DNA of 64,000 bases from Erythrobacter sanguineus (GTDB lineage Bacteria; Pseudomonadota; Alphaproteobacteria; Sphingomonadales; Sphingomonadaceae), in contig CAMCUB010000017.1 in assembly GCA_945878845.1 (NCBI GenBank), positions 1 to 64,000 on the forward strand. The letters run 5' to 3'. Numbering within the stretch: position 1 is the stretch's first letter; every line of letters starts with the position of its first letter. The notes below the pieces were generated by a model, which made no database searches, was not told where the DNA came from, and saw nothing but the letters and a program-made list of their open reading frames with translations. Below, one piece after another: positions 1 through 64,000 of the stretch. The position numbers and the translations under genes are program-made.

Positions 1-32
1 GGCCACCACAGCATGGTGTACCATTGGTGGCC
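1..32. repeat. nested inverted repeat at left edge
   Basis: Outer arms GGCCACCA (1-8) and TGGTGGCC (25-32) pair perfectly and enclose a second palindrome, ATGGT (13-17) with ACCAT (20-24). It lies 160 bp before the first gene. It may be the end of a terminator from a gene to the left or an operator; the window edge prevents a decision. The rest of 33-189 shows no gene, only an AAGGGGCGG ribosome site near 170-179. Confidence 0.45.
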
Positions 33-189
33 GGGTGGGGAGGCGGGGCGGGAGGTCTGCCTCGTGCGCCAGCACGAGCGCCAACCAAAGACTTCCTCAA
101 ACAAAACCTTCCTCGCCGCTTAACGCGATCTTTACCACGCCGCGCCAGAACGGGCCGACACAGGTTCACCAAGGGGCGGATTTACAGCC

Positions 190-1968
190 ATGGACACTCT
201 GCGCGGCACCTTCGGTTCCGATTCGTCCGCGGATCGCAGCTGGGAGGACAGCGAGGACGACGGCGCCGAGCCGGCTCGCACCCGCGAGCTCCCGCCGCAT
301 GCCATCGGCCAGGACGAGCGCCGCATGCAGGTGCGCGCCTACAACCATTGGGCGGGCCTGCTCGGCGAAAACATGTTCCCCAGCATTGAGGATCTTGATC
401 CCGGCAATCTCCCCGATTTCGGCCCGCATTCGGTGCTGCTCGATTTCTCCTTCGGTATCGACAATCCGGCGGTGCGCTTCCTTGGCGAAAAGCTCGCGGC
501 GGAATGCAACGCGAATGACGTGGTCATCACCCGGCTTTCCGACGTGCCGCCGCGCTCGCTGCTGAGCCGCATCACCGATCACTACATGCAGATCCTCGCC
601 AATCAGGCGCCGATCGGGTTCGAGGCCGAGTTCGTCAACCACGCCGGGGTGGCGATCCTCTATCGCGGGATCCTGCTGCCCTTCTCGAGCAACGACGAGA
701 CGATCGACTTCATCTATGGCGTGATCAACTGGAAGGAAATGGCCGACCAGCTGACCGCCGACGAGCTGCTGCTCGAGATCGATCAGGCGCTCGAGCTCAA
801 TACCGAGCTCGAACTCGACGACGAGGTCGCCGAGGAACCCGCCCCGCGCATTGCCGATCCGGTCACTGACTGGGCGGATTCGCCCGCGCATGAGGAAGCG
901 GACGAGGTCGCCGCGCACGAAGACGCCGATTTCGCCAGCCTCGCCCCGCGCGCCGCCGCGCCCGACGAGGAAGTGGCGCTGCCCGATTTCAGCCAATATG
1001 CGCTCGACGATCCCGACGAGGAATATGACGAGGACGAAGGCGAGGGCGAGGAAGCCGGCTACAACTTCGCTTCGCTGGCCGATTACATCGAGGCTCCGGC
1101 CAAGAAGGCGATCGACCTGACTGGCCTTGAGCCGCTGCCCTACGCCGAAGAAGCGCCCGAGCCCGACTACGCGCCCGACTACGGCTATGCGCCTGAGCCG
1201 GAGGCTGCGTTCGAACCCGAACCGGCACCCGCACCCGAGCCCGAACCCGTCTTCGATGACGTCGAGGAGGTCGAGGAACTTGATCTGGTCGACGAAGCCG
1301 ATGCCGCAGAGGACGAAGCCGAAGACGCCTTCGTGGCCTTCGCCGATGACCTCCCCGAGGACGCGGGCCTTTACGATTGCCTTGCCGCCGCGCGCGAACT
1401 CGCCCGCGCTGCCGACAGCACCGAGGACCGCAGCCGCTCGGCGCTCTATGCCGCAGTCGGCCGCGCCTACGACTTCTCGCTCGCCGCGCAGGACGCGCCC
1501 GAGGATTACGCCGAACTGATCGCCGATGCCGGGCTGACCGTGCAGGAGCGCGCACCGATGACCCCGGTGGTCAAGCTCGTGTTCGGGCATGATTACGACA
1601 AGACGCGGCTCACCGAATACGCCGCGGTGCTGACCCATGCGCACCGCCTGAACCTGGATCGCGGGAGCCTTGCCGGCTACCTCGCCGGGACCGAGGGCGG
1701 GGTGAAGGCGATCGTCAAGGCGGAACGCCGTCTGCGCCGCGAGGAGCAGGGCAAGCCCGCGATCGAAGACCACGCCGCGGTGCGCGAGGCGCTCGCCCAG
1801 GCGCTGCGTGCGCTGGAGGCTATCAGCCTTGAGGAACTCGACGGCGGGGCCAGCGAATTCGCACTGGCACTGATCCGCCGCGACGAGATCGGCTGCGCGG
1901 AAATCCTTGGCGAGATCCCCGAGGATGTCGCGATGATCGAACGCGCCGCGCGCAAGCTGGTGGGGTAG
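190..1968 (+). CDS. acidic PAS-like hypothetical protein
   Basis: A 592-residue cytoplasmic protein with no signal peptide. Residues about 45-150 look like a PAS_5-type sensory fold (short motifs such as LLDFSFGIDNP and GIDNPAVRFLG are reminiscent of that family), followed by a long acidic, low-complexity stretch at about 195-400 rich in Glu, Asp, Ala and Pro with EPEPAPAPEPEP-type runs, and a helical C-terminal part at about 400-592. The ATG at 190 has a good ribosome site (AAGGGGCGG). The PAS assignment is inference from sequence feel, not a search. The function is unknown; the acidic linker suggests a scaffold or nucleic-acid mimic rather than an enzyme. Confidence 0.75.
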   Translation: MDTLRGTFGSDSSADRSWEDSEDDGAEPARTRELPPHAIGQDERRMQVRAYNHWAGLLGENMFPSIEDLDPGNLPDFGPHSVLLDFSFGIDNPAVRFLGEKLAAECNANDVVITRLSDVPPRSLLSRITDHYMQILANQAPIGFEAEFVNHAGVAILYRGILLPFSSNDETIDFIYGVINWKEMADQLTADELLLEIDQALELNTELELDDEVAEEPAPRIADPVTDWADSPAHEEADEVAAHEDADFASLAPRAAAPDEEVALPDFSQYALDDPDEEYDEDEGEGEEAGYNFASLADYIEAPAKKAIDLTGLEPLPYAEEAPEPDYAPDYGYAPEPEAAFEPEPAPAPEPEPVFDDVEEVEELDLVDEADAAEDEAEDAFVAFADDLPEDAGLYDCLAAARELARAADSTEDRSRSALYAAVGRAYDFSLAAQDAPEDYAELIADAGLTVQERAPMTPVVKLVFGHDYDKTRLTEYAAVLTHAHRLNLDRGSLAGYLAGTEGGVKAIVKAERRLRREEQGKPAIEDHAAVREALAQALRALEAISLEELDGGASEFALALIRRDEIGCAEILGEIPEDVAMIERAARKLVG

Positions 1969-1973
1969 GTTTT

Positions 1974-1995
1974 CGGTCGCGCTGATGCGCGACCG
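1974..1995 (+). terminator. hairpin after the PAS-like gene
   Basis: GGTCGCGC (1975-1982), loop TGAT, GCGCGACC (1987-1994), extended by one C-G pair. It starts 6 nt after the stop codon. No T-tract follows, so it may be a weak or Rho-assisted terminator or an RNA-stabilising hairpin. Confidence 0.4.
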
Positions 1996-2048
1996 CACCA
2001 CCGAAGGTGTCACCGCTTAAGTTTGCGTTCAGCCGCTAGGCCTGTAGG

Positions 2049-3425
2049 GTGGCGGCGATGCGTGGTCGCCCCAACCCCCTCGCTTTTTGCCTCGCGCTGC
2101 TCGCGAGCCTGATCCTCGCCGCGCACCCCGCGTCGGCGCAATCGATCCTGCGCGATGCCGAGACCGAAGAGCTGCTGCGCGACATGCTCGCGCCGATCGT
2201 GGAGGCGAGCGAGCTCGAGCCCGGCAATGTCGAGATCGTGCTGATCAATGATGGCTCGATCAACGCCTTCGTTGCGGGCGGGCAGGCGATCTATGTCCAT
2301 TCGGGTCTGCTCGGCGCGGCTGATACCGCCAACGAAGTGCAGGGCGTGCTCGCGCACGAATTGGGCCACATCACCGCCGGCCATGCGGTCCGCTTTGGGG
2401 AGCGCACCAAGGCGGCCAATGGCATATCGATCCTCTCGCTGCTGCTCGGCGTGGGCGCGGTGCTGGCGGGGGCGGGGGACGCGGGGCTCGGCATCCTTGC
2501 CGCCGGGCAGCAGGCCGCGCTCGGAAGCTTCCTCTCGTTCAACCGCGATCAGGAAGCCGCGACCGACCTTGCCGGGGTGCGCTACCTTTCGGGCGCGGGC
2601 ATCAGCGGCAAGGGGATGATCACCTTCTTCGAGAAGCTGCGCGGCAACGAGATACGCTCGGGCTACAGCCAGGCTGACGAGGCCGCCTATTCGCGCACCC
2701 ACCCGCTGACCGGCGACCGGATTCAGGTGCTGCGCGGGCTGCTCGAGGGCGATTCCGCCTGGGATACCCCGCCCGATCCCGCCCTGCAGGAGCGCTTCGT
2801 GCGCGCGAGGGCCAAGCTGTTCGGCTTCCTGTCCGAGCCGCCGCGCACGCTCACCGCCTATCCGGTCACCGATACCAGCGTGCCCGCCCGCTATGCCCGC
2901 GCCTATGCCTATCACAAGGACGCGCGCATCGACATGGCGATCGCCGAGACCGACGCGCTGCTCGCCGCCGAGCCCGACAATCCGTGGTTCCTCGAACTGA
3001 AGGGGCAGGTGCTGCTTGAATCCGGCCGGCCCAAGGAGGCGCTCGGGCCGCTGCGCCGCGCGACCGAGCTGACGCTCGCCCACCCGCTGATCGCAGGCCT
3101 GCTCGGCCATGCCCTGATCGCGACCGAGGATCCGGCCAATTTCGCCGAGGCCGAGGGCGTGCTGCGCGCCTCGGTGCAGAAGGACCGCTACAACCCCTTC
3201 GCCTGGTACCAGCTCGGCGTGGTCTATGAAGCGCGCGGCGATATCCCCCGCGCCCGGCTCGCGAGTGCCGAGGTGCAAGTGATGAACCGCCAATACCCGC
3301 AGGCGCTCGCCAATGCGCAGGCGGCCGAGGCGTACCTGCCCTATGGCTCGCCCGACTGGATCCGCGCGCAGGATGTGGCATTGGAAGCGCGCGCCGAACT
3401 GGAACGCGTGAAGAACCGGCGCTAA
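2049..3425 (+). CDS. M48 family metallopeptidase with TPR region (BepA-like)
   Basis: Predicted periplasmic zinc peptidase of 458 residues. A Sec signal peptide ends near residue 30 (ASAQ). The zinc motif HELGH is at 103-107 and the third ligand is probably the Glu in DQEAATD. The C-terminal half (about 260-458) has TPR-like helices, the architecture of BepA/YfgC, which degrades misassembled outer-membrane proteins; that role is inferred from the family. The start may be GTG 2049 or ATG 2058, both giving a signal peptide. It is followed 41 bp later by a DsbA-like gene, consistent with an envelope quality-control cluster. Confidence 0.9.
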   Translation: MAAMRGRPNPLAFCLALLASLILAAHPASAQSILRDAETEELLRDMLAPIVEASELEPGNVEIVLINDGSINAFVAGGQAIYVHSGLLGAADTANEVQGVLAHELGHITAGHAVRFGERTKAANGISILSLLLGVGAVLAGAGDAGLGILAAGQQAALGSFLSFNRDQEAATDLAGVRYLSGAGISGKGMITFFEKLRGNEIRSGYSQADEAAYSRTHPLTGDRIQVLRGLLEGDSAWDTPPDPALQERFVRARAKLFGFLSEPPRTLTAYPVTDTSVPARYARAYAYHKDARIDMAIAETDALLAAEPDNPWFLELKGQVLLESGRPKEALGPLRRATELTLAHPLIAGLLGHALIATEDPANFAEAEGVLRASVQKDRYNPFAWYQLGVVYEARGDIPRARLASAEVQVMNRQYPQALANAQAAEAYLPYGSPDWIRAQDVALEARAELERVKNRR

Positions 3426-3466
3426 GGCTGTCGGAAGCTCTTTTTCCGCTATTCACGAAAGCCATC

Positions 3467-4171
3467 ATGTCCACCGATGCACCCTCGAGCCTACGCAACA
3501 CGCTGCTGACCGCATTGCTGGCGCTGACCTTCGGCTTTCTGGGCGCGGCGGCGTGGTCGGGTGCGGGCCTCGCCGACAACCAGACACGCCGCTACCTGCT
3601 CTCGCACCCCGAACTGCTGCCCGAGATGGCGGCGGCCTATGAGGAGCAGGAGGCGGCCAAGCGGCTCGCCAAGATGGGCGGTGAGGTGTTCGAGGAATTC
3701 CCCGGCGTCGTGCTCGGCAACCCCAAGGGGAGCCGCGTGCTGGTCGAATTCACCGACTACCAGTGCCCCTATTGCGAGGCGAGCCTCAAGGACGTGAACC
3801 GGCTGGTGGCCGAGGACCCGGAATTGAAGGTGGTGATCCGCGAGTGGCCGATCTTCGAGGGCAGCGACGCGGCCTCGCGGATGGCGCTGGCGGCGGGGAT
3901 TCAGGGCAAGTATCCCGCTTTCCACGATGCGATGTTCAAGATGAACGATGTCGAGGCGGCGGCCAAGGCGGCCGGGCTCGACATGGCGAAGGCGCAGCGC
4001 GATGCGGCCTCGCAGGCGGTGACCAACGAGATCGCCAAGAACCTCGAACAGGCCCGCGCATTGGGCTTCACCGGCACGCCGGCATGGATCGCGGGCAAGA
4101 AGCCCATCGGCGGGGCGGTGGGCTACGCCAAGCTCAAGGAAGCGCTCGCCGCCGCCGACACCGCGGGCTGA
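3467..4171 (+). CDS. DsbA family thiol:disulfide oxidoreductase
   Basis: A 234-residue thioredoxin-fold protein of the DsbA/Com1 type. One N-terminal membrane or signal segment (about residues 11-30) places it in the periplasm. The redox motif CPYC is at 100-103 and the cis-Pro loop is GFTGTP near residue 203. An extra helical stretch (40-80) before the fold is typical of the Com1/ScsC-like group. It should form or isomerise disulfides in exported proteins, possibly those of neighbouring peptidases. No partner DsbB/DsbD gene is present in the window. Confidence 0.9.
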   Translation: MSTDAPSSLRNTLLTALLALTFGFLGAAAWSGAGLADNQTRRYLLSHPELLPEMAAAYEEQEAAKRLAKMGGEVFEEFPGVVLGNPKGSRVLVEFTDYQCPYCEASLKDVNRLVAEDPELKVVIREWPIFEGSDAASRMALAAGIQGKYPAFHDAMFKMNDVEAAAKAAGLDMAKAQRDAASQAVTNEIAKNLEQARALGFTGTPAWIAGKKPIGGAVGYAKLKEALAAADTAG

Positions 4172-4181
4172 GGGGCGCGAC

Positions 4182-5171
4182 GTGATGCGCGTGCCTGAGC
4201 TTGCCGCAGTGCTTGCCGCATTGCTTGCGGCCCCGTTCGCCGAACCTGCCCCCGAAGCACCGCCCGCGATCGACTACGCCGCCGAACGCGCTGTCATCGC
4301 GCGCTATCAGGACGCCAATCAGCGGCTGCAGGACGCCGGGTGGCGCCTCGCTCGCGGCAATTCCGCCTTCTGCCCCAAGGTGATCCCGAGCATCGGGCTG
4401 CAATTGCAGGACATGGCGAGCTACGGCGGGCCCGACATCGGCCGCGCGGCGCTGGGTCTCAAGCGCGATTTCGCGGTCAATGCCGTCGCTGCGGGCTCGC
4501 CCGCCGCGCTCTCGGGCGAATTTGCGCGCAACCGCGAGATCGTGCGGCTCGAAGGTTTCGACCCCAATGACTGGCCCGCCAAACCGCCGATCGACTGGGA
4601 CCGCACCACCCGCGCGCATGCCCATATCGACGCGATGCTGGCCGAACACGGCGGCATCACCATCGCCTTTGAGGGCGGCGGCGAGGCGCGCCTCGTCCCG
4701 GTCGAAGTCTGCGCCAGTCGCTTCGATCTGGACGCCGCCGGAGAGCTCGCCTTTGCCGACGGGGCGCGGGTGATCTTCCCGATGCTCTCGTCCGCCTATG
4801 GCTATGAAGAGCCGCTCTTCGCCGCGCTCCTCGCGCACGAGCTGGCGCACAACGTGCTCGGCCATGACGCGTGGCTCGACCGCAACGGGCGCCGCGCTAA
4901 GCACGTGCGCCGGATCGAGCGCGAGGCCGACCGGCTGGTGCCGTGGTTGCTCGCCAATGCGGGCCATGATCCCGAGGCAGCCGTGCGCTGGATGACCCGT
5001 TGGGGCAAAGAAAACGACACCGGGCTCAAGCTGCGCCGCACCCACGACGGCTGGGACGAGCGCGCAGACATGATGGCCGCCGAGGTGCCGCTGGTGCGCG
5101 CGGCTATCGCGGCGGAGGGCAAGGCCGACTGGTCGGTGCGTTTCAAGCGCGAGATCGACGTGCCTTTGTGA
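4182..5171 (+). CDS. exported M48-like zincin with PDZ-like segment
   Basis: A 329-residue predicted exported protein starting 10 bp after the DsbA-like gene, so probably co-transcribed. The start is GTG 4182 or ATG 4185, giving a short hydrophobic leader. Residues about 65-165 resemble a PDZ-like substrate module (AVNAVAAGSPAALSG). The zinc motif HELAH at 219-223 with a downstream EREADRL supports a gluzincin of the M48 kind. The ordering (PDZ-like then zincin) suggests a regulated membrane-associated or periplasmic peptidase. The substrate is unknown. Confidence 0.8.
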   Translation: MMRVPELAAVLAALLAAPFAEPAPEAPPAIDYAAERAVIARYQDANQRLQDAGWRLARGNSAFCPKVIPSIGLQLQDMASYGGPDIGRAALGLKRDFAVNAVAAGSPAALSGEFARNREIVRLEGFDPNDWPAKPPIDWDRTTRAHAHIDAMLAEHGGITIAFEGGGEARLVPVEVCASRFDLDAAGELAFADGARVIFPMLSSAYGYEEPLFAALLAHELAHNVLGHDAWLDRNGRRAKHVRRIEREADRLVPWLLANAGHDPEAAVRWMTRWGKENDTGLKLRRTHDGWDERADMMAAEVPLVRAAIAAEGKADWSVRFKREIDVPL

Positions 5172-5173
5172 TG

Positions 5174-5260
5174 CGCCGCCGCCTCCGCGGCGGCGTCCTC
5201 GGTGCTGTTCCCGCCCCTTTCAGGGCCGGGGCACCTGCGGCTCCCGCGCGTGCGCTCGCG
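5174..5260 (+). repeat. 3'-end stem-loop repeat, copy A
   Basis: Two bases after the stop at 5171: stem CGCCGCCGC (5174-5182), loop CTCC, stem GCGGCGGCG (5187-5195), then the conserved tail TCCTCGGTGCTGTTCC (5196-5211) and further similarity around GGCACCTGCGGCTC (about 5229-5242). The same arrangement occurs at 7398-7435 and, on the minus strand, at 19489-19452. The remaining bases up to 5361 show no gene. Confidence 0.8.
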
Positions 5261-5361
5261 GCCGCGATGCGGCCGAGCTTGCGCCAGGCCGTTGCCCTGC
5301 CAAGGCGGCGCGACCGAATAGCAGTGCCGTTTGCGACGAAATGAGTTAGACCAGTGCGACT

Positions 5362-6588
5362 ATGGCAGTGCTCCAGATCCAGGCAGCGCCGTTCTTCGCG
5401 AGCAAGAACCGGGCGTTCTGGAACCTCCAGCTGGCGGGCTGGGGCGCGGCGTTCCTGCTGCGCGCGGTCTCGGCGCTCGCCAACCAGCAGCCCTTCGACA
5501 TCCTCGCACTGATCCTGGTGACGACCATCACCGGCTTTTCGATCAGCCTGATCCTCTCGGTGATCTACCGCCAGCTGATCCAGCAGCAGCCGCTGGTGAC
5601 ATGGGGCGTGACGGCGGTGGTGCTGTTCTTCGCCGTGCTGCTCCACGCCTCGATCGATACCTGGGTGCAGGGCGTCTATTACGCCGCGACCCGCGACACG
5701 ACCTTTGCGCAGCGCCTGATCGGCCTGCTCTACCTGCCCCTGACGCTGCTTGGCGGGTGGAGCGCGCTCTATTACGCGATCAACTTCTTCCTCACCGTGG
5801 AACAGCAGGCCGACCGATTGGAGCGATTGGAGGCCCAGGCCACCGCCGCGCAGCTCGCCATGCTGCGCTATCAGCTCAATCCGCACTTCCTGTTCAATAC
5901 GCTCAATTCGATCAGCACGCTGGTGCTGCTGAAGCAGACCGAGCCCGCCAACGCGATGCTCACGCGGCTTTCGGGCTTCCTCAGGCACACCCTGATCGCC
6001 GAGCCCGGCAGCCAGGTCAGCCTCGCGCAGGAGATCGAGACGCTCCAGCTCTATCTCGATATCGAGCGCATGCGCTTTGAAGAACGCCTGCGCACCCAGT
6101 TCGAGATCGAGGACGCCGCGCTTCCCGCCCAGCTGCCCGCGATGCTGCTGCAACCGCTGGTCGAGAACGCGATCAAATACGCCGTCAGCTCGCAGGAGGA
6201 AGGCGCGCAGATCGCGCTCACCGCGCGCGTGATCGGTGAAAGGCTGCGGCTGACGGTCGAGGATACGGGCCCGGGGGCGGACGACACTCCGCGCGATCCC
6301 GCCGCACCGCCGGTGCCAGGCCGCCCGGTCTCGACCGGCGTCGGCCTCGCCAATATCCGTAATCGCCTTGCACAGGCCTATGGCGACAACCACCTGTTCG
6401 AAACCAAGTCCGAAGCTGGGGGCGGCTTCACCGTGCTGATCGAAATTCCCTTCACCCGCGCCGACAGAGCCGGGGAAGTGGCAGCACCCGCCGCGCCAGA
6501 AATCGGGCCAGATATCGGGAACCCCGCGGGCGGGAGCGACAATATCGTCCCCCTCAACCCCCCTAAAGTTATCGGAACAACCGCATGA
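5362..6588 (+). CDS. LytS/YehU-type sensor histidine kinase
   Basis: A 408-residue membrane kinase. About four hydrophobic segments occupy residues 20-150, followed by the His_kinase domain with the phosphoacceptor His175 in the family motif LNPHFLFNTLN and an HATPase_c domain (N-box VENAIKYAV, G-box GVGLANIRNRL). There is no periplasmic sensor domain, so the signal is probably sensed in or near the membrane. The gene overlaps the response regulator by 4 bp (ATGA), so the two are translationally coupled. A proline-rich tail of about 45 residues follows the ATPase domain. Confidence 0.93.
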   Translation: MAVLQIQAAPFFASKNRAFWNLQLAGWGAAFLLRAVSALANQQPFDILALILVTTITGFSISLILSVIYRQLIQQQPLVTWGVTAVVLFFAVLLHASIDTWVQGVYYAATRDTTFAQRLIGLLYLPLTLLGGWSALYYAINFFLTVEQQADRLERLEAQATAAQLAMLRYQLNPHFLFNTLNSISTLVLLKQTEPANAMLTRLSGFLRHTLIAEPGSQVSLAQEIETLQLYLDIERMRFEERLRTQFEIEDAALPAQLPAMLLQPLVENAIKYAVSSQEEGAQIALTARVIGERLRLTVEDTGPGADDTPRDPAAPPVPGRPVSTGVGLANIRNRLAQAYGDNHLFETKSEAGGGFTVLIEIPFTRADRAGEVAAPAAPEIGPDIGNPAGGSDNIVPLNPPKVIGTTA

Positions 6589-7391
6589 CCATCAGAACCA
6601 TCCTCGTCGACGACGAGAAACTCGCCATCCAGGGCCTCCAGCTGCGCCTCGCGCCATTCGAGGACGTCGAGATCATCGACACCTGCGCCAATGGCCGCGA
6701 GGCGATCCGCAAGATCAAGACCGAGAAGCCCGATCTCGTCTTCCTCGACATCCAGATGCCCGGCTTCGACGGCTTTTCTGTCGTCAAGGGCGTGATGGAG
6801 ATCGAACCGCCGCTGTTCGTCTTCGTCACGGCCTACGAAGAACACGCGATCCGCGCCTTCGAGGCCAATGCCGTCAACTACCTGATGAAGCCGGTCGACG
6901 AGCAGAAGCTGGCCGACACCGTCGAGCGCGTGCGCCAGCGCCTCGCCGAGAAGAAATCGGCCGAGGATGCCGGGCAATTGCTCGACGTGCTGGCCGAGGT
7001 GGCCCCTGACCGCGCCGCCGATTTCGTCGAGACCACCGCGCCTGCGGCCGAAAGCGCCGACCGCTTCGAAAAGCTCATCAACGTCAAGGACCGCGGCCAG
7101 ATCTTCCGCGTTGAGGTCGACACCATCGAGCATATCGAGGCCGCGGGCGATTACATGATCATCTCGACCGGCGACAACTCGCTGGTGCTGCGCGAGACGA
7201 TGAAGGACCTCGAGCGCCGCCTCGACCCGCGCAAGTTCCAGCGCGTCCACCGCTCGACCATCGTCAACCTCGATCTGGTGCGGCAGGTGAAGCCCCACAC
7301 CAACGGCGAGTGTTTCCTGGTGCTGGATTCAGGTGCTGAGGTGAAGGTGAGCCGTTCGTACCGCGATGTGGTGGCGCGCTTCGTGCATTGA
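6585..7391 (+). CDS. LytTR-family response regulator
   Basis: A 268-residue partner of the preceding kinase. The receiver domain (1-120) has acidic residues Asp9/Asp10 and phosphoacceptor Asp55 (FLDIQMPG), with a Lys in the NYLMKPV motif. A linker of about 40 residues leads to a LytTR DNA-binding domain (160-268; FQRVHRSTIVNLD, VKVSRSYRD). Such regulators bind direct repeats upstream of target genes; targets cannot be named here. A 4-bp overlap with the kinase shows an operon. The stop codon is followed closely by stem-loop repeat copy B. Confidence 0.95.
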   Translation: MTIRTILVDDEKLAIQGLQLRLAPFEDVEIIDTCANGREAIRKIKTEKPDLVFLDIQMPGFDGFSVVKGVMEIEPPLFVFVTAYEEHAIRAFEANAVNYLMKPVDEQKLADTVERVRQRLAEKKSAEDAGQLLDVLAEVAPDRAADFVETTAPAAESADRFEKLINVKDRGQIFRVEVDTIEHIEAAGDYMIISTGDNSLVLRETMKDLERRLDPRKFQRVHRSTIVNLDLVRQVKPHTNGECFLVLDSGAEVKVSRSYRDVVARFVH

Positions 7392-7397
7392 TGTGTG

Positions 7398-7435
7398 CGG
7401 GGGCGCCTCCGCGCCCCCGTCCTCGGCGCTGTTCC
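7398..7435 (+). repeat. 3'-end stem-loop repeat, copy B
   Basis: Stem CGGGGGCGC (7398-7406), loop CTCC, stem GCGCCCCCG (7411-7419), then TCCTCGGCGCTGTTCC (7420-7435), starting 6 nt after the response-regulator stop. The stem sequence differs from copies A and C but pairs perfectly, whereas the loop and tail are constant apart from one base. Confidence 0.8.
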
Positions 7436-7530
7436 TCCGCTACGCTCCGGGCGCCTGCGGGGCGGCCGCGTGGCCTTGCGGAGCCTGCGGCTCCGGGCCA
7501 TCGCGTTCCATCTTGGATTGACCTAACCCC

Positions 7531-7636
7531 TCGTCATTGCGAGGAGCGTAGCGACGAAGCAATCCATGGACTGAAGCGCTATTCCAAGCGCTAGGGCCAT
7601 GGATCGCCGCGGGCCGATCGGCCCTCGCGATGACGA
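7531..7636. repeat. palindromic repeat, family 1, copy 1
   Basis: Left arm 7531-7570 begins TCGTCATTGCGAGGAGCG and ends ATCCATGGA; right arm 7597-7636 is its imperfect reverse complement (CCATGGATCGCC ... CGCGATGACGA). The centre carries a small hairpin AGCGCT-ATTCCA-AGCGCT (7575-7592). A related copy lies at 8967-9073. The right arm contains the ATG at 7630, an alternative start for nadC. Confidence 0.8.
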
Positions 7637-7647
7637 AGGATGCCTTG

Positions 7648-8532
7648 GTGCCCGAATTCACCCTCCCCGGCTTCGACCTCGCCAAATTCATCCGCGAGAC
7701 GCTCGCCGAAGACCTCGGCGAGGGCCTCCCCGGCGGCGGGCGTGACGTCACCTCGGAGAGTGTCATCCCCGCCGACGCCCGCTTCTCCGGCGTGATGGAC
7801 AGCCGCGATGCGATTACCGTCGCGGGGCTTCCGCTAGCCGAGGCGTTCTTCCGACACCTCGACCCCGATTGCGTCATCGAACCGCTGGTCAGCGACGGCG
7901 ACCAAGTCCCCGCAGGCACCGATCTCATGCGCATCGAGGGCAGCGCCCGCGCTCTCCTCACCGCCGAGCGCTCGGCGCTCAACATCGCCCAGCACCTCTC
8001 CGGCATCGCCACCATGACCCGCGCCTATGTCGATGCGATGCAAGGCCAAGGAAACGGGGGCGGCAGCGCGACCTGCACCCTGCTCGACACCCGCAAGACC
8101 ATCCCGGGCCTCAGGTTCCTCGAGAAATACGCCACCCGCCAGGGCGGCGCGCAGAACCACCGGATGGGGCTGTGGGACGCGGCGATGATCAAGGACAACC
8201 ACGTCGCCGTCGCCGGCAGCGTCGGCGAAGCTGTGCGCCGCGCGCGCGAGGCGGGGGTCGAAAAGATCATCTGCGAGGTCGACCGCCTCGACCAGATTGA
8301 ACCCGCACTGGCCGCCGGCGCGCATCACCTACTGCTCGACAACATGGACCCCGCCACCCTCACCGAGGCGGTCCGGATCGTCGCAGGCCGCGTGCCGACC
8401 GAGGCGAGCGGGGGCGTCAACCTCCAGACCATCGCCGCGAAAGCCGCAAGCGGGGTCGATTACATCTCGGTCGGCCGCCTCACCCAGAGCGCGCCCGCCG
8501 CCGATATCGGGCTGGACTTCAAGCCGCTATGA
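7648..8532 (+). CDS. nadC: nicotinate-nucleotide pyrophosphorylase (carboxylating)
   Basis: Quinolinate phosphoribosyltransferase, the enzyme that makes nicotinate mononucleotide in de novo NAD synthesis. Family motifs are clear: LLDTRKTIPGLR, a QGGAQNHRMGL stretch, IKDNH, and the C-terminal phosphate loop region with SGGVNLQT and ISVGRLTQSA. I prefer GTG 7648, because AAGGA (7636-7640) lies 7 nt upstream and the protein then begins MPEFTLPGFDL. The in-frame ATG 7630 lies inside the palindromic repeat and would add six residues. nadA and nadB are not in the window. It overlaps the next gene by 4 bp. Confidence 0.95.
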   Translation: MPEFTLPGFDLAKFIRETLAEDLGEGLPGGGRDVTSESVIPADARFSGVMDSRDAITVAGLPLAEAFFRHLDPDCVIEPLVSDGDQVPAGTDLMRIEGSARALLTAERSALNIAQHLSGIATMTRAYVDAMQGQGNGGGSATCTLLDTRKTIPGLRFLEKYATRQGGAQNHRMGLWDAAMIKDNHVAVAGSVGEAVRRAREAGVEKIICEVDRLDQIEPALAAGAHHLLLDNMDPATLTEAVRIVAGRVPTEASGGVNLQTIAAKAASGVDYISVGRLTQSAPAADIGLDFKPL

Positions 8533-8942
8533 AGCTCGCGCGGGGGCCACGACCGCTGGCGATCCGCGTCTTTGCCGCCGCCTTTCTTGCCGCGGCGGTG
8601 CTGCGGCTGGTGCGCGGTCTCGACAATCTGGCGCTGTCGGAGGCGGTCTTCGCCGCCCACATGCCCTGGGTATCGTGGAACCGCGACTGGACCATCGTCA
8701 CCCTCTCGGCCGAGTTCACCATCGCGCTGATCCCGCTCGTGTGGATCTACCTCTTCGCCGCCCCCTTCGCGCGCTGGCTGGTGCTGGGCTTCGGCGCGCT
8801 GCGGCTCGCTTTCCTCGATCCTGCCGCACTGATCGGCGCGGTGCTGGTCGCGGTCGCTATGGCGAGCCTCCTGACTCCGAGTGCCGCCCGCTGGTTCGCC
8901 CGCAAGCCTGTACAGGAGGATGGCCCTGCTGTCTTCGAATAG
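8529..8942 (+). CDS. small membrane protein
   Basis: A 137-residue hydrophobic protein with about three or four membrane segments (roughly 12-30, 62-85, 90-115). The ATG overlaps the nadC stop by 4 bp, so it is translationally coupled to nadC. I do not recognise a family. The neighbourhood gives no clear function; the coupling to an NAD gene may be incidental. Confidence 0.7.
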   Translation: MKLARGPRPLAIRVFAAAFLAAAVLRLVRGLDNLALSEAVFAAHMPWVSWNRDWTIVTLSAEFTIALIPLVWIYLFAAPFARWLVLGFGALRLAFLDPAALIGAVLVAVAMASLLTPSAARWFARKPVQEDGPAVFE

Positions 8943-8949
8943 CCTCCCC

Positions 8950-9750
8950 ATGCCCACGCACTTCTCTCGTCGTCGCGAGGGGCGAAGCCCAGTGGCGATC
9001 CATGGCCAGTCCTTGCGGCTGAGCGCGTCGATCCATGGATTGCCGCGTCGCCTTCGGCTCCTCGCAATGACGATGCTGATGGGAGCCGGTGCAGCCACTG
9101 CCCACGCGCAGGCCTACCAGTGCCGCGTGCCACAAGCCGTTGCGGTGCCCAAAGTCACCCCCGACGGCCCGCCGCGCTCGATGCCCGTCGCCGGCTACAC
9201 CCTCGCGCTCAGTTGGAGCCCCGAGTTCTGCCGCACCCGCGCGGACGACCGTGCCCAAGCGATGCAATGCGGCGGGCGCAGCGGCAGCTTCGGGCTCGTC
9301 GTCCATGGACTGTGGCCTGAGGGCGCCAAGGGCTACCCGCAGTGGTGCGGGGCCAAACGCGCGCTCACGCCTGCGCAGGTGCGCGGCGCGATGTGCCTGA
9401 TGCCGTCGGAGCGCCTCGTCGCGCGGCAATGGGCCAAGCACGGCAGCTGCATGGTCCCTGATCCCGGCGCCTATCTCAAGGTCACGCGCATCCTGTTCGA
9501 GGGCGTGCGCCTGCCCGATTACGACCGCATCGCGCGCGAGGAGGGCCTCACCGCCGGCCGCATCCGCGCCGCCTTCGTCGATGCCAACCCCGAATGGCCC
9601 GAGAGCGCGGTCGGCGTTCACCTCAACCCGCGCGGGTGGCTCGAGGAAATCCGCCTGTGCTACTCGAAGCGCTTCCGCCCCGCCCCCTGCACCGCCTCGC
9701 GGCGAGGGGCGAGGGACAGCGCCCCGGCGAAGATCTGGCGCGGGCTCTAA
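8950..9750 (+). CDS. ribonuclease T2 family protein
   Basis: Exported endoribonuclease of the T2/RNase I type, which cleaves RNA through 2',3'-cyclic phosphates. The two catalytic-site motifs are visible: FGLVVHGLWPEG (CAS1 His) and WAKHGSC (CAS2 His and Lys). Cleavage after AHA would expose the mature protein beginning QAYQC. The start is uncertain: ATG 8950 (used here), ATG 8920, or ATG 9067 inside the palindromic repeat. With 9067 the leader is only about 15 residues with no positive charge; with the upstream starts the repeat-encoded PRRLRLLAMT supplies the basic and part of the hydrophobic region. The last 4 bp overlap the convergent esterase gene. Confidence 0.88.
   Translation: MPTHFSRRREGRSPVAIHGQSLRLSASIHGLPRRLRLLAMTMLMGAGAATAHAQAYQCRVPQAVAVPKVTPDGPPRSMPVAGYTLALSWSPEFCRTRADDRAQAMQCGGRSGSFGLVVHGLWPEGAKGYPQWCGAKRALTPAQVRGAMCLMPSERLVARQWAKHGSCMVPDPGAYLKVTRILFEGVRLPDYDRIAREEGLTAGRIRAAFVDANPEWPESAVGVHLNPRGWLEEIRLCYSKRFRPAPCTASRRGARDSAPAKIWRGL
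8967..9073. repeat. palindromic repeat, family 1, copy 2, inside the RNase T2 5' region
   Basis: Left arm 8967-9005 (TCGTCGTCGCGAGGGGCG ... GCGATCCATGG) and right arm 9033-9073 (CCATGGATTGCCG ... CTCGCAATGACGA) are imperfect reverse complements and match the copy at 7531-7636. The right arm reads through as the signal-peptide start of the RNase T2 gene. Confidence 0.8.
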
Positions 9751-10727
9751 CGCGGAATATCGCGCCGCTCATAAACCGGCATCCCGCCTGCGCGCATATG
9801 CGCGTCGATGAAGGTCGCGGTCTTGTCGGCGATCGATTGGCCGTCGACCGTCAGCACGAAGAAGCCGCTGCCGTTGAAATCATGCTCACCGCCGATGATG
9901 CTGTAGAGCGTGAAGGGCACACCCACGCGCTGCGCCTGATTGGTAAGCTCGGTCGCGCGTAGGTAGGGCACGGTGCTGTCCGCCGTGCCGTGCATCACGA
10001 ACAGCGGCGGCTCGCCTGTCTCCATGTCGGCGACCCGGAAATGCCCGCCCCAGTAATCGACCGCGACCCGTACGGGCGGGCGCGGGATGGCATATTCGTC
10101 GAGGCTGTAGGCGACATGCATCACCGTGAAGGCCCCCGCCGATCCGCCCCACACCCCGAAGCGCTGCGGGTCGATGCAATAGGTCGCTGCATTGGCCTCG
10201 GCCCAGCGCAGCGCCCGGGTCGCGTCCTCGACCGCGGCGGTGAAGGCGGTGACGCGCGCGGGCGGCTCGGTCGTGTTGAGCGCTAAGAAATCGCGCTCGA
10301 ACTGCGCGAATTCGCTGCTGATCACCGGGTTGTCGCCCTGCAAGCGGTAGGAGATCGAGACGAGGTTGATCCCCCGCGCGGCCAAGGCTTGCGCGATCGT
10401 ATCGACATTGCCGCCGCGCCGGCTCCCGCCGACAAACCCGCCGCCGTGGACATAGAGCACCGTCGGGCGCGGGGCGGTGCAGGGCGCGTCGGGGCGATAG
10501 ATGTCGAGCTGGAGGGTCTTCGTGCCCCCCACCACCGCGCCGCTGCCATAGGTGAGGTTGGGCGTCTGGATGATGCCTGTTGGGGTCGGCGTCGGGGAGG
10601 GCGTAGGCGTTGGCGAAGGCGTCGGCGTGCCGCCGGTGGGCGGCGGGGCGCCACTATCCTCGCCTCCGCAGGCGGCCAGCGTGAGGGCGAGCGCTAGGGC
10701 CAGTGCGCGCGGGGATACTCGTGTCAT
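9747..10727 (-). CDS. lipoprotein alpha/beta hydrolase (esterase)
   Basis: A 326-residue predicted outer- or inner-membrane lipoprotein: lipobox LAAC with Cys20, then a Thr-Pro/Ser-Pro linker (about 32-50), then an alpha/beta hydrolase of the hormone-sensitive-lipase/BD-FAE type. HGGGF supplies the oxyanion hole, GGSAGA holds the nucleophile Ser, and the final His is probably in GGEHDF. The substrate is unknown, a carboxyl ester being likely. The linker is encoded by an 18-bp tandem repeat. It is transcribed convergently with the RNase T2 gene with a 4-bp overlap. Confidence 0.85.
   Translation of the reverse strand: MTRVSPRALALALALTLAACGGEDSGAPPPTGGTPTPSPTPTPSPTPTPTGIIQTPNLTYGSGAVVGGTKTLQLDIYRPDAPCTAPRPTVLYVHGGGFVGGSRRGGNVDTIAQALAARGINLVSISYRLQGDNPVISSEFAQFERDFLALNTTEPPARVTAFTAAVEDATRALRWAEANAATYCIDPQRFGVWGGSAGAFTVMHVAYSLDEYAIPRPPVRVAVDYWGGHFRVADMETGEPPLFVMHGTADSTVPYLRATELTNQAQRVGVPFTLYSIIGGEHDFNGSGFFVLTVDGQSIADKTATFIDAHMRAGGMPVYERRDIPR
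10585..10628. repeat. 18-bp tandem repeat encoding a Pro-Thr linker
   Basis: Two 18-bp units (10585-10602 and 10603-10620) and 8 bp of a third, differing at a few positions; on the minus strand they encode alternating Thr/Ser-Pro in the lipoprotein linker. Such minisatellites can change length by slippage. Confidence 0.6.
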
Positions 10728-10898
10728 TCCAGCCTTTGCTCCAAGCCTGCGCCTGCCCTGCCCCTGAGGCGATAACGCCGCACGCGCCCAAACCCTTCGC
10801 GCCGACCTGCCCGCGCCCGTCGCGGATACTTGGCAAGCCGGGAATGCGAACCTAACCTGCCGCAGTTACGTGTAAACCTTCAGGGGAGCCCTTCGAAC

Positions 10899-11330
10899 AT
10901 GAATGCCACCAATTCCGTCTGGTCGCTCGCGCTGGGCCTGCTGTTCCTGCTGCTGGTGGTGGTCGGCGGCGGGCTGGGATCCTGCGCCGCGTACAACTCG
11001 GTGCGCGTCTGGAATGCCGAGACCGCGGGCGAGGCCGAGCTCGCGCAGGCGCGGCAGAACCGCCAGATCGCCACACTGGAGGCCGAGGCCAAGCTCGAAA
11101 GCGCCAAGCTCCTCGCTCTGGCCGAAGTCGAACGCGCCAAGGGCGTCGCCGAAGCCAACCGCATCGTCGCCGACGGGCTGGGCGGGCCGGAGGGCTATCT
11201 GCGCTACCTCTATATCGAGCACTTAGCGCAGTCGCAGGGCCAGATCATCTATGTGCCGACCGAAGGGGGCCTGCCGATCCTTGAGGCCGGGCGGCTGCGG
11301 CCGAGGCCTGCGCCCAAGGCGGAAGAATAG
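10899..11330 (+). CDS. membrane-anchored coiled-coil protein resembling an SPFH C-terminal half
   Basis: A 143-residue protein starting at ATG 10899, preceded by CAGGGGAG. One N-terminal membrane segment (about 6-30) is followed by an Ala/Glu-rich helical stretch (45-95) with KLLALAEVERAKGVAEANR, then a short C-terminal segment (YLRYLYIEHL, IIYVPTEGGLPI). This is like the C-terminal coiled-coil of stomatin/prohibitin (band 7) proteins without the SPFH domain itself. The family link is inference. It precedes, by 6 bp, the gene broken by a TAG. Confidence 0.7.
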   Translation: MNATNSVWSLALGLLFLLLVVVGGGLGSCAAYNSVRVWNAETAGEAELAQARQNRQIATLEAEAKLESAKLLALAEVERAKGVAEANRIVADGLGGPEGYLRYLYIEHLAQSQGQIIYVPTEGGLPILEAGRLRPRPAPKAEE

Positions 11331-11336
11331 GCACCC

Positions 11337-11861
11337 GTGTCCTTCGCCGATCGGCAGGCCCCGGCACAGCCGCGCCGTGGCCAGCGGATCGGGCTCGGCT
11401 GCCTTGGCGTGCTGGTGCTGCTGGTCGGCAGCTGCACTGCCATTGATTACGGCAAGCGCTATGCCTCGTGGGCGCGGCTCGACAAGGCCCGGGTTCTCGC
11501 CGCTGCGGGCGACTATGTGCGCGACCACGCGCCCGGGCAGTAGGTGTGCCTCTACCGCGTGGCCTGCGACGAGCGGCGGGCGCGGCTGGTGCTGGTGGAG
11601 GATGTCGCGGCGCTGGACGTCGCGGCTGTCCGCCAGATCGCATGGGACCGGCGCTTCGGCGACACCTGTCCGGGGTATACGGCCAACTTGGGGCTCGCCG
11701 TGGCCGAAGTCGGGCCTCCCGTCCGCGAGGAGGTTCGGGAGGCGGCGTGGTCGTTCTACGCGGACCGCTTTGTGCCGACTGTGCGCAGCAACGGGGCGCC
11801 GTTGTCCTTCAGCGAGCAGCCGGTCGAACCCTGCACGCCCGAATACGCTATCGCCGGTTAG
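11337..11861 (+). pseudogene. membrane-anchored hypothetical gene interrupted by an in-frame TAG
   Basis: The reading frame from GTG 11337 encodes a one-segment membrane anchor (about 18-35) and 68 residues to a TAG at 11541-11543. The same frame continues without another stop to 11861 and gives 105 further residues with ordinary composition and codon use. No ribosome site precedes the GTG at 11544. The simplest reading is one gene of about 174 codons with a nonsense change or a sequencing error at 11541; two separate genes are less likely. The family is not recognised. The 3' end overlaps tadA by 4 bp. Confidence 0.6.
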
Positions 11862-12313
11862 CGTCGTTCCCGGAAGAACCCTCTCAGCATATCCGCCGCC
11901 TCGGCCTCCCCGATCCCCGTGTAGACTTCGGGGCGGTGCAAGGCTTGGGGCTGGTCGAACACCCGCGCGCCGTGTTCGACCGCGCCGCCCTTGGGGTCGC
12001 TCGCGGCGTAGTAGAGCCGCGCGATCCGGGCGTGCTGGATCGCGCCTGCGCACATCGCGCAAGGCTCAAGCGTGACCCACAGCTCGCAGCCGGTCAGGCG
12101 CTCGTCGCCCAGCACCGCAGCGGCGCGGCGGATTGCGAGGATTTCGGCGTGGGCGGTGGGGTCATGGTCGGCGCGGGGAGAATTGTGCGCCTCGGCGATC
12201 ACTGCGCCGTCCTTCACGACAACCGCGCCGATCGGCACTTCGCCCGCCTCGGCGGCCGCGCGCGCGGCGGCGAGCGCGCGGGGCATGAAGCTGCGGAAAT
12301 CGCCCGCGCTCAT
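11858..12313 (-). CDS. tadA: tRNA adenosine(34) deaminase
   Basis: A 151-residue zinc deaminase that converts A34 to inosine in the anticodon of tRNA-Arg(ACG). The catalytic HAE (HAEILAI) and the second zinc motif PCAMC are both present, together with the TadA signature (KGGAVEHG). Length is normal for the family. Start ATG 12313 gives [10 protein letters not shown] and the family's usual N-terminus. It is the first gene after a small lipoprotein gene on the same strand, 21 bp away. Confidence 0.96.
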
Positions 12314-12334
12314 GCCCCGCGCGCCTGCTGCGGG

Positions 12335-12580
12335 TTATTCCTCGTCGCCGGTGACCGGCGTCCCTTCGGCATCGGGCGTTTTGACATCGACAGTGGGGAC
12401 CTCGATCGTCTTCTTCTCTGTGCCGATCTCGACCTCGACGGGCTCGACGTCATATTCGGGCAGCTGGCCGCCCTTGACCTCGACCTCGGGCAGCTCGGCT
12501 TCCTTGGTCTGGTCGACATCGCACGCGGCAAGGCCGATTGCAAAGGGGGCGAAGAGGGTGGTGATGATGATGCGCTTCAT
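12335..12580 (-). CDS. small acidic lipoprotein
   Basis: An 81-residue protein starting at ATG 12580. The leader [10 protein letters not shown] leads to lipobox LAAC (Cys20). The mature part is acidic, with a repeated Val-Glu/Asp alternation ([24 protein letters not shown]). No known domain was recognised. It precedes tadA by 21 bp and diverges from rpmB. Confidence 0.8.
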
Positions 12581-12737
12581 GGTCTGTGGTCTCCTGTGCG
12601 CCTGATCACGCGGGCGGCGCCCCCGCCCCGCCCTTGCGTGTGGGTCGGATGCCGAATGCAGGGGACGCGCGGCTTGGGAGCCATTACATGGGTTACCCAC
12701 ATGCGCGCTCCGGGGTGCGGGGCAGCACGCAAGCTGC

Positions 12738-12766
12738 TTGACGATTCGCCCCTTGGCAGTTATGCG
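12738..12766 (+). promoter_or_regulatory. predicted sigma70-type promoter of rpmB
   Basis: A -35 box TTGACG (12738-12743), a 17-bp spacer and a -10 box TATGCG (12761-12766) lie about 60 bp before the rpmB start. Position and spacing are good; the -10 is imperfect. Confidence 0.55.
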
Positions 12767-12826
12767 CGCCGCTTTCCTTGTCCGGGTCCGTGCCCGGAAC
12801 CCGATTTTTACGAGAAGAGACACACC

Positions 12827-13114
12827 ATGGCTCGCATCTGCGAACTGACCGGCAAGGGCCGCATGACCGGCAACAATGTCAGCCACGCCAACAACAAGAC
12901 CAAGCGCGTGTTCCTGCCCAACCTGCAGAACGTGACGCTGATGAGCGAGAAGCTCGATCGCAGCTTCAAGTTCCGCGTCTCGACCCACGGGCTGCGCTCG
13001 GTCGAGCACAATGGCGGGCTCGACAACTGGCTGCTCAAGACCAGCGACGAAAAGCTTTCGACCAACGCGCTGAAGGTGAAGCGCGAGCTGGTGAAGGCTC
13101 AGGCCGCGGCCTAA
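12827..13114 (+). CDS. rpmB: 50S ribosomal protein L28
   Basis: A 95-residue ribosomal protein beginning [20 protein letters not shown], the standard alphaproteobacterial L28 N-terminus, with the conserved [13 protein letters not shown] segment. It is a monocistronic unit: it has its own promoter (12738-12766), a ribosome site around GAGAAGAGA, and an intrinsic terminator 36 bp after the stop. Much longer readings that start upstream in this frame are artefacts. Confidence 0.98.
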
Positions 13115-13148
13115 TTCACGCCGGTCCTGCGGGACCGAAGCGAAACGA

Positions 13149-14147
13149 TCAGGCGCCCGGGCTTCCCGGGCGCCTTTCGTTTGGCTGGCGCGAGGATGCG
13201 GGGCGCGGATCGAAGATCAGCTTCACCAGCAAGGTGCGCTGCATCAGCGACAGGTTGTCGTCGGAGATCACCCACACATCGACCCGCCCGTCCGCGCGGG
13301 GCCGCAGGGCGAGCCCTTCGTAATTCTCGCGCGGGATAGCGCTGTCGAGCGATAGCACCTGCTGCGGGGCAAACTCCCCGCCGGGACGCGGCACCGGGCC
13401 GATCGCCAGCAGGCAGGTGAAGGCCGGATAGGCAAAGGCGACATCGCGCATCAGCACCAGCAGCCGCCCGTCGGGCAGCTGGACGACGTCGGTGACCGAG
13501 TACCCCGGCGCGGGATTGCGGAAGGCGAATCGTTGCAGCGGAGCGCCCTCGACCGGATCGGAGGGGAACATCACGCCCTCGCGATTGCCTTCGGGCAGGA
13601 TCAGGAACCGCCCGTCTGCCAGCCGCACCATCGCTTCGGCACCCGAATTGTCGCTCCAGTCGACCTCGCCGGTCAGCTCACGCTTGCCGCGGAGCTGGCT
13701 CGACCGCGAGAAGCGGTGGATGGTATGCTTGTTCTCATAGCCCAGCCAATAGGTCGCGGTTTGCGGATCACGGGTGGCGGATTCGATGTCCCACAGGAAG
13801 TTGGCATCCTCCGGAGCGACCGGCTGGCGGTTGATGCGCGGGGCAGGGCCGGGCTCATCAGGCTCGGTCAGCGTGATCCGCGAGGCGCGATCCGAAAAGG
13901 CGTGCAGGCGGTTGCCCTGCAGCGGCAGCAGCGCCGAATAGCCGCCGAATAGCAGGCCTTTCGCCTTGTAGTGCCACACGCCTTCGACCTGCCAGTCGGG
14001 CGAGCCGGTGGGGCCGGCGCCCTGCACCTGGGTGACCGCGACATTCTGCGGAGGCTTGTTGGAAAGCGTGGTGCGCACCCACGTCCCGGGCGCGCAGAGC
14101 ACGGCAACGGCCAGCGCCGCGAGCAGCCGCCTTTTGCCTCGCATCAC
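13149..14147 (-). CDS. esterase-like phytase family protein
   Basis: A 332-residue exported protein. An N-terminal hydrophobic leader (about 8-25) is followed by a six-bladed beta-propeller-type sequence with Phytase-like (PF13449) hallmarks: FGGYSALL near residue 68, WDIESATRD, DNSGAEAMVRLADGRFL and NYEGLALR near the end. The family is annotated as 3-phytase/esterase-like, but substrates are poorly known. The start may be GTG 14147 or ATG 14144. It follows the DUF2093 gene by 6 bp, so it is probably cotranscribed with xseA-DUF2093. Confidence 0.82.
   Translation of the reverse strand: MMRGKRRLLAALAVAVLCAPGTWVRTTLSNKPPQNVAVTQVQGAGPTGSPDWQVEGVWHYKAKGLLFGGYSALLPLQGNRLHAFSDRASRITLTEPDEPGPAPRINRQPVAPEDANFLWDIESATRDPQTATYWLGYENKHTIHRFSRSSQLRGKRELTGEVDWSDNSGAEAMVRLADGRFLILPEGNREGVMFPSDPVEGAPLQRFAFRNPAPGYSVTDVVQLPDGRLLVLMRDVAFAYPAFTCLLAIGPVPRPGGEFAPQQVLSLDSAIPRENYEGLALRPRADGRVDVWVISDDNLSLMQRTLLVKLIFDPRPASSRQPNERRPGSPGA
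13151..13182 (+). terminator. intrinsic terminator of rpmB
   Basis: An 11-bp perfect stem, AGGCGCCCGGG (13151-13161), loop CTT, CCCGGGCGCCT (13165-13175), followed by TTCGTTT. It overlaps the stop codon of the convergent phytase-like gene, so the DNA may serve both strands. Confidence 0.85.
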
Positions 14148-14153
14148 CCCGGG

Positions 14154-14366
14154 TCAGCTGGCCGGAGGCATGCCGAGCAGGCGCCGCGTCGCGATCTTGC
14201 ACGAGGCATAGGCCTCCTGCCGCTCGGCGCTCCAGTACCGCAGTTCGGCGAGCGCGATCGCCTCGCCCGTGACCGCGCACAGCACATGGCTCCCCGGCCG
14301 CAGCACGCGGAAGCTGGAGGGTCCGTAATAGAGCTTGGCGACCTTGTCGGCGGGAGTCATCAGCAT
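14154..14366 (-). CDS. DUF2093 domain protein
   Basis: A 70-residue protein with the DUF2093 signature: FRVLRPGSHVLCAVTGEAI followed by LAELRYWSAERQEAYAS. This small family is found in Alphaproteobacteria and often sits beside xseA, as here (24 bp after the xseA stop). The conserved Cys and aromatic residues hint at a small structural domain; no biochemical role is known to me. Confidence 0.9.
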   Translation of the reverse strand: MLMTPADKVAKLYYGPSSFRVLRPGSHVLCAVTGEAIALAELRYWSAERQEAYASCKIATRRLLGMPPAS

Positions 14367-14390
14367 GGCGCCCCTGATAGCACTGCCGGG

Positions 14391-15866
14391 CTAACCGAAC
14401 AAATCATCTTGGGCCGCCGAAGGTGATGATTTTGCGGGTTTGCGCGGGGGCGGCGCGGGCGCGGGTGGCGAAGGCGGCGCGCCCTCGGGGATCGCGGCAA
14501 GCGCGCCGTCGCGGAATTGCAGCAGGAGGCGCGCCTCACCTGCGGCTTCGGCGCGGGTGGTCAGCGCGCGGCCTGAAGCATCGCGGATGATCGCGTAGCC
14601 GCGCTCCAGCGGCTTTTCGGGGTGGAGCTGGCTCATCACCCGGGTCAGGGCGGCAAGACGCTGGGTGCCCTCGCGCAAGGGGCGCTCGATCAGCGCGGGC
14701 GAGAGGCGCGCGCGGTCGAGCCGGCGCCGGGCCTCGCTCGCGGTGCGCGCCAGCAGGCTGGGGGACAGGCGCGCCGCCGCCCCCGCCAGCCGCTCGCGCC
14801 CCATGGCCGAGCGGTCGCCAAGCGCGCGGCGCAGGCGCTCTGCAAGGTCGTCGAGGCGCTGCGTCTGGGGGGCGAGCAGGTTCTCGGGGCGCGGCAGCAG
14901 CCGGGCGCGGGCGGCAAGGCGCTCGCGGCCAAGCTCGACCGGGCGGTACACCGCGCGGCGCTGGCGGGCGGCGAGATCGGTGAGGGTGAAGGCGAGGTCG
15001 GCGCGCACCGGCACCGCCATTTCGGCAGCGGCGGTGGGGGTGGGCGCGCGGCGGTCTGCGGCGTAGTCGGCGAGCGTGGTGTCGGTTTCGTGGCCGACCG
15101 CCGAAATCACGGGAATCGAGCATTCGGCGATGGCGCGCACCACCACTTCCTCGTTGAAGCTCCACAGGTCCTCGATCGACCCGCCCCCGCGCGCGACGAT
15201 GACGATGTCGGGGCGCGGGATAGGGCCACCGGGCTGAAGCGCGCTGAACCCGCGCACGGCGGCAGCGACCTGGTCTGCCGCGCCCTGCCCCTGCACCAGC
15301 ACCGGCCAGACGATGACGTGGCTGGGGAAGCGGTCGGCGAGCCGGTGGAGGATGTCGCGGATCACAGCGCCGGTGGGCGAGGTCACCACACCGATCACCT
15401 GCGGCAGGAAGGGCAGGCGGCGCTTGCGGCCAGCGTCGAACAGGCCTTCGGCGGCCAGCCGCGCGCGGGTCTTCTCCAGCAGCGCCAGCAGCGCGCCCTC
15501 GCCCGCCAGCTCGAGCGAATCGATCACGATCTGGTATTTCGAGCGCCCCGGATAGGTGGTGAGCTTGCCGGTGGCGATCACCTCCAGCCCGTCCTCGGCG
15601 CGGAAGTTGAGGCGGGCGGCGTTGCCCTTCCACATGACGCCGTCGATTACCGCGCCCTCGTCCTTGAGGGCGCAGTAGAAATGCCCCGAGGCGGCGCGCT
15701 TCACCCCCGACAATTCGCCGCGCAGCCGCACGAAGCCGAAACGGTCCTCGACCGTGCGCTTCAGCAGCGCGGATATCTCGCTGATGGTGAGCGGCTGGGC
15801 GTTGTCGCCCTGACGCTCACGGGCTACGAGCCCCGCATCATCATCACCGGTCGGCGGAGGCGCCAT
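14391..15866 (-). CDS. xseA: exodeoxyribonuclease VII large subunit
   Basis: A 491-residue large subunit of exonuclease VII, which degrades single-stranded DNA with XseB. Order: OB-fold (about 25-130; [19 protein letters not shown]), catalytic core (about 145-360; [46 protein letters not shown]), then a coiled-coil C-terminus. The basic Pro-rich tail ends [12 protein letters not shown]. The ATG at 15866-15864 overlaps the divergent purD ATG in the shared string CATG. xseB is not in the window. Confidence 0.96.
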
Positions 15867-17139
15867 GAATATCCTGCTTCTTGGTTCGGGAGGCCGCGAA
15901 CATGCGCTGGCCTGGAAGCTGGCGCAATCCCCGAGCCTTGCCTATCTCTACGCCGCCCCCGGAAATCCCGGCATCGCCGAGGAGGCCGAGGTGGTGGCGC
16001 TTGAGGCGACCGACCACGGCGCGGTGATCGCCTTCTGTGCGGAGAAGCAGATCGGCCTCGTGGTGATCGGCCCCGAGGCGCCGCTGGTGGACGGGCTGTC
16101 CGATGCCTTGCGCGCTGTGGGCGTGCCGGTGTTCGGCCCCTCGCAGGCCGCCGCGCAGCTGGAGGGCTCGAAGGGCTTCACCAAGGATTTGTGTGCGCGC
16201 GCGGGCATCCCCACCGCAGGCTATGTGCGCACCTCCTCGCTGGAAGAGGCCCGCGCCGCGCTCGCCCGCTTTGCCGCGCCCTATGTGCTCAAGGCCGATG
16301 GGCTGGCGGCGGGCAAGGGCGTGGTCATCGCCGAAACGCGTCCCGAGGCAGAAGACGCGCTCGCCGACATGTTCGGCGGGGGCTTTGGGAGCGCAGGCGC
16401 ACAGGTGGTGATCGAGGAGTTCATGGAAGGCGAGGAGGCAAGCTTCTTCGCGCTCACCGACGGCACCGCGATCGTCCCCTTCGGCTCGGCGCAGGACCAC
16501 AAGCGCGTGGGCGACGGCGATGTCGGCCCCAACACCGGCGGCATGGGCGCCTACTCGCCCGCCCCGGTGCTCACGCCCGAATTGCAGGCCCGCGTGATGG
16601 CCGAGATCATCGCGCCCACGGTGCAGGCGATGCGCGAGGAGGGGAACCCCTATCAGGGCGTGCTCTTCGCGGGGCTGATGCTGACAGCGCAAGGCCCCAA
16701 GCTGATCGAATACAACGCCCGCTTCGGCGATCCCGAATGCCAGGTGCTGATGATGCGTCTCCAGAGCGATCTGGTGCCGATCCTGCTCGCCTGTGCTCAG
16801 GGAACGCTGCAGGGGGTCGAGATCGCCCTAGCCGACGCGACCGCGCTGACCGTGGTGATGGCGGCGAACGGCTACCCCGGCACGCCCGAGAAGGGCGGCG
16901 CGATTGATCTCGGGGAAGCCGAGGCCGAGGGCGCGAAGGTCTTCTACGCCGGAACCGCGCTGAAGGACGGCGCGCTGGTGGCGAACGGGGGGCGGGTGCT
17001 GAACGTCACCGCCACCGGCACAAGCGTCACCGAGGCGCAGGCCAAGGCCTATGCAGCGGTCGGCAGGGTAGAGTTCCCGAGCGGCTTCTGCCGCCGCGAC
17101 ATCGGTTGGCGCGAAGTGGCGCGTGAAGCGGGGGCGTAA
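15865..17139 (+). CDS. purD: phosphoribosylamine-glycine ligase
   Basis: A 424-residue GAR synthetase of the ATP-grasp superfamily, second step of purine synthesis. The start [19 protein letters not shown] is the classic PurD N-terminus. Further motifs are [34 protein letters not shown] and [10 protein letters not shown]. It runs divergently from xseA, whose start codon overlaps its own by two bases, so both promoters must lie inside the opposite gene's 5' coding region. A palindromic repeat follows 21 bp after the stop. Confidence 0.98.
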
Positions 17140-17160
17140 CCCCCTTCTCTCGCTTTTTTC

Positions 17161-17248
17161 CGTCTTCCCGGGCTTGACCCGGGACCCCGCTTTTTCTTCT
17201 TTCAAGATCAAGAAGGCAGCGGGCCCCCGGATCACGTCCGGGGCGACG
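17161..17248. repeat. palindromic repeat, family 2, two-armed copy
   Basis: Left arm starts CGTCTTCCCGGGCTTGACCC, and the right arm ends CCCGGATCACGTCCGGGG CGACG; the two are imperfect reverse complements around a T- and A-rich centre (17191-17212). A one-armed relative lies at 37798-37834. It sits in the 215-bp gap after purD, the rest of which shows no gene. Confidence 0.75.
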
Positions 17249-17354
17249 GCTGGGGGGATGACTGCTTCAGTCTTGTTTGGGCCAAGAGCCGACGTTCGGG
17301 ATGCGACCCTGTTCCGGACGTTGCGATCTCTAAGCTGCGGTGTAGTTTAAAGAA

Positions 17355-17774
17355 ATGATTGCGCGAACTAGCCCTGCAAAACGTGATGCTCTTTGGCAGC
17401 GGTATTGGTCGATCAAGTACGGGCACGGGTGCGGTTCCTATGTGCCCATCTTGTGGCATCTTGCCTTGGGCGGCGACTTTTCGGCAATGGTCACCCTCGC
17501 CGACACCTTCGGTATGGAGGGACGGGTTGCGGACCGGTTCAGCAGGGCTGGCCTGTATTATCGAGCACATAGGGGTGGCTATGAGTACGCCGCTCAACAC
17601 CTCGCAATGGACGCTTTCAATCGAGGCGATCTTGCATCTTACAGGTTCTGGTTACGACGGGCGGTTCACTTCGACCCCGATAATCTGAAAGAGCTCAAAC
17701 GATTTGAGACGCGGCTACCACACCAAACCGCCCGTGAACGTGGGCGCGGTCGTCCCTACCGATCATATGATTGA
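17355..17774 (+). CDS. Sel1/TPR-like small hypothetical protein
   Basis: A 139-residue protein with no signal peptide. The segment about 40-105 reads like two or three Sel1-type helical repeats (GDFSAMVTLADTF, RAGLYYRAHRGGYEYAAQHLA, GDLASYRFWLRRAV). The GC content is visibly lower than in neighbouring genes, and it stands alone between a palindromic repeat and the cytochrome gene, so recent acquisition is possible. The start ATG 17355 follows a weak ribosome site; an out-of-frame ORF at 17359 is rejected as a shadow. Confidence 0.6.
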   Translation: MIARTSPAKRDALWQRYWSIKYGHGCGSYVPILWHLALGGDFSAMVTLADTFGMEGRVADRFSRAGLYYRAHRGGYEYAAQHLAMDAFNRGDLASYRFWLRRAVHFDPDNLKELKRFETRLPHQTARERGRGRPYRSYD

Positions 17775-17926
17775 CCGGCTATCGTAAACCGGACGGCCCG
17801 CTTCCCACCCGCCTCCGGTCATTTGCTGGACCAAGTTTCCTCCCGGAAAGCCGCCATTGCGGAGGGCCCGCGACAAAATTGATCCCGATCAATGACGCTG
17901 TGACGGGGCAGGCGCACAAGGCCAGC

Positions 17927-18307
17927 ATGACCCATCGCCCCTTCCTGCTCATCGCCTTCGCCGCGCTCGCCGCATGTGCCGCCATGCCGGGCTCGGAGAA
18001 TCCGCCGCCGATGGTGGGCAAGGCGACCGCGCCCTCGGCTGACACCCGGGCGCCGGCCTTTGTCGAGGCGGCTTGTGGGGGGTGTCATGCGGTCGAGCCG
18101 CCGTTCCTGTCGCCCAACCCCGCATCGCCCAGCTTTGCCGCGATCGCCAACCGCTCGGGCCTGTCGGAAAAATCGCTCGGTGACTGGCTGGCGGATGCGC
18201 ACAACTATCCTGAGGACATGGACTTCACCCTGACCCGCAAGCAGATCGACCAGATCGCCGCCTATATGGTGAGCTTGCGCGATGCCGGGTACGTGCCGCC
18301 GAAATAG
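17927..18307 (+). CDS. cytochrome c family lipoprotein
   Basis: A 126-residue protein from ATG 17927. The lipobox LAAC gives Cys17. One heme c site, CGGCH, sits near residue 49; Met or His as distal ligand may come from the NYPEDMDFTL region, the usual place in small class I cytochromes. The rest (SPSFAAIANRSGL, LTRKQIDQIAAYMVSLR) fits a mono-heme class I cytochrome c. It is probably tethered to the periplasmic face of a membrane and carries electrons. It precedes a multi-pass membrane protein by 77 bp. Confidence 0.88.
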   Translation: MTHRPFLLIAFAALAACAAMPGSENPPPMVGKATAPSADTRAPAFVEAACGGCHAVEPPFLSPNPASPSFAAIANRSGLSEKSLGDWLADAHNYPEDMDFTLTRKQIDQIAAYMVSLRDAGYVPPK

Positions 18308-18384
18308 GCGCGAGGCGCGGCTTTGCCCGCATCCTGCGGACGTGATACACTCGCCCCGGTCGCAATCGAGAGGGGGGATTCTCG

Positions 18385-19176
18385 ATGCCGTATCGTCTTG
18401 CGCCTTGGTTCGTGGGTTTCGTGCTGCTGGTCATCATGACCGGCTTCTGGGCGAGCTATTTCGGGGCGAGCGAGGCGATCCCGCTGGCCTTCCACGTTCA
18501 CGCGATCTCGTCGATGACCTGGCTGGTGCTGCTGATCGTGCAGCAGGTCGTGATCCAGCGCCGCGCAAACGAGCTGCACCGGTGGCTCGGCCGGGCGAGC
18601 TTCGTGCTGTTCCCGTTCCTGATCTTCGGTTTCGTGATGATCATCAACCTCACCGCGGGCAATTTTGCGGCCGGAGACGGTCCGGTGACGATGGCGCTCG
18701 GCCCGTCCTTCGGGATCGGGATGGGGATCGCGATCGCCGCCTACCTGACGCTCTTCTATCTGGCGCTCAAGCACCGCCGCAATGTGAAGCTCCACGCGGG
18801 CTATATGCTGGCCACCCCGCTGATCCTGTTCGAGAGCCCGTTCAGCCGGGTGATGGACGCTTACCTGCCGTGGATGAACGTGATCGGGAGCGCGTTTCCG
18901 CAATCGATCCTCGACACCATCGCGATCAGCGACGCGCTGGTGGCCGGTTTCGCGCTGGTGTTGTGGTGGCGCAACCGCACGCATGGCGCGCCGTGGCTGA
19001 TCGCGGCGGGCTTTGCGGCGGTGCAGGGCGTGGTGATGTGGTTCGCGCCCGTCATTCCGGCGATCCCGGCGCCGGTGACACTCGCGCTCGGCATCGCAGC
19101 AGGGGGCGCGGCGGCGTGGCTCGGCTGGGAGGCGGGCAAGACCCCCGCAAGGCGGGCGGCGGCAGCGGCGGGCTGA
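18385..19176 (+). CDS. seven-segment membrane protein of unknown function
   Basis: A 263-residue very hydrophobic protein with about seven membrane segments. Conserved-looking histidines are placed near membrane boundaries: HVHAISSMTW in segment 2, LHRWLGRAS in the first loop and LHAGYM after segment 4. This pattern recalls DUF2306-like or cytochrome b-like proteins but I cannot confirm heme binding. The upstream neighbour is a cytochrome c lipoprotein, which makes a redox role conceivable. Confidence 0.75.
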   Translation: MPYRLAPWFVGFVLLVIMTGFWASYFGASEAIPLAFHVHAISSMTWLVLLIVQQVVIQRRANELHRWLGRASFVLFPFLIFGFVMIINLTAGNFAAGDGPVTMALGPSFGIGMGIAIAAYLTLFYLALKHRRNVKLHAGYMLATPLILFESPFSRVMDAYLPWMNVIGSAFPQSILDTIAISDALVAGFALVLWWRNRTHGAPWLIAAGFAAVQGVVMWFAPVIPAIPAPVTLALGIAAGGAAAWLGWEAGKTPARRAAAAAG

Positions 19177-19244
19177 GCGAAAGCGTTTTCCTACAGGGGT
19201 GGCAATGGGTTAGGGAGAGCGAAAGGCCTCACTCAGGCCGCGCG

Positions 19245-19294
19245 CTCTTTGCCATCGTCAGCCACCCCGCCCCATCCGAAGGGCAAAGAGTTTT
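19245..19294 (+). terminator. long-loop inverted repeat with T-run
   Basis: CTCTTTGCC (19245-19253) pairs with GGCAAAGAG (19282-19290), followed by TTTT. The 28-nt loop is long, so this is a weak candidate terminator for the upstream membrane gene. The whole 319-bp gap 19177-19495 otherwise holds only the stem-loop repeat copy C. Confidence 0.35.
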
Positions 19295-19451
19295 CCCGCT
19301 TTATACTGTGTCTCATGTGTCTCCTGCTTCAGGAAACCGTGAGCCAGGCTGAACAAGCGGCCCAACTACCGACTCGGCAAGCGCAAGTACGGCTGCGCAG
19401 CAGCCGCGAGCGCACGCGCGCGAGCCGCAGGTGCCCAAGCCCGCAGGGCTT

Positions 19452-19489
19452 GGAACAGCACCGAGGACGCTCGCCCGGAGGGGCGAGCG
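19452..19489 (-). repeat. 3'-end stem-loop repeat, copy C
   Basis: Read on the minus strand after the PfkB-kinase stop: stem CGCTCGCCC, loop CTCC, stem GGGCGAGCG, then TCCTCGGTGCTGTTCC (19467-19452). Seven bases separate the stop and the stem. After the tail, AAGCCC-TGC-GGGCTT forms a second hairpin and GGCACCTGCGGCTC matches copy A. Confidence 0.8.
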
Positions 19490-19495
19490 AAAGAC

Positions 19496-20497
19496 CTAGA
19501 GACTCTCTTCCATCAGCTTGAGCATGTCCGCTTCCGGCCGCGGGCCGTAGTGCGAGATCACCTCCGAGGCGCAGATCGCGCCGCGCTTCAGGCACTGCGC
19601 CAGCGGCTCGCCCTTGGCGTAGCCGGAGAGGAAGCCAGCGGCGAACTGGTCGCCCGCGCCGGTGGTGTCGACCACCTTGGCAACCGGGACCGCGGCCACT
19701 TCGGCGCGCTCCCCGTGGGCGATGGAGACCGCGCCCTTCTCCGAGCGCGTGGCGACCAGCACCGGCACCTTGCCCGCGACCGCGGCGAGGCCGGTCTCGA
19801 AGTCGTCCTCGCCCGTCAGCGTGGCGAGTTCGCTCTCGTTGACGAACAGGATGTCGATCACGCCGTCCTCGATCATCGCGCGGAAATCGTCACCGTGGCG
19901 GTCGATCACGAAGCTTTCGGACGCGGTGAAGGCGATCTTGCGGCCTGCCTGGCGCGCGACCTCGATCGCGCGGCGCATGGCGCGGCGGGGCTCTTCGGGG
20001 TCCCAGAGATAGCCTTCGAGATAGAGGATCGCAGCCGACGCGATCAGATCCTCGTCCATTGCGGCGGCCGGCAGGAACTGGCCCGCGCCGAGGAAGGTGT
20101 TCATGGTGCGCTCGCCATCGGGCGTCACGAAGATCAGCACGCGGCCGGTGGCAGGCTCGCCGTCGCGGCCGGGCGTGTCGAAGTCGATGCCGGTGGCGCG
20201 CATATCGTGGCGGAATACGTTGCCGAGCTGGTCGTCGGCGACCTGGCCGATGAAAGCGCATTGCAGGCCGAGCGTTGCGAGCCCCGCCAGCGTGTTGGCC
20301 GCCGAGCCGCCCGAGACCTCGCGCGCGGGCGGCATGGCTTCGTAAAGCTCGTCGGCGCGCGCCTCGTCGATCAGGGTCATGCCGCCGCGGTTGAGCTGAA
20401 GCTCGGTGATCAGCTCCTCCTCGCAGGAGGCGATCACGTCGACCACGGCGTTGCCGATGGCGATGACGTCGTAACGGGGCTCAGTGGTCTCGGGCAC
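19496..20497 (-). CDS. PfkB-family kinase, probably adenosine kinase
   Basis: A 333-residue carbohydrate/nucleoside kinase. GTG 20497 is chosen because AAGGA lies just upstream and the protein then opens with YDVIAIGNAVVDVIA. Family motifs: GGSAANT near residue 63, and the anion-hole/catalytic signature DTTGAGDQFAAGF near residue 285 with the base Asp. In Alphaproteobacteria this subgroup is generally called adenosine kinase, producing AMP from adenosine; ribokinase-like specificity cannot be excluded. It is divergent from the EI24 gene across 128 bp. Confidence 0.9.
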   Translation of the reverse strand: MPETTEPRYDVIAIGNAVVDVIASCEEELITELQLNRGGMTLIDEARADELYEAMPPAREVSGGSAANTLAGLATLGLQCAFIGQVADDQLGNVFRHDMRATGIDFDTPGRDGEPATGRVLIFVTPDGERTMNTFLGAGQFLPAAAMDEDLIASAAILYLEGYLWDPEEPRRAMRRAIEVARQAGRKIAFTASESFVIDRHGDDFRAMIEDGVIDILFVNESELATLTGEDDFETGLAAVAGKVPVLVATRSEKGAVSIAHGERAEVAAVPVAKVVDTTGAGDQFAAGFLSGYAKGEPLAQCLKRGAICASEVISHYGPRPEADMLKLMEESL

Positions 20498-20625
20498 GGG
20501 CGGCTTCCTTGGATGGTGGATTGCGCAAGCGCCTAGCCGCCTTCTTGCGCCTCGCCAAGCGATCTGTGTGCGGTGCACCATCGCTGCGTTGACTTCGCAG
20601 GGCGGCGTGCGCATCGAATGGCGCC

Positions 20626-21330
20626 ATGTCCGCCGTCCCTGCCGCGATCGTGAAGGCCTTCGGCCAGCTGGGCGACCGCGCCGTCGTCCGCGTGGGCGTC
20701 AAGAGCGTCGCGGTGACGCTCGCGGTGTTCGCGGCGGCCAGCGTCGGGCTCTGGTTCGGGCTGGACCGGTTGCTGCGGAGCGAGTGGGTGGCCGCGGCCC
20801 TGCCCGCCGATTACGCCGCGACCGCAACGGTGCTGCTGTGGCTGGTGGTGAGCGTCACCGCGTTCTGGCTGCTGTTCCGGATCCTTGCGCTGGCGGTGCT
20901 CCAACTGTTCGCCGACGAGGTGGTGGCGGCGGTCGAGGCGAAGCATTACCCCGACCTCGCCGAACGCGCGCAGCCGCTGCCGCTGGCGCGCGAGGTGGCG
21001 GTGGCCACCAAGGGGCTGATGCGGGCGCTGGGCTACAACCTGCTCGCCCTGCCGGTGGCGGCAGTGCTGGTGTTCACCGCGATCGGTCCGGCGCTGGTGT
21101 TCCTCGCCGTCAACGCGGTGCTGCTCGGGCGCGAGCTCACCGACATGGCGTGGCTGCGGCACTGTGAGGGCGACACGCGCGGCAACCCCGTGCCCAAGGC
21201 CGAGCGCATCCTGCTCGGCGCGGTGGTGGCGGGGATGATGGCGGTGCCGCTGGTCAACCTCGTGGCTCCGCTGGTCGGCGCGGCGGCAGGAACGCATCTG
21301 GTGCTGCGCCGGATCGGAGCGAAGGGCTGA
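20626..21330 (+). CDS. EI24 (CysZ-like) membrane protein
   Basis: A 234-residue protein with four to five membrane segments (about 30-50, 66-100, 132-165, 198-225) and the EI24-family middle motif AFWLLFRILALAVLQLFADEVV. EI24/CysZ proteins include sulfate permeases, but in this group the substrate is not established. The stop TGA shares one base with the ATG of the next gene, showing an operon of two. Confidence 0.85.
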   Translation: MSAVPAAIVKAFGQLGDRAVVRVGVKSVAVTLAVFAAASVGLWFGLDRLLRSEWVAAALPADYAATATVLLWLVVSVTAFWLLFRILALAVLQLFADEVVAAVEAKHYPDLAERAQPLPLAREVAVATKGLMRALGYNLLALPVAAVLVFTAIGPALVFLAVNAVLLGRELTDMAWLRHCEGDTRGNPVPKAERILLGAVVAGMMAVPLVNLVAPLVGAAAGTHLVLRRIGAKG

Positions 21331-21755
21331 TGCGCGCCGCCGTGCTCACCGCCGCTCTGCTGGCGACGGCGCTCTGCGGTTGCGCGGGCGGCGCGAGCCC
21401 TGCCCGAAAGCCCTCCGCCGCCGCTCCGCGTCCCGGCTTCCGCCCCGCCGCACCGGCCACCCCGCGCAGCACCATCGTCGTGGTGCCCGAGGTGATGGCG
21501 CCCGCGGGCCTTGCCGGTGTGATCGGCGCGCCCGCCGCCGCGCTCACCAGCCGCTTCGGCCAGCCCCGCATCGACCTTGCCGAGGGCGATGCGCGGAAGC
21601 TCCAGTTCGCCGGCCCCACCTGCGTGCTCGACATCTACCTCTACCCCGTCGCTGCCGCCGCCGAGCCGACCGCGACCCATGTCGCCGCGCGCCTCAGGCA
21701 GGGCGGCGCACCTGCCGACCCGGGCGACTGCCTGCGCGAGGTCGAGCAAAGGTAA
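21330..21755 (+). CDS. small lipoprotein of unknown function
   Basis: A 141-residue protein coupled to the EI24 gene by a TGATG overlap. The leader ends in a lipobox-like LCGC (Cys18, with a second Cys at 16), followed by a Pro/Ala-rich linker and a compact C-terminal domain with two cysteines (GPTCVLDIYLYPV and DPGDCL) that could form a disulfide. Sequence AAALTSRFGQPRIDLAEG is typical of a short alphaproteobacterial family annotated only as hypothetical. Confidence 0.8.
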   Translation: MRAAVLTAALLATALCGCAGGASPARKPSAAAPRPGFRPAAPATPRSTIVVVPEVMAPAGLAGVIGAPAAALTSRFGQPRIDLAEGDARKLQFAGPTCVLDIYLYPVAAAAEPTATHVAARLRQGGAPADPGDCLREVEQR

Positions 21756-21817
21756 CGCGGCTTTAAGCCTGTCCGTGGCATGGCCTCTCCCGAGAAACCT
21801 CAGGGGACGTAACCACC

Positions 21818-22762
21818 GTGACCACCCAATTCCTCGAAGTCGCGCGGGCCGCCGCCGCCGACGGCCAGATCACCGCCGACGAGCTCCTCGCCCTGCGCCG
21901 CGAAGGCTGGGGTGACGGCATCATCACCCGCGAGGAAGCCGAGGCGCTGTTCGCGGTCAATCAGGCGCTGCACCAGCGCTCGCCCGAGTGGGTGGACTTC
22001 TTCGTCGAGGCTATCGGCGAGCATGTCCTCAACGGCACCCCGCCGCGGCTCCAGTGCAGCCTCGAGGAAGCCGAATGGCTGATCGCGCAGGTCGATGCCG
22101 ACGGCAAGGTCGAGAGCATGGCCGAGCTCGAGGCGCTGGTGCGCATCCTCGAGCGCGCCGAGAACACCCCCGACCGGCTCAAGGACTATGTGCTCGCCAA
22201 GGTCGAGCATGCGGTGCTGCACGGCAACGGCCCGACCCGCCACGGCGGCGACCTCAGCGCCACCCACATCACCGCTGCCGAATGCCGCATCGTCCGCCGC
22301 GTGATCTTCGCCAGCGGCGGCCACGGCCCGGCTGCGGTCACCCGCCACGATGCCGAGATGCTGTTCCGCCTCAAGGACGCGACCCTCGCCGACGAGAACG
22401 CGGCCGAGTGGGACGACCTGTTCCTCGACGGCGTCGCCAATTTCATGAAGGGCTTCGCGCTCCCCAGCGCCCAGCTCAGCCACGATCGCAAGCGCGAGCT
22501 GGAAGCCTTCGTCGCTGACAACCGCGTCAATCTCGGCGGCTTTCTCGGCCGGGTGGCGCGCGAAGTGCCCAATGTCGGCAACCACTTCGGCAAGGTGTTC
22601 GGGAAGAAGAAGCCCGCAGGAACCGACTACGAAGCCCTCGCCGCCGAGGGCGAGAAGGTCACGACCTATGAGAGCGAGTGGCTCGATAGCATGGTGCAAG
22701 CCGACGGCGAGGTCGACGAGCTCGAAAGCCGCCTGATCGCGCGCCTCGCGCAAGCGGACTAA
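21818..22762 (+). CDS. TerB-like duplicated domain protein
   Basis: A 314-residue soluble protein from GTG 21818, preceded by CAGGGGACG. It contains three similar acidic, EF-hand-like or TerB-like helical modules: AAADGQITADELLALRREG at the start, DADGKVESMAELEALVRILE near 90, and DGEVDELESRLIARLAQ at the end. Similar domains in TerB bind metal or sit at membranes; here the binding is inference. It overlaps by 4 bp at its 3' end with the last gene of the suf operon, which is convergent. Confidence 0.75.
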   Translation: MTTQFLEVARAAAADGQITADELLALRREGWGDGIITREEAEALFAVNQALHQRSPEWVDFFVEAIGEHVLNGTPPRLQCSLEEAEWLIAQVDADGKVESMAELEALVRILERAENTPDRLKDYVLAKVEHAVLHGNGPTRHGGDLSATHITAAECRIVRRVIFASGGHGPAAVTRHDAEMLFRLKDATLADENAAEWDDLFLDGVANFMKGFALPSAQLSHDRKRELEAFVADNRVNLGGFLGRVAREVPNVGNHFGKVFGKKKPAGTDYEALAAEGEKVTTYESEWLDSMVQADGEVDELESRLIARLAQAD

Positions 22763-22971
22763 GCGCCGGAGTAATGCCCGCCGCGCAGCTGGCTCAATGC
22801 CAGCGCGAGGTGGAGGATCTCGGTCTCGATCCGGGTCTGATCCTCGGGCGCGACCCCTGCTTCCAGCTGCGCCTCAAGCACGGCGCGCTCGCCTTCGATC
22901 CGCGCGATGATCGCCTGCACTTCGCGCCCGCGCTGCGCGGTGCGCTGGGCGTTGCGATCAGGCGGGGTCAC
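22759..22971 (-). CDS. small coiled-coil protein, last gene of the suf operon
   Basis: A 70-residue helical protein (AQRGREVQAIIARIEGERAV) starting at GTG 22971, which overlaps the sufA stop by 4 bp. The overlap is the main argument that it is real. It has no cysteines and no signal peptide. No family is recognised; a role as a small partner protein of SufA is only a guess. Confidence 0.65.
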   Translation of the reverse strand: MTPPDRNAQRTAQRGREVQAIIARIEGERAVLEAQLEAGVAPEDQTRIETEILHLALALSQLRGGHYSGA

Positions 22972-23333
22972 ACCATGAAGCTCTCGCCGCAGCCGCAGGC
23001 GCCCTTGGCGTTGGGGTTCTCGAACACGAAACCGGCGGTGAAATCGTCCTCGCGCCAGTCCATCACGCTGCCGATGAGGTAGAGCACCGAGGCGCCGTCG
23101 ATATAGAACACGCCGCCGGGGGTTACGATCTTCTCGTCGAACTTGGCCTCGGTGGTGACATAGTCGACCGAATAGGCGAGGCCCGAGCAGCCGCGGCGGG
23201 GGGTCGAGAGCTTGACGCCGATCGCGTCCGCCGGGGCCTTGCTCATCAGCTCCGCGACCCGCGCCTCCGCGGAGGGCGTCAGGGTAACGGCGGCCTTAGG
23301 GGCGGGGCGAGACGTCGTGGTGGTGTCGGTCAT
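22968..23333 (-). CDS. sufA: HesB/IscA-type Fe-S carrier protein SufA
   Basis: A 121-residue A-type carrier that receives Fe-S clusters from the SufBCD scaffold and passes them to target proteins. The three conserved cysteines are present: one in RRGCSGLAY and the pair in GACGCGESF. The N-terminal 15 residues are a disordered Thr-rich tail. ATG 23333 overlaps the GNAT stop by 4 bp. Confidence 0.95.
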   Translation of the reverse strand: MTDTTTTSRPAPKAAVTLTPSAEARVAELMSKAPADAIGVKLSTPRRGCSGLAYSVDYVTTEAKFDEKIVTPGGVFYIDGASVLYLIGSVMDWREDDFTAGFVFENPNAKGACGCGESFMV

Positions 23334-23824
23334 TTGAGCCTCTTCTGCCAGAACAGCGCGTGCCCGGTGGCGGGATCGAGCTGGTAGTCGCCAAAGCCTT
23401 CGCGCGCATACAAGTGCCGCGCCGGATTGCCGCTCAGCACTTCCAATGTGATCTTGCAGGCCCCGCGCTTCAAGGCCTCGGCCTCGACGGCGGCGAGCAG
23501 CGCCTTGCCGACGCCGTGCCCACGCGTCTCCGGCAGCACCGCGAGATCGTGAATATTGACCAGCGGCGCGGCGGCGAAGGTCGAATAGCCCATGAAGCAA
23601 TTGGCGAGGCCGACGGCGCGCTCGTCGAGCCGGGCGAGCAGCGAGAAGGCTTGGCCGTTCGCCGCCAGATCGTCCGCGAGCCGCGCCTGGACGTCGTCAG
23701 CAAGCGGCGCGCCGCCACCCATCGGATCGCGCGCATAGGCGTCGAGCAGCGCGACGACATCCGCCGCGTCGCGCGCGTTGCGGTAGTCCGCGAGCGTAAT
23801 CGTAAGGGCAGGAGCCAGCGTCAC
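23330..23824 (-). CDS. GNAT family N-acetyltransferase
   Basis: A 164-residue acetyltransferase. GTG 23824 overlaps the sufT stop by 4 bp, so I prefer it over starts further upstream. The acetyl-CoA binding motif A is LAVLPETRGHGVGKALLAAVE (the core R-G-H-G-V-G-K), with LEVLSGNPARHLYAREGFG forming motif B. The substrate is unknown. Its position inside the suf operon, between sufT and sufA, is unusual and may reflect operon accretion rather than function. Confidence 0.88.
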   Translation of the reverse strand: MTLAPALTITLADYRNARDAADVVALLDAYARDPMGGGAPLADDVQARLADDLAANGQAFSLLARLDERAVGLANCFMGYSTFAAAPLVNIHDLAVLPETRGHGVGKALLAAVEAEALKRGACKITLEVLSGNPARHLYAREGFGDYQLDPATGHALFWQKRLK

Positions 23825-24261
23825 AGCATCCCCAGCTCGAGCCGCGCCTCGTCGCTCATCTTGTGCGGGCCCCAGGGCGGATCCCAAATGAGATTGACCT
23901 CGGCATCGCGAATCCCCGGCACGCTCGCGACGCGCAGCTCGACCTCGCCCGGCATCGATTCCGCGACCGGACAATGCGGCGTCGTCAGCGTCATTGTGAC
24001 GGTGGCGTCGCGGTTCTCGTCGACCTCGACGCCGTAGATCAGGCCGAGATCGTAGATGTTGACCGGAATTTCCGGGTCGAAGATCTCGCGCAGCGCCGCG
24101 ATCACATCGGCTTGCAGGTCGCTGCCCTCCCCGCCTACGCCATCGGCGGCGGGCTTGGCGGCGAGGAAGCCGTCGAGATAGTCGCGGGTGCGGGGTTCTT
24201 CCGTGTCGATCGCGTCTTCAACGCGGGCGCGCGGGGGCTTTTCGGCTGAGCTGTCCATCAT
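23821..24261 (-). CDS. sufT: SUF system protein SufT (DUF59/MIP18)
   Basis: A 146-residue protein with a disordered N-terminus and a DUF59 domain (about 45-140): DPEIPVNIYDLGLIYGVEV, the conserved cysteine in TPHCPVAESMP and NLIWDPPWGPHKMSDEARLELG. SufT assists Fe-S cluster maturation in many bacteria. ATG 24261 (or the adjacent ATG 24258) starts one base after the sufS stop. It is the only junction in the operon that does not overlap. Confidence 0.92.
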   Translation of the reverse strand: MMDSSAEKPPRARVEDAIDTEEPRTRDYLDGFLAAKPAADGVGGEGSDLQADVIAALREIFDPEIPVNIYDLGLIYGVEVDENRDATVTMTLTTPHCPVAESMPGEVELRVASVPGIRDAEVNLIWDPPWGPHKMSDEARLELGML

Positions 24262-24262
24262 C

Positions 24263-25489
24263 TCATCCCTTTCCAAAAATCTTGCGGGTGCGGGCGATCC
24301 CGGCGAGCAATGCGTCGACATCGGCCTCGGTCGAATAGAGGCCGAAGCTGGCGCGGGCGGTGGCGGGAACGCCGAGGTAGTCCATCAGCGGCTGGGCGCA
24401 GTGGTGCCCGGCGCGGATCGCGACATTGCTCTCGTCGAGGATCGTGCCGAGGTCGTGGGGGTGAATGTCGTCGATGGCGAAGCTGACGATCCCGGCGCTG
24501 TCGGCGGGGCCAAACAGCGTGACGTCATTCATCGCGCCCAGTTCGCGGCGCAGCTTGGCCACCAGCGCCTGCTCGTGCGCATGGATGCGCTCCGGGCGAA
24601 CCGCACTGACGTAGTCGGCGGCGGCGGCGAAGGCGATGGCCTCGGTGATCGCGGGCGTCCCGGCCTCGAACCGCTGCGGGCCGGAGGCGTAGGTGGTCTT
24701 GGCGAAGGTCACGCGGTCGATCATCGCCCCGCCGCCCTGATAGGGGGGCATCTTGGCGAGCAATTCCTTGCGCGCCCACAGCGCCCCGATCCCGGTCGGC
24801 CCGTAGAGCTTGTGCGCGGAGAAGACGTAGAAGTCGCAGTCCAGCGCCGTGACGTCGACGCCCATATGCGGCGCGCTCTGGCACCCATCGAGCAGCAGCT
24901 TTGCGCCGACCTTGTGGGCGAGAGCCGCCGCGCGCGGGGCATCGAGCAGCGCGCCGGTGACGTTGGAGACATGTCCCAGCGCGACCAGCTTGTGCGCCTC
25001 GGTGAGCATCGCCTCGGCGGCATCGAGGTCGATGCAGTGATCCGACGTCAGCGGGCAGACGTCGATCTGCGCGCCCACTTCTTCCGCCACCATCTGCCAC
25101 GGCACGATGTTCGAATGGTGCTCGGCCTGTGAGAGGAGGATGCGATCCCCCGCTTTCAGGTTCGCCCGGCCCCAGGTCTGCGCGACCAGATTGATCGCCT
25201 CGGTCGCGCTGCGGGTGAAGACCAGCTCGTCCTCGTGCCCACCGATGAACCGCGCGACGGTGCGCCGTGCGGCCTCGTATGCGAGCGTCATCTCTGCCGA
25301 GCGGGTGTAGACCCCGCGGTGGACGGTCGCGTAATCCTCGCCCAGCGCGCGCGCCATGGCTTCGATCACGGCGCGCGGCTTCTGCGCGGTGGCGGCGGTG
25401 TCGAGGTAGTGCCAGGGCTTGCCGTCATGCGTGACCATGCCGGGGAACTCGGCGCGAAGATCGCGGAGGATGGTCGCGGGGGCGTTCAT
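24263..25489 (-). CDS. sufS: cysteine desulfurase SufS
   Basis: A 408-residue PLP enzyme that removes sulfur from cysteine for Fe-S assembly. PLP Lys lies in SAHKLYGPTG and the active-site Cys in IRAGHHCAQPLM, the class II desulfurase arrangement. ATG 25489 overlaps the preceding small gene's stop by 4 bp. SufS usually needs SufE or SufU as sulfur acceptor; neither is in the operon as seen, so the acceptor must be elsewhere. Confidence 0.96.
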   Translation of the reverse strand: MNAPATILRDLRAEFPGMVTHDGKPWHYLDTAATAQKPRAVIEAMARALGEDYATVHRGVYTRSAEMTLAYEAARRTVARFIGGHEDELVFTRSATEAINLVAQTWGRANLKAGDRILLSQAEHHSNIVPWQMVAEEVGAQIDVCPLTSDHCIDLDAAEAMLTEAHKLVALGHVSNVTGALLDAPRAAALAHKVGAKLLLDGCQSAPHMGVDVTALDCDFYVFSAHKLYGPTGIGALWARKELLAKMPPYQGGGAMIDRVTFAKTTYASGPQRFEAGTPAITEAIAFAAAADYVSAVRPERIHAHEQALVAKLRRELGAMNDVTLFGPADSAGIVSFAIDDIHPHDLGTILDESNVAIRAGHHCAQPLMDYLGVPATARASFGLYSTEADVDALLAGIARTRKIFGKG

Positions 25490-25833
25490 GGCTTGGCCTC
25501 GTAATGCTCGCGGATCAGGCGATCGACGAAGTAGAGCGCCTCCGAACGCAGCGCCTGCCGCTTGGTGATGCTGCCGTGCGAAACCTCGTTGTAGAGCCTG
25601 ACAGCTTCCGGCGAATCCGCCGCGGCGTTGAGCTCGGCCTCGCACCGGTCGGCCACCGCCAGCGCCCATTGCCAGCGTTCGTCGGCTGTGGGAGCGGGCG
25701 CTTCGGAGGCAAGCGTTTCTGCCAGACCGGCGCGCAGGCAGGCGTGGGCGGCATCGAGCGCGGCATTGAGCTGCGGCACGGTGCCGATGAAAGCGGGGGC
25801 CTGGGCGAGCGCGAGGGCGAGGATCAGGCTCAC
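25486..25833 (-). CDS. small exported protein within the suf operon
   Basis: A 115-residue protein from GTG 25833, which overlaps the sufD stop by 4 bp. The first 15 residues (MSLILALALAQAPAF) could be a short signal peptide. The mature part is helical with two cysteines (AHACLRAG and ADRCEAEL) that could form a disulfide. No family recognised. A secreted product in an operon for cytosolic Fe-S assembly is unexpected. Confidence 0.72.
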   Translation of the reverse strand: MSLILALALAQAPAFIGTVPQLNAALDAAHACLRAGLAETLASEAPAPTADERWQWALAVADRCEAELNAAADSPEAVRLYNEVSHGSITKRQALRSEALYFVDRLIREHYEAKP

Positions 25834-26585
25834 AGCTTGGCCCCCTCCAGCGCGGCGAGTGCGGCGTCGAGCAGGGTCTCGCGCTCCGCTTCGTCCTCCA
25901 GCGCGACGAAGGCGTCGCCGATGAAAGCCTGCACCAGCAAGCGCTGGGCTGTCGCCGGGTCGAGCCCGCGTGCCATCATGTAGAAGCGCGCGGCCTCGTC
26001 GAGCGCGCCGACCGTCGCGCCGTGGGCGCATTTGACGTCATCGGCGAAGATTTCGAGCTGCGGGACCGCATTGGCGCTCGCCCCGGCTTCGAGCAGCAGG
26101 CCCTTGAAGTCCTGCGCGGCGTCGGTCTTCTGCGCATGGCGCGCGACCTTGATCTCGCCGAGGAAATTGCCGGTCGCCCCCGCCCAGTGGACCGCGCGGA
26201 TGGTCTGATTGGAGGTCGCCTCGGGCTCGGCATGGACGACCTGCGTCACGAATTCGCGGGTCACGCCAGCGCCGCCGATGGTGACGCCGCCAAATTCGAA
26301 ATGCGCCCCCCTGGCGAGCCGCGCTTCGACCTCTACCCGGGTGTAATCGCTCCCTGCATTGGTGACGAAGAACGCCGCCGTCGCGCCCTCGCCCAGCGTC
26401 ACGCGGAAGCGGTGCAGTTCGGGGGCATCGGAGCCGACCACGAGGCATCGGGTCAGGCTCTCGCCGGCGGCGACGTCAATCGCCTGCCACTGGTCAAGCG
26501 CCGCGACGCCAAGCCGCGCCACGCCGTCCATGTCGGCATAGCGCCACGCCTCGTCGCGCCTTGTAGGAAGGGTGGCCAGCGTCAC
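25830..26585 (-). CDS. sufD: Fe-S cluster assembly protein SufD
   Basis: A 251-residue SufD, partner of SufB in the SufBC2D scaffold. It has the SufBD-family core: VAGGATSNQ-like region EATSNQTIRAVHWAG, FKGLLLEAGASANAVPQLEIF and VKCAHGATVGALDEA with the conserved His. It is shorter than E. coli SufD (about 420 residues) because the N-terminal helical domain is reduced, as in many Sphingomonadales. GTG 26585 overlaps the sufC stop by 4 bp. Confidence 0.94.
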   Translation of the reverse strand: MTLATLPTRRDEAWRYADMDGVARLGVAALDQWQAIDVAAGESLTRCLVVGSDAPELHRFRVTLGEGATAAFFVTNAGSDYTRVEVEARLARGAHFEFGGVTIGGAGVTREFVTQVVHAEPEATSNQTIRAVHWAGATGNFLGEIKVARHAQKTDAAQDFKGLLLEAGASANAVPQLEIFADDVKCAHGATVGALDEAARFYMMARGLDPATAQRLLVQAFIGDAFVALEDEAERETLLDAALAALEGAKL

Positions 26586-27325
26586 GCCATCACCGCGTCA
26601 TAGCCCTCGGCCTCGAGCCTGAGTGCGAGTTCCGGCCCGCCGGTCTCGACGATGCGGCCGCCGGCGAGGATGCTGACCTTGTCGGGCGCCACGACATCGA
26701 GCAGGCGCTGGTAGTGGGTGATGAGCAGCACGGCCTTGTCGGGCGCGCGCATGATCGCGTTGATGCCTGCGCCGACGATCCGCAGCGCATCGATATCGAG
26801 GCCGGAATCCGTCTCGTCCAGCACAGCGAAGGCCGGGTCGAGGATGCCCATCTGCACCATCTCGGCGCGCTTCTTCTCGCCGCCCGAGAAGCCGACATTG
26901 ACCTGCCTTTTCAGCATTTCCATGTCCATCTTGAGCAGGCCGGCCTTGTCCTTGGCGAGCTTCAGGAATTCGCCGCCGCTCAAGGGCTCTTCCCCGCGCG
27001 CCTTGCGCTGGGAATTGAGCGCCTCGCGCAGGAACTGGACGTTGGAGACGCCGGGGATTTCGACCGGATACTGGAAGCCGAGGAACAGGCCTTTGGCCGC
27101 GCGTTCATGCGGCTCCAGCGCCAGCAGGTCCTCGCCGCGGAAGGTCACGCTGCCTGCGGTCACCTCGTAACCGGGCTTGCCACCGAGCACGTTCGACAGC
27201 GTCGATTTGCCCGCGCCGTTGGGGCCCATGATCGCATGGATCTCGCCCGCGGGGACGGAGAGGGTGAGGCCCTTCAGAATGGGCTTGTCGCCGACGGAGG
27301 CGTGGAGATTGGTGATTTCGAGCAT
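26582..27325 (-). CDS. sufC: Fe-S cluster assembly ATPase SufC
   Basis: A 247-residue ABC-type ATPase that powers the SufBCD scaffold. Walker A is GPNGAGKST, the signature is VGFSGGEKKR, and Walker B with its catalytic Glu lies near FAVLDETDSGLD; the last element is typical of SufC. The start is ATG 27325, which shares one base with the upstream stop. A TTG one codon upstream is also possible. Confidence 0.97.
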   Translation of the reverse strand: MLEITNLHASVGDKPILKGLTLSVPAGEIHAIMGPNGAGKSTLSNVLGGKPGYEVTAGSVTFRGEDLLALEPHERAAKGLFLGFQYPVEIPGVSNVQFLREALNSQRKARGEEPLSGGEFLKLAKDKAGLLKMDMEMLKRQVNVGFSGGEKKRAEMVQMGILDPAFAVLDETDSGLDIDALRIVGAGINAIMRAPDKAVLLITHYQRLLDVVAPDKVSILAGGRIVETGGPELALRLEAEGYDAVMA

Positions 27326-27882
27326 CAATACTTCCTTGGGGGGCGCTTGGCGTCACCCTGCGGCTTGTCGCCGGACTTGGGGCGCGAATAGGTCTGCTTG
27401 GGATTGGCCGCCTTGTGCGCGCGGGCGGCGGCTTTGCGTTCCTCGATCCGGTCGCGCATCACCTGAGTGAGTTGCTTGAGCACGGCGTCGATGTCGGTGA
27501 GGATGTCGCTCGCAGCGATCCGCATCACCTTGATGCCGACGCTCTCGAGGCTCTTGTCGCGCCGCTTGGCGAGGGCATCGTTCTGCCCCTCTTCGTCGAT
27601 CGCCAGCGCGAGGCCGAGGTTATGGCAGTTGAAATCGACAATCGCGCTGCCGACCACGGCAAAGCGCTTGAAGGTGTAGCGGCCGAGATCAGCGGCGGTG
27701 AACTTCGCGGCCAGCGCCTTGTGCGCCTCGGACGAATGGCGCCGCAACTCGCGCGCCTGTTCGTGCAGGGCATCGAGCCGCTTGTCCGAAATCTCCCACC
27801 CGCGTCCCTTCTTCTTGAGCGCGGGGGCATCGGCGGCGGCGGCGGCCTCGGGGTTGAGAGCGAGGGTTTTGCGGGTGGTCAC
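27325..27882 (-). CDS. DUF559 (Vsr/PD-(D/E)XK-like) protein in the suf operon
   Basis: A 185-residue protein. The middle (about 65-150) has the DUF559 pattern: VVGSAIVDFNCHNLGLALAI, then DEEGQNDALAKRRDKSLESVG and VMRIAASDIL. In typical members the motif is E-x-D-G before the His; here the residues are A-I-D-E-E, so the usual catalytic Glu looks shifted or lost. Basic tails flank the domain. ATG 27882 overlaps the upstream stop by 4 bp, and its stop shares a base with the sufC start. DUF559 proteins are linked to nuclease-fold functions, but no role in Fe-S assembly is known to me. Confidence 0.85.
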   Translation of the reverse strand: MTTRKTLALNPEAAAAADAPALKKKGRGWEISDKRLDALHEQARELRRHSSEAHKALAAKFTAADLGRYTFKRFAVVGSAIVDFNCHNLGLALAIDEEGQNDALAKRRDKSLESVGIKVMRIAASDILTDIDAVLKQLTQVMRDRIEERKAAARAHKAANPKQTYSRPKSGDKPQGDAKRPPRKY

Positions 27883-28538
27883 TTTGCTTGCCCTTCCTCT
27901 TTGGGGAAGATGAGGCGCAACACATCGCTCGAACCTGTCAGGGCTACAGCAGCTACGAACTCATCCCGATCACTAAAGCCAAATGATTCAATTTCTTCTT
28001 GAGGGGAAGAGTGAAGTTTCCGTTCCGTTATCGGACATGCCTTGCGTGCCTCGTTCGCTGCTGCTCCATCCATGTCGCCGGCGCGCATCCGTTCAATATC
28101 CCAATCAGGGCCAATGCCCCGGATCTGATTATCGAGCAGCTTGAGCGTAGCGAATGAGACGCACTGAGCGAAACTGACCACTGGTTGATCGAATGAACCC
28201 TCGTTCAATCCTGCCGGTCTCTCGCCTGCTTCGAGTCTTTGGATAAAGGCATTGGCCGCTGCGACCCTGAGAAGTGCGCGCAATACAGACTCTTTCTCTT
28301 GGGCCGACGCCTTGAGACCGGGCGACTGAGCGTCAACCCCCTCCATGATTGGCTGAAGCGCCGAACCGCCGTCGGGGGCACATTCCTGCTCGATCTCGAG
28401 AACGGTAATCCAGCTTCGCGATCGCGCAATCGGGCGCTCTTCAGCCGACTTTGTTATGCAATCCAGCACCGCAAACTGGCCGCCGTCCGCCTGCGCGGCG
28501 CTCAGGGCCAATGCCGTGCCAAGCAACGTTGGCAGCAT
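27879..28538 (-). CDS. exported hypothetical protein within the suf operon
   Basis: A 219-residue protein from ATG 28538, sharing one base with the sufB stop. A short signal peptide ([17 protein letters not shown]) is predicted. Four cysteines are scattered in the mature part (VLDCITK, EQECAPDG, FAQCVSF, RKACPITE), which could form disulfides in the periplasm. GC content is visibly lower than in the flanking suf genes, suggesting later insertion. No family recognised. Confidence 0.75.
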   Translation of the reverse strand: MLPTLLGTALALSAAQADGGQFAVLDCITKSAEERPIARSRSWITVLEIEQECAPDGGSALQPIMEGVDAQSPGLKASAQEKESVLRALLRVAAANAFIQRLEAGERPAGLNEGSFDQPVVSFAQCVSFATLKLLDNQIRGIGPDWDIERMRAGDMDGAAANEARKACPITERKLHSSPQEEIESFGFSDRDEFVAAVALTGSSDVLRLIFPKEEGQAK

Positions 28539-30019
28539 CACCCCACGCTCCCCTCGAGCGAAATCGCCAGCAGCTTCTGCGCCTCGACCGCGAATTCCAT
28601 CGGCAGCTCTTTCAGCACGTCCTTGGCGAAGCCGTTGACGATCAGCGCCACGGCTTCCTCTTCGCCGAGGCCACGCTGCATCGCGTAAAACAGCTGCTCG
28701 TCGCTGATCTTCGAGGTGGTCGCCTCGTGCTCGATCTGCGCGCTGGGGTTCTTGACCTCGATATAGGGCACGGTGTGCGCGCCGCATTGATCGCCCAAGA
28801 GCAGGCTGTCGCACTGGGTGAAGTTGCGCACGCCGCTCGCCGTCGGCCCGACGCGGACGAGGCCGCGATAGGTGTTGGACGAACGTCCTGCCGAAATCCC
28901 CTTGGAGATGATGGTCGAGCGGCTGTTCTTGCCGTTGTGGATCATTTTGGTGCCGGTGTCGGCCTGCTGGTGATTGTTGGTGACCGCAACCGAGTAGAAC
29001 TCGCCCACAGAATCCTCGCCGTTGAGCACGCAGGAGGGATACTTCCACGTCACCGCAGAGCCGGTTTCGACCTGCGTCCACGAGACCTTCGACCGGTCCC
29101 CCTGGCACAGCGCGCGCTTGGTGACGAAGTTGTAGATCCCGCCCACGCCATCGGCATTGCCGGGATACCAGTTCTGCACGGTCGAATACTTGATCTCGGC
29201 ATCGTCCATCGCGACCAGTTCGACCACGGCGGCGTGGAGCTGGTTTTCGTCGCGCATCGGCGCGGTGCAGCCTTCGAGGTAGCTGACGTAGGCGCCCTTG
29301 TCGGCGATGATCAGGGTGCGTTCGAACTGGCCGGTGTTTTCGGCGTTGATGCGGAAATAGGTCGAAAGCTCCATCGGGCAGCGCACGCCCTCGGGCACGT
29401 AGACGAAGGTGCCGTCGGAGAAGACCGCGCAGTTCAATGCCGCAAAGTAGTTGTCGCGCACCGGCACGACCTTGCCGAGCCACTTCTTGACGAGCTCGGG
29501 ATATTCGCGGATCGCCTCGGAGATCGAGAGGAAGATCACGCCCGCGCGCAGCAATTCCTCGCGGAAGCTGGTGGCGACGCTGACGCTATCGAACACTGCA
29601 TCCACCGCGACCTTCTTCGCGCCCTTCACCCCGGCCAGCACTTCCTGCTCGCCCAAGGGGATGCCGAGCTTGTCGTAGATGCGCTTGATCTCGGGATCGA
29701 GGTCTTCGAGGCTGTCCAGCTCGATCTTCTTCTTGGGCGCGGCGTAGTAATATGCGTCCTGATAGTCGATCTTGGGATAGCCGACCTTGGCCCAATCGGG
29801 CTCCTCCATGGTCTGCCACAGGCGGAAGGCCTTGAGGCGCCAGTCGAGCATCCATTCGGGCTCGTTCTTCTTGGCGCTGATGAAGCGGACGGTGTCCTCG
29901 GTCAGGCCCTTGGGCGCGAATTCGGTTTCGATGTCCGACGACCAGCCATGCTCGTAATCGGCGACCTTGGCGGCGGCTTCGCGGGCTTCGCGGTCCTGGA
30001 CTTCGATCTCTTCGCTCAT
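28538..30019 (-). CDS. sufB: Fe-S cluster assembly protein SufB
   Basis: A 493-residue SufB, the scaffold subunit that assembles Fe-S clusters with SufC and SufD. Conserved stretches include [47 protein letters not shown] and [18 protein letters not shown], with the Cys proposed to hold the nascent cluster in the GDQCGAHT region. ATG 30019 overlaps the regulator's stop by 4 bp. Confidence 0.97.
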
Positions 30020-30450
30020 GCCACGTGATCCTCGATGGGTGTCGCCAGTGCGACAGGGCCGCGCAGCTGGGCAAGCGTGATGCCCGCCAGCGCGCTGCGC
30101 AGCGCGTTGTTGATGATCGGCCAATGCGGCTTCATGTTGCAGCCGGTCTCGAAATCGCAGGGGGTGTGATCGACGCAGGCGGTGAGCGCGATGCGGCCCT
30201 CGATCGCCTCGACAATGTCCGCAACCGTGATCGCCGCCGCCGGTCGCCCGAGTTGCAGGCCCCCGTGCGCGCCGCGGACCGAGCGCAGCAGGCCCGCCGC
30301 GGTGAGCTTGGAGACCAGCTTCTGCACCGTCGGCACCGGCAGCCCGGTCTCGGTCGCAAGCTCCGTCGCGCTCACCCGGCCGTTGCCGCAATGGAGCGCG
30401 GCCTGGCACATCGTGATGACGGCATAATCGGCAAGGTTGGACAGGCGCAT
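30016..30450 (-). CDS. Rrf2-family SUF system regulator (IscR/SufR-like)
   Basis: A 144-residue winged-helix regulator beginning [19 protein letters not shown]. The recognition region is [24 protein letters not shown]. Three cysteines in [15 protein letters not shown] are at the position of the Fe-S ligands of IscR, so it probably senses cluster status. It is the first gene of the operon; a perfect palindrome 15 bp upstream of its ATG (30465-30491) is the likely autoregulatory site. Confidence 0.93.
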
Positions 30451-30464
30451 TTGCGAGCGGTTCT

Positions 30465-30491
30465 CAATTCGGACGGAATCAGTCCGAATTG
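30465..30491 (-). promoter_or_regulatory. palindromic operator of the suf operon
   Basis: CAATTCGGAC (30465-30474) and GTCCGAATTG (30482-30491) form a perfect 10-bp inverted repeat separated by 7 bp. It lies between the -10 box (30492-30497) and the start codon, so a bound protein would block initiation or escape. The Rrf2 regulator encoded next is the obvious candidate ligand. Confidence 0.7.
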
Positions 30492-30520
30492 GAATTAGGA
30501 GCAATATGCTCGCATTACAA
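30492..30520 (-). promoter_or_regulatory. predicted promoter of the suf operon
   Basis: On the minus strand the -35 box TTGTAA (30520-30515), a 17-bp spacer and the -10 box TAATTC (30497-30492) precede the palindrome. The spacing is ideal, the boxes moderate. It sits in the 103-bp gap after the AraC gene. Confidence 0.55.
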
Positions 30521-30553
30521 GCCGCCAATATGGCGGGTATGGCGGGCTGCACT

Positions 30554-31417
30554 TCACTCGGCGGCGGACTTGAGCGGCGTGCCCGCATCGCCATGCGCGG
30601 CCGGAACGAGCAGCTCGTTCGCAACCGATTCCTGCCGGAATTGCGAGGGCGTGCGTCCGGTGTAGCGGCGGATGTCGCGGATCAGGTGGGCCTGATCGAA
30701 GAAGGTCGCCATCAGCTGGTCGTGCACCTCGCGGCTGATCCCCGGCTGCGACAACAGCATCGCCGCGCGCAGGGCGCGGAAGCGCTTGAGCACCTGCGCC
30801 GGGGCCACGCCGAAAAAGCGCCGGCAGATACGCTGGATCTGGCGCTGCGACATGTCGAGGCTGGCATAGAGATCGGCCAGCGCCGGATCGAACCCGCTCG
30901 AAAGCCAGCGCCGGATCGCTTCGACCACCGCCTCATGATCGGGCCGCAAATTGTAGGGCGCGGCGGCAATCACTTCGGTCAGGACGGTGCACACATCCTC
31001 GGGCGTGATCCGCCCGTCGCGGCAATCGGCAGCGGCTGCCTCGAGCGCGGCGATCTGCGCGAGGGTGAGCACCGCCTCGGCCGGGAGCAGCCGGTCGTGC
31101 ACCTCGTCCGCGGGAAGGTTGGCCAGCCGCTGCCAGGCCGCATGGGTGAGCGACGCGCCGATCTGAAACACCGGGCCCTCCAGCACCGCGCGGGCGCTGC
31201 GCATCTGCGGGGTGTTGATGAAGACCGTGTCGGAGGTGCCGGTGGTGCCGTCTGCGAAGGTGAAGCGCACCTGCCCGCGCACCATCACGATAAACTGCGC
31301 CGAATAGGCCGGGATCGCCTCCTCGATTTCCCCGGCGTCGGTAGCGATGGTATAGAAGGTGTGCACCAGCGCGGCTGCCTCAGCCGGTGGTGCGATCATT
31401 TTCGTGTGAAACGCCAA
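30554..31417 (-). CDS. AraC family transcriptional regulator
   Basis: A 287-residue regulator. The N-terminal 150 residues form a cupin-like sensor domain (YSAQFIVMVRGQVRFTF) and the C-terminal 100 hold two helix-turn-helix motifs (DLYASLDMSQRQIQRICRRF and DQAHLIRDIRRYTGRTPSQF), the standard AraC signature. It belongs to the branch with a DUF6597-like N-terminus, to judge from the layout; the ligand is unknown. It lies upstream of the suf operon on the same strand but has its own untranslated gap in between. Confidence 0.92.
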   Translation of the reverse strand: MAFHTKMIAPPAEAAALVHTFYTIATDAGEIEEAIPAYSAQFIVMVRGQVRFTFADGTTGTSDTVFINTPQMRSARAVLEGPVFQIGASLTHAAWQRLANLPADEVHDRLLPAEAVLTLAQIAALEAAAADCRDGRITPEDVCTVLTEVIAAAPYNLRPDHEAVVEAIRRWLSSGFDPALADLYASLDMSQRQIQRICRRFFGVAPAQVLKRFRALRAAMLLSQPGISREVHDQLMATFFDQAHLIRDIRRYTGRTPSQFRQESVANELLVPAAHGDAGTPLKSAAE

Positions 31418-31627
31418 CCCACAACACCCCCGTCAGCCGGAGGCCCCCCAGTTCTGGTTTTTTTGCGCGACCCACGGGGATGTCGCCCCCATGGGCCTAT
31501 TGTTGCGCAACTGCAGGCCGCTTGTCCAGTCGCAAGAGTGTCACACAGGCGCAGTTCAGCCGCCCAGTTCGCGCAGGTTTCGCGGATCGATCATCTCGGC
31601 AAGATAGGGCGTGGAGGCATTTGTCCG

Positions 31628-31665
31628 ATAAAAAAGGGCGGCCCTCCCTTCCGGGAAGACCGCCC
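31628..31665 (-). terminator. orphan intrinsic terminator
   Basis: Minus-strand stem GGGCGGTC ... GGCCGCCC with an internal small hairpin and a following T-run (31635-31630). Since the nearest upstream minus-strand gene in this direction is none, it most likely ends the candidate small RNA. Confidence 0.8.
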
Positions 31666-31741
31666 ATTAAGTTGAGGAACTCTTTGCATTGCTGCTCCGA
31701 GCCCTTCGGGTCGCAGGGGGGGAGATAACGGGGGTTTGGGC
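31628..31741 (-). ncRNA. candidate small RNA upstream of pyrD
   Basis: A strong intrinsic terminator on the minus strand (stem GGGCGGTC/GGCCGCCC at 31665-31658 and 31643-31636, followed by six T) ends no known gene. A -10-like TACAAT lies at 31753-31748, giving a transcript of about 114 nt. It contains a short hairpin with CCC-GAA-GGG and a C-rich, possibly anti-ribosome-site stretch. No good -35 box is seen. The remaining bases of 31418-31867 show no gene. Confidence 0.5.
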
Positions 31742-31867
31742 AGCGGGATTGTATGCAAGCGACAGGGAAAGGGTTTGGAAGGCCAATAGACTTGTAAGTC
31801 TGCGCCAATCTGCATCCGGGGGCAGGCAGGCTCGACACACGCGCCGCGCTCGCATAGGCGCGCGGGC

Positions 31868-32902
31868 ATGTTGTTCCGCCTGATCCGACCTGCCGTCTTC
31901 GCGCTCGATTCCGAAACCGGGCACCGCCTCGCGCTGCGGGGGCTGGCGGCGCTGCCGGCCCGCTCGCCCGCGCCTGCCGGGCCGCTGGCGGTGGAGGTGG
32001 CGGGGCTCGTCTTCCCCAATCCGGTGGGTGTTGCCGCAGGCTTCGACAAGGATGCGGAGGTGCCCGACGCGCTGCTCGGCCTCGGCTTCGGCTTCACCGA
32101 GGTGGGCTCGATCACGCCCTTGCCGCAGGCGGGCAATCCCAAGCCGCGCTTGTTCCGGCTGGTCGAGGACCAAGCGGTGATCAACCGCATGGGGTTCAAC
32201 AATGGCGGCGGCGCGGCGGCGCTGGCGCGGCTCGAGGCGCGCAAGGGGCGGCCGGGTATCGTCGCGGTCAATATCGGGGCTAACAAGGACTCCGCCGACC
32301 GCATCGCTGACTATGCGGTAATGGCGCGGATGATGGCACCGGTTGCCAGCTACCTGTGCGTTAATATCTCCAGCCCCAACACCCCGGGCCTGCGCGCGCT
32401 GCAGGACGAGAGCGCGCTGACCGGCCTGCTCGATGCGGTGATCGCGGCGCGCGCCGAAGCGGGCAGCACCGCCCCGATCTTCCTCAAGGTCGCCCCCGAT
32501 CTTGAGCCTGCGGATATCGACGCGATCGCCCGCATCGCCATCGACAAGCAGCTGGGCGCGCTGGTGGTTTCGAACACCACGATCAGCCGCCCCGCCTTGC
32601 GCTCGCATCACGCGGGCGAGACCGGCGGACTGTCGGGCGCGCCCTTGCGGATGCTGGCCACCCAGCGCCTGCGCGATTTCCGCAAGGCGACGGGGGGCGC
32701 GGTGCCGCTGGTCGGCGTCGGCGGAATCGCCACCGCGGAGCACGCCTGGGAGCGCATCCGCGCGGGCGCCAGCCTTGTGCAGCTCTACTCGGCGATGGTC
32801 TACGAAGGCCCCGGCCTTGGCGCGCGGATCGCGCGGGGGCTGGAGCGCCTGATGAAGCGTGACGGGTTCGCCAGCATTGCCGAAGCGGTGGGAAGCGAAT
32901 AG
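31868..32902 (+). CDS. pyrD: dihydroorotate dehydrogenase (quinone), class 2
   Basis: A 344-residue FMN enzyme that oxidises dihydroorotate to orotate in pyrimidine synthesis, passing electrons to quinone at the inner membrane. The amphipathic N-terminus (LLFRLIRPAVFALDSETGHRL) is the class 2 membrane-association helix. Motifs: NPVGVAAGFDKDAEV, GFGFTEVGSITPLPQ, NRMGFNNGG, NISSPNTPGLRALQ and GVGGIATAEHAWERIRAGA. Ten bases separate it from the ggt gene. Confidence 0.97.
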   Translation: MLFRLIRPAVFALDSETGHRLALRGLAALPARSPAPAGPLAVEVAGLVFPNPVGVAAGFDKDAEVPDALLGLGFGFTEVGSITPLPQAGNPKPRLFRLVEDQAVINRMGFNNGGGAAALARLEARKGRPGIVAVNIGANKDSADRIADYAVMARMMAPVASYLCVNISSPNTPGLRALQDESALTGLLDAVIAARAEAGSTAPIFLKVAPDLEPADIDAIARIAIDKQLGALVVSNTTISRPALRSHHAGETGGLSGAPLRMLATQRLRDFRKATGGAVPLVGVGGIATAEHAWERIRAGASLVQLYSAMVYEGPGLGARIARGLERLMKRDGFASIAEAVGSE

Positions 32903-32912
32903 CACCGCGCTC

Positions 32913-34637
32913 ATGCGCATCTTTCCTGCTCTGTTCGCCCCTCTGGCACTCGTCCTTTCGGGCTGTGCCACCTCGCAGACTATTCCGCTCGACGGCGTTG
33001 AGGACATTCGGTTCCTCCGTGGGGGCGCGGTCAGCAGCGCCGACCCGCGCGCGACGGCGGCGGGCGAGACAATCCTCGCGCAGGGCGGCTCATCGACCGA
33101 CGCGGCCATTGCCGTGATGCTGGCGCTGACCGTGGTCGAGCCGCAGAGCTCCGGCATCGGCGGCGGCGGCTTCATGGTGCGCGCGGATGCGCAGAGCGGC
33201 ACGCTGGTCACTTACGATGGTCGCGAGACCGCTCCCGCCGCCGCCACGCCGACGCGCTTTCTCGACGCATCGGGCAAGCTGCTGGGCCGCGAGGAGCGCG
33301 TCTTCTCGGGCCTCAGCGTCGGCGTGCCGGGCAACCTCGCGCTCGCCGCCAAGGCGCACGGCACGCATGGCAAGCTGCCCTGGGCCAAGCTGTTCGAGCC
33401 CGCCATCGCGCTCGCCGAAGACGGCTTCGTGATGAACAAGCGGCTGTTCGAATCGCTCAAGGGCAACAAGGGCCGCGCCGACAAGTCGGACACCGCGCGC
33501 GCGGTGTTCTTCGGCGCCGATGGTGAGCCGCTGCCGCTCGGCACCACCGTGCGCGTGCCGGAGTTGGCCGCAACCTTCCGCACGCTCGCCGCCAAGGGGC
33601 CGCAAGCGTTCTACGGCCCTGCCTCCGCCGCCGCACTCGCGGAGCATGTCGCCGCCGCCACGCCGCAGGACGGCAAGATGACCGCCGCCGACGTCACCGG
33701 CTATACGGCGAAGGCGCGGGTGCCGGTCTGCATCCGCTACCGCGTCTACAAGGTTTGCGGCATGGGGCCGCCGTCCTCGGGCGGGATCGCGGTGGCGCAG
33801 ATGCTCGGCCAGCTCGAACGCTTCGACTTGGCCGCATTGGGCCCTGACAGCCCGGTCTTCTGGCACCTGTTCATCGAGAGCCAGCGCCTCGCCTATGCCG
33901 ACCGCGAGCTCTATTCGGGCGATAGCGACTTCGTCGCGGTGCCGACCGAGGGCCTCGTCGACCGCGCCTATCTCGCCAAGCGTTCCGCGCTGATCGATCC
34001 CGCCACGACCATCGCCAAGCCCGAGGCCGGGCTGCCCCCCGGCGCGCCGCTCGCCCGCGGGGACGGGCCCGAGGAGCCGGAGAACGGCACCACCCACTTT
34101 GCCGTAGTGGACGCAGCCGGGACCGCGGTGAGCTACACCTCGACCATCGAGGGCGCTTTCGGATCAGGGCTGCACTTCCGCGGCTTCTACCTCAACAACG
34201 AACTCACCGACTTCACCCTGACGCCCGAGGCCGATGGCAAGCCGGTCGCCAACCGGGTCGAGGGCGGCAAGCGCCCGCGCTCCTCGATGGCGCCCACCGT
34301 GGTCTATGACGCAGGCGGCAAGGTGGTGCTGGTGATCGGCGCGGCGGGCGGCCCGACCATTCCCGTCACCGTCGCGCGCGGCATCATCGGCGTGCTCGAC
34401 TTCAAGCTCGGCGCGCAGGACGCGCTCGCGCTGCCCTTCGCCATGTCCTTTGGAGACGCGCTGCTGATCGAGGAGGGAACCCCGCTGGCAGCGATGCAGG
34501 CGGAGCTGGAGCGGCTCGGCCACAAGGGCATCCGCGCCGGGGCAGCGCCGATCAAGGCCAATGCGCTCGGCCGCCGCGCCGACGGCAGCTGGGAAGTGGC
34601 GACCGAGCCGCGCCTCGTCAGCGTCGTCACGCCCTGA
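32913..34637 (+). CDS. ggt: gamma-glutamyltransferase
   Basis: A 574-residue lipoprotein (LSGC, Cys18) that transfers or hydrolyses gamma-glutamyl groups, for example of glutathione. The pre-protein should self-cleave before the first Thr of NGTTHF (about Thr393), producing the small subunit with Thr as nucleophile. Other hallmarks are QSSGIGGGGFM near residue 72 and PRSSMAPT. Start ATG 32913 lies 10 bp after pyrD. Family members are often exported to the periplasm, in agreement with the lipobox. Confidence 0.93.
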   Translation: MRIFPALFAPLALVLSGCATSQTIPLDGVEDIRFLRGGAVSSADPRATAAGETILAQGGSSTDAAIAVMLALTVVEPQSSGIGGGGFMVRADAQSGTLVTYDGRETAPAAATPTRFLDASGKLLGREERVFSGLSVGVPGNLALAAKAHGTHGKLPWAKLFEPAIALAEDGFVMNKRLFESLKGNKGRADKSDTARAVFFGADGEPLPLGTTVRVPELAATFRTLAAKGPQAFYGPASAAALAEHVAAATPQDGKMTAADVTGYTAKARVPVCIRYRVYKVCGMGPPSSGGIAVAQMLGQLERFDLAALGPDSPVFWHLFIESQRLAYADRELYSGDSDFVAVPTEGLVDRAYLAKRSALIDPATTIAKPEAGLPPGAPLARGDGPEEPENGTTHFAVVDAAGTAVSYTSTIEGAFGSGLHFRGFYLNNELTDFTLTPEADGKPVANRVEGGKRPRSSMAPTVVYDAGGKVVLVIGAAGGPTIPVTVARGIIGVLDFKLGAQDALALPFAMSFGDALLIEEGTPLAAMQAELERLGHKGIRAGAAPIKANALGRRADGSWEVATEPRLVSVVTP

Positions 34638-34754
34638 GGGTTCCGCGCCGCGAGGTGCTTGCCGCTACGGCTCACACCTTCTAACTATGAGGCGCACGCG
34701 GGTCGCACCTGAACCTGCGAAACAAAAGCCCGAAGGGATCAGGAGCCTTTGCCA

Positions 34755-36614
34755 GTGCATTCCCCCACCTTGCCCCATTCTGCCCGCGCGGTTGCCAACC
34801 CTGCGGACCCGCAGATCTTGCAGGACATCGACAACGCGCAGAACCTCGTCGCGCTGTTCTTGAAGCGCGCCGACGAGAAGGGCGATGCGCCGTTCCTCGG
34901 CCACAAGACCGGCGGGCAGTGGGTGACGCAGTCGTGGCGCTCGGCGGCCGAGCATGTGTGCCTCATGGCCGAGGCGCTGCGCGGCATGGGCCTCGAGGAT
35001 GGTGACCGCGTCGCGCTCGTCTCCGAGAACCGCCCCGAGTGGTGCATCGCCGACCTCGCGATCATGGCTGCAGGCTGCATCACCGTGCCGACCTACACCA
35101 CCAACACCCGCCGCGATCACGCGCATATCCTCGACAATTCGGGCGCGCGTGCGGTGTTCGTCTCCACCGAGAAGCTGCTCGCTCCGCTGGTCGGCGCAAT
35201 CGCGCAGACCGGGCTGGTCGAGCATGTCGTCGGCATCGAGAATTTGAAGCGCCAGCAATCGGGCAGCTTCGAATATCACGACTGGGCCGCGCTCATCACC
35301 GGTGACGCCGCCGCCGCGCGCGCTGCGGTCGACGACCGCATCAGCCGGATCGAGCGCAACGAGACCGCCTGCCTCATCTACACCAGCGGCACCGGCGGCG
35401 CGCCCCGGGGCGTGATGCAGCACCACGGGTCGATCCTGTGCAATGTCTCGGGCGCAGCCGAGGTGCTGATCGAGGATTTCGGGATCAAGGACGAACGCTT
35501 CCTCTCCTTCCTCCCGCTCTCCCACGCCTACGAGCATTCGGGCGGCCAATATCTCCCCATCGGGGTAGGCGCGGAGATCTTCTACTCCGAGGGGCTCGAG
35601 AAGCTCGCCTCGAACATCGAGGAGACGCGCCCCACCATCATGGTCGTCGTCCCGCGCCTGTTCGAGGTGCTGCGCACCCGGATCATGAAGCAGGTCGAGA
35701 AGCAGGGCAAAGTCGCCAACTTCATGATGGACAACGCGATGAAGATCGCGGGCAATGCGCGCGACGGCAAGAAGCGCCTGCGCGACCGGCCGATGGACTT
35801 CCTCGTCGAGAAGACCCTGCGGCCCAAGATCCGCGCCAAGTTCGGCGGGCGGATCAAGGCGATGGTTTCGGGCGGGGCGCCGCTCAACCCTGAAGTCGGC
35901 AATTTCTTCGACGCGATGGGCCTCACCATGCTGCAGGGCTACGGCCAGACCGAGGCCGGGCCGGTGATCAGTTGCAACCGCCCGAAGGTCGGCCTCAAGA
36001 TGGACACCGTCGGTCCCCCCTTGCGCGGGGTCGAGGTTCGGATCGCCGAGGATGGCGAGATCCTGGTGCGCGGCGAGCTGGTCATGCACGGCTATTGGCG
36101 CAACGATGCGGAGACGGCGCGGACGCTCAAGGACGGCTGGCTCCACACCGGCGACATCGGCCATTTCGACCACAAGGGCCGGATCAAGATCACCGACCGC
36201 AAGAAGGACATGATCGTCAACGACAAGGGCGACAATATCGCACCGCAGAAGGTCGAAGGCATGCTGACGCTCCAGCCCGAAATCGCGCAGGCGATGGTGA
36301 GCGGGGACAAGCGGCCCTATGTCGTCGGCCTGATCGTGCCCGATGCCGAATGGGCATTGGAATGGGCGCGGGCGAACGGCGAGAAGTTCGATCTCGCCGC
36401 GCTCCAGCAGCTCCCCGCCTTCAAGAACGCGGTGCGCGCAGCGGTTGACCGGACCAATGCCGATCTCTCGGTGATCGAGAAGGTCCGCCAGATCGCCTTC
36501 GCCGACGAGGCCTTCACCATCGAGAACGAGGAAATGACCCCCTCGATGAAGATCCGCCGCCACAAGATCCGCGAGCGCTATCAGGAGCGGATCGACGGGT
36601 TGTATCGGAGCTAA
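34755..36614 (+). CDS. AMP-dependent long-chain fatty-acid-CoA ligase
   Basis: An approximately 619-residue acyl-CoA synthetase of the FadD15 type. GTG 34755 has AGGAG at 34741-34745; TTG 34749 would add two residues. The phosphate loop reads YTSGTGGAPRGVMQHHG rather than the usual TSGTTGxPKG. Other conserved parts are LSHAYEHSGGQY, MLQGYGQTEAGPVISCN, HTGDIGHFDHKGRIKITDRKKD and the C-terminal KIRR-type Lys region. It should activate fatty acids for beta-oxidation or lipid synthesis. The ligand chain length cannot be read. Confidence 0.9.
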   Translation: MHSPTLPHSARAVANPADPQILQDIDNAQNLVALFLKRADEKGDAPFLGHKTGGQWVTQSWRSAAEHVCLMAEALRGMGLEDGDRVALVSENRPEWCIADLAIMAAGCITVPTYTTNTRRDHAHILDNSGARAVFVSTEKLLAPLVGAIAQTGLVEHVVGIENLKRQQSGSFEYHDWAALITGDAAAARAAVDDRISRIERNETACLIYTSGTGGAPRGVMQHHGSILCNVSGAAEVLIEDFGIKDERFLSFLPLSHAYEHSGGQYLPIGVGAEIFYSEGLEKLASNIEETRPTIMVVVPRLFEVLRTRIMKQVEKQGKVANFMMDNAMKIAGNARDGKKRLRDRPMDFLVEKTLRPKIRAKFGGRIKAMVSGGAPLNPEVGNFFDAMGLTMLQGYGQTEAGPVISCNRPKVGLKMDTVGPPLRGVEVRIAEDGEILVRGELVMHGYWRNDAETARTLKDGWLHTGDIGHFDHKGRIKITDRKKDMIVNDKGDNIAPQKVEGMLTLQPEIAQAMVSGDKRPYVVGLIVPDAEWALEWARANGEKFDLAALQQLPAFKNAVRAAVDRTNADLSVIEKVRQIAFADEAFTIENEEMTPSMKIRRHKIRERYQERIDGLYRS

Positions 36615-36629
36615 GGGCGGCGACCCGCG

Positions 36630-37109
36630 ATGCTCGGCGCCGTCCTTGGCGCGGCCCTGCTCGCGCAGCAGGCGGCGCCGTGCCCGGTAACCTTGCCCAG
36701 CGGCATTGCGGTGCGCGGCGGCTTTGCGCCTTCGCCTGAGCTGCCCGATTTCACCATCCGCAACCGCGAGGCGAGCCACGTCTTGGTCAAGCTCGAACCG
36801 GCGACAGGCGGCGAGGATCATGTCTACTTCATCGTCTCCGGCGGCGAGATGACGATCCGCGGCGTGCCGCTCGGCAGCTATGCCGTGAGCGTTGCCGTCG
36901 GCGGGCGCTTCGGGCCGGATTGCCGGACCCTCGCCACCGCGGCGGCAATCTACCGCTTCGACGAGCCCTTCGTCTTCACGCGCATCGAGACTCACAACCC
37001 GGACGGAACGCGCGAGACCCGGATGGCCGGCCACTGGATCGAACTGGGCAACACCGACCTGAACGAAGCCGACGCGGACATGATTTCGCTCGCGGCGTTT
37101 AACGGCTGA
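36630..37109 (+). CDS. exported hypothetical protein
   Basis: A 159-residue protein with a short N-terminal leader (LGAVLGAALLAQQAA) and a mature part with two cysteines (CPVTL and DCRTL) and a beta-rich pattern such as HVLVKLEPATGG and MTIRGVPLGSYAVSVAVGG. It begins 15 bp after the acyl-CoA ligase, so it could be cotranscribed. No family is recognised. Confidence 0.7.
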   Translation: MLGAVLGAALLAQQAAPCPVTLPSGIAVRGGFAPSPELPDFTIRNREASHVLVKLEPATGGEDHVYFIVSGGEMTIRGVPLGSYAVSVAVGGRFGPDCRTLATAAAIYRFDEPFVFTRIETHNPDGTRETRMAGHWIELGNTDLNEADADMISLAAFNG

Positions 37110-37188
37110 ATGGGCTGGCCAGATTACGCATGGCGAGGGCTCGCCCGCCCGCATAGACCCGAAAGAGCAGAGGCAAGGAGATGACGGC

Positions 37189-37779
37189 ATGCGGGTACTG
37201 ACGACAGCAATGGCAGCCGCGCTTGCGTTATGCGCCAGCCTCGAAGCGCCCGCGCAGGCCGAAACCCCGGCCGCTGCTCCCGCCCCTTGGATCGCCCCCG
37301 ATTTCGCGGTGCCGACCCTGATCGAGGGGCCGGGCTTCAAGCTCGTCCCGCTCGGCCCCGCGCTGACCGAGGTGGATTACCGCGCCTACATGGCCTCGAT
37401 CCCGCACTTGCAGAAGACCTTCACCCGCACGGCCAACTGGCCGCACGAGGGCCTCACCCTCAAGGACGCGGCCCTCGACATGGAGACCGAAGCGGGCCGA
37501 TTCGACCGGCGCGAATCCTTCGCCTACGCGGTGCTGACCCCCGACGGCACCCGCGAACGCGGGTGCGTCTATGTCTACCCGAGCAAGATCGCAGGCCACG
37601 ATGCGCAGGTGCAGCTGTGGGTCACCGCCGCCGAATACGAAGCCGGGTTCGACGCGGAACTCTACACCTGGACGCAAGGCTGGCTCGCCCGCGACTGGCA
37701 GTTCAAGAACGTCGCCTACCCGGGCCGCAGCATCGCTTGGGAGCAATGGGACGCGCTGGTGGCCCAGAGCAAGGGCTGA
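37189..37779 (+). CDS. exported hypothetical protein (GNAT-like fold)
   Basis: A 196-residue protein with a clear signal peptide (AAALALCASLEAPAQA). The rest (EVDYRAYMASIPHLQKTF, ESFAYAVLTPDGTRERGCVYVYPS, GFDAELYTWTQGWLARDW) resembles a degenerate acetyltransferase-like domain annotated in other alphaproteobacteria only as hypothetical or twin-arginine pathway signal protein. No catalytic motif can be named. AAGGAG precedes the ATG. Confidence 0.75.
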   Translation: MRVLTTAMAAALALCASLEAPAQAETPAAAPAPWIAPDFAVPTLIEGPGFKLVPLGPALTEVDYRAYMASIPHLQKTFTRTANWPHEGLTLKDAALDMETEAGRFDRRESFAYAVLTPDGTRERGCVYVYPSKIAGHDAQVQLWVTAAEYEAGFDAELYTWTQGWLARDWQFKNVAYPGRSIAWEQWDALVAQSKG

Positions 37780-37797
37780 GCGGCCCCACCGCCCCTC

Positions 37798-37834
37798 CGT
37801 CACCCCGGACTTGATCCGGGGCCGGGCTCTTTCG
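37798..37834. repeat. palindromic repeat, family 2, single arm
   Basis: CGTCACCCCGGACTTGATCC (from 37798) followed by GGGGCCGGGCTCTTTC, the same family as 17161-17248. It holds a small hairpin CCCCGGACTTGATCCGGGG, and the stop codon and last codons of the minus-strand gene at 37800-38354. Confidence 0.8.
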
Positions 37835-38354
37835 ATTTTGTGACGGGTTTCATCTTGGCGGCAATCGCCTTGATATGCCCAAGCTGTTGATGCAGCCGCG
37901 ACTGCGCCTCTTCCAACTCCGCGAGCATTTCGAGCATTGAGAGCCGGGTGATCTGTCGCGGCGGCAAGCGCTTCTCGCCCTTTGCGTCAAAGGTCCTGTG
38001 TTGGATGACAATGCCGTTGCGCGTCGCCTTCACGGTACCGTGAGCGAGGAAGGCCCGCGTTTCGTAAACCCGCCCCCAGTCGGCGATCCGAGTCTGGGCC
38101 TTCGCGCCGTGGTGCCCGAAATCATGCCGGGCGATGCATGAATTCAATGCGCGAAGGCGCGTGATGGCGGCCGGGCTTCGAGCATCCTTGCAAAGAGTGA
38201 CACCGGTCTTTTCCAGCGCTTTCAGGCAATCCGCAACGGAATGTTCGGCCCGCGCGAAAACCTCGATGCAGCAGCCGCGCCATGCGCAAACCGCGACGGT
38301 CCAATCGTCCAGCCCGAAGAAGCTGATCTTGCTGACATCGAAATGCGCCGACAT
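37800..38354 (-). CDS. hypothetical protein whose C-terminus is repeat-encoded
   Basis: A 184-residue soluble protein with several Cys and His (WRGCCIEVF, CIARHDFGHHGAK) and a helical C-terminal half. No family is recognised, though the layout is like short bacterial proteins of low GC. The last residues, EPGPGSSPG, and the stop codon are encoded by the family 2 repeat. The GC content is lower than in neighbours, and no ribosome site is strong, so the gene might be acquired. Confidence 0.6.
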   Translation of the reverse strand: MSAHFDVSKISFFGLDDWTVAVCAWRGCCIEVFARAEHSVADCLKALEKTGVTLCKDARSPAAITRLRALNSCIARHDFGHHGAKAQTRIADWGRVYETRAFLAHGTVKATRNGIVIQHRTFDAKGEKRLPPRQITRLSMLEMLAELEEAQSRLHQQLGHIKAIAAKMKPVTKSKEPGPGSSPG

Positions 38355-38472
38355 TGAGATCGCTTACATGACAAGCCCTTAAGCGTTCGTCATCCACCCC
38401 GCCGCCGCCTGCAGCCGCCTCGATTGACGCTCTTCCTCCAGGGGCGTAGCTTTCCCACAGGGGGATAAGTCG

Positions 38473-39789
38473 ATGGCGGCATCGGACGACGAACGGGCGG
38501 CCATTGGCGCAGGGGCGATGCGCAAGGCGATGTGGCGGATCATCCCGCTGATCCTTGTCGCCTACCTCTTCGCCTATCTCGACCGGGTCAATGTCAGCTT
38601 TGCAGCCGCCGACATGAACGCCGATCTCGGCTTCAGCGCGACGGTCTATGGGTTGGGCGGGGGGCTGTTCTTCCTCGGCTATGCGCTGTTCGAGATCCCC
38701 TCGAACCTGCTGCTGGTGCGCTATGGCGCGCGCCAGTGGATCGCGCGGATCATGATCACCTGGGGGCTGCTCTCGGCGGGCATTATGTTCGTCACCAATG
38801 CCGAGCAGTTCTACATCCTGCGTTTCCTGCTGGGCGTGGCCGAGGCGGGGTTCTACCCGGGGGTCATCTACTATTTCTCGAGCTGGTTTCCGCCCTGCCA
38901 CCGCAGCCGGGCGGTGAGCCGCTTCTATATCGCCGTGCCGCTTGCCTCGCTGGTGATGGGCGCGGTGTCGGGCTGGCTGCTCGATCTCGACGGCACGGCG
39001 GGGCTGGCGGGCTGGCAATGGCTGTTCCTCGCGCAAGGCTTGCCGACGGTGCTGGTGGGGCTCGCGGTGTTCGTCTGGCTGCCCGACCGGCCTGCCACCG
39101 TCAGCTGGCTCACCCCGGCCGAGCTTGATTGGATCGAGGAGGAACTGGCGCGCGAGCAAAGCCTGATGGGCGCGCCGCCGAGCCACAATGTGCTGGCCGC
39201 GCTTGGCAACCCGAAGGTGCTGCTCAACGGCGCGCTGAGCTTCCTGCTGATCGGCGCGAACATCACTTTCACGCTCTCGGCACCGATGGTCCTTTCCGCC
39301 ATTGGCGGCCTCGACCGCGGCGCTGTGGGCTGGACCGTGAGCATCGGCGGTATCCTCGGCACGCTGGCAATGCTGTGGCTCGGCCATGTCGCCGACCGCC
39401 GCAGCGACCGGTTCATCTATGCGTTCTGGTGCACGGCGATCATCGCGGCCTGCTATCTGGTGATCGGGCTGGGCGGCCCGGGCTTCGTGATCGTGGCGGT
39501 CTACTTCGCTTTCGCCGCCGCCGCGCCGAGCGTGCAGATGCTGCTCTCCTCGGCCTGGCCCGAGGTGATGACCAAGGCCGAGCTGGCGGTCGGGGCGGCG
39601 GCGATCAACACCATCGCGCAGATCGGAGCCTTCTTTACCCCCTTCGCATGGGGCGCTCTGAAGGACCGGACGGGGAGTTTCGAGGTCGGGCTCTATGGGA
39701 TCGCGGCGATGGCGGGGGTCTGCGCCGGGCTGATCTGGCTGCTGCGCGCGCAGGTCCGCAGCCGCGGGGCGCTGGCCGCGGCGGACTGA
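38473..39789 (+). CDS. MFS transporter, ACS-type
   Basis: A 438-residue twelve-segment major facilitator. The loop motif after helix 2 (NLLLVRYGARQWIARIMI) and the segment GVAEAGFYPGVIYYFSSWFP match the anion:cation symporter family, whose members take up organic acids such as tartrate, hexuronates or hydroxyphenylacetate. The first segment opens with LDRVNVSFAAADMNADLG, also typical. The substrate cannot be told and no catabolic gene adjoins. Confidence 0.9.
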   Translation: MAASDDERAAIGAGAMRKAMWRIIPLILVAYLFAYLDRVNVSFAAADMNADLGFSATVYGLGGGLFFLGYALFEIPSNLLLVRYGARQWIARIMITWGLLSAGIMFVTNAEQFYILRFLLGVAEAGFYPGVIYYFSSWFPPCHRSRAVSRFYIAVPLASLVMGAVSGWLLDLDGTAGLAGWQWLFLAQGLPTVLVGLAVFVWLPDRPATVSWLTPAELDWIEEELAREQSLMGAPPSHNVLAALGNPKVLLNGALSFLLIGANITFTLSAPMVLSAIGGLDRGAVGWTVSIGGILGTLAMLWLGHVADRRSDRFIYAFWCTAIIAACYLVIGLGGPGFVIVAVYFAFAAAAPSVQMLLSSAWPEVMTKAELAVGAAAINTIAQIGAFFTPFAWGALKDRTGSFEVGLYGIAAMAGVCAGLIWLLRAQVRSRGALAAAD

Positions 39790-39847
39790 GCGCGCTTACG
39801 AAAAATTCGGGGTGGCCGCTTGCGGGGGTGCGCCCTAGTTTCGGGCC

Positions 39848-40627
39848 ATGACCACCGGCCTCGATGCGCTGAGCGACAAGGAGAAGGACGCGCTGCGGCT
39901 GCTGCTGCGCGGGCATGACGCCAAGTCCTCGGCGCGCGAGCTGGGCCTTTCGGTTCACACCGTCAACGAACGGCTGCGCGAGGCGCGGCGCAAGCTCGGC
40001 ACCACCAGCAGCCGCGAGGCCGCGCGGGTGTTGATGGCGGCGGAGCGCGACACCCCCGAAAGCCTGACGGACAAGCAATTGGGGGATGCGCGGGAGGGGG
40101 CTCCGGCGGCAGGCATGATGGCATCCGCCACCCGGCGGCCGGCAGGGACACGCTCTGCCGCGATCCTTGTGGGAGTGACCGTCATGTCGCTGATTCTTGC
40201 CGCCCTGTTCCTGCCTGCCTCGCCGCTGTCCGTCCTCGCTCCGGCTGCCGTGACCGAGACCGTCGCCGGCGCCGAGCCGGCTTCCTCCGCCCGCAGCGAG
40301 GCCGAGGCCGCCGCCCGCGCTGCCGAAGGCTTCCTCGCGCTGATCGACGAGAGCCGCTGGGCCGAAAACTACGCCGCCACCGGCGCGGAATTCCGCCGCC
40401 TCAACACGCTGGAGACGTGGAGCACAGTCTCCGCCCGCCTGCGCCCGCCGCTCGGCAAGCTGCTGACCCGCGACATCACCGGCAACGAGTATGTCCCCGC
40501 CCCGCCCGAGGGCTACCGGCTGGTCAAGTTCCGCTCGGCCTATGCGGGCGGCACCACCCAGACCGAGAGCATCAGCCTCGCGTGGGAGGACGGCGCCTGG
40601 AAGGTCGCGGGGATCGTGATCGACTGA
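39848..40627 (+). CDS. LuxR-type HTH membrane protein with DUF4019
   Basis: A 259-residue one-component protein. Residues 1-65 carry a LuxR-like helix-turn-helix (LSDKEKDALRLLLRGHDAKS, LGLSVHTVNERLREARRKLG). A single membrane segment lies at about 105-130 (SAAILVGVTVMSLILAALFL), and the C-terminal part (about 155-259) is a DUF4019 domain (FLALIDESRWAENYAATGAEF). The arrangement places DNA binding in the cytoplasm and DUF4019 in the periplasm, so it could sense the envelope directly. The target genes are unknown. Confidence 0.85.
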   Translation: MTTGLDALSDKEKDALRLLLRGHDAKSSARELGLSVHTVNERLREARRKLGTTSSREAARVLMAAERDTPESLTDKQLGDAREGAPAAGMMASATRRPAGTRSAAILVGVTVMSLILAALFLPASPLSVLAPAAVTETVAGAEPASSARSEAEAAARAAEGFLALIDESRWAENYAATGAEFRRLNTLETWSTVSARLRPPLGKLLTRDITGNEYVPAPPEGYRLVKFRSAYAGGTTQTESISLAWEDGAWKVAGIVID

Positions 40628-40643
40628 AGGGCGCGAGGCGGCG

Positions 40644-41564
40644 CTATTGCACCTCTGCCGCCTCGGCCTCCGGGTTCGGGTCGGCCATCGGGTCAGCGGC
40701 CTCCGCCTCCGCCTCTTCCTCCGCCTGCTTGCGCTCCCACTCGGCGCGGGGCAGGCGGGTGACGGTGGTGCGGGCGCGGGTGAGGCCGTCGCGGAACCGG
40801 CTGCCGGTCATGGTGTATTCCGACACGTCCTCGCGCCGCCACACCATGCCCGCCGCATCGACCTCGAAGGTGACCGCAACCGTGCCGGTGGCGGTGATCG
40901 CGGCGGACGCGGCGGCGGCCTCCTCGGGCGTGAGCGCCTCGCGGCTGATCTCGGCGACCACCAGCGCGGCGCGGGTATCCTCTTCGCGCAGGAAGGCCGG
41001 GTCGACTGGGCCGGTGCCGGTGAGGATCACCCGGCCCTCCGCCTCGCCCGCACGGGTCAGCACCACCGGCCCGAGCGCGCCCTTGAGCGCGAAGGCCTGC
41101 CCCTTGGCAATCCGCCCCGGCTGCATCCCGTAACCCGAAACCGCCTCGATCGCGGCGGGGGCATCGCAGCGGATCTGGTAGGCGGCCCAGCTGAAGGTCC
41201 AGCGCGAGCAGACCTCGCGGGGCCACTCCATTTCGGCCAGCCACGCTTCGATGCGGGCGGTGAGTTCGGGTTCGTTGAGCAGGGTCATGCGCCCGTCCGG
41301 CGCAACCCGCAGCCGCGCGGGGAACATCCAGCTTTCATTGCCGCGCACATCTTCGGGATCGTAGGGGAGCGCGTACTCGACCTCGATGCCTTCGCTTGTG
41401 GCCGCGATGATCCTCTCGGCGATGGCCTGTCGGCCGCTGGAGGAGCTGCTGCTGTCGTATTCGCCGCCCTCGGTGCTGGTTTCGTAGGCCATCGCAAGCA
41501 CATAGTCCTGCGCGGCGGCGGGCGCGGCGGCGATCAGGGCGGCGAGGGCGAGGGCGAGGCGCAT
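40644..41564 (-). CDS. exported hypothetical protein with acidic tail
   Basis: A 306-residue protein from ATG 41564. The signal peptide ends AAPAAAQ. A Ser/Gly-rich patch with six serines in a row sits near residue 40, and the C-terminus is a highly acidic helix (QAEEEAEAEAADPMADPNPE). The two cysteines of EVCSRWTFSWAAYQIRC may pair. No domain recognised. The gene follows a membrane protein gene by 8 bp. Confidence 0.75.
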   Translation of the reverse strand: MRLALALAALIAAAPAAAQDYVLAMAYETSTEGGEYDSSSSSSGRQAIAERIIAATSEGIEVEYALPYDPEDVRGNESWMFPARLRVAPDGRMTLLNEPELTARIEAWLAEMEWPREVCSRWTFSWAAYQIRCDAPAAIEAVSGYGMQPGRIAKGQAFALKGALGPVVLTRAGEAEGRVILTGTGPVDPAFLREEDTRAALVVAEISREALTPEEAAAASAAITATGTVAVTFEVDAAGMVWRREDVSEYTMTGSRFRDGLTRARTTVTRLPRAEWERKQAEEEAEAEAADPMADPNPEAEAAEVQ

Positions 41565-41572
41565 AAGGCCGG

Positions 41573-42106
41573 TCACGCCCCGCGCCACCGGCGCGCCAGC
41601 AGGGCGCCAAGCGCGAGTTCGGTCAGCGCAAGGCCGAGCGTCACGGGCGCCGCTACGCTCTCCGGCGCGGCCAGACCCGCCGCGCCGCCCGCGATGAACA
41701 CCGCGCCCAGACCGAGGAATACCGCCCCGCCATACATCACCGGGAACACGAGATAGCGCAGCCCCACCCCGATCGCGACCATCGGGATCGCGGCAAAGGG
41801 TGCCGCGTCGAGCCGCAGCCAGCCGAAAAAGAACCCTGCCAGCAGCACCGGCACGGTCGCAATCGCGATCCATTCGAGTTTCTTGCCGGGGCCTGCCGCG
41901 GGCGCCTTGAACACGAACTTGGCGACCAACTGCGCCACCGGCGCAATCGCGAGGCCGCAGACGAACAGGGTGATGAAGGCGGGTATCGGCCCGGAGAAGA
42001 AGAACGCCGCCGCCGCCGCGAGCCATGCGAGGCCGGAGACCATCACGCCTGCTCCGCCGTTTACGTGAGCGCGGCGGAGGTCGAGTTGTGCTTCGGATAG
42101 TGCCAT
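41573..42106 (-). CDS. multi-pass membrane protein of unknown function
   Basis: A 177-residue protein with about five to six membrane segments and short loops. The N-terminal MALSEAQLDLRRAHVNGGAGV resembles the start of small DUF7010-type membrane proteins, an uncertain match. It is followed at 8 bp by the exported acidic-tail gene, with which it probably forms an operon. Confidence 0.7.
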   Translation of the reverse strand: MALSEAQLDLRRAHVNGGAGVMVSGLAWLAAAAAFFFSGPIPAFITLFVCGLAIAPVAQLVAKFVFKAPAAGPGKKLEWIAIATVPVLLAGFFFGWLRLDAAPFAAIPMVAIGVGLRYLVFPVMYGGAVFLGLGAVFIAGGAAGLAAPESVAAPVTLGLALTELALGALLARRWRGA

Positions 42107-42185
42107 GGTGGTGCCCCCTGCGTTTTGGGGAGCTTAGCGGGGAAGGGGCCTGCGGCAAAGCCGCTGGCTGACGTCAGACGGGTTC

Positions 42186-42263
42186 GGCGGGCTTGGGGCC
42201 CGCCGCCCCGCTGGCCGCTCGGCGCGCTGCCGCTTCGCGGCACCGGCGGCCAGCGTGGCTGGC
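42186..42263 (-). terminator. two hairpins downstream of phaB
   Basis: GCCAGC/GCTGGC (42249-42263) and GGCGGGC/GCCCGCC (42186-42204) are perfect stems in the 169-bp gap after phaB. No T-run follows either on the minus strand, so Rho-assisted termination is more likely than intrinsic. Confidence 0.3.
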
Positions 42264-42275
42264 TGCCTGCGCGCC

Positions 42276-42998
42276 TCAGTACATATGCTGCCCGCCGTTG
42301 ATGCTCATCGTGGAGCCGGTCATGAACCCGCCGTTCTCGCTCGTCAGGAACGCCACCCCGCGCGCGATCTCTTCCGCCATGCCCAGACGCCCTACCGGGA
42401 TCTTGGCGACGATCTTCTCGAGCACCGGCGCGGGCACGGCGGCGACCATGTCGGTGTCGATATAGCCCGGAGCGATCGCGTTGACCGTCACCCCGAACTT
42501 CGCGCCTTCCTGCGCCAGCGCCTTGGTGAAGCCGTGGATGCCGCTCTTCGCCGCGGCGTAGTTGACCTGGCCATATTGCCCGGCCTGCCCGTTGATCGAG
42601 CCGATGTTGACGATCCGCCCCCACCCGCGCTCGCGCATCCCGGGGAAGGTCGCCTTGGCCATGTTGAAGCACCCGCCGAGGTTGATGCGCATGACATCGT
42701 TCCAGTCCTCGAAGCTCATCTTGTGGAGCGTGCCGTCGCGGGTGATCCCGGCGTTGTTCACGACGATGTCGATGGGGCCGAACTCTTCCGCCACCGCAGC
42801 GCAGCCCGCCTGCGTCGCGTCGTAATCGCCCACATCCCAACGCCTTGCGGGGATGCCGGTCGCCTCGGTGAAGGCCTTCGCCTTTTCCTCGTTGCCGGCG
42901 TAGTTGGCGATGACCGTGTGGCCCTGCCGCTGGAGCCGCTTACAGATCGCCTCCCCGATCCCGCGCGTTCCCCCGGTGACGATGGCTACCCGGCCCAT
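42276..42998 (-). CDS. phaB: acetoacetyl-CoA reductase
   Basis: A 240-residue short-chain dehydrogenase that reduces acetoacetyl-CoA to 3-hydroxybutyryl-CoA for polyhydroxyalkanoate synthesis with NADPH. The nucleotide motif is TGGTRGIG; the catalytic set is visible as NNAG, NIGSINGQAGQYGQVNYAA and YAAAKSG (Ser, Tyr, Lys). The stretch after the Ser is the PhaB hallmark that separates it from FabG. GGGAG precedes the ATG by 6 nt. phaA and phaC are not in the window; phaZ lies 17 kb away. Confidence 0.93.
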   Translation of the reverse strand: MGRVAIVTGGTRGIGEAICKRLQRQGHTVIANYAGNEEKAKAFTEATGIPARRWDVGDYDATQAGCAAVAEEFGPIDIVVNNAGITRDGTLHKMSFEDWNDVMRINLGGCFNMAKATFPGMRERGWGRIVNIGSINGQAGQYGQVNYAAAKSGIHGFTKALAQEGAKFGVTVNAIAPGYIDTDMVAAVPAPVLEKIVAKIPVGRLGMAEEIARGVAFLTSENGGFMTGSTMSINGGQHMY

Positions 42999-43111
42999 GG
43001 CATTCTCCCCTTTTTTACGACGCTTGCCAGAATAACCTAGCGAGCGCGTTCCCTTAGGGAAAGCGGGGAATAGCTATGCGATGACGGGGGCTTGGCGAGG
43101 CCGAACCGGCC

Positions 43112-43909
43112 TCAGAACTTGATCTGCGTGCCCACGTAGACGGCTTGGCTGTCCTGCACCGAATTGGTCAGCGGATCGAGCCGTTCGCGCTCCTGCGAGT
43201 AGCGCACGCCCGCGGTCACGTTGAGGTTGGGCGAGAGGCGGAAGCTGCCGCCGACGCCCACGGTCTGCTGCGCGGACGAATCGAGCGTGTTGGGCGAACG
43301 CCCGGCGATCTGCCGATCCTCAAGCTCGATCCGCGGCTGGAGGCGCGAGGGCTTGTCTTCGGCCTTGGGGCGCGACGGTTCGAACTGCGCGAGATCGGGC
43401 AGGGCGAGCTTCTGGACATTGGCCGAAAGGTCGACCGTGCGCGCGAAGCTCTTGTAGCCGCGCGCCGCGCCGAGCTGGAACTTGCCGACATCAAGCCCGG
43501 CGAGCGAAGCGGTGCCGCGGCCCGGGACGGCTTCGAGCGCCTTGCGCACCGAAATCGCGCGGACCGTGTCGTCATCGACGCGCACCGCTACCGTCACCGT
43601 GCGCTTGCCGGTGATCGGCGGGGCGCTGGAGGGGGTGAAGAACACGCCGCGCGCGCGGGCCTTGCCGGCGACGCGGGCGGCCAGTTCGGGATCGACCGAG
43701 GCGGGGGTGAAAGTCCCCAGACCCAGCGCATCGCGCCCGGCATCGGTGATCGCCGACGAAATCGCGGCGGTCTGCACCGGGGCAAACTGCCCGGCGAGCG
43801 CGAATCCGGCCGAGGGCACGGCCAGCGCGAGCACGCCGGACAGCGCGAGGAGCGACAGCGAGCGTTGCGCCCGCGCCCCCTTCGTCAACCTGTCCACCTT
43901 GCGTGCCAT
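43112..43909 (-). CDS. exported protein with outer-membrane-barrel-like C-terminus
   Basis: A 265-residue protein from ATG 43909. The signal peptide covers about 18-42 (LLALSGVLALAVPSAGFALA). The C-terminal 60 residues alternate polar and apolar residues and end VYVGTQIKF with a terminal Phe, as in outer-membrane barrels (GGSFRLSPNLNVTAGVRYSQ). The middle has no recognised domain. Longer upstream readings of this frame are rejected, because the added region has unusual composition. Confidence 0.7.
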   Translation of the reverse strand: MARKVDRLTKGARAQRSLSLLALSGVLALAVPSAGFALAGQFAPVQTAAISSAITDAGRDALGLGTFTPASVDPELAARVAGKARARGVFFTPSSAPPITGKRTVTVAVRVDDDTVRAISVRKALEAVPGRGTASLAGLDVGKFQLGAARGYKSFARTVDLSANVQKLALPDLAQFEPSRPKAEDKPSRLQPRIELEDRQIAGRSPNTLDSSAQQTVGVGGSFRLSPNLNVTAGVRYSQERERLDPLTNSVQDSQAVYVGTQIKF

Positions 43910-44252
43910 AACCGCTTTCGTTCCTGTTCCCGTGCCCGGACCTTGATTACACCGTCCTGGCAGACGCGACATTAACACTGGTTGAGTCGCGTTTCTTTTC
44001 GCCTTTATGTGTAGGCACTGGCCGGGGGCTTGCAATGATCTTGCCCCAAGCAATCCGGTTTCCTCGCCCACCTGTGGCACCATGCACACAGAAATCCTTG
44101 CATCCACGGACAATTCAGCCCCGGTAAAGCACGCATGCGCTCTTGCCGACGGGCGGACTTGCGCCGGGGGCGAAAGCGCCTTCGTGCTTGCCGCAAGGGG
44201 GCTTGCCACTATAGAGCGGGCCCGAGACATTAAGATTGAGGATGATCCGGCA
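43910..44252. other. 343-bp divergent intergenic region
   Basis: Between the exported barrel-like gene (minus) and the DUF3576 gene (plus). It holds the DUF3576 promoter candidate at 44188-44215 and a relatively T-rich patch near 43985-44005. I see no gene, tRNA or clear hairpin pair here. Confidence 0.5.
44188..44215 (+). promoter_or_regulatory. predicted promoter of the DUF3576 gene
   Basis: -35 TTGCCG (44188-44193), 16-bp spacer, -10 TATAGA (44210-44215), 37 bp before the GTG. The -10 is good, the -35 moderate. Confidence 0.5.
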
Positions 44253-44708
44253 GTGACACGCGCCCCTACCGCCCTTATCGGCCGCACCGTCGGCTATGCC
44301 ATGCTCGGCGCCGCGCTGGTCGGCCTTGCGGCCTGCGGCGGGCGTGACCGTCCGCGCACCGAACTCGCCGCCGCCCAGCTCAACACCATCGGGGTGAACG
44401 CCTATCTGTGGCGCGCGTCGCTCGAAACGGTGAGCTTCGCGCCGCTGCTTCAGGCCGACAGCGCCGGGGGCGTGATCGTCACCGACTGGTACACCAACCC
44501 GGCCAACCCGGGCGAGCGGGTCAAGCTGACCGTCACGATCCTCGACCAGGATCTGCGCGCCGATGCGCTGCGGGTCGCGGCGAGCCGTCAGGTCAACACC
44601 GACGGATCGTGGGTCGAAGCCCCGGTGCAGGCGGCGACGGTGCAGAAGCTCGAGGACATCATCCTCACCAAGGCCCGCGATCTGCGCCGTCAGTCGCTGG
44701 AATCCTGA
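44253..44708 (+). CDS. DUF3576 lipoprotein
   Basis: A 151-residue lipoprotein (VGLAAC, Cys28) from GTG 44253. The mature part carries the DUF3576 pattern: IGVNAYLWRASLETVSFAPL, then GVIVTDWYTNPANPGERVKL and DIILTKARDLRRQSL. The family occurs just before leuS in Sphingomonadales, as here (30 bp). GAGG lies about 11 nt before the start. The function is unknown; an envelope role is suggested by the lptE gene further down. Confidence 0.88.
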   Translation: MTRAPTALIGRTVGYAMLGAALVGLAACGGRDRPRTELAAAQLNTIGVNAYLWRASLETVSFAPLLQADSAGGVIVTDWYTNPANPGERVKLTVTILDQDLRADALRVAASRQVNTDGSWVEAPVQAATVQKLEDIILTKARDLRRQSLES

Positions 44709-44737
44709 GTCTTCCGCTTACCCACTGAAAGCCTTTC

Positions 44738-47278
44738 ATGACCGAGACCCGTTTCGACCCTGCCGTCGCCGATGAACGCTGGCAGCGTGCCTGGACGGAC
44801 GCGGGCACCTTCACCGCCGACAGCGACAGCCCCAAGCCCAAGAGCTACATCCTCGAGATGTTCCCCTATCCCTCGGGGCGCATCCACATGGGCCACGTGC
44901 GCAACTACACGATGGGCGACGTGCTGGCGCGCTACCAGAAGATGCGCGGGTTCGAAGTGCTGCACCCGATGGGGTGGGATGCCTTCGGGATGCCGGCCGA
45001 AAACGCCGCGATGGAAAAGGGCGTGCACCCCGGCGGCTGGACCCGCCAGAACATCGCCCAGATGAAGGCGCAATTGCAGCGCATCGGCTTCGCGCTCGAC
45101 TGGACCCGCGAATTCGCCACCTGCGATCCCGAATATTACGGCCACGAACAGGCGCTGTTCCTCGACCTGTACGAAGCGGGCCTCGTCTACCGCAAGGAAT
45201 CGACGGTCAACTGGGACCCGGTCGACATGACGGTTCTGGCGAATGAGCAGGTGATCGACGGCAAGGGCTGGCGCTCGGGCGCGGAGGTCGAGAAGCGCAA
45301 GCTGAACCAGTGGTTCCTGAAGATCACCGATTTTGCGGATGATCTGCTGGAGGGCCTCGGCAAGCTCGAGGACTGGCCCGAGAAGGTTCGCCTGATGCAG
45401 GAGAACTGGATCGGCAAGTCGCAGGGGCTCGAGTTCTCGTTTGACCTCAGCGACGGCGGCAAGCTCCCCGTCTACACCACGCGCCCCGACACGATCTTCG
45501 GCGCGAGCTTCTGTGCGATTGCCGCCGATCACCCGATTGCCCAAGGGCTGGCGGGCGATCCGGAAGTCGCTGCCTTCATCGAGGCGTGCAAGCGCGGCGG
45601 GACCAAGGCGGCGGAAGTCGAGACGGCGGAGAAGCTGGGTTATAGCACCGTGATCACCGCGCGCCACCCCTTCACCGGTGAACCGCTCCCGCTCTTCATC
45701 GCCAATTTTGTGCTGATGGAATACGGCACCGGCGCCGTCATGGGCGTGCCGGGGCATGACCAGCGCGACTTCGAATTCGCCACCAAATACGAACTGCCGA
45801 TCATGCGCGTCGTCGCCAGCGATCCCGCCCGCGCGGACGAGCCCTTCAAGGGCGAGGCCGAGGCGGGCGACGGGGTGATCGTCAATAGCGATTTCCTCAA
45901 CGGCATGAGCGTCGAGGACGCCAAGCAGGCCGTCATCACCCGCGCCGAAAGCGGCGGCTGGGGCGAGGGCCGCACCGTGTGGCGGCTGCGCGACTGGGGC
46001 GTCAGCCGCCAGCGCTATTGGGGCACGCCGATCCCCTTCATCCATTGCGATGCCTGCGGCGTGGTGCCGGTGCCCAAGGACCAGCTGCCCGTCACCCTGC
46101 CCGAGGATGTCAGCTTCGAGATCCCCGGCAACCCGCTCGAACGCCACCCGACCTGGAAGCACGTCGATTGCCCCAAGTGCGGCGCGGCGGCTCGGCGTGA
46201 GACCGATACGCTCGACACCTTCGTCGATAGCTCGTGGTATTTCCTGCGCTTCGCCAGCCAGCCCGCCGACCGGCCCTTCGACCCGGAGGAAGTCGCCAAG
46301 TGGATGCCGGTGCAGCACTATATCGGCGGCATCGAGCACGCGATCCTGCACCTGCTCTACGCCCGCTTCTGGACCCGCGCGCTCGCCCACATCGGCAAGA
46401 TCAGCGTGCAGGAGCCCTTCGCGGCGCTGTTCACCCAAGGCATGGTGACGCACGAGACCTATAGCCGCATCGACGAGACGCGCGGTGTGCCGGTGTTCTT
46501 CGGCCCCGAGGAGGTCGACCGCACCTCCGAGGGCGCGACGCTGCTGGCGGACAGCGCCGCGGTCGAAGTCGGCCGCGTCATTAAGATGTCGAAGTCGAAG
46601 AAGAACGTCGTCGACCCCGATGCGATCATCGCTCGCCACGGGGCGGATGCGGTGCGCTGGTTCATGCTCTCCGATTCGCCGCCCGAGCGCGACCTGCCGT
46701 GGTCTGACGCCGGGATCGAGGGCTGCGCGCGCTTCGTCCAGCGGTTGTGGCGGCTGTTTGGGCAGGTCGGCGCGGGCGGGGCCGGGGCCGACGCCCAGAC
46801 CGACCGCGCGCTCGAACGCAAGACCCACCAGACCATCGCCGCCATCGCCGAGGACATCGAGGCGCTGAGCTTCAACAAGGCGGTCGCGCGGATCTACGAA
46901 CTGGTCGGCGCAACCGAGAAGGCCGAGCTGTCCGCCAGCCGCTCCGAGGCGATCCGCACGCTGATGGTACTGGTCGCGCCGATGATGCCGCACCTTGCGG
47001 AAGAGGCGTGGGACGCTCGCACCGGTGGCCAGTTTGGCCTTGTCGCCGATGCGCCATGGCCCGCCGTCGACCCCGCGCTGCTGGTCGATGACGAGGTCAC
47101 CATCGCGATCCAGCACATGGGCAAGCTGCGCGACACCGTCACCGCGCCGAAGGGGGCTTCCAAGGAAGACCTCGAAGCGCTGGCGATGGCTTCCGCCAAC
47201 CTGCAGCGCTCATTGGATGGCGCGGCAGTGCGCAAGGTGATTGTCGTGCCCGACCGATTGGTGAATATCGTCACCTGA
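44738..47278 (+). CDS. leuS: leucyl-tRNA synthetase
   Basis: An 846-residue class I aminoacyl-tRNA synthetase. The HIGH-type motif is HMGH in [19 protein letters not shown], the KMSKS motif is [12 protein letters not shown], and the editing domain (about 220-420) includes [11 protein letters not shown]. Length is normal. The stop overlaps the lptE start by one base (TGATG), which couples translation and LPS transport. Confidence 0.99.
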
Positions 47279-47793
47279 TGCGGATTCTCCTGATCCTCGC
47301 GGCCTCGCTGGCCCTCTCCGCCTGCGGCCTGACGCCGATGTATGCGGGCGGGGCGCAGTCGGCCTCGGCGCAGGGGCTGGCCGCGGTCGATGTGCCCGCA
47401 ATTCAGGGGCGCGGCGGCTGGCTGGTGAAAAACGCGCTCGACGCGCGGCTCGGGGTCGCGGGCCAAGCGACGCCGCAATACCGGCTCGACGTGCGGCTCG
47501 ACGATTCGCTCGAGGCCTTGGGCGTTCTCAACGACGACACCATCAGCCGCGAACGCCGCGTGCTGCGCGCGCGTTTCCAGCTGGTCGATCTGGCGAGCGG
47601 CGCGGTGCTGCTCGATGCGACTGCGGGCTCGGACGCGGGGATCGACGTGGTGTCCTCCGAATATGCCACCATCGCCGCCGAGCAGAAGGCGCTGGAAAAC
47701 CTCGCGGTTGAGGTCGCCGACCGCGTGGCGACGCAAGTTGCACTGACCCTCAGGGCGCAGCGCGCCGCGCCCGCCGCCACCAATCAGCCGTGA
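47278..47793 (+). CDS. lptE: LPS assembly lipoprotein LptE
   Basis: A 171-residue outer-membrane lipoprotein (LSAC, Cys16) that plugs LptD in LPS export. Typical features are GLTPMYAGG just after the lipobox, a beta-rich middle (YRLDVRLDDSLEALGVLND, RARFQLVDLASGAVLLD) and a C-terminal helix. It overlaps leuS by 1 bp and holA by 4 bp. LptD is not in the window. Confidence 0.9.
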   Translation: MRILLILAASLALSACGLTPMYAGGAQSASAQGLAAVDVPAIQGRGGWLVKNALDARLGVAGQATPQYRLDVRLDDSLEALGVLNDDTISRERRVLRARFQLVDLASGAVLLDATAGSDAGIDVVSSEYATIAAEQKALENLAVEVADRVATQVALTLRAQRAAPAATNQP

Positions 47794-48854
47794 AGGCGAC
47801 CCAGAAGGACTTTTTGCGCGGCGTTCCGGCGGGCGCTGCCTCCTGCCGCATCTTCTTCTTCTGCGGGCCCGACGAGGCCGGGGCCAGCGCCGCCGCACAA
47901 CGCCTCGCCGCCGCGCTTCCCGATCCGGGCGAGCGGATCGAGCTGTCCGGCGCCGACTTGAAGCGCGATCCCGCCCTGCTGGGCGACGAGGCGCGCTCGG
48001 CCTCGCTGTTCGGCGGCAGCCGCCACATCTGGGTGCGCGCCAGCGGCGATGATGCCCACGATGCCTTGCAGATCCTGATCGAGACCGCCGAGGCCGGTGC
48101 GGGCGAGGCGGCGCCGGTGATCATCGTCGCCACCAGCGCGACCGACAAGTCGCGCACCGCCAAGCTGCTGGAAAAGCGGAAAGATGCGCTCGTCGCGATG
48201 TTTTACCAGCCCGAGCTCAAGGACGCAGCCCAAGCGGTGCGGGGGATGGCGGACGCGGCGGGGCTGCGATTGGGCGGAGACCTCGCCGAACGCATCGCGC
48301 GCTGCGCCGGGCTCGACGTGCGGCTCGCCCAGTCGGAGATCGACAAGCTCGCGCTTTACGTGGACGCCGACCCGCAGGCCCCGCGCCCCGCTAGCATCGA
48401 AGATCACGCCGCGATCGGCGCGTCGACCGAGGAGGACGGTTTCGCTCCGCTGGTCAATGCCGTGCTCGGCGGCGAGACCGCGAAGATCGCGGGCGAGGTG
48501 AGGCGCATGCGCGAGCTTGGCCTCAATCCCGTCGGCGTCGCGCTGGCGCTTGAACGGCGGGCCGCGCAGCTGGCGCAGATCGCTGCCTTTCTCGGCCCGC
48601 GCGGCAGCTTCGAGCAGATCGACAAGGGCGCCGAGATGCGGCTCGGCATCTTCTTCCGCGAAAAGCGCGACATCGCCCAGCAATACAAGCGCTGGACGCA
48701 GGCCGCCGGGCGAGGGAGCCGCGAGACACGGCTCGACCGGCTAATCCCGCGACTCACCGCATTGCACCGCAACCTGATCGCCAACAGCCAGGCCGCCGAG
48801 CTGCTGCTGGCCCAGGAGTTGGCCGAAATTGGCCGTTTTGCCGCGAAGCGGTAG
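47790..48854 (+). CDS. holA: DNA polymerase III subunit delta
   Basis: A 354-residue clamp-loader subunit that opens the sliding clamp. GTG 47790 overlaps the lptE stop by 4 bp. Recognisable parts: FFCGPDEAGAS near the start (the Rossmann-like first domain), NALLGETAKIAGEV-like region VNAVLGGETAKIAGEVRRM, and LTALHRNLIANSQAAELLL at the end. Gene order leuS-lptE-holA is widespread in Proteobacteria. Confidence 0.93.
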   Translation: MKATQKDFLRGVPAGAASCRIFFFCGPDEAGASAAAQRLAAALPDPGERIELSGADLKRDPALLGDEARSASLFGGSRHIWVRASGDDAHDALQILIETAEAGAGEAAPVIIVATSATDKSRTAKLLEKRKDALVAMFYQPELKDAAQAVRGMADAAGLRLGGDLAERIARCAGLDVRLAQSEIDKLALYVDADPQAPRPASIEDHAAIGASTEEDGFAPLVNAVLGGETAKIAGEVRRMRELGLNPVGVALALERRAAQLAQIAAFLGPRGSFEQIDKGAEMRLGIFFREKRDIAQQYKRWTQAAGRGSRETRLDRLIPRLTALHRNLIANSQAAELLLAQELAEIGRFAAKR

Positions 48855-48963
48855 CAAAATGTGACAAACTGCATTTCGCAGTCGCACAATTTACTTCTTT
48901 ATCTGTTATCACGAAATCTACACCACGAACCGCAAGGGTCGCCCCTTTGGGGGAAGGGCTTTC

Positions 48964-50367
48964 ATGAACCGCGCTACGCCGAAACTGCTGGATGCGATAC
49001 GCCACCAGTCTGTTGAAAGCAGGGTTGCCCCGTCGCTCGAGCGGCGGCGTCTGCGCGCGTATGTGACGATGCTGCTGGTGGACGGCGCGGTGTTCCACTT
49101 CTGCTTCGCGCTCGCCGCGCTGATCTGGGAAGGGGACTGGGCCCAGAATCGCGCCATGATCACCGCTCAGGTGATGCTGCCGGTGTTCTTCACGATCGCG
49201 CTCTACAACGGCGCCTATGGCCTCAAGGCGCTGGACAGCTGGACCTTCGCCGCGCGCCAGGGGCTGATCGCGCTGGGTATCTCGGCGGCGCTGGTCAACT
49301 TCGTGGGTTTCTACACCAAGTCCAACGGCGAATTCTCGCGCGGGGTGACGACGCTGGGCCTGCTGCTTGTCGCGGTGCTGCTGGTGGCGATGCGCCGCGT
49401 TGTGGCGATCATCATCGCGGCCCGCTGGGGCGGGCGGGTGAGCAACCGGCTGGTGATCGACGACGGCGGCTCGAGCTTCGCCTTTGAGGGCGCGGACCGC
49501 ATTTCGGCCGCCGATTACAACCTCGATCCGAGCAGCCATGATCCCTTCATGCTCGACCGGCTCGGCAAGCTGCTGCGCAATCAGGATCAGGTGGTGGTGA
49601 GCTGTCCGCAGGAGCGCCGGCAGGACTGGGCGTTCCTGCTCAAGTGCGCGGGCGTCTATGGCGAGATCGTCAGCGAACCGGCGCATGTGCTGGGCGCGGT
49701 CGGGGTGCACCGTTACGACGTGCTCGACCGCACCACGCTGGTGGTCTCGACCGGCCCGCTCGGCCTGCGCGCGCGCATCCTCAAGCGCGCCTTCGATGTT
49801 GCGGTGGCGCTGGGCGGGCTGATCGCGCTCTCGCCGCTGCTGCTGGTGATCGCGGTGCTGATCAAGCTCGAGGATCGCGGCCCGGTGCTGTTCATCCAGC
49901 GCCGTCTGGGTCGCGGCAACCAGTTCTTCGACATGTTCAAGTTCCGCTCGATGCGCGAGGAGAAGCTCGATCACGACGGCAACCGTTCAGCCTCGCGCGA
50001 TGATGACCGCATTACCCGGATCGGCGCCTTCATCCGCCGCACCAGCATCGACGAGCTGCCGCAGCTGCTCAACGTGCTGAAGGGCGACATGTCGATAGTC
50101 GGCCCGCGCCCGCACGCGCTCGGCAGCCGGGCGAACAACAAGTATTTCTGGGACATCGACCGCCAGTACTGGCAGCGCCACTGCCTCAAGCCGGGTCTGA
50201 CCGGCCTTGCTCAGGTGCGTGGTCACCGCGGCGCGACCGATCACGAGAAGGACCTGACCGACCGCTTGCAGTCGGACCTTGAGTATATCGCGGGCTGGTC
50301 GCTGCGCCGCGACATGGGGATCGTTGTGCGCACCGCGATGGTGCTGACGCACAAGAACGCGTTCTAG
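48964..50367 (+). CDS. exopolysaccharide-initiating sugar phosphate transferase
   Basis: A 467-residue PglC/WbaP-type polyprenyl glycosylphosphotransferase. Four to five membrane segments in the first 150 residues, then a cytosolic Rossmann-like part, then the transferase domain (about 270-467): KRAFDVAVALGGLIALSPLL, QRRLGRGNQFFDMFKFRSM, RTSIDELPQLLNVLKGDMSIVGPRP. It links a sugar-1-phosphate to undecaprenyl phosphate at the start of exopolysaccharide or glycan synthesis. A T-rich 100-bp leader precedes it, with the ribosome site GGGGAAGGG. Confidence 0.95.
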   Translation: MNRATPKLLDAIRHQSVESRVAPSLERRRLRAYVTMLLVDGAVFHFCFALAALIWEGDWAQNRAMITAQVMLPVFFTIALYNGAYGLKALDSWTFAARQGLIALGISAALVNFVGFYTKSNGEFSRGVTTLGLLLVAVLLVAMRRVVAIIIAARWGGRVSNRLVIDDGGSSFAFEGADRISAADYNLDPSSHDPFMLDRLGKLLRNQDQVVVSCPQERRQDWAFLLKCAGVYGEIVSEPAHVLGAVGVHRYDVLDRTTLVVSTGPLGLRARILKRAFDVAVALGGLIALSPLLLVIAVLIKLEDRGPVLFIQRRLGRGNQFFDMFKFRSMREEKLDHDGNRSASRDDDRITRIGAFIRRTSIDELPQLLNVLKGDMSIVGPRPHALGSRANNKYFWDIDRQYWQRHCLKPGLTGLAQVRGHRGATDHEKDLTDRLQSDLEYIAGWSLRRDMGIVVRTAMVLTHKNAF

Positions 50368-50955
50368 TTAGTTCTTCTTCTCGCCCTGCGGCACCGCGAA
50401 GGTGCCCGTGACCCGGCCGCCGCGCGAAGGCTGGCCCGGCGTCGCCGAAGATCCGCCCGCCGCGCTGCCGTCAACGGTCGAAAGCCCGCTGTCGAGGTCG
50501 ATCACCAGCCGCCCGCCATTGAGCGTGTCACTGCCGCGGCGAAGCGCGACATTGCCTGCCATGGTGATGATCCGGCGGCCGAAATCATAGACCGCACTGT
50601 CGCCGCTCGCGCGCTCGTCGCCGCGGGTGATGATAACGCCGCCAGTGGCGGTGATGCGCTGGATCTCGAGCTGGCCGCCGGCATCGGTGAAATTCACCAG
50701 CATCCGGTCGGACTGGACGCGCAGGCCCGCCTGAGTGACAATCACCCCGCCGCTGGCAATCGCCTGGTTGCCGCGATCGTCGAGCACGAACTTGCCCGCG
50801 TCATAGGTCACCGGCGCGCGCGAATCGTGGCGCGCGATGCCTTGCGCGGCGAGGCTCATCCCCCCTGCCAGCGCCGCAGTGAGCGCGAAGCCGCCGATGC
50901 CCCAGGCGAGAGCGAGGCGGCCGAGCGGGGTTCGGGTTTTGGTCGTTTCAGGCAT
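50368..50955 (-). CDS. lptA: LPS transport periplasmic protein LptA
   Basis: A 195-residue periplasmic bridge protein of the OstA family. One membrane/signal segment at about 15-40 is followed by the beta-jellyroll repeat pattern with A-x-G-G-V motifs (QAIASGGVIVTQAGLRVQSDRM, ITATGGVIITRGDERASGDSAVYD, MAGNVALRRGSDTLNGGRL). The basic tail ends PQGEKKN. ATG 50955 shares one base with the lptC stop. Confidence 0.93.
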   Translation of the reverse strand: MPETTKTRTPLGRLALAWGIGGFALTAALAGGMSLAAQGIARHDSRAPVTYDAGKFVLDDRGNQAIASGGVIVTQAGLRVQSDRMLVNFTDAGGQLEIQRITATGGVIITRGDERASGDSAVYDFGRRIITMAGNVALRRGSDTLNGGRLVIDLDSGLSTVDGSAAGGSSATPGQPSRGGRVTGTFAVPQGEKKN

Positions 50956-51620
50956 CACGGCATCCTCAGCTGGCCGGGAATCATGGTGAAGCGGGCATTG
51001 CCCTCGAGCGTGATCGTGCGCGCGCCCAGATCGGCGCTCAGGGTGTTGGCCGAGAAGGTCCCGGCCGGGATCTCGCCCTTCACCCCTGCCGAGCCGCGCA
51101 TGGTGCGCGCCTTAAGGTCGACCGAGACGCCGCTGGCGGTCATCGCATAGCCGTCGGACGTGCTGAGGCGGACCAGGCCGTCGACCTGCACGGTCTCGGC
51201 ATTGATGTCATAGGTGCCGCCATCGGCCGCAAGCCGCGCGGGGCCGTCAGCGAGCAGCAGCTGGGCGACGAGGTCCTGCATCCGCACCAGACCCTCGGCG
51301 CTCGAGCGCTGCACTGCCTCGCCTGCCAGCACCGAGAAGGGCCGCCCCTGATTGTCGCGTCCGCGATACATGGCGTTGTCGACCGACAGGCGCTCGTCGA
51401 TCAGCGCGACCTTGTTGCGATCGAGCAGGAAGCTGACCTCTCCGCGCGGGCTCAGCGGCGTGATGATCATCAGCGCGGCGAGTACTCCCACCCCCATAGG
51501 CAGCACCCGGGCGAGCACCCGCACCAGCCGGTCATGCGAGCCGCCGGGCGCGGCGAAGGTCTGCCGCCGGCTGCGAAGCGCGCGCGCCTCAGAGGTTTCG
51601 ATGGCTTGCTCGGGGGACAT
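50955..51620 (-). CDS. lptC: LPS export ABC transporter periplasmic protein LptC
   Basis: A 221-residue bitopic protein. The cytosolic start (MSPEQAIETSEARALRSRRQ) and one membrane segment (about 40-62, LPMGVGVLAALMIITPLSP) precede a periplasmic LptC fold (ATMRGRDNQGRPFSVLAGEAV-like pattern from MYRGRDNQGRPFS, and FSANTLSADLGARTITLEGN). LptC docks onto LptBFG and hands LPS to LptA. It is one base from lptA and 37 bp after rnd. Confidence 0.9.
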   Translation of the reverse strand: MSPEQAIETSEARALRSRRQTFAAPGGSHDRLVRVLARVLPMGVGVLAALMIITPLSPRGEVSFLLDRNKVALIDERLSVDNAMYRGRDNQGRPFSVLAGEAVQRSSAEGLVRMQDLVAQLLLADGPARLAADGGTYDINAETVQVDGLVRLSTSDGYAMTASGVSVDLKARTMRGSAGVKGEIPAGTFSANTLSADLGARTITLEGNARFTMIPGQLRMP

Positions 51621-51657
51621 GATCGGGAGGTGTGCCTGAGGCGTCCTTAGTCTTGGC

Positions 51658-52278
51658 TTACATGTGGCTGAAGATGTCGCTCTCGGCCCAGCCGGCGATG
51701 TCGAGCAGCGCGCGGGTGGGCAAGAAGTCGAAGCACGCCTGCGCAATCTCCGTGCGCCCCTCGCGCTCCAGCCGGGTGGCAAGCTCGGCGCGCAGGCGGT
51801 GGAGGTAGCGCACGTCGGAAGCGGCGTAATCGCGCTGCGGCTCGGTGATCACCGGCCCGCCCCAGTCGGAGGACTGCTGCTGCTTGGAGATCGATTCGCC
51901 GAGCAGTTCCTCGACAAGGTTCTTGAGGCCGTGGCGGTCGGTATAGGTGCGGGTCAGCTTGCTCGCGATCTTGGTGCAGAACACTGGCCCCGCCATCACG
52001 CCGAGGTAGTAATGGATCGCGGCAAGATCGAACCGCCCGAAGTGGTAGATCTTCTCGCGCGCCGGATCGCCGAGGATCGCCTTCAGATTGGGCGCGTCAT
52101 ACGAACTGCCCGGATTGAAGCGCACCAGATGCTCGTCGCCCGAACCATCGGAGATCTGCACCACGCACAATCGGTCGCGGTGGGTGATGAGGCCCATGGT
52201 CTCGGTATCGACCGCCAGCGCGGCAGAACCGGCCAGAACGCCTGCGGGAAGGTCTTCTTCGTGAAAGTGCACAGCCAT
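51658..52278 (-). CDS. rnd: ribonuclease D (short form)
   Basis: A 206-residue DEDD-family 3'-5' exonuclease without an HRDC domain. Catalytic residues are in LAVDTETMGL (DxE), HFGRFDLAAI (D) and DYAASDVRYLHRLR (YxxxD). It trims RNA 3' ends, for instance in tRNA maturation. The order rnd-lptC-lptA is conserved in alphaproteobacteria. It diverges from ung across 80 bp. Confidence 0.95.
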   Translation of the reverse strand: MAVHFHEEDLPAGVLAGSAALAVDTETMGLITHRDRLCVVQISDGSGDEHLVRFNPGSSYDAPNLKAILGDPAREKIYHFGRFDLAAIHYYLGVMAGPVFCTKIASKLTRTYTDRHGLKNLVEELLGESISKQQQSSDWGGPVITEPQRDYAASDVRYLHRLRAELATRLEREGRTEIAQACFDFLPTRALLDIAGWAESDIFSHM

Positions 52279-52358
52279 GGCCCGTGCCCTACGCGCATTG
52301 GGGAAAGAGGGGAAGGGCCGAGTGGCGCGGGCGGCGCGGGTGGCCTAGCCTTGCAGCC

Positions 52359-53042
52359 ATGTCGGAAAGCATCCCCGAAAGCTGGCGCGCCGTTCTCGAG
52401 CCGGCCCTCGCCACCCCCGAGGCGAGGAAGCTTGGCGGCTGGCTCAAGGCCGAGGAAGCCGCGGGCAAGCAGGTCTATCCGCCGCGCGGCACGCGGCTTG
52501 CCGCACTGGCGCTGACCCCGCTGGAGGCGGTGCGCTGCGTGATCCTCGGGCAGGATCCTTATCACGGGCCCGGACAGGCGCATGGGCTGGCGTTTTCGGT
52601 GCAGGCGGGGGTCAAGCCGCCGCCCAGCCTCGTCAACATCTACAAGGAGCTGGAGAGCGACCTCGGCCTGCCGCGCGCCGCATCGGGCGATCTGACCCCG
52701 TGGGCGCAGCAGGGGGTGCTGCTGCTCAACAACACGCTGACGGTCGAGGCGGGACTGGCGGGGAGCCATGCCGGGCGCGGGTGGGACGCGATCACCGACG
52801 CTTGCGTGGCGGCGGTGGCGGCGCGGGATGAGCCGACGGTGTTTATCCTGTGGGGCAGCCACGCGCGCAAAAAGGCGAGCCGCGTGCCCGCCCTCGCAAG
52901 GGCCCCACATCATCTGATAGTCGCCTCGGCCCACCCCAGCCCGTTATCGGCGCATAACGGCTTCTTCGGCTCGTGCCCCTTCAGCCAGACCAATGCCTTT
53001 CTGGAAGAGGCGGGGCGCGACAGCATCGACTGGAGGATTTGA
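52359..53042 (+). CDS. ung: uracil-DNA glycosylase
   Basis: A 227-residue family 1 UDG that excises uracil from DNA. The catalytic water-activating motif GQDPYHGPGQAHGLAFSV and the Leu-intercalation motif HPSPLSAHNGFFG are both present. Start ATG 52359 gives MSESIPESWRAVL. The stop shares a base with the crotonase ATG. Confidence 0.98.
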   Translation: MSESIPESWRAVLEPALATPEARKLGGWLKAEEAAGKQVYPPRGTRLAALALTPLEAVRCVILGQDPYHGPGQAHGLAFSVQAGVKPPPSLVNIYKELESDLGLPRAASGDLTPWAQQGVLLLNNTLTVEAGLAGSHAGRGWDAITDACVAAVAARDEPTVFILWGSHARKKASRVPALARAPHHLIVASAHPSPLSAHNGFFGSCPFSQTNAFLEEAGRDSIDWRI

Positions 53043-53827
53043 TGAGCGACGAGGTGATCCTGTGCGAGGCGGCCGAGGGTGTCGCCACGGTCACCCTCAA
53101 CCGCCCGCAGGCGATGAACGCGCTGAACCGCGCGCTGCGGAAGCGCTTGGCCGAGGTGATGCGGCAGGTGGACGCGGACGACAATGTGCGCGCGGTGATC
53201 CTCACTGGCGCGGGCGAGCGGGCGTTTACGGCGGGGCTCGACCTCAAGGAATTGGGCAGCGAGGCAGGCGCGCTCGGCAGTGCCAATGCCACTGACCCCG
53301 CCGACAACCCGGTCAAGGCCATCGAACTGTGCAGCAAGCCGGTGATCGGCGCGATCAACGGCGTCGCGATCACCGGCGGCTTCGAAGTCGCGCTCGCCTG
53401 CGACGTGCTCATCGCCAGCACCAACGCGCGCTTCGCCGACACCCACGCGCGGGTCGGGATTGTGCCGGGCTGGGGGCTGTCGCAGAAGCTGTCGCGGATG
53501 ATCGGGATTTCGAGGGCGAAGGAACTCGCCTTCACCGGCAATTTCCTCGACGCCGCGACCGCCCACGCCTGGGGCCTCGTCAATCACGTGGTGGAACCCG
53601 GCGCCCTGCTCCCCCTCGCGGCCAAGCTGGCGAGCGACATGGCGGGGATCGATCCGGACTTCCTCGGCCTCTACAAGCGCCTGATCGACGATGGCTATGC
53701 GGCCAGCTTCGGCGAGGGGCTCGCCATGGAAGCCCGGCGCTCCAGCGCCGCCAACAGCGCCGTCGCCCCGGAAGAGGTCGAAGCCCGCCGCATGGCCGTG
53801 CAAGAACGCGGGCGGGGGCAGGGCTGA
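53042..53827 (+). CDS. enoyl-CoA hydratase/isomerase family protein
   Basis: A 261-residue crotonase-fold protein from ATG 53042, translationally coupled to ung by TGATG. Typical sequence: NRPQAMNALNRALRKRL, GAGERAFTAGLDLKELG (oxyanion hole Ala-Gly), INGVAITGGFEVALACD and ARVGIVPGWGLSQKLSRMIG. One of the two Glu of classical hydratases is in GFEVALACD. Substrate unclear: it could hydrate enoyl-CoA in fatty-acid breakdown or act as an isomerase. Confidence 0.92.
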   Translation: MSDEVILCEAAEGVATVTLNRPQAMNALNRALRKRLAEVMRQVDADDNVRAVILTGAGERAFTAGLDLKELGSEAGALGSANATDPADNPVKAIELCSKPVIGAINGVAITGGFEVALACDVLIASTNARFADTHARVGIVPGWGLSQKLSRMIGISRAKELAFTGNFLDAATAHAWGLVNHVVEPGALLPLAAKLASDMAGIDPDFLGLYKRLIDDGYAASFGEGLAMEARRSSAANSAVAPEEVEARRMAVQERGRGQG

Positions 53828-53930
53828 GGCCTGCGGCCGACAGGAAAGCCTTGCACGCACGTCCAGTCGCGGGTTTACAATCCCTTGCCGTTCCAACGGG
53901 GTAGCAGGGGACGGCAACAGGGGGCCGCAC

Positions 53931-55979
53931 ATGCAGGAAAAGCCGTTCAATCCGTTCATCGCAGCAATCTGGCGCAGGCTCGCCGAGACGATGCTGGTCG
54001 AGCCTGAGCGCATGGCGATCACCTCGCAGCAGGTGGTCGACAACCTGCAGGCGATGTTCGGCAATATCCGCGGGCAGACGCCGTTCAACACCGGGATTTC
54101 GGTGTTTGCCGCCTGGTTGGTGCTGGGCGGGCCGATCTGGCACCTCGCGCCGCGCTCCTTCCGGGTGTGGCGGGTGAAGCGGCGGCTCCAGAAGACCCGG
54201 GTCGACCTGTTCCAGGACATGGCCCGCATCCGCGGCATCGTCTACGCGGGCTATTACGGCCACTGGCAAGCGGCCGAGGGGCCGAACCCCGATCAGGTCG
54301 CAGAGGAGAACGCCAACCGCGACAATCCGGTGCTGGGGGCGATCGGCTACAAGTTGCCCCACCACCGGGATCGCGCGGGCAATCCCGATGACCCTTGCAT
54401 CGAGGAATACACCGGCAACGACCTGCCCGCCTCCGCCTTCGTCCATCCCGATGCCATCCCCGACGAGGTCGAGGTTGTGGTGATCGGCTCGGGCGCAGGG
54501 GGCGCGGTGGCGGCGGCGAACCTTGCCGCGCAGGGCTATGAGGTGCTGGTGATCGAGGCTGGGCCCTATCTTTCCAGCACGCAGATCACGACGCACGAGA
54601 AGCAGATGTCCTCGAGCCTGTTCAAGGACGGCGCGATCCAGACCACGCGCGACCGCGACATCATCGTCTTCCAGGGGCGCACCGTGGGCGGCTCTACCGT
54701 CATCAACAACGGGATCTGCCTGCGCCTCGAGGCCGATGGCGAGACGCACCCCGATGCCAATAAAGTGCTCGAAACGTGGGCCTCGCTTGGCGCGCCCATC
54801 GCCGAAGAGGCGCTCGAACAGGCCTATTGCCGGGTCGAGAAGGTGCTCAAGGTCCACGAGATCGACAAGCGGCTCGGGCGCTACAACGGCACGCGGCTGC
54901 TGGCCGGGTGGGACGCCTACAAGGCCGGGTCGAGCGAGCCGCTCGACCAGCGCGCCATCGCCGGGTGGTTCCGCAAGAACTGGGGCGCGAAGACCGAGCC
55001 CAACGCCTGCAACTCCTGCGGCTATTGCAACACCGGCTGTCCCTATGGCCGCAAGAATGCCATGCCAGAAAGCTTCCTCGGCCGCGCGGTGAAGGCGGAC
55101 CGCCCCGCACGCATCCTCGCCGAGGCCGAGGTCGCTGAGATCACCTGGGGCCCGCGCGATGCCGAAGGGCGGCGGGAGGCGAACGGGGTCAAGCTCGTGC
55201 TGCCCGACTATCGCAGCAAGACCATCCGGGTGACCAAGGGCGTGGTGGTCGCCGCGGGCACCATCGCCTCGAGCAACATCCTCTCGGCGAGCGGGATCAG
55301 CGGGACGGGCAAGAACATCTCGCTCAACATCGCCTGCCCCGTCCCCGCGCTGATGCCCGATGACGTGATCGCCTGGGACGAGGACCAGATGGCGACTTTC
55401 ATCGACCGCGGCGACTTCCTGATCGAGAGCCACTTCCAGCCGCCGATGAGCATGTCCTCGCTGGTGCCCGGATGGTTCGACGAGCATTTTGGGCGGATGC
55501 TCAACTACAACCGCCTCGCCTCGGCAGGGGCGCTGTTCCCGGCCGACCGGCGGGGCGAGATCAAAGGCGGCAAGCTCTCCTTCAAGCTGAAGGAGGCGGA
55601 CCTTGCCGTGCTGCGCCGCGCGCTGGCGCTGCTGTCCAAGGTGCACTTCGCGGGCGGCGCGCAGGAGGTCTATCCGGCGCTGCTCAAGGGCCAGACGCTC
55701 CATGCCGGGATGAGCAATGCCGAGATCGACGCCTTCTTCGAACAGGCGATCCGCGAGCCCGACGATGTGGTGCTCTCATCGAGCCACCCGCATGGCGGCA
55801 ATGCGATCAACGCCGATCCGGCCAAGGGCGTGGTCGATCTCGATCAGCGGGTCCACGGCACCGCCAATGTGCTGGTGTGCGACGCGAGCGTTATGCCGAG
55901 CTGCATCCGGGTCAACGCGCAGCTGACCACCATGGCGATGGCCGACCGCGTGACTTTCGGAAGGCGGGTGTTCGGCTAG
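53931..55979 (+). CDS. GMC-type oxidoreductase with a four-Cys motif
   Basis: A 682-residue flavoprotein. ATG 53931 begins MQEKPFNPFIAAIWRRL; a hydrophobic stretch lies at about 55-75. The FAD-binding motif is VVIGSGAGGAVAAANLA near residue 185 and the C-terminal GMC His region is SSSHPHGGNAINADP. Between them C360-x2-C363-x2-C366-x3-C370 followed by Pro has the spacing of ferredoxin-type cluster sites. Long-chain alcohol oxidase or related dehydrogenase activity is possible; the cluster would pass electrons to a membrane partner. The substrate is unknown. Confidence 0.87.
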   Translation: MQEKPFNPFIAAIWRRLAETMLVEPERMAITSQQVVDNLQAMFGNIRGQTPFNTGISVFAAWLVLGGPIWHLAPRSFRVWRVKRRLQKTRVDLFQDMARIRGIVYAGYYGHWQAAEGPNPDQVAEENANRDNPVLGAIGYKLPHHRDRAGNPDDPCIEEYTGNDLPASAFVHPDAIPDEVEVVVIGSGAGGAVAAANLAAQGYEVLVIEAGPYLSSTQITTHEKQMSSSLFKDGAIQTTRDRDIIVFQGRTVGGSTVINNGICLRLEADGETHPDANKVLETWASLGAPIAEEALEQAYCRVEKVLKVHEIDKRLGRYNGTRLLAGWDAYKAGSSEPLDQRAIAGWFRKNWGAKTEPNACNSCGYCNTGCPYGRKNAMPESFLGRAVKADRPARILAEAEVAEITWGPRDAEGRREANGVKLVLPDYRSKTIRVTKGVVVAAGTIASSNILSASGISGTGKNISLNIACPVPALMPDDVIAWDEDQMATFIDRGDFLIESHFQPPMSMSSLVPGWFDEHFGRMLNYNRLASAGALFPADRRGEIKGGKLSFKLKEADLAVLRRALALLSKVHFAGGAQEVYPALLKGQTLHAGMSNAEIDAFFEQAIREPDDVVLSSSHPHGGNAINADPAKGVVDLDQRVHGTANVLVCDASVMPSCIRVNAQLTTMAMADRVTFGRRVFG

Positions 55980-57700
55980 TCCCCGCTGCGCGGCGCGCGC
56001 TGCTGCTGGCCGCCCTGGTTGAGGATCACCGCCGTCGCTGGCCCTTCGGCGCCTTCGAACACCAGCGTCGCATCCACGCCCTCGGCGCGGAATTCGGCTG
56101 GGCCGATCGGGGTCAGCGGGATCGGCGGCTGGCCGGTCAGCTGCCCGGTCAGCCCAGTGCCGTCGGCGGTAAAGGCGATCGTCAGCGTCGCGGGGCCGAA
56201 GGCATAGCGCCCGGCATAGCGCTCCATTTCCGCGCGCGTGACCGTCACCGGCGCCGCCTCGGGCGGGATCGGGCCGGAGCGCACTGCGGTCAGCACCGGC
56301 AGCTCGCCGTTCTGGGCAAAGTCCATCACCGGCGTGCCGTCCGCATCGCGGCGCAGGGTGAACCAGCTGAGGTTCACAGGGCCGTAGAAGAAGCGATTGT
56401 CGCCGCCCGCGAAGACCTCGGACATGCCGCCCCCTCTGCGCTGGGCGAATAGCTTGCCGTCCTTCGCGAAGAACCGCCGCTCGCCGCCCCCGGGGATGGC
56501 ATAGACGCCGAAGTAGGGCTCGAGCGCGGCCATGTCGGGCGCGGTGCGGGTGAAGGAAGGGTAGGGATCGCCGACCGCAGCGGCGGCGACGCGGCGCATC
56601 ACAACGCCGGGCCCGGTGCGCGGCGCGTCGCTATTGGCGAAGACCGCGACGAACAGGTCGCTATCGGGCACATAGATGCTGTCGGTCGAAAAGCCGAAGA
56701 TGCCGCCGCTGTGGCCGACCGCCGGATGGCCGCGCAAGGCGTCGAGCCCGAGCCCGAAGCCATAGGGAACGGTGCTGCCGTCGGGCAGCGCGGTGGGCGT
56801 GATCATCAGCTGGTAATGCGCCGCATCGACCACCTTGCCGTGGTGCAGCGCCTGCGCCCACTTGGCCAGGTCGCCGACCGTCCCGATCAGCGCGCCCGCC
56901 GCGCCCGGGGCGCTCATGTGGATGTATTGGGACTGTGTCGCGGCTGCGGTCGGATCGCCGGTATACCCCCGCGCCATCGCCGGAGTGTCCTCGCCCTCCA
57001 CGCCGTCGCGGATCGAGGCGAGGCCGAGCGGGCGGGTGATCCGCTCCTCCACGGCCTTGTGCCACGGCATCCCGGTGACCTTCTCGATGATCGCGCCGAG
57101 CAGCACGTAGCCCGAATTGTTGTAGTTCCAGGCCTCGCCCGGCTTGCTGACCGCAGGCGCGTCGCGGAATACTGCGACGAGCTCGGTGGTGCTGCGCGGG
57201 ATCGCGGTGCTGATCGGGCTCATGATGCCGGGCATGTCGGTATAGGACTGGATGCCGCTGGTGTGCTGGAGCAGCTGGCGCACAGTCGCCGCCGCGCCCG
57301 GCTGCGGATAATCGGGGAGGAACTTCGTCAGCGGATCGTCGAGCGAGAGCTTGCCCTCCTGCGCGAGCTGGACGATCACCGCGGCGGCAAACTGCTTGGT
57401 GATCGAGCCGAGGCGGAACACCGTATCGGGCGTGATCGCGCGGGCCGCGCCGATATCGGCCAGCCCGCGCCCGCCCTGATAGACGATCTTGCCGCCCTGC
57501 ATGATCACCACAGCCGCGCCCGGCCCGTCAGCGGCATAGCTTTCGGCGAGCACCGCATCGGCAAGCGCGCGCAGGTCTTGCTCCGAGGGGCTCGCCGCCG
57601 CAGCGGCTGGCGCCGGGGTCTCGGCGGCAGCGGGCAAAGTTGCCGTGAGCAGGGCCACTGCGGCCAGGGCATGGCCGGTCATCGTCACGATATTGCGCAC
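55976..57700 (-). CDS. serine hydrolase of the class C beta-lactamase fold
   Basis: A 574-residue exported protein. Signal peptide up to about residue 30; SxxK motif SITK near 100, YxN motif YNNSGY near 190, and an HSGG-type motif GHSGGIFGF near 334 form the active site of the beta-lactamase/DD-peptidase superfamily. The C-terminal 180 residues are an additional lipocalin-like domain, as in many esterase or EstB-type members. GTG 57700 has GAGGG at about 6 nt; GTG 57688 or ATG 57682 are alternatives. It converges with the GMC gene and shares 4 bp. Confidence 0.88.
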   Translation of the reverse strand: MRNIVTMTGHALAAVALLTATLPAAAETPAPAAAAASPSEQDLRALADAVLAESYAADGPGAAVVIMQGGKIVYQGGRGLADIGAARAITPDTVFRLGSITKQFAAAVIVQLAQEGKLSLDDPLTKFLPDYPQPGAAATVRQLLQHTSGIQSYTDMPGIMSPISTAIPRSTTELVAVFRDAPAVSKPGEAWNYNNSGYVLLGAIIEKVTGMPWHKAVEERITRPLGLASIRDGVEGEDTPAMARGYTGDPTAAATQSQYIHMSAPGAAGALIGTVGDLAKWAQALHHGKVVDAAHYQLMITPTALPDGSTVPYGFGLGLDALRGHPAVGHSGGIFGFSTDSIYVPDSDLFVAVFANSDAPRTGPGVVMRRVAAAAVGDPYPSFTRTAPDMAALEPYFGVYAIPGGGERRFFAKDGKLFAQRRGGGMSEVFAGGDNRFFYGPVNLSWFTLRRDADGTPVMDFAQNGELPVLTAVRSGPIPPEAAPVTVTRAEMERYAGRYAFGPATLTIAFTADGTGLTGQLTGQPPIPLTPIGPAEFRAEGVDATLVFEGAEGPATAVILNQGGQQQRAPRSGD

Positions 57701-57786
57701 CTCTCACCCTCTCGCGGTTGCGGGCGCGAGTGTATTGCGTATCTAAAACACCTGTCAAGCGGCGAACGGCAGTCCGCGAGGGCCGC

Positions 57787-58713
57787 TTACCGCGCCGCGC
57801 GCGCCTCGGCCTCGGCGCGCTTCTCCGCCGTCTCGTAGCGCAGGCTGAAAACAGAGATGCCCCAGTTGGGCTCGTCCTTGCGGAACACGTGCAGTTCTGC
57901 CGTCAGCCGCTTGCCCGGATCATCGAACGACCAGCTGCATTCGACATAGGGGAATGCATCCTGACAGCTCCAGCCGACGGGCGCGCCGAGCTCGCTGCGG
58001 GCATGGGCGACCGCTTCGGCCACCATCTTGCCCGCCGATGCCAGATCGTCCGCCCCGCGCCAGACGCGGTCGACATAGTCGCGCTTGGTGACCGGATCGG
58101 TGAAGCCGTAGGTGGTCGTGGCATAGGTCGGATGGCGCAGCGCAAACGCGCTCAGGTCGCCCATCATCACGGCCTCGGCAAAGCGCCCGGCAAGCTCCTT
58201 CTTTCCGGCCATCTCCGCCGCGTCGCGAGCCGCCTTGCGTGCCAGAGCTTCGGGCGTGAGCGGCACGGGCGGGGGCGGAACCATCATCGGCGGCGGAGGC
58301 GGTCCGCGCGGGATGCGGCGGGCCCATTGTGTGTACTCGGCCTCGGTCAGAAAATCGGCCAGCGCCGCGGTGCGCCCGCCCTTTTCGGGGATCAGTTTGC
58401 CGATGTAGGTCTCGCCCCGGCATTTCCAGCTGAAGACGACATAGGTGTATTCCGCCGCCGTGCCGCGCGATTGTTCCGCCGCCTTGCAGCCCGCGAGCGT
58501 CCGCAGCGCGGCCTTGCGGTCGGGCATCACGAGGCCGGGGAATTGCAGGCTGCCGACCTGCGTCACCAGCCATTCGGCCTCGGCCACGTCCCCCGCCGCG
58601 AGCGCGGCGATGGTGGCGGTGACGGCAGCATCATCGGGCGGGGACGCGGGCTCTGCTGCGGCCACCGGCAAGACGAGCAGGGCGGCGAGCGCGGCGGCGG
58701 CACCTTTCAGCAT
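57787..58713 (-). CDS. exported hypothetical protein with proline-rich hinge
   Basis: A 308-residue protein from ATG 58713 with the ribosome site GAGGT. The signal peptide ends VAAAEP. Residues about 140-150 form a Pro-rich hinge (RGPPPPPMMVPPPPVP), separating an N-terminal domain with cysteines (AGCKAAEQ, WKCRGET) from a C-terminal domain (about 205-300; WSCQDAFPYVECSWSFDD, two cysteines likely paired). No family recognised. Confidence 0.75.
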   Translation of the reverse strand: MLKGAAAALAALLVLPVAAAEPASPPDDAAVTATIAALAAGDVAEAEWLVTQVGSLQFPGLVMPDRKAALRTLAGCKAAEQSRGTAAEYTYVVFSWKCRGETYIGKLIPEKGGRTAALADFLTEAEYTQWARRIPRGPPPPPMMVPPPPVPLTPEALARKAARDAAEMAGKKELAGRFAEAVMMGDLSAFALRHPTYATTTYGFTDPVTKRDYVDRVWRGADDLASAGKMVAEAVAHARSELGAPVGWSCQDAFPYVECSWSFDDPGKRLTAELHVFRKDEPNWGISVFSLRYETAEKRAEAEARAAR

Positions 58714-58786
58714 CGGCGGGACCTCTTGAAAGCACGGCATTTCATGGCGGACAATGCCGCCGCGTGCCCTCCGCCGCAACCGCATT

Positions 58787-60025
58787 CTACCCCGAGTGGG
58801 CGGCGATCCATTCCTCGACCACCGGCGCGACCTTGGTGCGCCAGCGCGAACCGTTGAAGATGCCGTAGTGCCCGGCGCCCTCGGCCATGTAGTAGCGCTT
58901 GTGGTCTTCTGGCAGGTTCGGCGTCAGCTTCAATGCCGCCTTGGTCTGGCCGAGGCCGGAGATATCGTCCCGCTCGCCCTCGATCGCCAGCAGCGCGGTG
59001 TCGGTGATCTTGGTGATGTCGACCAGCTCGCCCTTGTGGCGGAACTCGCCCTTGGGGATCGAGTGCTTCTGGAACACCTCTTCCACCGTCTGGAGGTAGA
59101 ACTCGGCGGTCATGTCGCAGACCGAGCGGTATTCGTCGTAGAAATCCTTGGTCGCGTTGGCGCTGGCATCGTCGCCCACGGTGAGGTGTTTGAACATCTC
59201 GTAGTGGCTCATCATGTGGCTCGAGAGGTTCATGCTCATGAAGGCGGAGAGCTGCATGAAGCCCGGATAGACCCGGCGGCCTGCGCCCGGATACCGCAGC
59301 GGCACCGTCGCGATCACCGACTGGCGGAACCAGGCGATCGGGCGCTGCATCGCCATGTTGTTGACCACCGTCGGGCACTCGCGGGTGTCGATCGGGCCGC
59401 CCATCATGGTGAGGGTGGCGGGGGTGGCGGGGGACTTGTGGAGGTTCATCAGCGCCGTGGCCGCAAAGGCGGGCACCGAAGGCTGGCATACCGCCATCAT
59501 ATGGATGCGCTGGCCGCCGGCTTCGCCGTGAATATGCTCGGCAAAGTCGATCAGGTAGTCGATATACTCGTCGAGATCGAAATCGCCTGCGCTGGCCGGG
59601 ACCATCTTGGCATCGGCCCAGTCGGTGATGAAGACTTCGCAGGATTCGAGCATCCGCTCGACCGTGCCGCGCAGCAGCGTGGCGTAGTGACCGCTCATCG
59701 GGGCGACGATCAGCAGGCGCGGGCGGTCGGCGGGGGTGCCCTCGACCCGGAAGCGGAGGAGATCGCCGAACGGGCGCTCCATCACCACGCTTTCGGTCAC
59801 GGCGTGCGCCTTGCCGTCGATCTCGACGCTCTCGATGCCGAATTCGGGCTTGCCGTAATGCGCGGTGGCGTGGGCAAAGACGTCGAGCGCGTGGCCCATC
59901 ATCGGGCCAAGCCCGGTATAGCCCAGCGGATTGGCGGGGTTCGCCAGCATGCCTGCGCTGATCGAGGCGAGCGCACTGGCGCTGTTCATCCAGCTGCGCT
60001 GGAGCTCATAGGCGTGATAAAGCAT
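58787..60025 (-). CDS. phaZ: intracellular polyhydroxyalkanoate depolymerase
   Basis: A 412-residue PHA depolymerase that mobilises the storage polymer from granules. It opens MLYHAYELQRSWM, the PhaZ signature of intracellular type. The nucleophile Cys is in AVCQPSVPA, with Asp and His expected later (GERDDIS and GAGHYGIFNG). AAGGA precedes the ATG. Promoter and palindrome lie upstream (60104-60148). Confidence 0.95.
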   Translation of the reverse strand: MLYHAYELQRSWMNSASALASISAGMLANPANPLGYTGLGPMMGHALDVFAHATAHYGKPEFGIESVEIDGKAHAVTESVVMERPFGDLLRFRVEGTPADRPRLLIVAPMSGHYATLLRGTVERMLESCEVFITDWADAKMVPASAGDFDLDEYIDYLIDFAEHIHGEAGGQRIHMMAVCQPSVPAFAATALMNLHKSPATPATLTMMGGPIDTRECPTVVNNMAMQRPIAWFRQSVIATVPLRYPGAGRRVYPGFMQLSAFMSMNLSSHMMSHYEMFKHLTVGDDASANATKDFYDEYRSVCDMTAEFYLQTVEEVFQKHSIPKGEFRHKGELVDITKITDTALLAIEGERDDISGLGQTKAALKLTPNLPEDHKRYYMAEGAGHYGIFNGSRWRTKVAPVVEEWIAAHSG

Positions 60026-60103
60026 CGGTTTCCTTCGCGCGACGAACGATCTGGCACCTTATCCCGTGGCGCCTTGATGCAGAAAGATGCGCCTTCGCGC
60101 GTC

Positions 60104-60120
60104 ATTGTGCAATGCACAAT
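60104..60120. promoter_or_regulatory. palindrome at the phaZ promoter
   Basis: ATTGTGCAATGCACAAT is a perfect 17-bp palindrome with a TGC-N3-GCA core, the core of reported PhaR sites in other bacteria. It overlaps the -10 box by two bases and covers the likely transcription start. Binding by PhaR is inferred; no phaR gene is in the window. Confidence 0.6.
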
Positions 60121-60148
60121 TGTATAGGGGGCAATCGGGGCCGAACAA
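60119..60148 (-). promoter_or_regulatory. predicted promoter of phaZ
   Basis: Minus strand: -35 TTGTTC (60148-60143), 18-bp spacer, -10 TACAAT (60124-60119), about 93 bp before the phaZ ATG. The -10 is strong, the -35 weak. Confidence 0.5.
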
Positions 60149-60207
60149 AGGCGGCCCCACTTTTTGCACGTGATATTGGCAGCCAGCGGGGCTAGAGGGC
60201 CCAGACC

Positions 60208-62061
60208 ATGCACGGCGAAACCCCTCCGCAAGACGCGTCAGAGATCCCCGACGACCTGCCCGAACCGGCGGGTGCGGTGCTGCCTGAAACGACCGAGCCC
60301 GCGCCCAAGTCGCGCAGCCTCGCGCCCTTGCGGATGGTGTTCGGCACCGCGCTGCAATACCCGCGCGAGATCGCGCTGGCGCTGGTGGCGCTGTTCATCA
60401 CCTCGGCGGCGACGCTGGCGATCCCCTATCGCTTCAAGGTGATCATCGACGAGGCCTTCTCCGGCGGGGCCGACCCCGTACAGATCGGCCACGCCTTCCA
60501 GTACCTGCTTATGATCGTCGCGATCCTCGGCCTCGGCACGGCGCTGCGGTTCTATTTCGTCAGCTGGATCGGCGAGCGCGTGGTGGCCGACATTCGCCTC
60601 AAGGTGCAGGCCAACCTGCTGCGCCTCTCGCCCGGCTTCTACGAGGTCAACAGCCCCAAGGAAATCTCGAGCCGGATGACCTCCGACACCGCGGTGATCG
60701 AGAACGTGGTCGGCACCACCGTCTCGGTCGCGCTGCGCAATACGCTGACGGCGATCGGCGGGGTCGGGTTCCTGGTCTATCTCGCCCCCTCGCTGACGCT
60801 CGGCCTCTTGATCGGCATCCCGCTGGTGATCGCCCCGATCGTGTTCTTCGGGCGCAAGATCCGCGCGGTCTCGCGCTCCAGTCAGGACCGCATCGCGGAT
60901 GTCGGCGCCTATGTTACCGAGGTGCTCTCGGCGATGAAGATCGTCCAGAGCTTCGGGCAGGAGGGCCGCGAGAACGAGCGCTTTGCCAGCGTGGTCGAAG
61001 GCACCTTCGACACCGCGCGCCGCCGCATCATGCTGCGCGCGGCGATGACGACGGTGGTGATCCTGCTGGTGTTCGGCGGCGTGGTGCTGGTGATGTGGCG
61101 CGGCGCGCTGGCGGTGGCGGCGGGCGAGATCAGCGGCGGCACCATCGCCGCCTTCGTGCTCACCGGCGGGCTGGTCGCGGGCGCGCTCGGCTCGCTGACC
61201 GAGGTTTACGGCGACCTGCTGCGCGGCGCGGGCGCGGCGAGCCGGCTGGCCGAACTGCTCGACGCCCGGCCCGAGATCGCCCCCCCGGCGCGGCCCGAGC
61301 GCCTGCCGACCCCTGCGCGGGGCAGCCTCTCCTTCCGCAATGTCACCTTCCGCTACCCCGCGCGCCCCGAGACCGCGGCGCTCAAGGACTTCACGCTCGA
61401 GATCGAGCCGGGCGAGACGATCGCCATCGTCGGGCCCTCGGGCGCGGGCAAGTCGACAATCTTCCAGCTGGTCGAGCGCTTCTACGATCCCCAGGGCGGC
61501 ACGATCCGCTTGGACGGCGTGCCGCTGACCAGCGCCGACCCGGCCGATCTGCGCGCCCGCATTGCGCTCGTCCCGCAGGTCGGCGTGCTGTTCAGCGCCA
61601 ATGCGCGCGACAACCTGCGCTACGGCAAGTGGGACGCGACCGACGAGGAAATCTGGCAGGCCGCCCGCGCCGCCAATGCCGAGACCTTCCTGCGCGCGCT
61701 GCCGCTGGGGCTCGACACCTATCTCGGCGAGGGCGGGACGCAGCTTTCGGGCGGGCAGCAGCAACGCGTCGCCATCGCCCGCGCGCTGCTGCGCGATGCG
61801 CCGATCCTGCTGCTCGACGAGGCGACCAGCGCGCTCGATGCCGAAAGCGAGCAGCTCGTCCAGCAGGCGCTCGAGGGGCTAATGCAGGGCCGCACCACGC
61901 TGGTGATCGCCCACCGCCTCGCCACGGTGCGCGCGGCCGACCGGATCGTGGTGCTCGATGACGGCCGGATCGTCGAACAGGGCACGCATGACGCGCTGAG
62001 CAAGGCAGGCGGTCTTTATGCACGCCTCGCAAGGCTGCAATTCGCCGCTGACGCTGCTTAA
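60208..62061 (+). CDS. ABCB-type ABC exporter (fused permease-ATPase)
   Basis: A 617-residue half-transporter. A cytosolic tail of about 45 residues precedes six membrane segments (about 50-330), then the ATPase: Walker A GPSGAGKST near 415, signature LSGGQQQRVAIARAL near 515, Walker B with the Glu in ILLLDEATSALD. It is like MsbA/ABCB-family exporters or the alphaproteobacterial ATM1-like branch; the substrate (lipid, peptide, glutathione conjugate) cannot be read. ATG 60208 is 181 bp from the divergent phaZ. Confidence 0.92.
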   Translation: MHGETPPQDASEIPDDLPEPAGAVLPETTEPAPKSRSLAPLRMVFGTALQYPREIALALVALFITSAATLAIPYRFKVIIDEAFSGGADPVQIGHAFQYLLMIVAILGLGTALRFYFVSWIGERVVADIRLKVQANLLRLSPGFYEVNSPKEISSRMTSDTAVIENVVGTTVSVALRNTLTAIGGVGFLVYLAPSLTLGLLIGIPLVIAPIVFFGRKIRAVSRSSQDRIADVGAYVTEVLSAMKIVQSFGQEGRENERFASVVEGTFDTARRRIMLRAAMTTVVILLVFGGVVLVMWRGALAVAAGEISGGTIAAFVLTGGLVAGALGSLTEVYGDLLRGAGAASRLAELLDARPEIAPPARPERLPTPARGSLSFRNVTFRYPARPETAALKDFTLEIEPGETIAIVGPSGAGKSTIFQLVERFYDPQGGTIRLDGVPLTSADPADLRARIALVPQVGVLFSANARDNLRYGKWDATDEEIWQAARAANAETFLRALPLGLDTYLGEGGTQLSGGQQQRVAIARALLRDAPILLLDEATSALDAESEQLVQQALEGLMQGRTTLVIAHRLATVRAADRIVVLDDGRIVEQGTHDALSKAGGLYARLARLQFAADAA

Positions 62062-62170
62062 TCGACGAAGGGCCACCTGCGCTGGACGAAGCGCAACCCT
62101 TTCGCTTGTGCGACGTTACTGTGACGTCACGCGAACTCTTTTCGCAATCTCACAGGGACTCGAGCTTCAC

Positions 62171-64000
62171 ATGATCCACAAGACCGCCGCCCTCCTCGGC
62201 GCGAGCCTGCTTGCGCTGGCGACCCCCGCGCTTGCCGACGACCACGCGCATGACGATGCGACCGACACGCTCCAGAGCGTCGAGACCGCGTCCGCATCCG
62301 CGCTGCCCACCATCAGCTTCGGCGAGTGGGGTTTCGACCCCGCCTACCTCGCCACCGACATCAAGCCGGGCGACGACTTCAACGCCTATGCCAACAAGAA
62401 GTGGATCGACGCCAACCCGCTCCCGCCCGAATTCAGCCGCATCGGCGCCTTCGTCCTGCTCGGCGAGAAGAGCACCGCCGACGTCAAGGCGCTGGTCGAC
62501 GAGTTCGCCGCCAAGGACGCGGGCGCGCTCTCGGCCGATCAGAAGCGGATCCTCGACACCTACCAGACCTTCCTCGATACGGGCGCGATCGAGGCCAAGG
62601 GCCTTGCCCCGGCCTATCCCTATCTCACGCGCATCTACGGGGCGACCTCGCTCGAGAAGCTCGGAGAGCTCTGGGCCACGCCCGGCTTTGCCAGCCCGGT
62701 CGGCGGCTTCGTGACCATCGATGCCAAGCAGCCCGACCGCCAGATCGCCAGCATCAGCTTTGGCGGGCTCGGCCTGCCCGACCGCGACTACTATCTCGAC
62801 ACCACCGACAAGGGCCGCGAGATCCAGGCCAAGTACAAGGCCTATCTCACCTTCCTGCTTGGCGAGGCGGGCTATCAGGACCCGGCGGCGGCCGCGGAAT
62901 CGGTCTATGCCTTCGAAGAGACCATCGCCCGCGATATTTCGTGGGACCGCACCGTGCGCCGCAACCGCGACCTTACCTACAACCTGCTCTCAGCGGGTGA
63001 TCTGGCCGCGATCAGCGGCAAGGTGCCGGTCGCGGCGATGCTCGCCCAGATCGGGGTCGAGAAGAGCCCCGGCTTCCTCGTCAGTCTGATGCCGCCCACG
63101 CCCGAGGAAATCGCCGCCAACAAGCTTGATGCGGCCACCCTCGCCAAGATCGGCACGGGGCTGCCGGGCATGCTGGCGTTCCTGAGCGAGACCGCGCCTG
63201 CGACCATGCAGGCGTGGATGGCCAAGGAGTTCCTTTCGGCCCACGCGCCCGTGCTGCCCAAGCGCTTCGATGACGCCCGCTTCGAATTCTACAGCAAGAC
63301 CCTGCAAGGCACCCCCGCCCAGCGCCCCCGCTGGAAGCGCGCGATTGCCGAGACCGAGGGCCTGATCGGCGAGCTGGTCGGCAAGGAATATGTCGCGCGC
63401 TACTTCCCGCCGCAGAGCAAGGCCGCGATGGACGAGCTGGTAGCCAACCTGCGCGTCGCGCTCGGGGAATCGATCGCCGAGATCACCTGGATGAGCGAGC
63501 CGACCAAGGAACAGGCCCGCGCCAAGCTGGCGAGCTTCGACCCCAAGATCGGCTACCGCTCCAATCTCGAGACCTATGACGGCCTCGCGATTCAACCGGG
63601 CGATCCGATTGCCAACCGCATGGCGGCCGCCGTCTGGGGCCGGGCCGACAATGTCGCCAAGCTCGGCCAACCTGTCGACCGCACCGAATGGGGCATGCTG
63701 CCGCAGACGGTGAACGCCTATTACAACTCGGTGAAGAACGAGATCGTCTTCCCCGCCGGCATCCTCCAGCAGCCGTTCTTCGCGCTGACCAACGACATCG
63801 CGGTCAATTACGGCGGGATCGGCGCGGTGATCGGCCACGAGATCGGCCACGGCTTCGACGATCAGGGCTCCAAGTCCGACGCCACGGGCGCATTGCGCAA
63901 CTGGTGGACTGACGCCGACCGCGCCGCCTTCGACAAGCTGGGCGATGCGCTGGTGGCGCAGTACAACGCCTTCTGCCCGTTCGATGAGGGCAAGACCTGC
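62171..64000 (+). CDS. M13 family zinc metallopeptidase (neprilysin-like), partial at right edge
   Basis: The first 610 codons of a protein cut off by the window end. The signal peptide ends ATPALA. The fold is that of PepO/neprilysin oligopeptidases: KKWIDANPLPPEFSRIGAF near the start, NAYYNSVKNEIVFPAGILQ (family motif), then zinc motif HEIGH (556-560) followed by GFDDQG. The remaining part with the third ligand and the C-terminal CxxW-like end lies outside. It is preceded by an A/T-richer leader with CACAGGGACT. Likely a periplasmic peptidase. Confidence 0.95.
   Translation, partial: MIHKTAALLGASLLALATPALADDHAHDDATDTLQSVETASASALPTISFGEWGFDPAYLATDIKPGDDFNAYANKKWIDANPLPPEFSRIGAFVLLGEKSTADVKALVDEFAAKDAGALSADQKRILDTYQTFLDTGAIEAKGLAPAYPYLTRIYGATSLEKLGELWATPGFASPVGGFVTIDAKQPDRQIASISFGGLGLPDRDYYLDTTDKGREIQAKYKAYLTFLLGEAGYQDPAAAAESVYAFEETIARDISWDRTVRRNRDLTYNLLSAGDLAAISGKVPVAAMLAQIGVEKSPGFLVSLMPPTPEEIAANKLDAATLAKIGTGLPGMLAFLSETAPATMQAWMAKEFLSAHAPVLPKRFDDARFEFYSKTLQGTPAQRPRWKRAIAETEGLIGELVGKEYVARYFPPQSKAAMDELVANLRVALGESIAEITWMSEPTKEQARAKLASFDPKIGYRSNLETYDGLAIQPGDPIANRMAAAVWGRADNVAKLGQPVDRTEWGMLPQTVNAYYNSVKNEIVFPAGILQQPFFALTNDIAVNYGGIGAVIGHEIGHGFDDQGSKSDATGALRNWWTDADRAAFDKLGDALVAQYNAFCPFDEGKTC

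What the first reader, a model, noticed from the sequence alone, without database searches (positions are those of the whole stretch)
5174..5211. Stem-loop repeat with covarying stem and constant tail right after stop codons (3 copies)
Seen directly: at 5174, 7398 and (minus) 19489 a perfect 9-bp stem encloses the loop CTCC and is followed at once by TCCTCGG[T/C]GCTGTTCC. The three stems differ in sequence but all pair fully: CGCCGCCGC/GCGGCGGCG, CGGGGGCGC/GCGCCCCCG, CGCTCGCCC/GGGCGAGCG. This is compensatory change, a sign of selection on RNA structure. Each copy begins 2, 6 or 7 nt after the stop of an unrelated gene, oriented with it. It could be a family of 3'-end or terminator elements or a mobile stem-loop that prefers stop codons.
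Basis: seen in the sequence. Interest (0 to 1): 0.75.

Follow-up and report, generated by a model that had tools for sequence, protein, structure and literature searches.

The report
Four-hairpin repeat behind gene ends
Erythrobacter and its relatives carry dozens of copies of a roughly 100-letter DNA repeat that can fold into four hairpins, sits mostly in one orientation directly behind genes, and at the same place in related species can carry a different middle hairpin between matching outer ones; it likely protects the 3' ends of transcripts from decay.

Summary
Confirmed, and larger than reported. The 38 bases are the first of four hairpins (H1-H4) of a roughly 100-base element. Two covariance models give 57 candidates in the window's genome, an Erythrobacter relative; R2 finds it in 73 of 296 genomes of the order, all in one family. 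All four hairpins show paired changes. A same-strand stop lies within -15..+50 nt of the start in 103 of 149 copies; mirrored at the other end, 17. Copies also lie in sense behind tRNA-Trp, tRNA-Thr and RNase P RNA genes. At one orthologous site 28 of 57 genomes keep a gene-oriented copy, one has a reversed copy, and the middle hairpin changes type at least 7 times on the tree, in three pairs between matching outer hairpins. No U-tract, target duplication or RAYT transposase was found. Best reading: a new REP/RIME-like family that likely acts as a transcript 3'-end (decay-blocking) element. Against: A.C outnumber G.T mismatches in H1, and 5 of 12 copies in GTA-like contigs are reversed. Function untested.

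The parts
4185..5171 (+). gene in front of copy 1 (328 aa, no Pfam or NCBIfam hit); stop TGA 5169-5171
   Evidence: gene calls
5174..5195 (+). copy 1, hairpin H1 (9 bp, loop CTCC)
5201..5235 (+). copy 1, hairpin H2, type A (GGTGC/GCACC with inner hairpin)
5236..5261 (+). copy 1, TGCGG + H3 + TCGCGG
5259..5275 (+). copy 1, hairpin H4
6585..7391 (+). gene in front of copy 2: LytTR response regulator; stop TGA 7389-7391
7398..7419 (+). copy 2, hairpin H1
7425..7455 (+). copy 2, hairpin H2, type A; type C at the same site in E. colymbi
7456..7481 (+). copy 2, TGCGG + H3 (GGCC/GGCC) + TTGCGG
7479..7495 (+). copy 2, hairpin H4 (same in E. colymbi)
19496..20497 (-). gene in front of copy 3: PfkB-family carbohydrate kinase
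19468..19489 (-). copy 3, hairpin H1
19430..19462 (-). copy 3, hairpin H2, type A with perfect inner hairpin
19404..19429 (-). copy 3, TGCGG + H3 (GCGC/GCGC) + TCGCGG
19390..19406 (-). copy 3, hairpin H4

Best explanation
It is a family of roughly 100-nt, four-hairpin, REP/RIME-like intergenic repeats that lie mostly in gene orientation directly behind coding and non-coding genes, and they likely work, once transcribed, as 3'-end elements whose first GC-rich hairpin would stop 3'-to-5' exonucleases and so set and stabilise the transcript's end. Shown: the anatomy (T-rich leader, H1 with CTCC or ATCC loop, TCCTC, H2, TGCGG, H3, GCGG, H4), paired changes in each hairpin, place and orientation bias, retention and module exchange at an orthologous site, and restriction to one family among the genomes sampled. 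Inferred: that the element is transcribed, that H1 blocks exonucleases, and that copies are kept because of this. How copies spread (perhaps by a transposase acting in trans, plus exchange between copies) is unknown.
For: Position and orientation: 103 of 149 R1 copies (27 of 40 own, 76 of 109 in relatives) start -15..+50 nt from a same-strand stop, 82 of these within 10 nt; mirrored, a convergent stop lies 10-75 nt beyond the model's 3' end in 17 of 149 (read from the lists). R2-only own copies: 9 of 17. Not tied to translation: sense copies behind tRNA-Trp in two genera and tRNA-Thr in two genomes, and 2-8 nt behind rnpB in 10 of the 56 genus genomes looked at. Structure: 33 double-change cells on A4, 11 of whose 12 rows are one orthologous site; H1 95.4% Watson-Crick against 60.7% with shuffled arms; H4 a perfect 7-bp stem in 83 of 139 copies measured, control 4 of 149. 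A hairpin of at least 8 bp within 60 nt of the stop at 80 of 96 element ends and 6 of 61 other ends. Retention: at the RR-nadC site a gene-oriented copy in 28 of 57 genomes, 27 of them also model matches. Precedent: 3' structures, the malE one among them, resist PNPase and RNase II and stabilise upstream mRNA (PMC5927463, passages); known REPs lie less than 20 bp from ORF 3' ends (PMC3733652, section 15).
Against: No transcript or decay data. In H1, A.C mismatches (37) outnumber G.T (16), the reverse of what selection on the sense RNA predicts; H4 leans the other way (19 G.T, 12 A.C). 46 of 149 R1 copies and 8 of 17 R2-only own copies do not follow a called same-strand stop; some of these follow tRNAs, RNase P RNA, other repeats or terminators, others are unexplained. 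Of 12 copies in nine GTA-like contigs (some near-identical), 5 are reversed against the flanking genes, and one RR-nadC site (L307) holds a reversed copy. Copies were lost or replaced many times at that site (at least 15 presence changes on the tree), so they are dispensable there.
Confidence: 0.48

Rival explanations
1. A selfish, non-autonomous mobile repeat whose insertion machinery targets gene 3' ends (perhaps T-rich stretches there); host function little or none.
For: Dispersed, 57 candidates in one genome; T-rich leader in front of H1; some copies directly behind intrinsic-terminator T-runs (L068, L267, L273); remnants and losses at the RR-nadC site; reversed copies in GTA-like contigs.
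Against: No target duplication (mean longest common word 4.54, permuted 4.66, 127 copies); no Y1 transposase (PF01797) in the genome; retention with paired stems at one site. No full copy found in the plasmid and phage records with the three searches tried.
Confidence: 0.27
2. A transcription terminator, most likely Rho-dependent (structured hairpins with C-rich single-stranded linkers, no U-tract).
For: Lies at ends of genes, often between convergent genes (56 of 149 copies have a same-strand gene in front and a convergent gene behind); canonical U-tract terminators are scarce at the ends sampled (7 of 93 control ends), so another way of ending is needed.
Against: No T-run behind H4; 10 of the 69 copies with a same-strand gene next have its start within 60 nt of the model end (lists); in L329 a copy lies inside a GTA structural gene cluster between same-strand genes, where strong termination would cut off later genes.
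Confidence: 0.15
3. A translation regulator like E. coli REPs within 15 nt of a stop codon, which stall ribosomes.
For: Many copies start within 10 nt of the stop (23 of 40 own, 59 of 109 others); E. coli REPs fewer than 16 nt from a stop are said to lower translation (PMC12306157, passages, citing an earlier study that I did not look up).
Against: Copies behind tRNA genes and rnpB, which are not translated.
Confidence: 0.1
4. A DNA-level element (cruciform or protein site, for example for gyrase or nucleoid proteins) between genes; orientation is a by-product.
For: Facing pairs of copies between convergent genes; H1 mismatches do not favour G.T over A.C.
Against: Strong orientation bias at stops (103 against 17 of 149), not expected of a symmetric DNA function.
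Confidence: 0.1

Closest known systems
CGTC-tagged and GTAG-tagged REPs (PMC3733652)
   Same: Short palindromic intergenic repeats with variable paired stems, dozens of copies, next to ORF 3' ends, between uni- and convergently transcribed genes; the CGTC type resides mostly in Alphaproteobacteria.
   Different: Four hairpins in fixed order (roughly 100 nt, not 20-40); no GTAG or CGTC-AT...CCA tag; orientation bias with the gene; interchangeable middle hairpin. A true CGTC REP lies next to copy 2 (7532-7566).
RIME and AB/C palindromes of Rhizobium (named in PMC2573895, passages; original paper recalled, not read)
   Same: Intergenic repeats with conserved secondary structure, dozens of copies, function unknown; RIME is called a mosaic element.
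   Different: Different clade; RIME anatomy is recalled only and kinship in sequence was not tested.
3' protective stem-loops, e.g. the malE-malF one (PMC5927463)
   Same: Stable structure behind a gene; there it resists PNPase and RNase II.
   Different: There the effect is measured; here only inferred.
Intrinsic (Rho-independent) terminators
   Same: GC-rich hairpin just behind genes.
   Different: No U-tract; the T-rich stretch is in front of the hairpin.

Membership tests
GTAG/CGTC REP | unpaired GTAG or CGTC tag at one end, next to the stem | tested here: not met
   H1 is flanked by a T-rich leader and TCCTC; CGTC REP stems start with A/T pairs and end in a CCA tail, while the outermost H1 pair is C-G in 128 of 174 copies
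GTAG/CGTC REP | intergenic, close to ORF 3' ends, between uni- or convergently transcribed genes | tested here: met
   compared
GTAG REP | RAYT (Y1 transposase) in the genome | tested here: not met
   PF01797 in 0 of 1 genome; control genomes rang in 5 of 14
RIME-like mosaic | several different palindromes in fixed order, intergenic, multi-copy | tested here: met
   the definition is recalled and sequence kinship to RIME was not tested
Intrinsic terminator | U-tract directly behind the hairpin | tested here: not met
   T at most 0.32 at each of the 14 positions behind H4
Protective 3'-end element | stable hairpin close behind the gene, in sense | tested here: met
   with the exceptions given there
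Protective 3'-end element | RNA 3' ends at the hairpin; longer half-life of upstream RNA | not testable with these tools
   needs Term-seq and rifampicin decay
Any Rfam 15 family | match at gathering score | tested here: not met
   none in the window; a permissive scan of four element loci gave 7 matches, all far below gathering scores
Transposon with target duplication | direct repeats at both ends | tested here: not met
   127 copies, no excess over permuted pairs

The most novel reading that the evidence does not exclude
A modular RNA 3'-end system: a clade-wide element kept at the ends of protein genes, tRNAs and RNase P RNA, in which the outer hairpins stay and the middle hairpin is exchanged like a cassette between two unrelated sequences (types A and C) at the same orthologous site, so that structure and place, not sequence, are inherited and selected.
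Probability: 0.3. Interest if true: 0.7.

Novelty: new variant of a known kind. Interest (0 to 1): 0.5.

Why it matters
It gives a clade-specific, easily searched 3'-end element in an alphaproteobacterial group where canonical U-tract terminators are scarce at the gene ends sampled, and a natural series of cassette exchanges at one site that makes the old question of what REP-like repeats do directly testable by Term-seq and deletion. The copies behind rnpB and tRNA genes separate transcript-end roles from translation roles.

Tried and rejected
Rfam match: none at gathering score; the permissive scan gave only unrelated sub-threshold matches. RAYT-driven REP: no Y1 transposase in the genome. 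Target duplications: none above permuted pairs; the ATTGA direct repeats around the own RR-nadC copy look like an isolated case. Stop-codon choice: TGA 51, TAG 32, TAA 15 in front of elements against 144, 66, 62 elsewhere, not pursued. Depletion of U-tract terminators at element ends: no difference (8 of 96, 7 of 93). G.T against A.C as a strand test: contradictory between H1 and H4. Plasmids and phages: no match except one 41-nt partial hit in a Bosea plasmid. My automatic classifier at the rnpB site (6 of 56) missed copies and was replaced by the covariance models. One search used a wrong spacer (9 N) and gave 3 hits; (8 N, 33 hits, control 2) is the correct one and some of its 33 are chance.

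Limits and rows dropped: the genome searches score only the best candidates of a first look (150 in the own genome, 11-22 per genome in wide searches), so copy numbers are lower bounds. L323 fell out of the tree (RR piece too short), L324 has no RR C-terminus. The 109 relative copies are model matches in 83 loci that I fetched, taken from R1 hits, not all hits there. Of 61 genus genomes, 58 loci were fetched and 57 RR sites were readable; types A, C, remnant and other were assigned by eye and checked with the models (27 of the 28 matched; L218, which has H1 only, did not; L307, labelled 'other', has a reversed match). Of 57 genomes with rnpB, 56 were looked at (G221, partial, was not).

Full report
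Observation. Chance expectation in the window is 0.03. The stop-to-stem distances are 2, 6 and 6 nt. In the whole genome (3.22 Mb, 57 contigs) the tail has 19 matches with at most one mismatch, the reversed control 0; 17 of the 19 show the same anatomy on both sides.

Anatomy. The 38 bases are only the start. Each copy runs on for roughly 100 nt: T-rich leader, H1 (9 bp, loop CTCC, in relatives often ATCC), TCCTC, H2, TGCGG, H3 (4 bp, GCGC or GGCC type), T[TC]GCGG, H4 (about 7 bp). On 16 aligned own copies 92.0% of cells pair, 69 cells carry changes on both sides (21.6 in shuffles), covariation score 0.436 against 0.106 shuffled and at most 0.089 when slid. The weak part is the inner stem of H2: 78.1% of cells pair, and two of its pairs fail in 10 of 16 copies. 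Over 174 of 177 copies with a recognisable H1 (own, relatives and the RR site; the sets overlap in at least one copy) 95.4% of pairs are Watson-Crick, 60.7% if arms are shuffled; the 9-bp stem is perfect in 32 of 39, 61 of 107 and 17 of 28. H4 is a perfect 7-bp stem in 83 of 139 copies (10 more of 149 gave none), the same search 60 nt further on in 4 of 149.

A broader family. After H1 and TCCTC come different H2 modules: type A (GGYGC-TGTT-inner hairpin-GCRCC), type C (GCTAGAC-GCGCAGC...GCTGCGC-CCGC and relatives such as GCTCACGCGACC...GGTCGCGTCGC) and a mixed type B. Model R1 (type A) finds 40 matches at E<=0.001 in the own genome, R2 (type C) 42, of which 17 are new, so 57 candidates; one R1 match has no H1. 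Across the order R1 finds it in 32 of 196 genomes, R2 in 73 of 296, all in the same family, 18 of 79 genera; in the class R2 finds it in 5 of 385, four in that family and one marginal match of E 7.5e-4. Named relatives of the window are Erythrobacter colymbi, E. donghaensis and E. cryptus, by exonuclease VII identity of 81-91%.

Place and orientation. With a gene finder of my own the element starts -15..+50 nt from the stop of a same-strand gene in 27 of 40 own R1 copies and 76 of 109 copies in relatives; a convergent stop 10-75 nt beyond the model's other end (H4 adds some 15-25 nt) occurs in 9 of 40 and 8 of 109 (read from the lists). R2-only own copies: 9 of 17. Of the exceptions, some follow non-coding genes in sense: tRNA-Trp in the own genome (5 nt) and in another genus (18 nt), tRNA-Thr in two genomes of a third genus, and RNase P RNA (4 nt). 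At the 3' end of rnpB in 56 genomes of the genus, a model match lies 2-8 nt behind the gene in sense in 10 (L373, L383, L393, L401, L403, L405, L411, L412, L415, L424), and at 50 and 66 nt in two more (L388, L400); one weak match (L413, 29.5 bits) overlaps the rnpB end on the other strand. Others follow another repeat or an intrinsic terminator; some remain unexplained.

One site through time. At the 3' end of the LytTR response regulator (copy 2) 57 genomes could be read. By eye 28 have an H1 element in gene orientation (12 type A, one of them, L225, with most of H2 gone; 14 type C; L319 with another H2; L218 with H1 only), 5 a remnant, 11 another palindromic repeat, 9 something else, and in 4 the regulator and nadC overlap with nothing between. 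The models match 27 of the 28, all in the regulator's orientation, some with further copies in tandem (L231, L305), and also one reversed copy at a site that I had labelled 'other' (L307). On a quick tree of 56 of these sites (gene sequences only; many branches weakly supported) types A and C need at least 7 changes among 26 rows and presence at least 15. Three pairs show the exchange clearly: L298/L299 (H1 0.96, H3-H4 0.98, H2 0.53 identity), L207/L213 (H1 1.00, H4 the same, H2 0.59) and L226/L228 (H1 and H3-H4 the same, H2 of different type). Over all pairs, different-type pairs are as alike as same-type pairs in H1 (0.70, 0.71) and H3-H4 (0.61, 0.61) and less alike in H2 (0.53, 0.75). Type C copies, 11 of 12 from this one site, covary strongly. 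Outside the genus the site is empty in Qipengyuania vulgaris and Pontixanthobacter (L134, L153). The other two window sites (gene 4185-5171, pfkB) show no copy in the five relatives each that I read.

Function. No T-run follows H4; the T-rich stretch is in front of H1. Canonical terminators are scarce at all ends sampled (8 of 96 with, 7 of 93 without an element). A hairpin of at least 8 bp within 60 nt of the stop is present at 80 of 96 element ends and 6 of 61 other ends, and at least two of those six (L034, L038) are R2 matches of the same family. In IMG/VR, 10 contigs matched the type A pattern; 9 carry the full element and one (L326) lies inside a called gene and looks like chance. L329 is a gene-transfer-agent cluster by Pfam (GTA-gp10, portal, capsid), with the element between same-strand tail-completion and tail-tube genes; the others were compared by gene lengths only and several are near-identical. 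Of the 12 copies in these 9 contigs, 7 lie directly behind a gene in sense and 5 (L325, L327, L328, L330, L331) are reversed. A copy inside such a cluster speaks for a role that lets transcription pass, as with the malE-malF structure (PMC5927463, passages), and against a strong terminator. Copies behind rnpB and tRNAs speak against a role tied to translation.

Against the RNA reading: in H1 A.C mismatches outnumber G.T (37 to 16), in H4 not (12 to 19); reversed copies exist; no expression data were available.

Known work. Papers seen: PMC3733652 (abstract, section 15, passages), PMC12306157 (passages), PMC5927463 (passages), PMC2573895 (passages), PMC2267715 (passages). Known REPs also sit less than 20 bp behind ORFs, so the place is not new; four ordered hairpins, orientation bias and cassette exchange are what differ. 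The rows listed by searches (8-12 rows each, titles and starts of abstracts) showed no description of this element; that is the extent of my literature check.

Verdict. A real, structured, clade-specific repeat family; likely a transcript 3'-end element; function and mobility unproven.

Noticed in passing
window 7532-7566 (+) and 9072 downwards (-): Two CGTC-tagged REPs (CGTCATTGCGAGGAGC...GCAATCCA, the type of PMC3733652), one 36 nt behind H4 of element copy 2.
   Followed up: partly
window 1974-1995 (+): Another perfect 9-bp hairpin of unrelated sequence, 5 nt behind the stop of the 592-aa gene.
   Followed up: no
L321 (G234) against L207 (own): The nearest RR-nadC row on the tree lacks the element; ATTGA direct repeats flank it in the own genome, as after a deletion between short repeats or an insertion with duplication.
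   Followed up: partly
L413, behind rnpB: An H1-like hairpin with the loop inverted (GGAG) directly behind rnpB.
   Followed up: no
L379, L394, L395, L396, L419, L421 behind rnpB: A second palindromic repeat, CCTA[CT]CGCT[TG]CGCTA...GAGG or like it, often with the same T-rich leader, takes the same place behind rnpB.
   Followed up: no
L325, L327, L328, L329, L330, L331: GTA-like clusters with elements near the tail-tube gene; five contigs hold a copy reversed against the flanking genes.
   Followed up: partly
G000 C49 11933/12133, C36 10580/10737, C2 44953/45109, C15 34455/34610: Facing pairs that join one type A and one type C-like copy; C16 38367/38523 and C31 4676/4830 are pairs of two type A copies. 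REP heterodimers are reported in PMC3733652.
   Followed up: no
L231 and L305, behind the response regulator: Elements in tandem: type A then type C in L231, three model matches in a row in L305.
   Followed up: no
G012:C1:2375473-2375728: Three type C matches in tandem within 260 nt.
   Followed up: no
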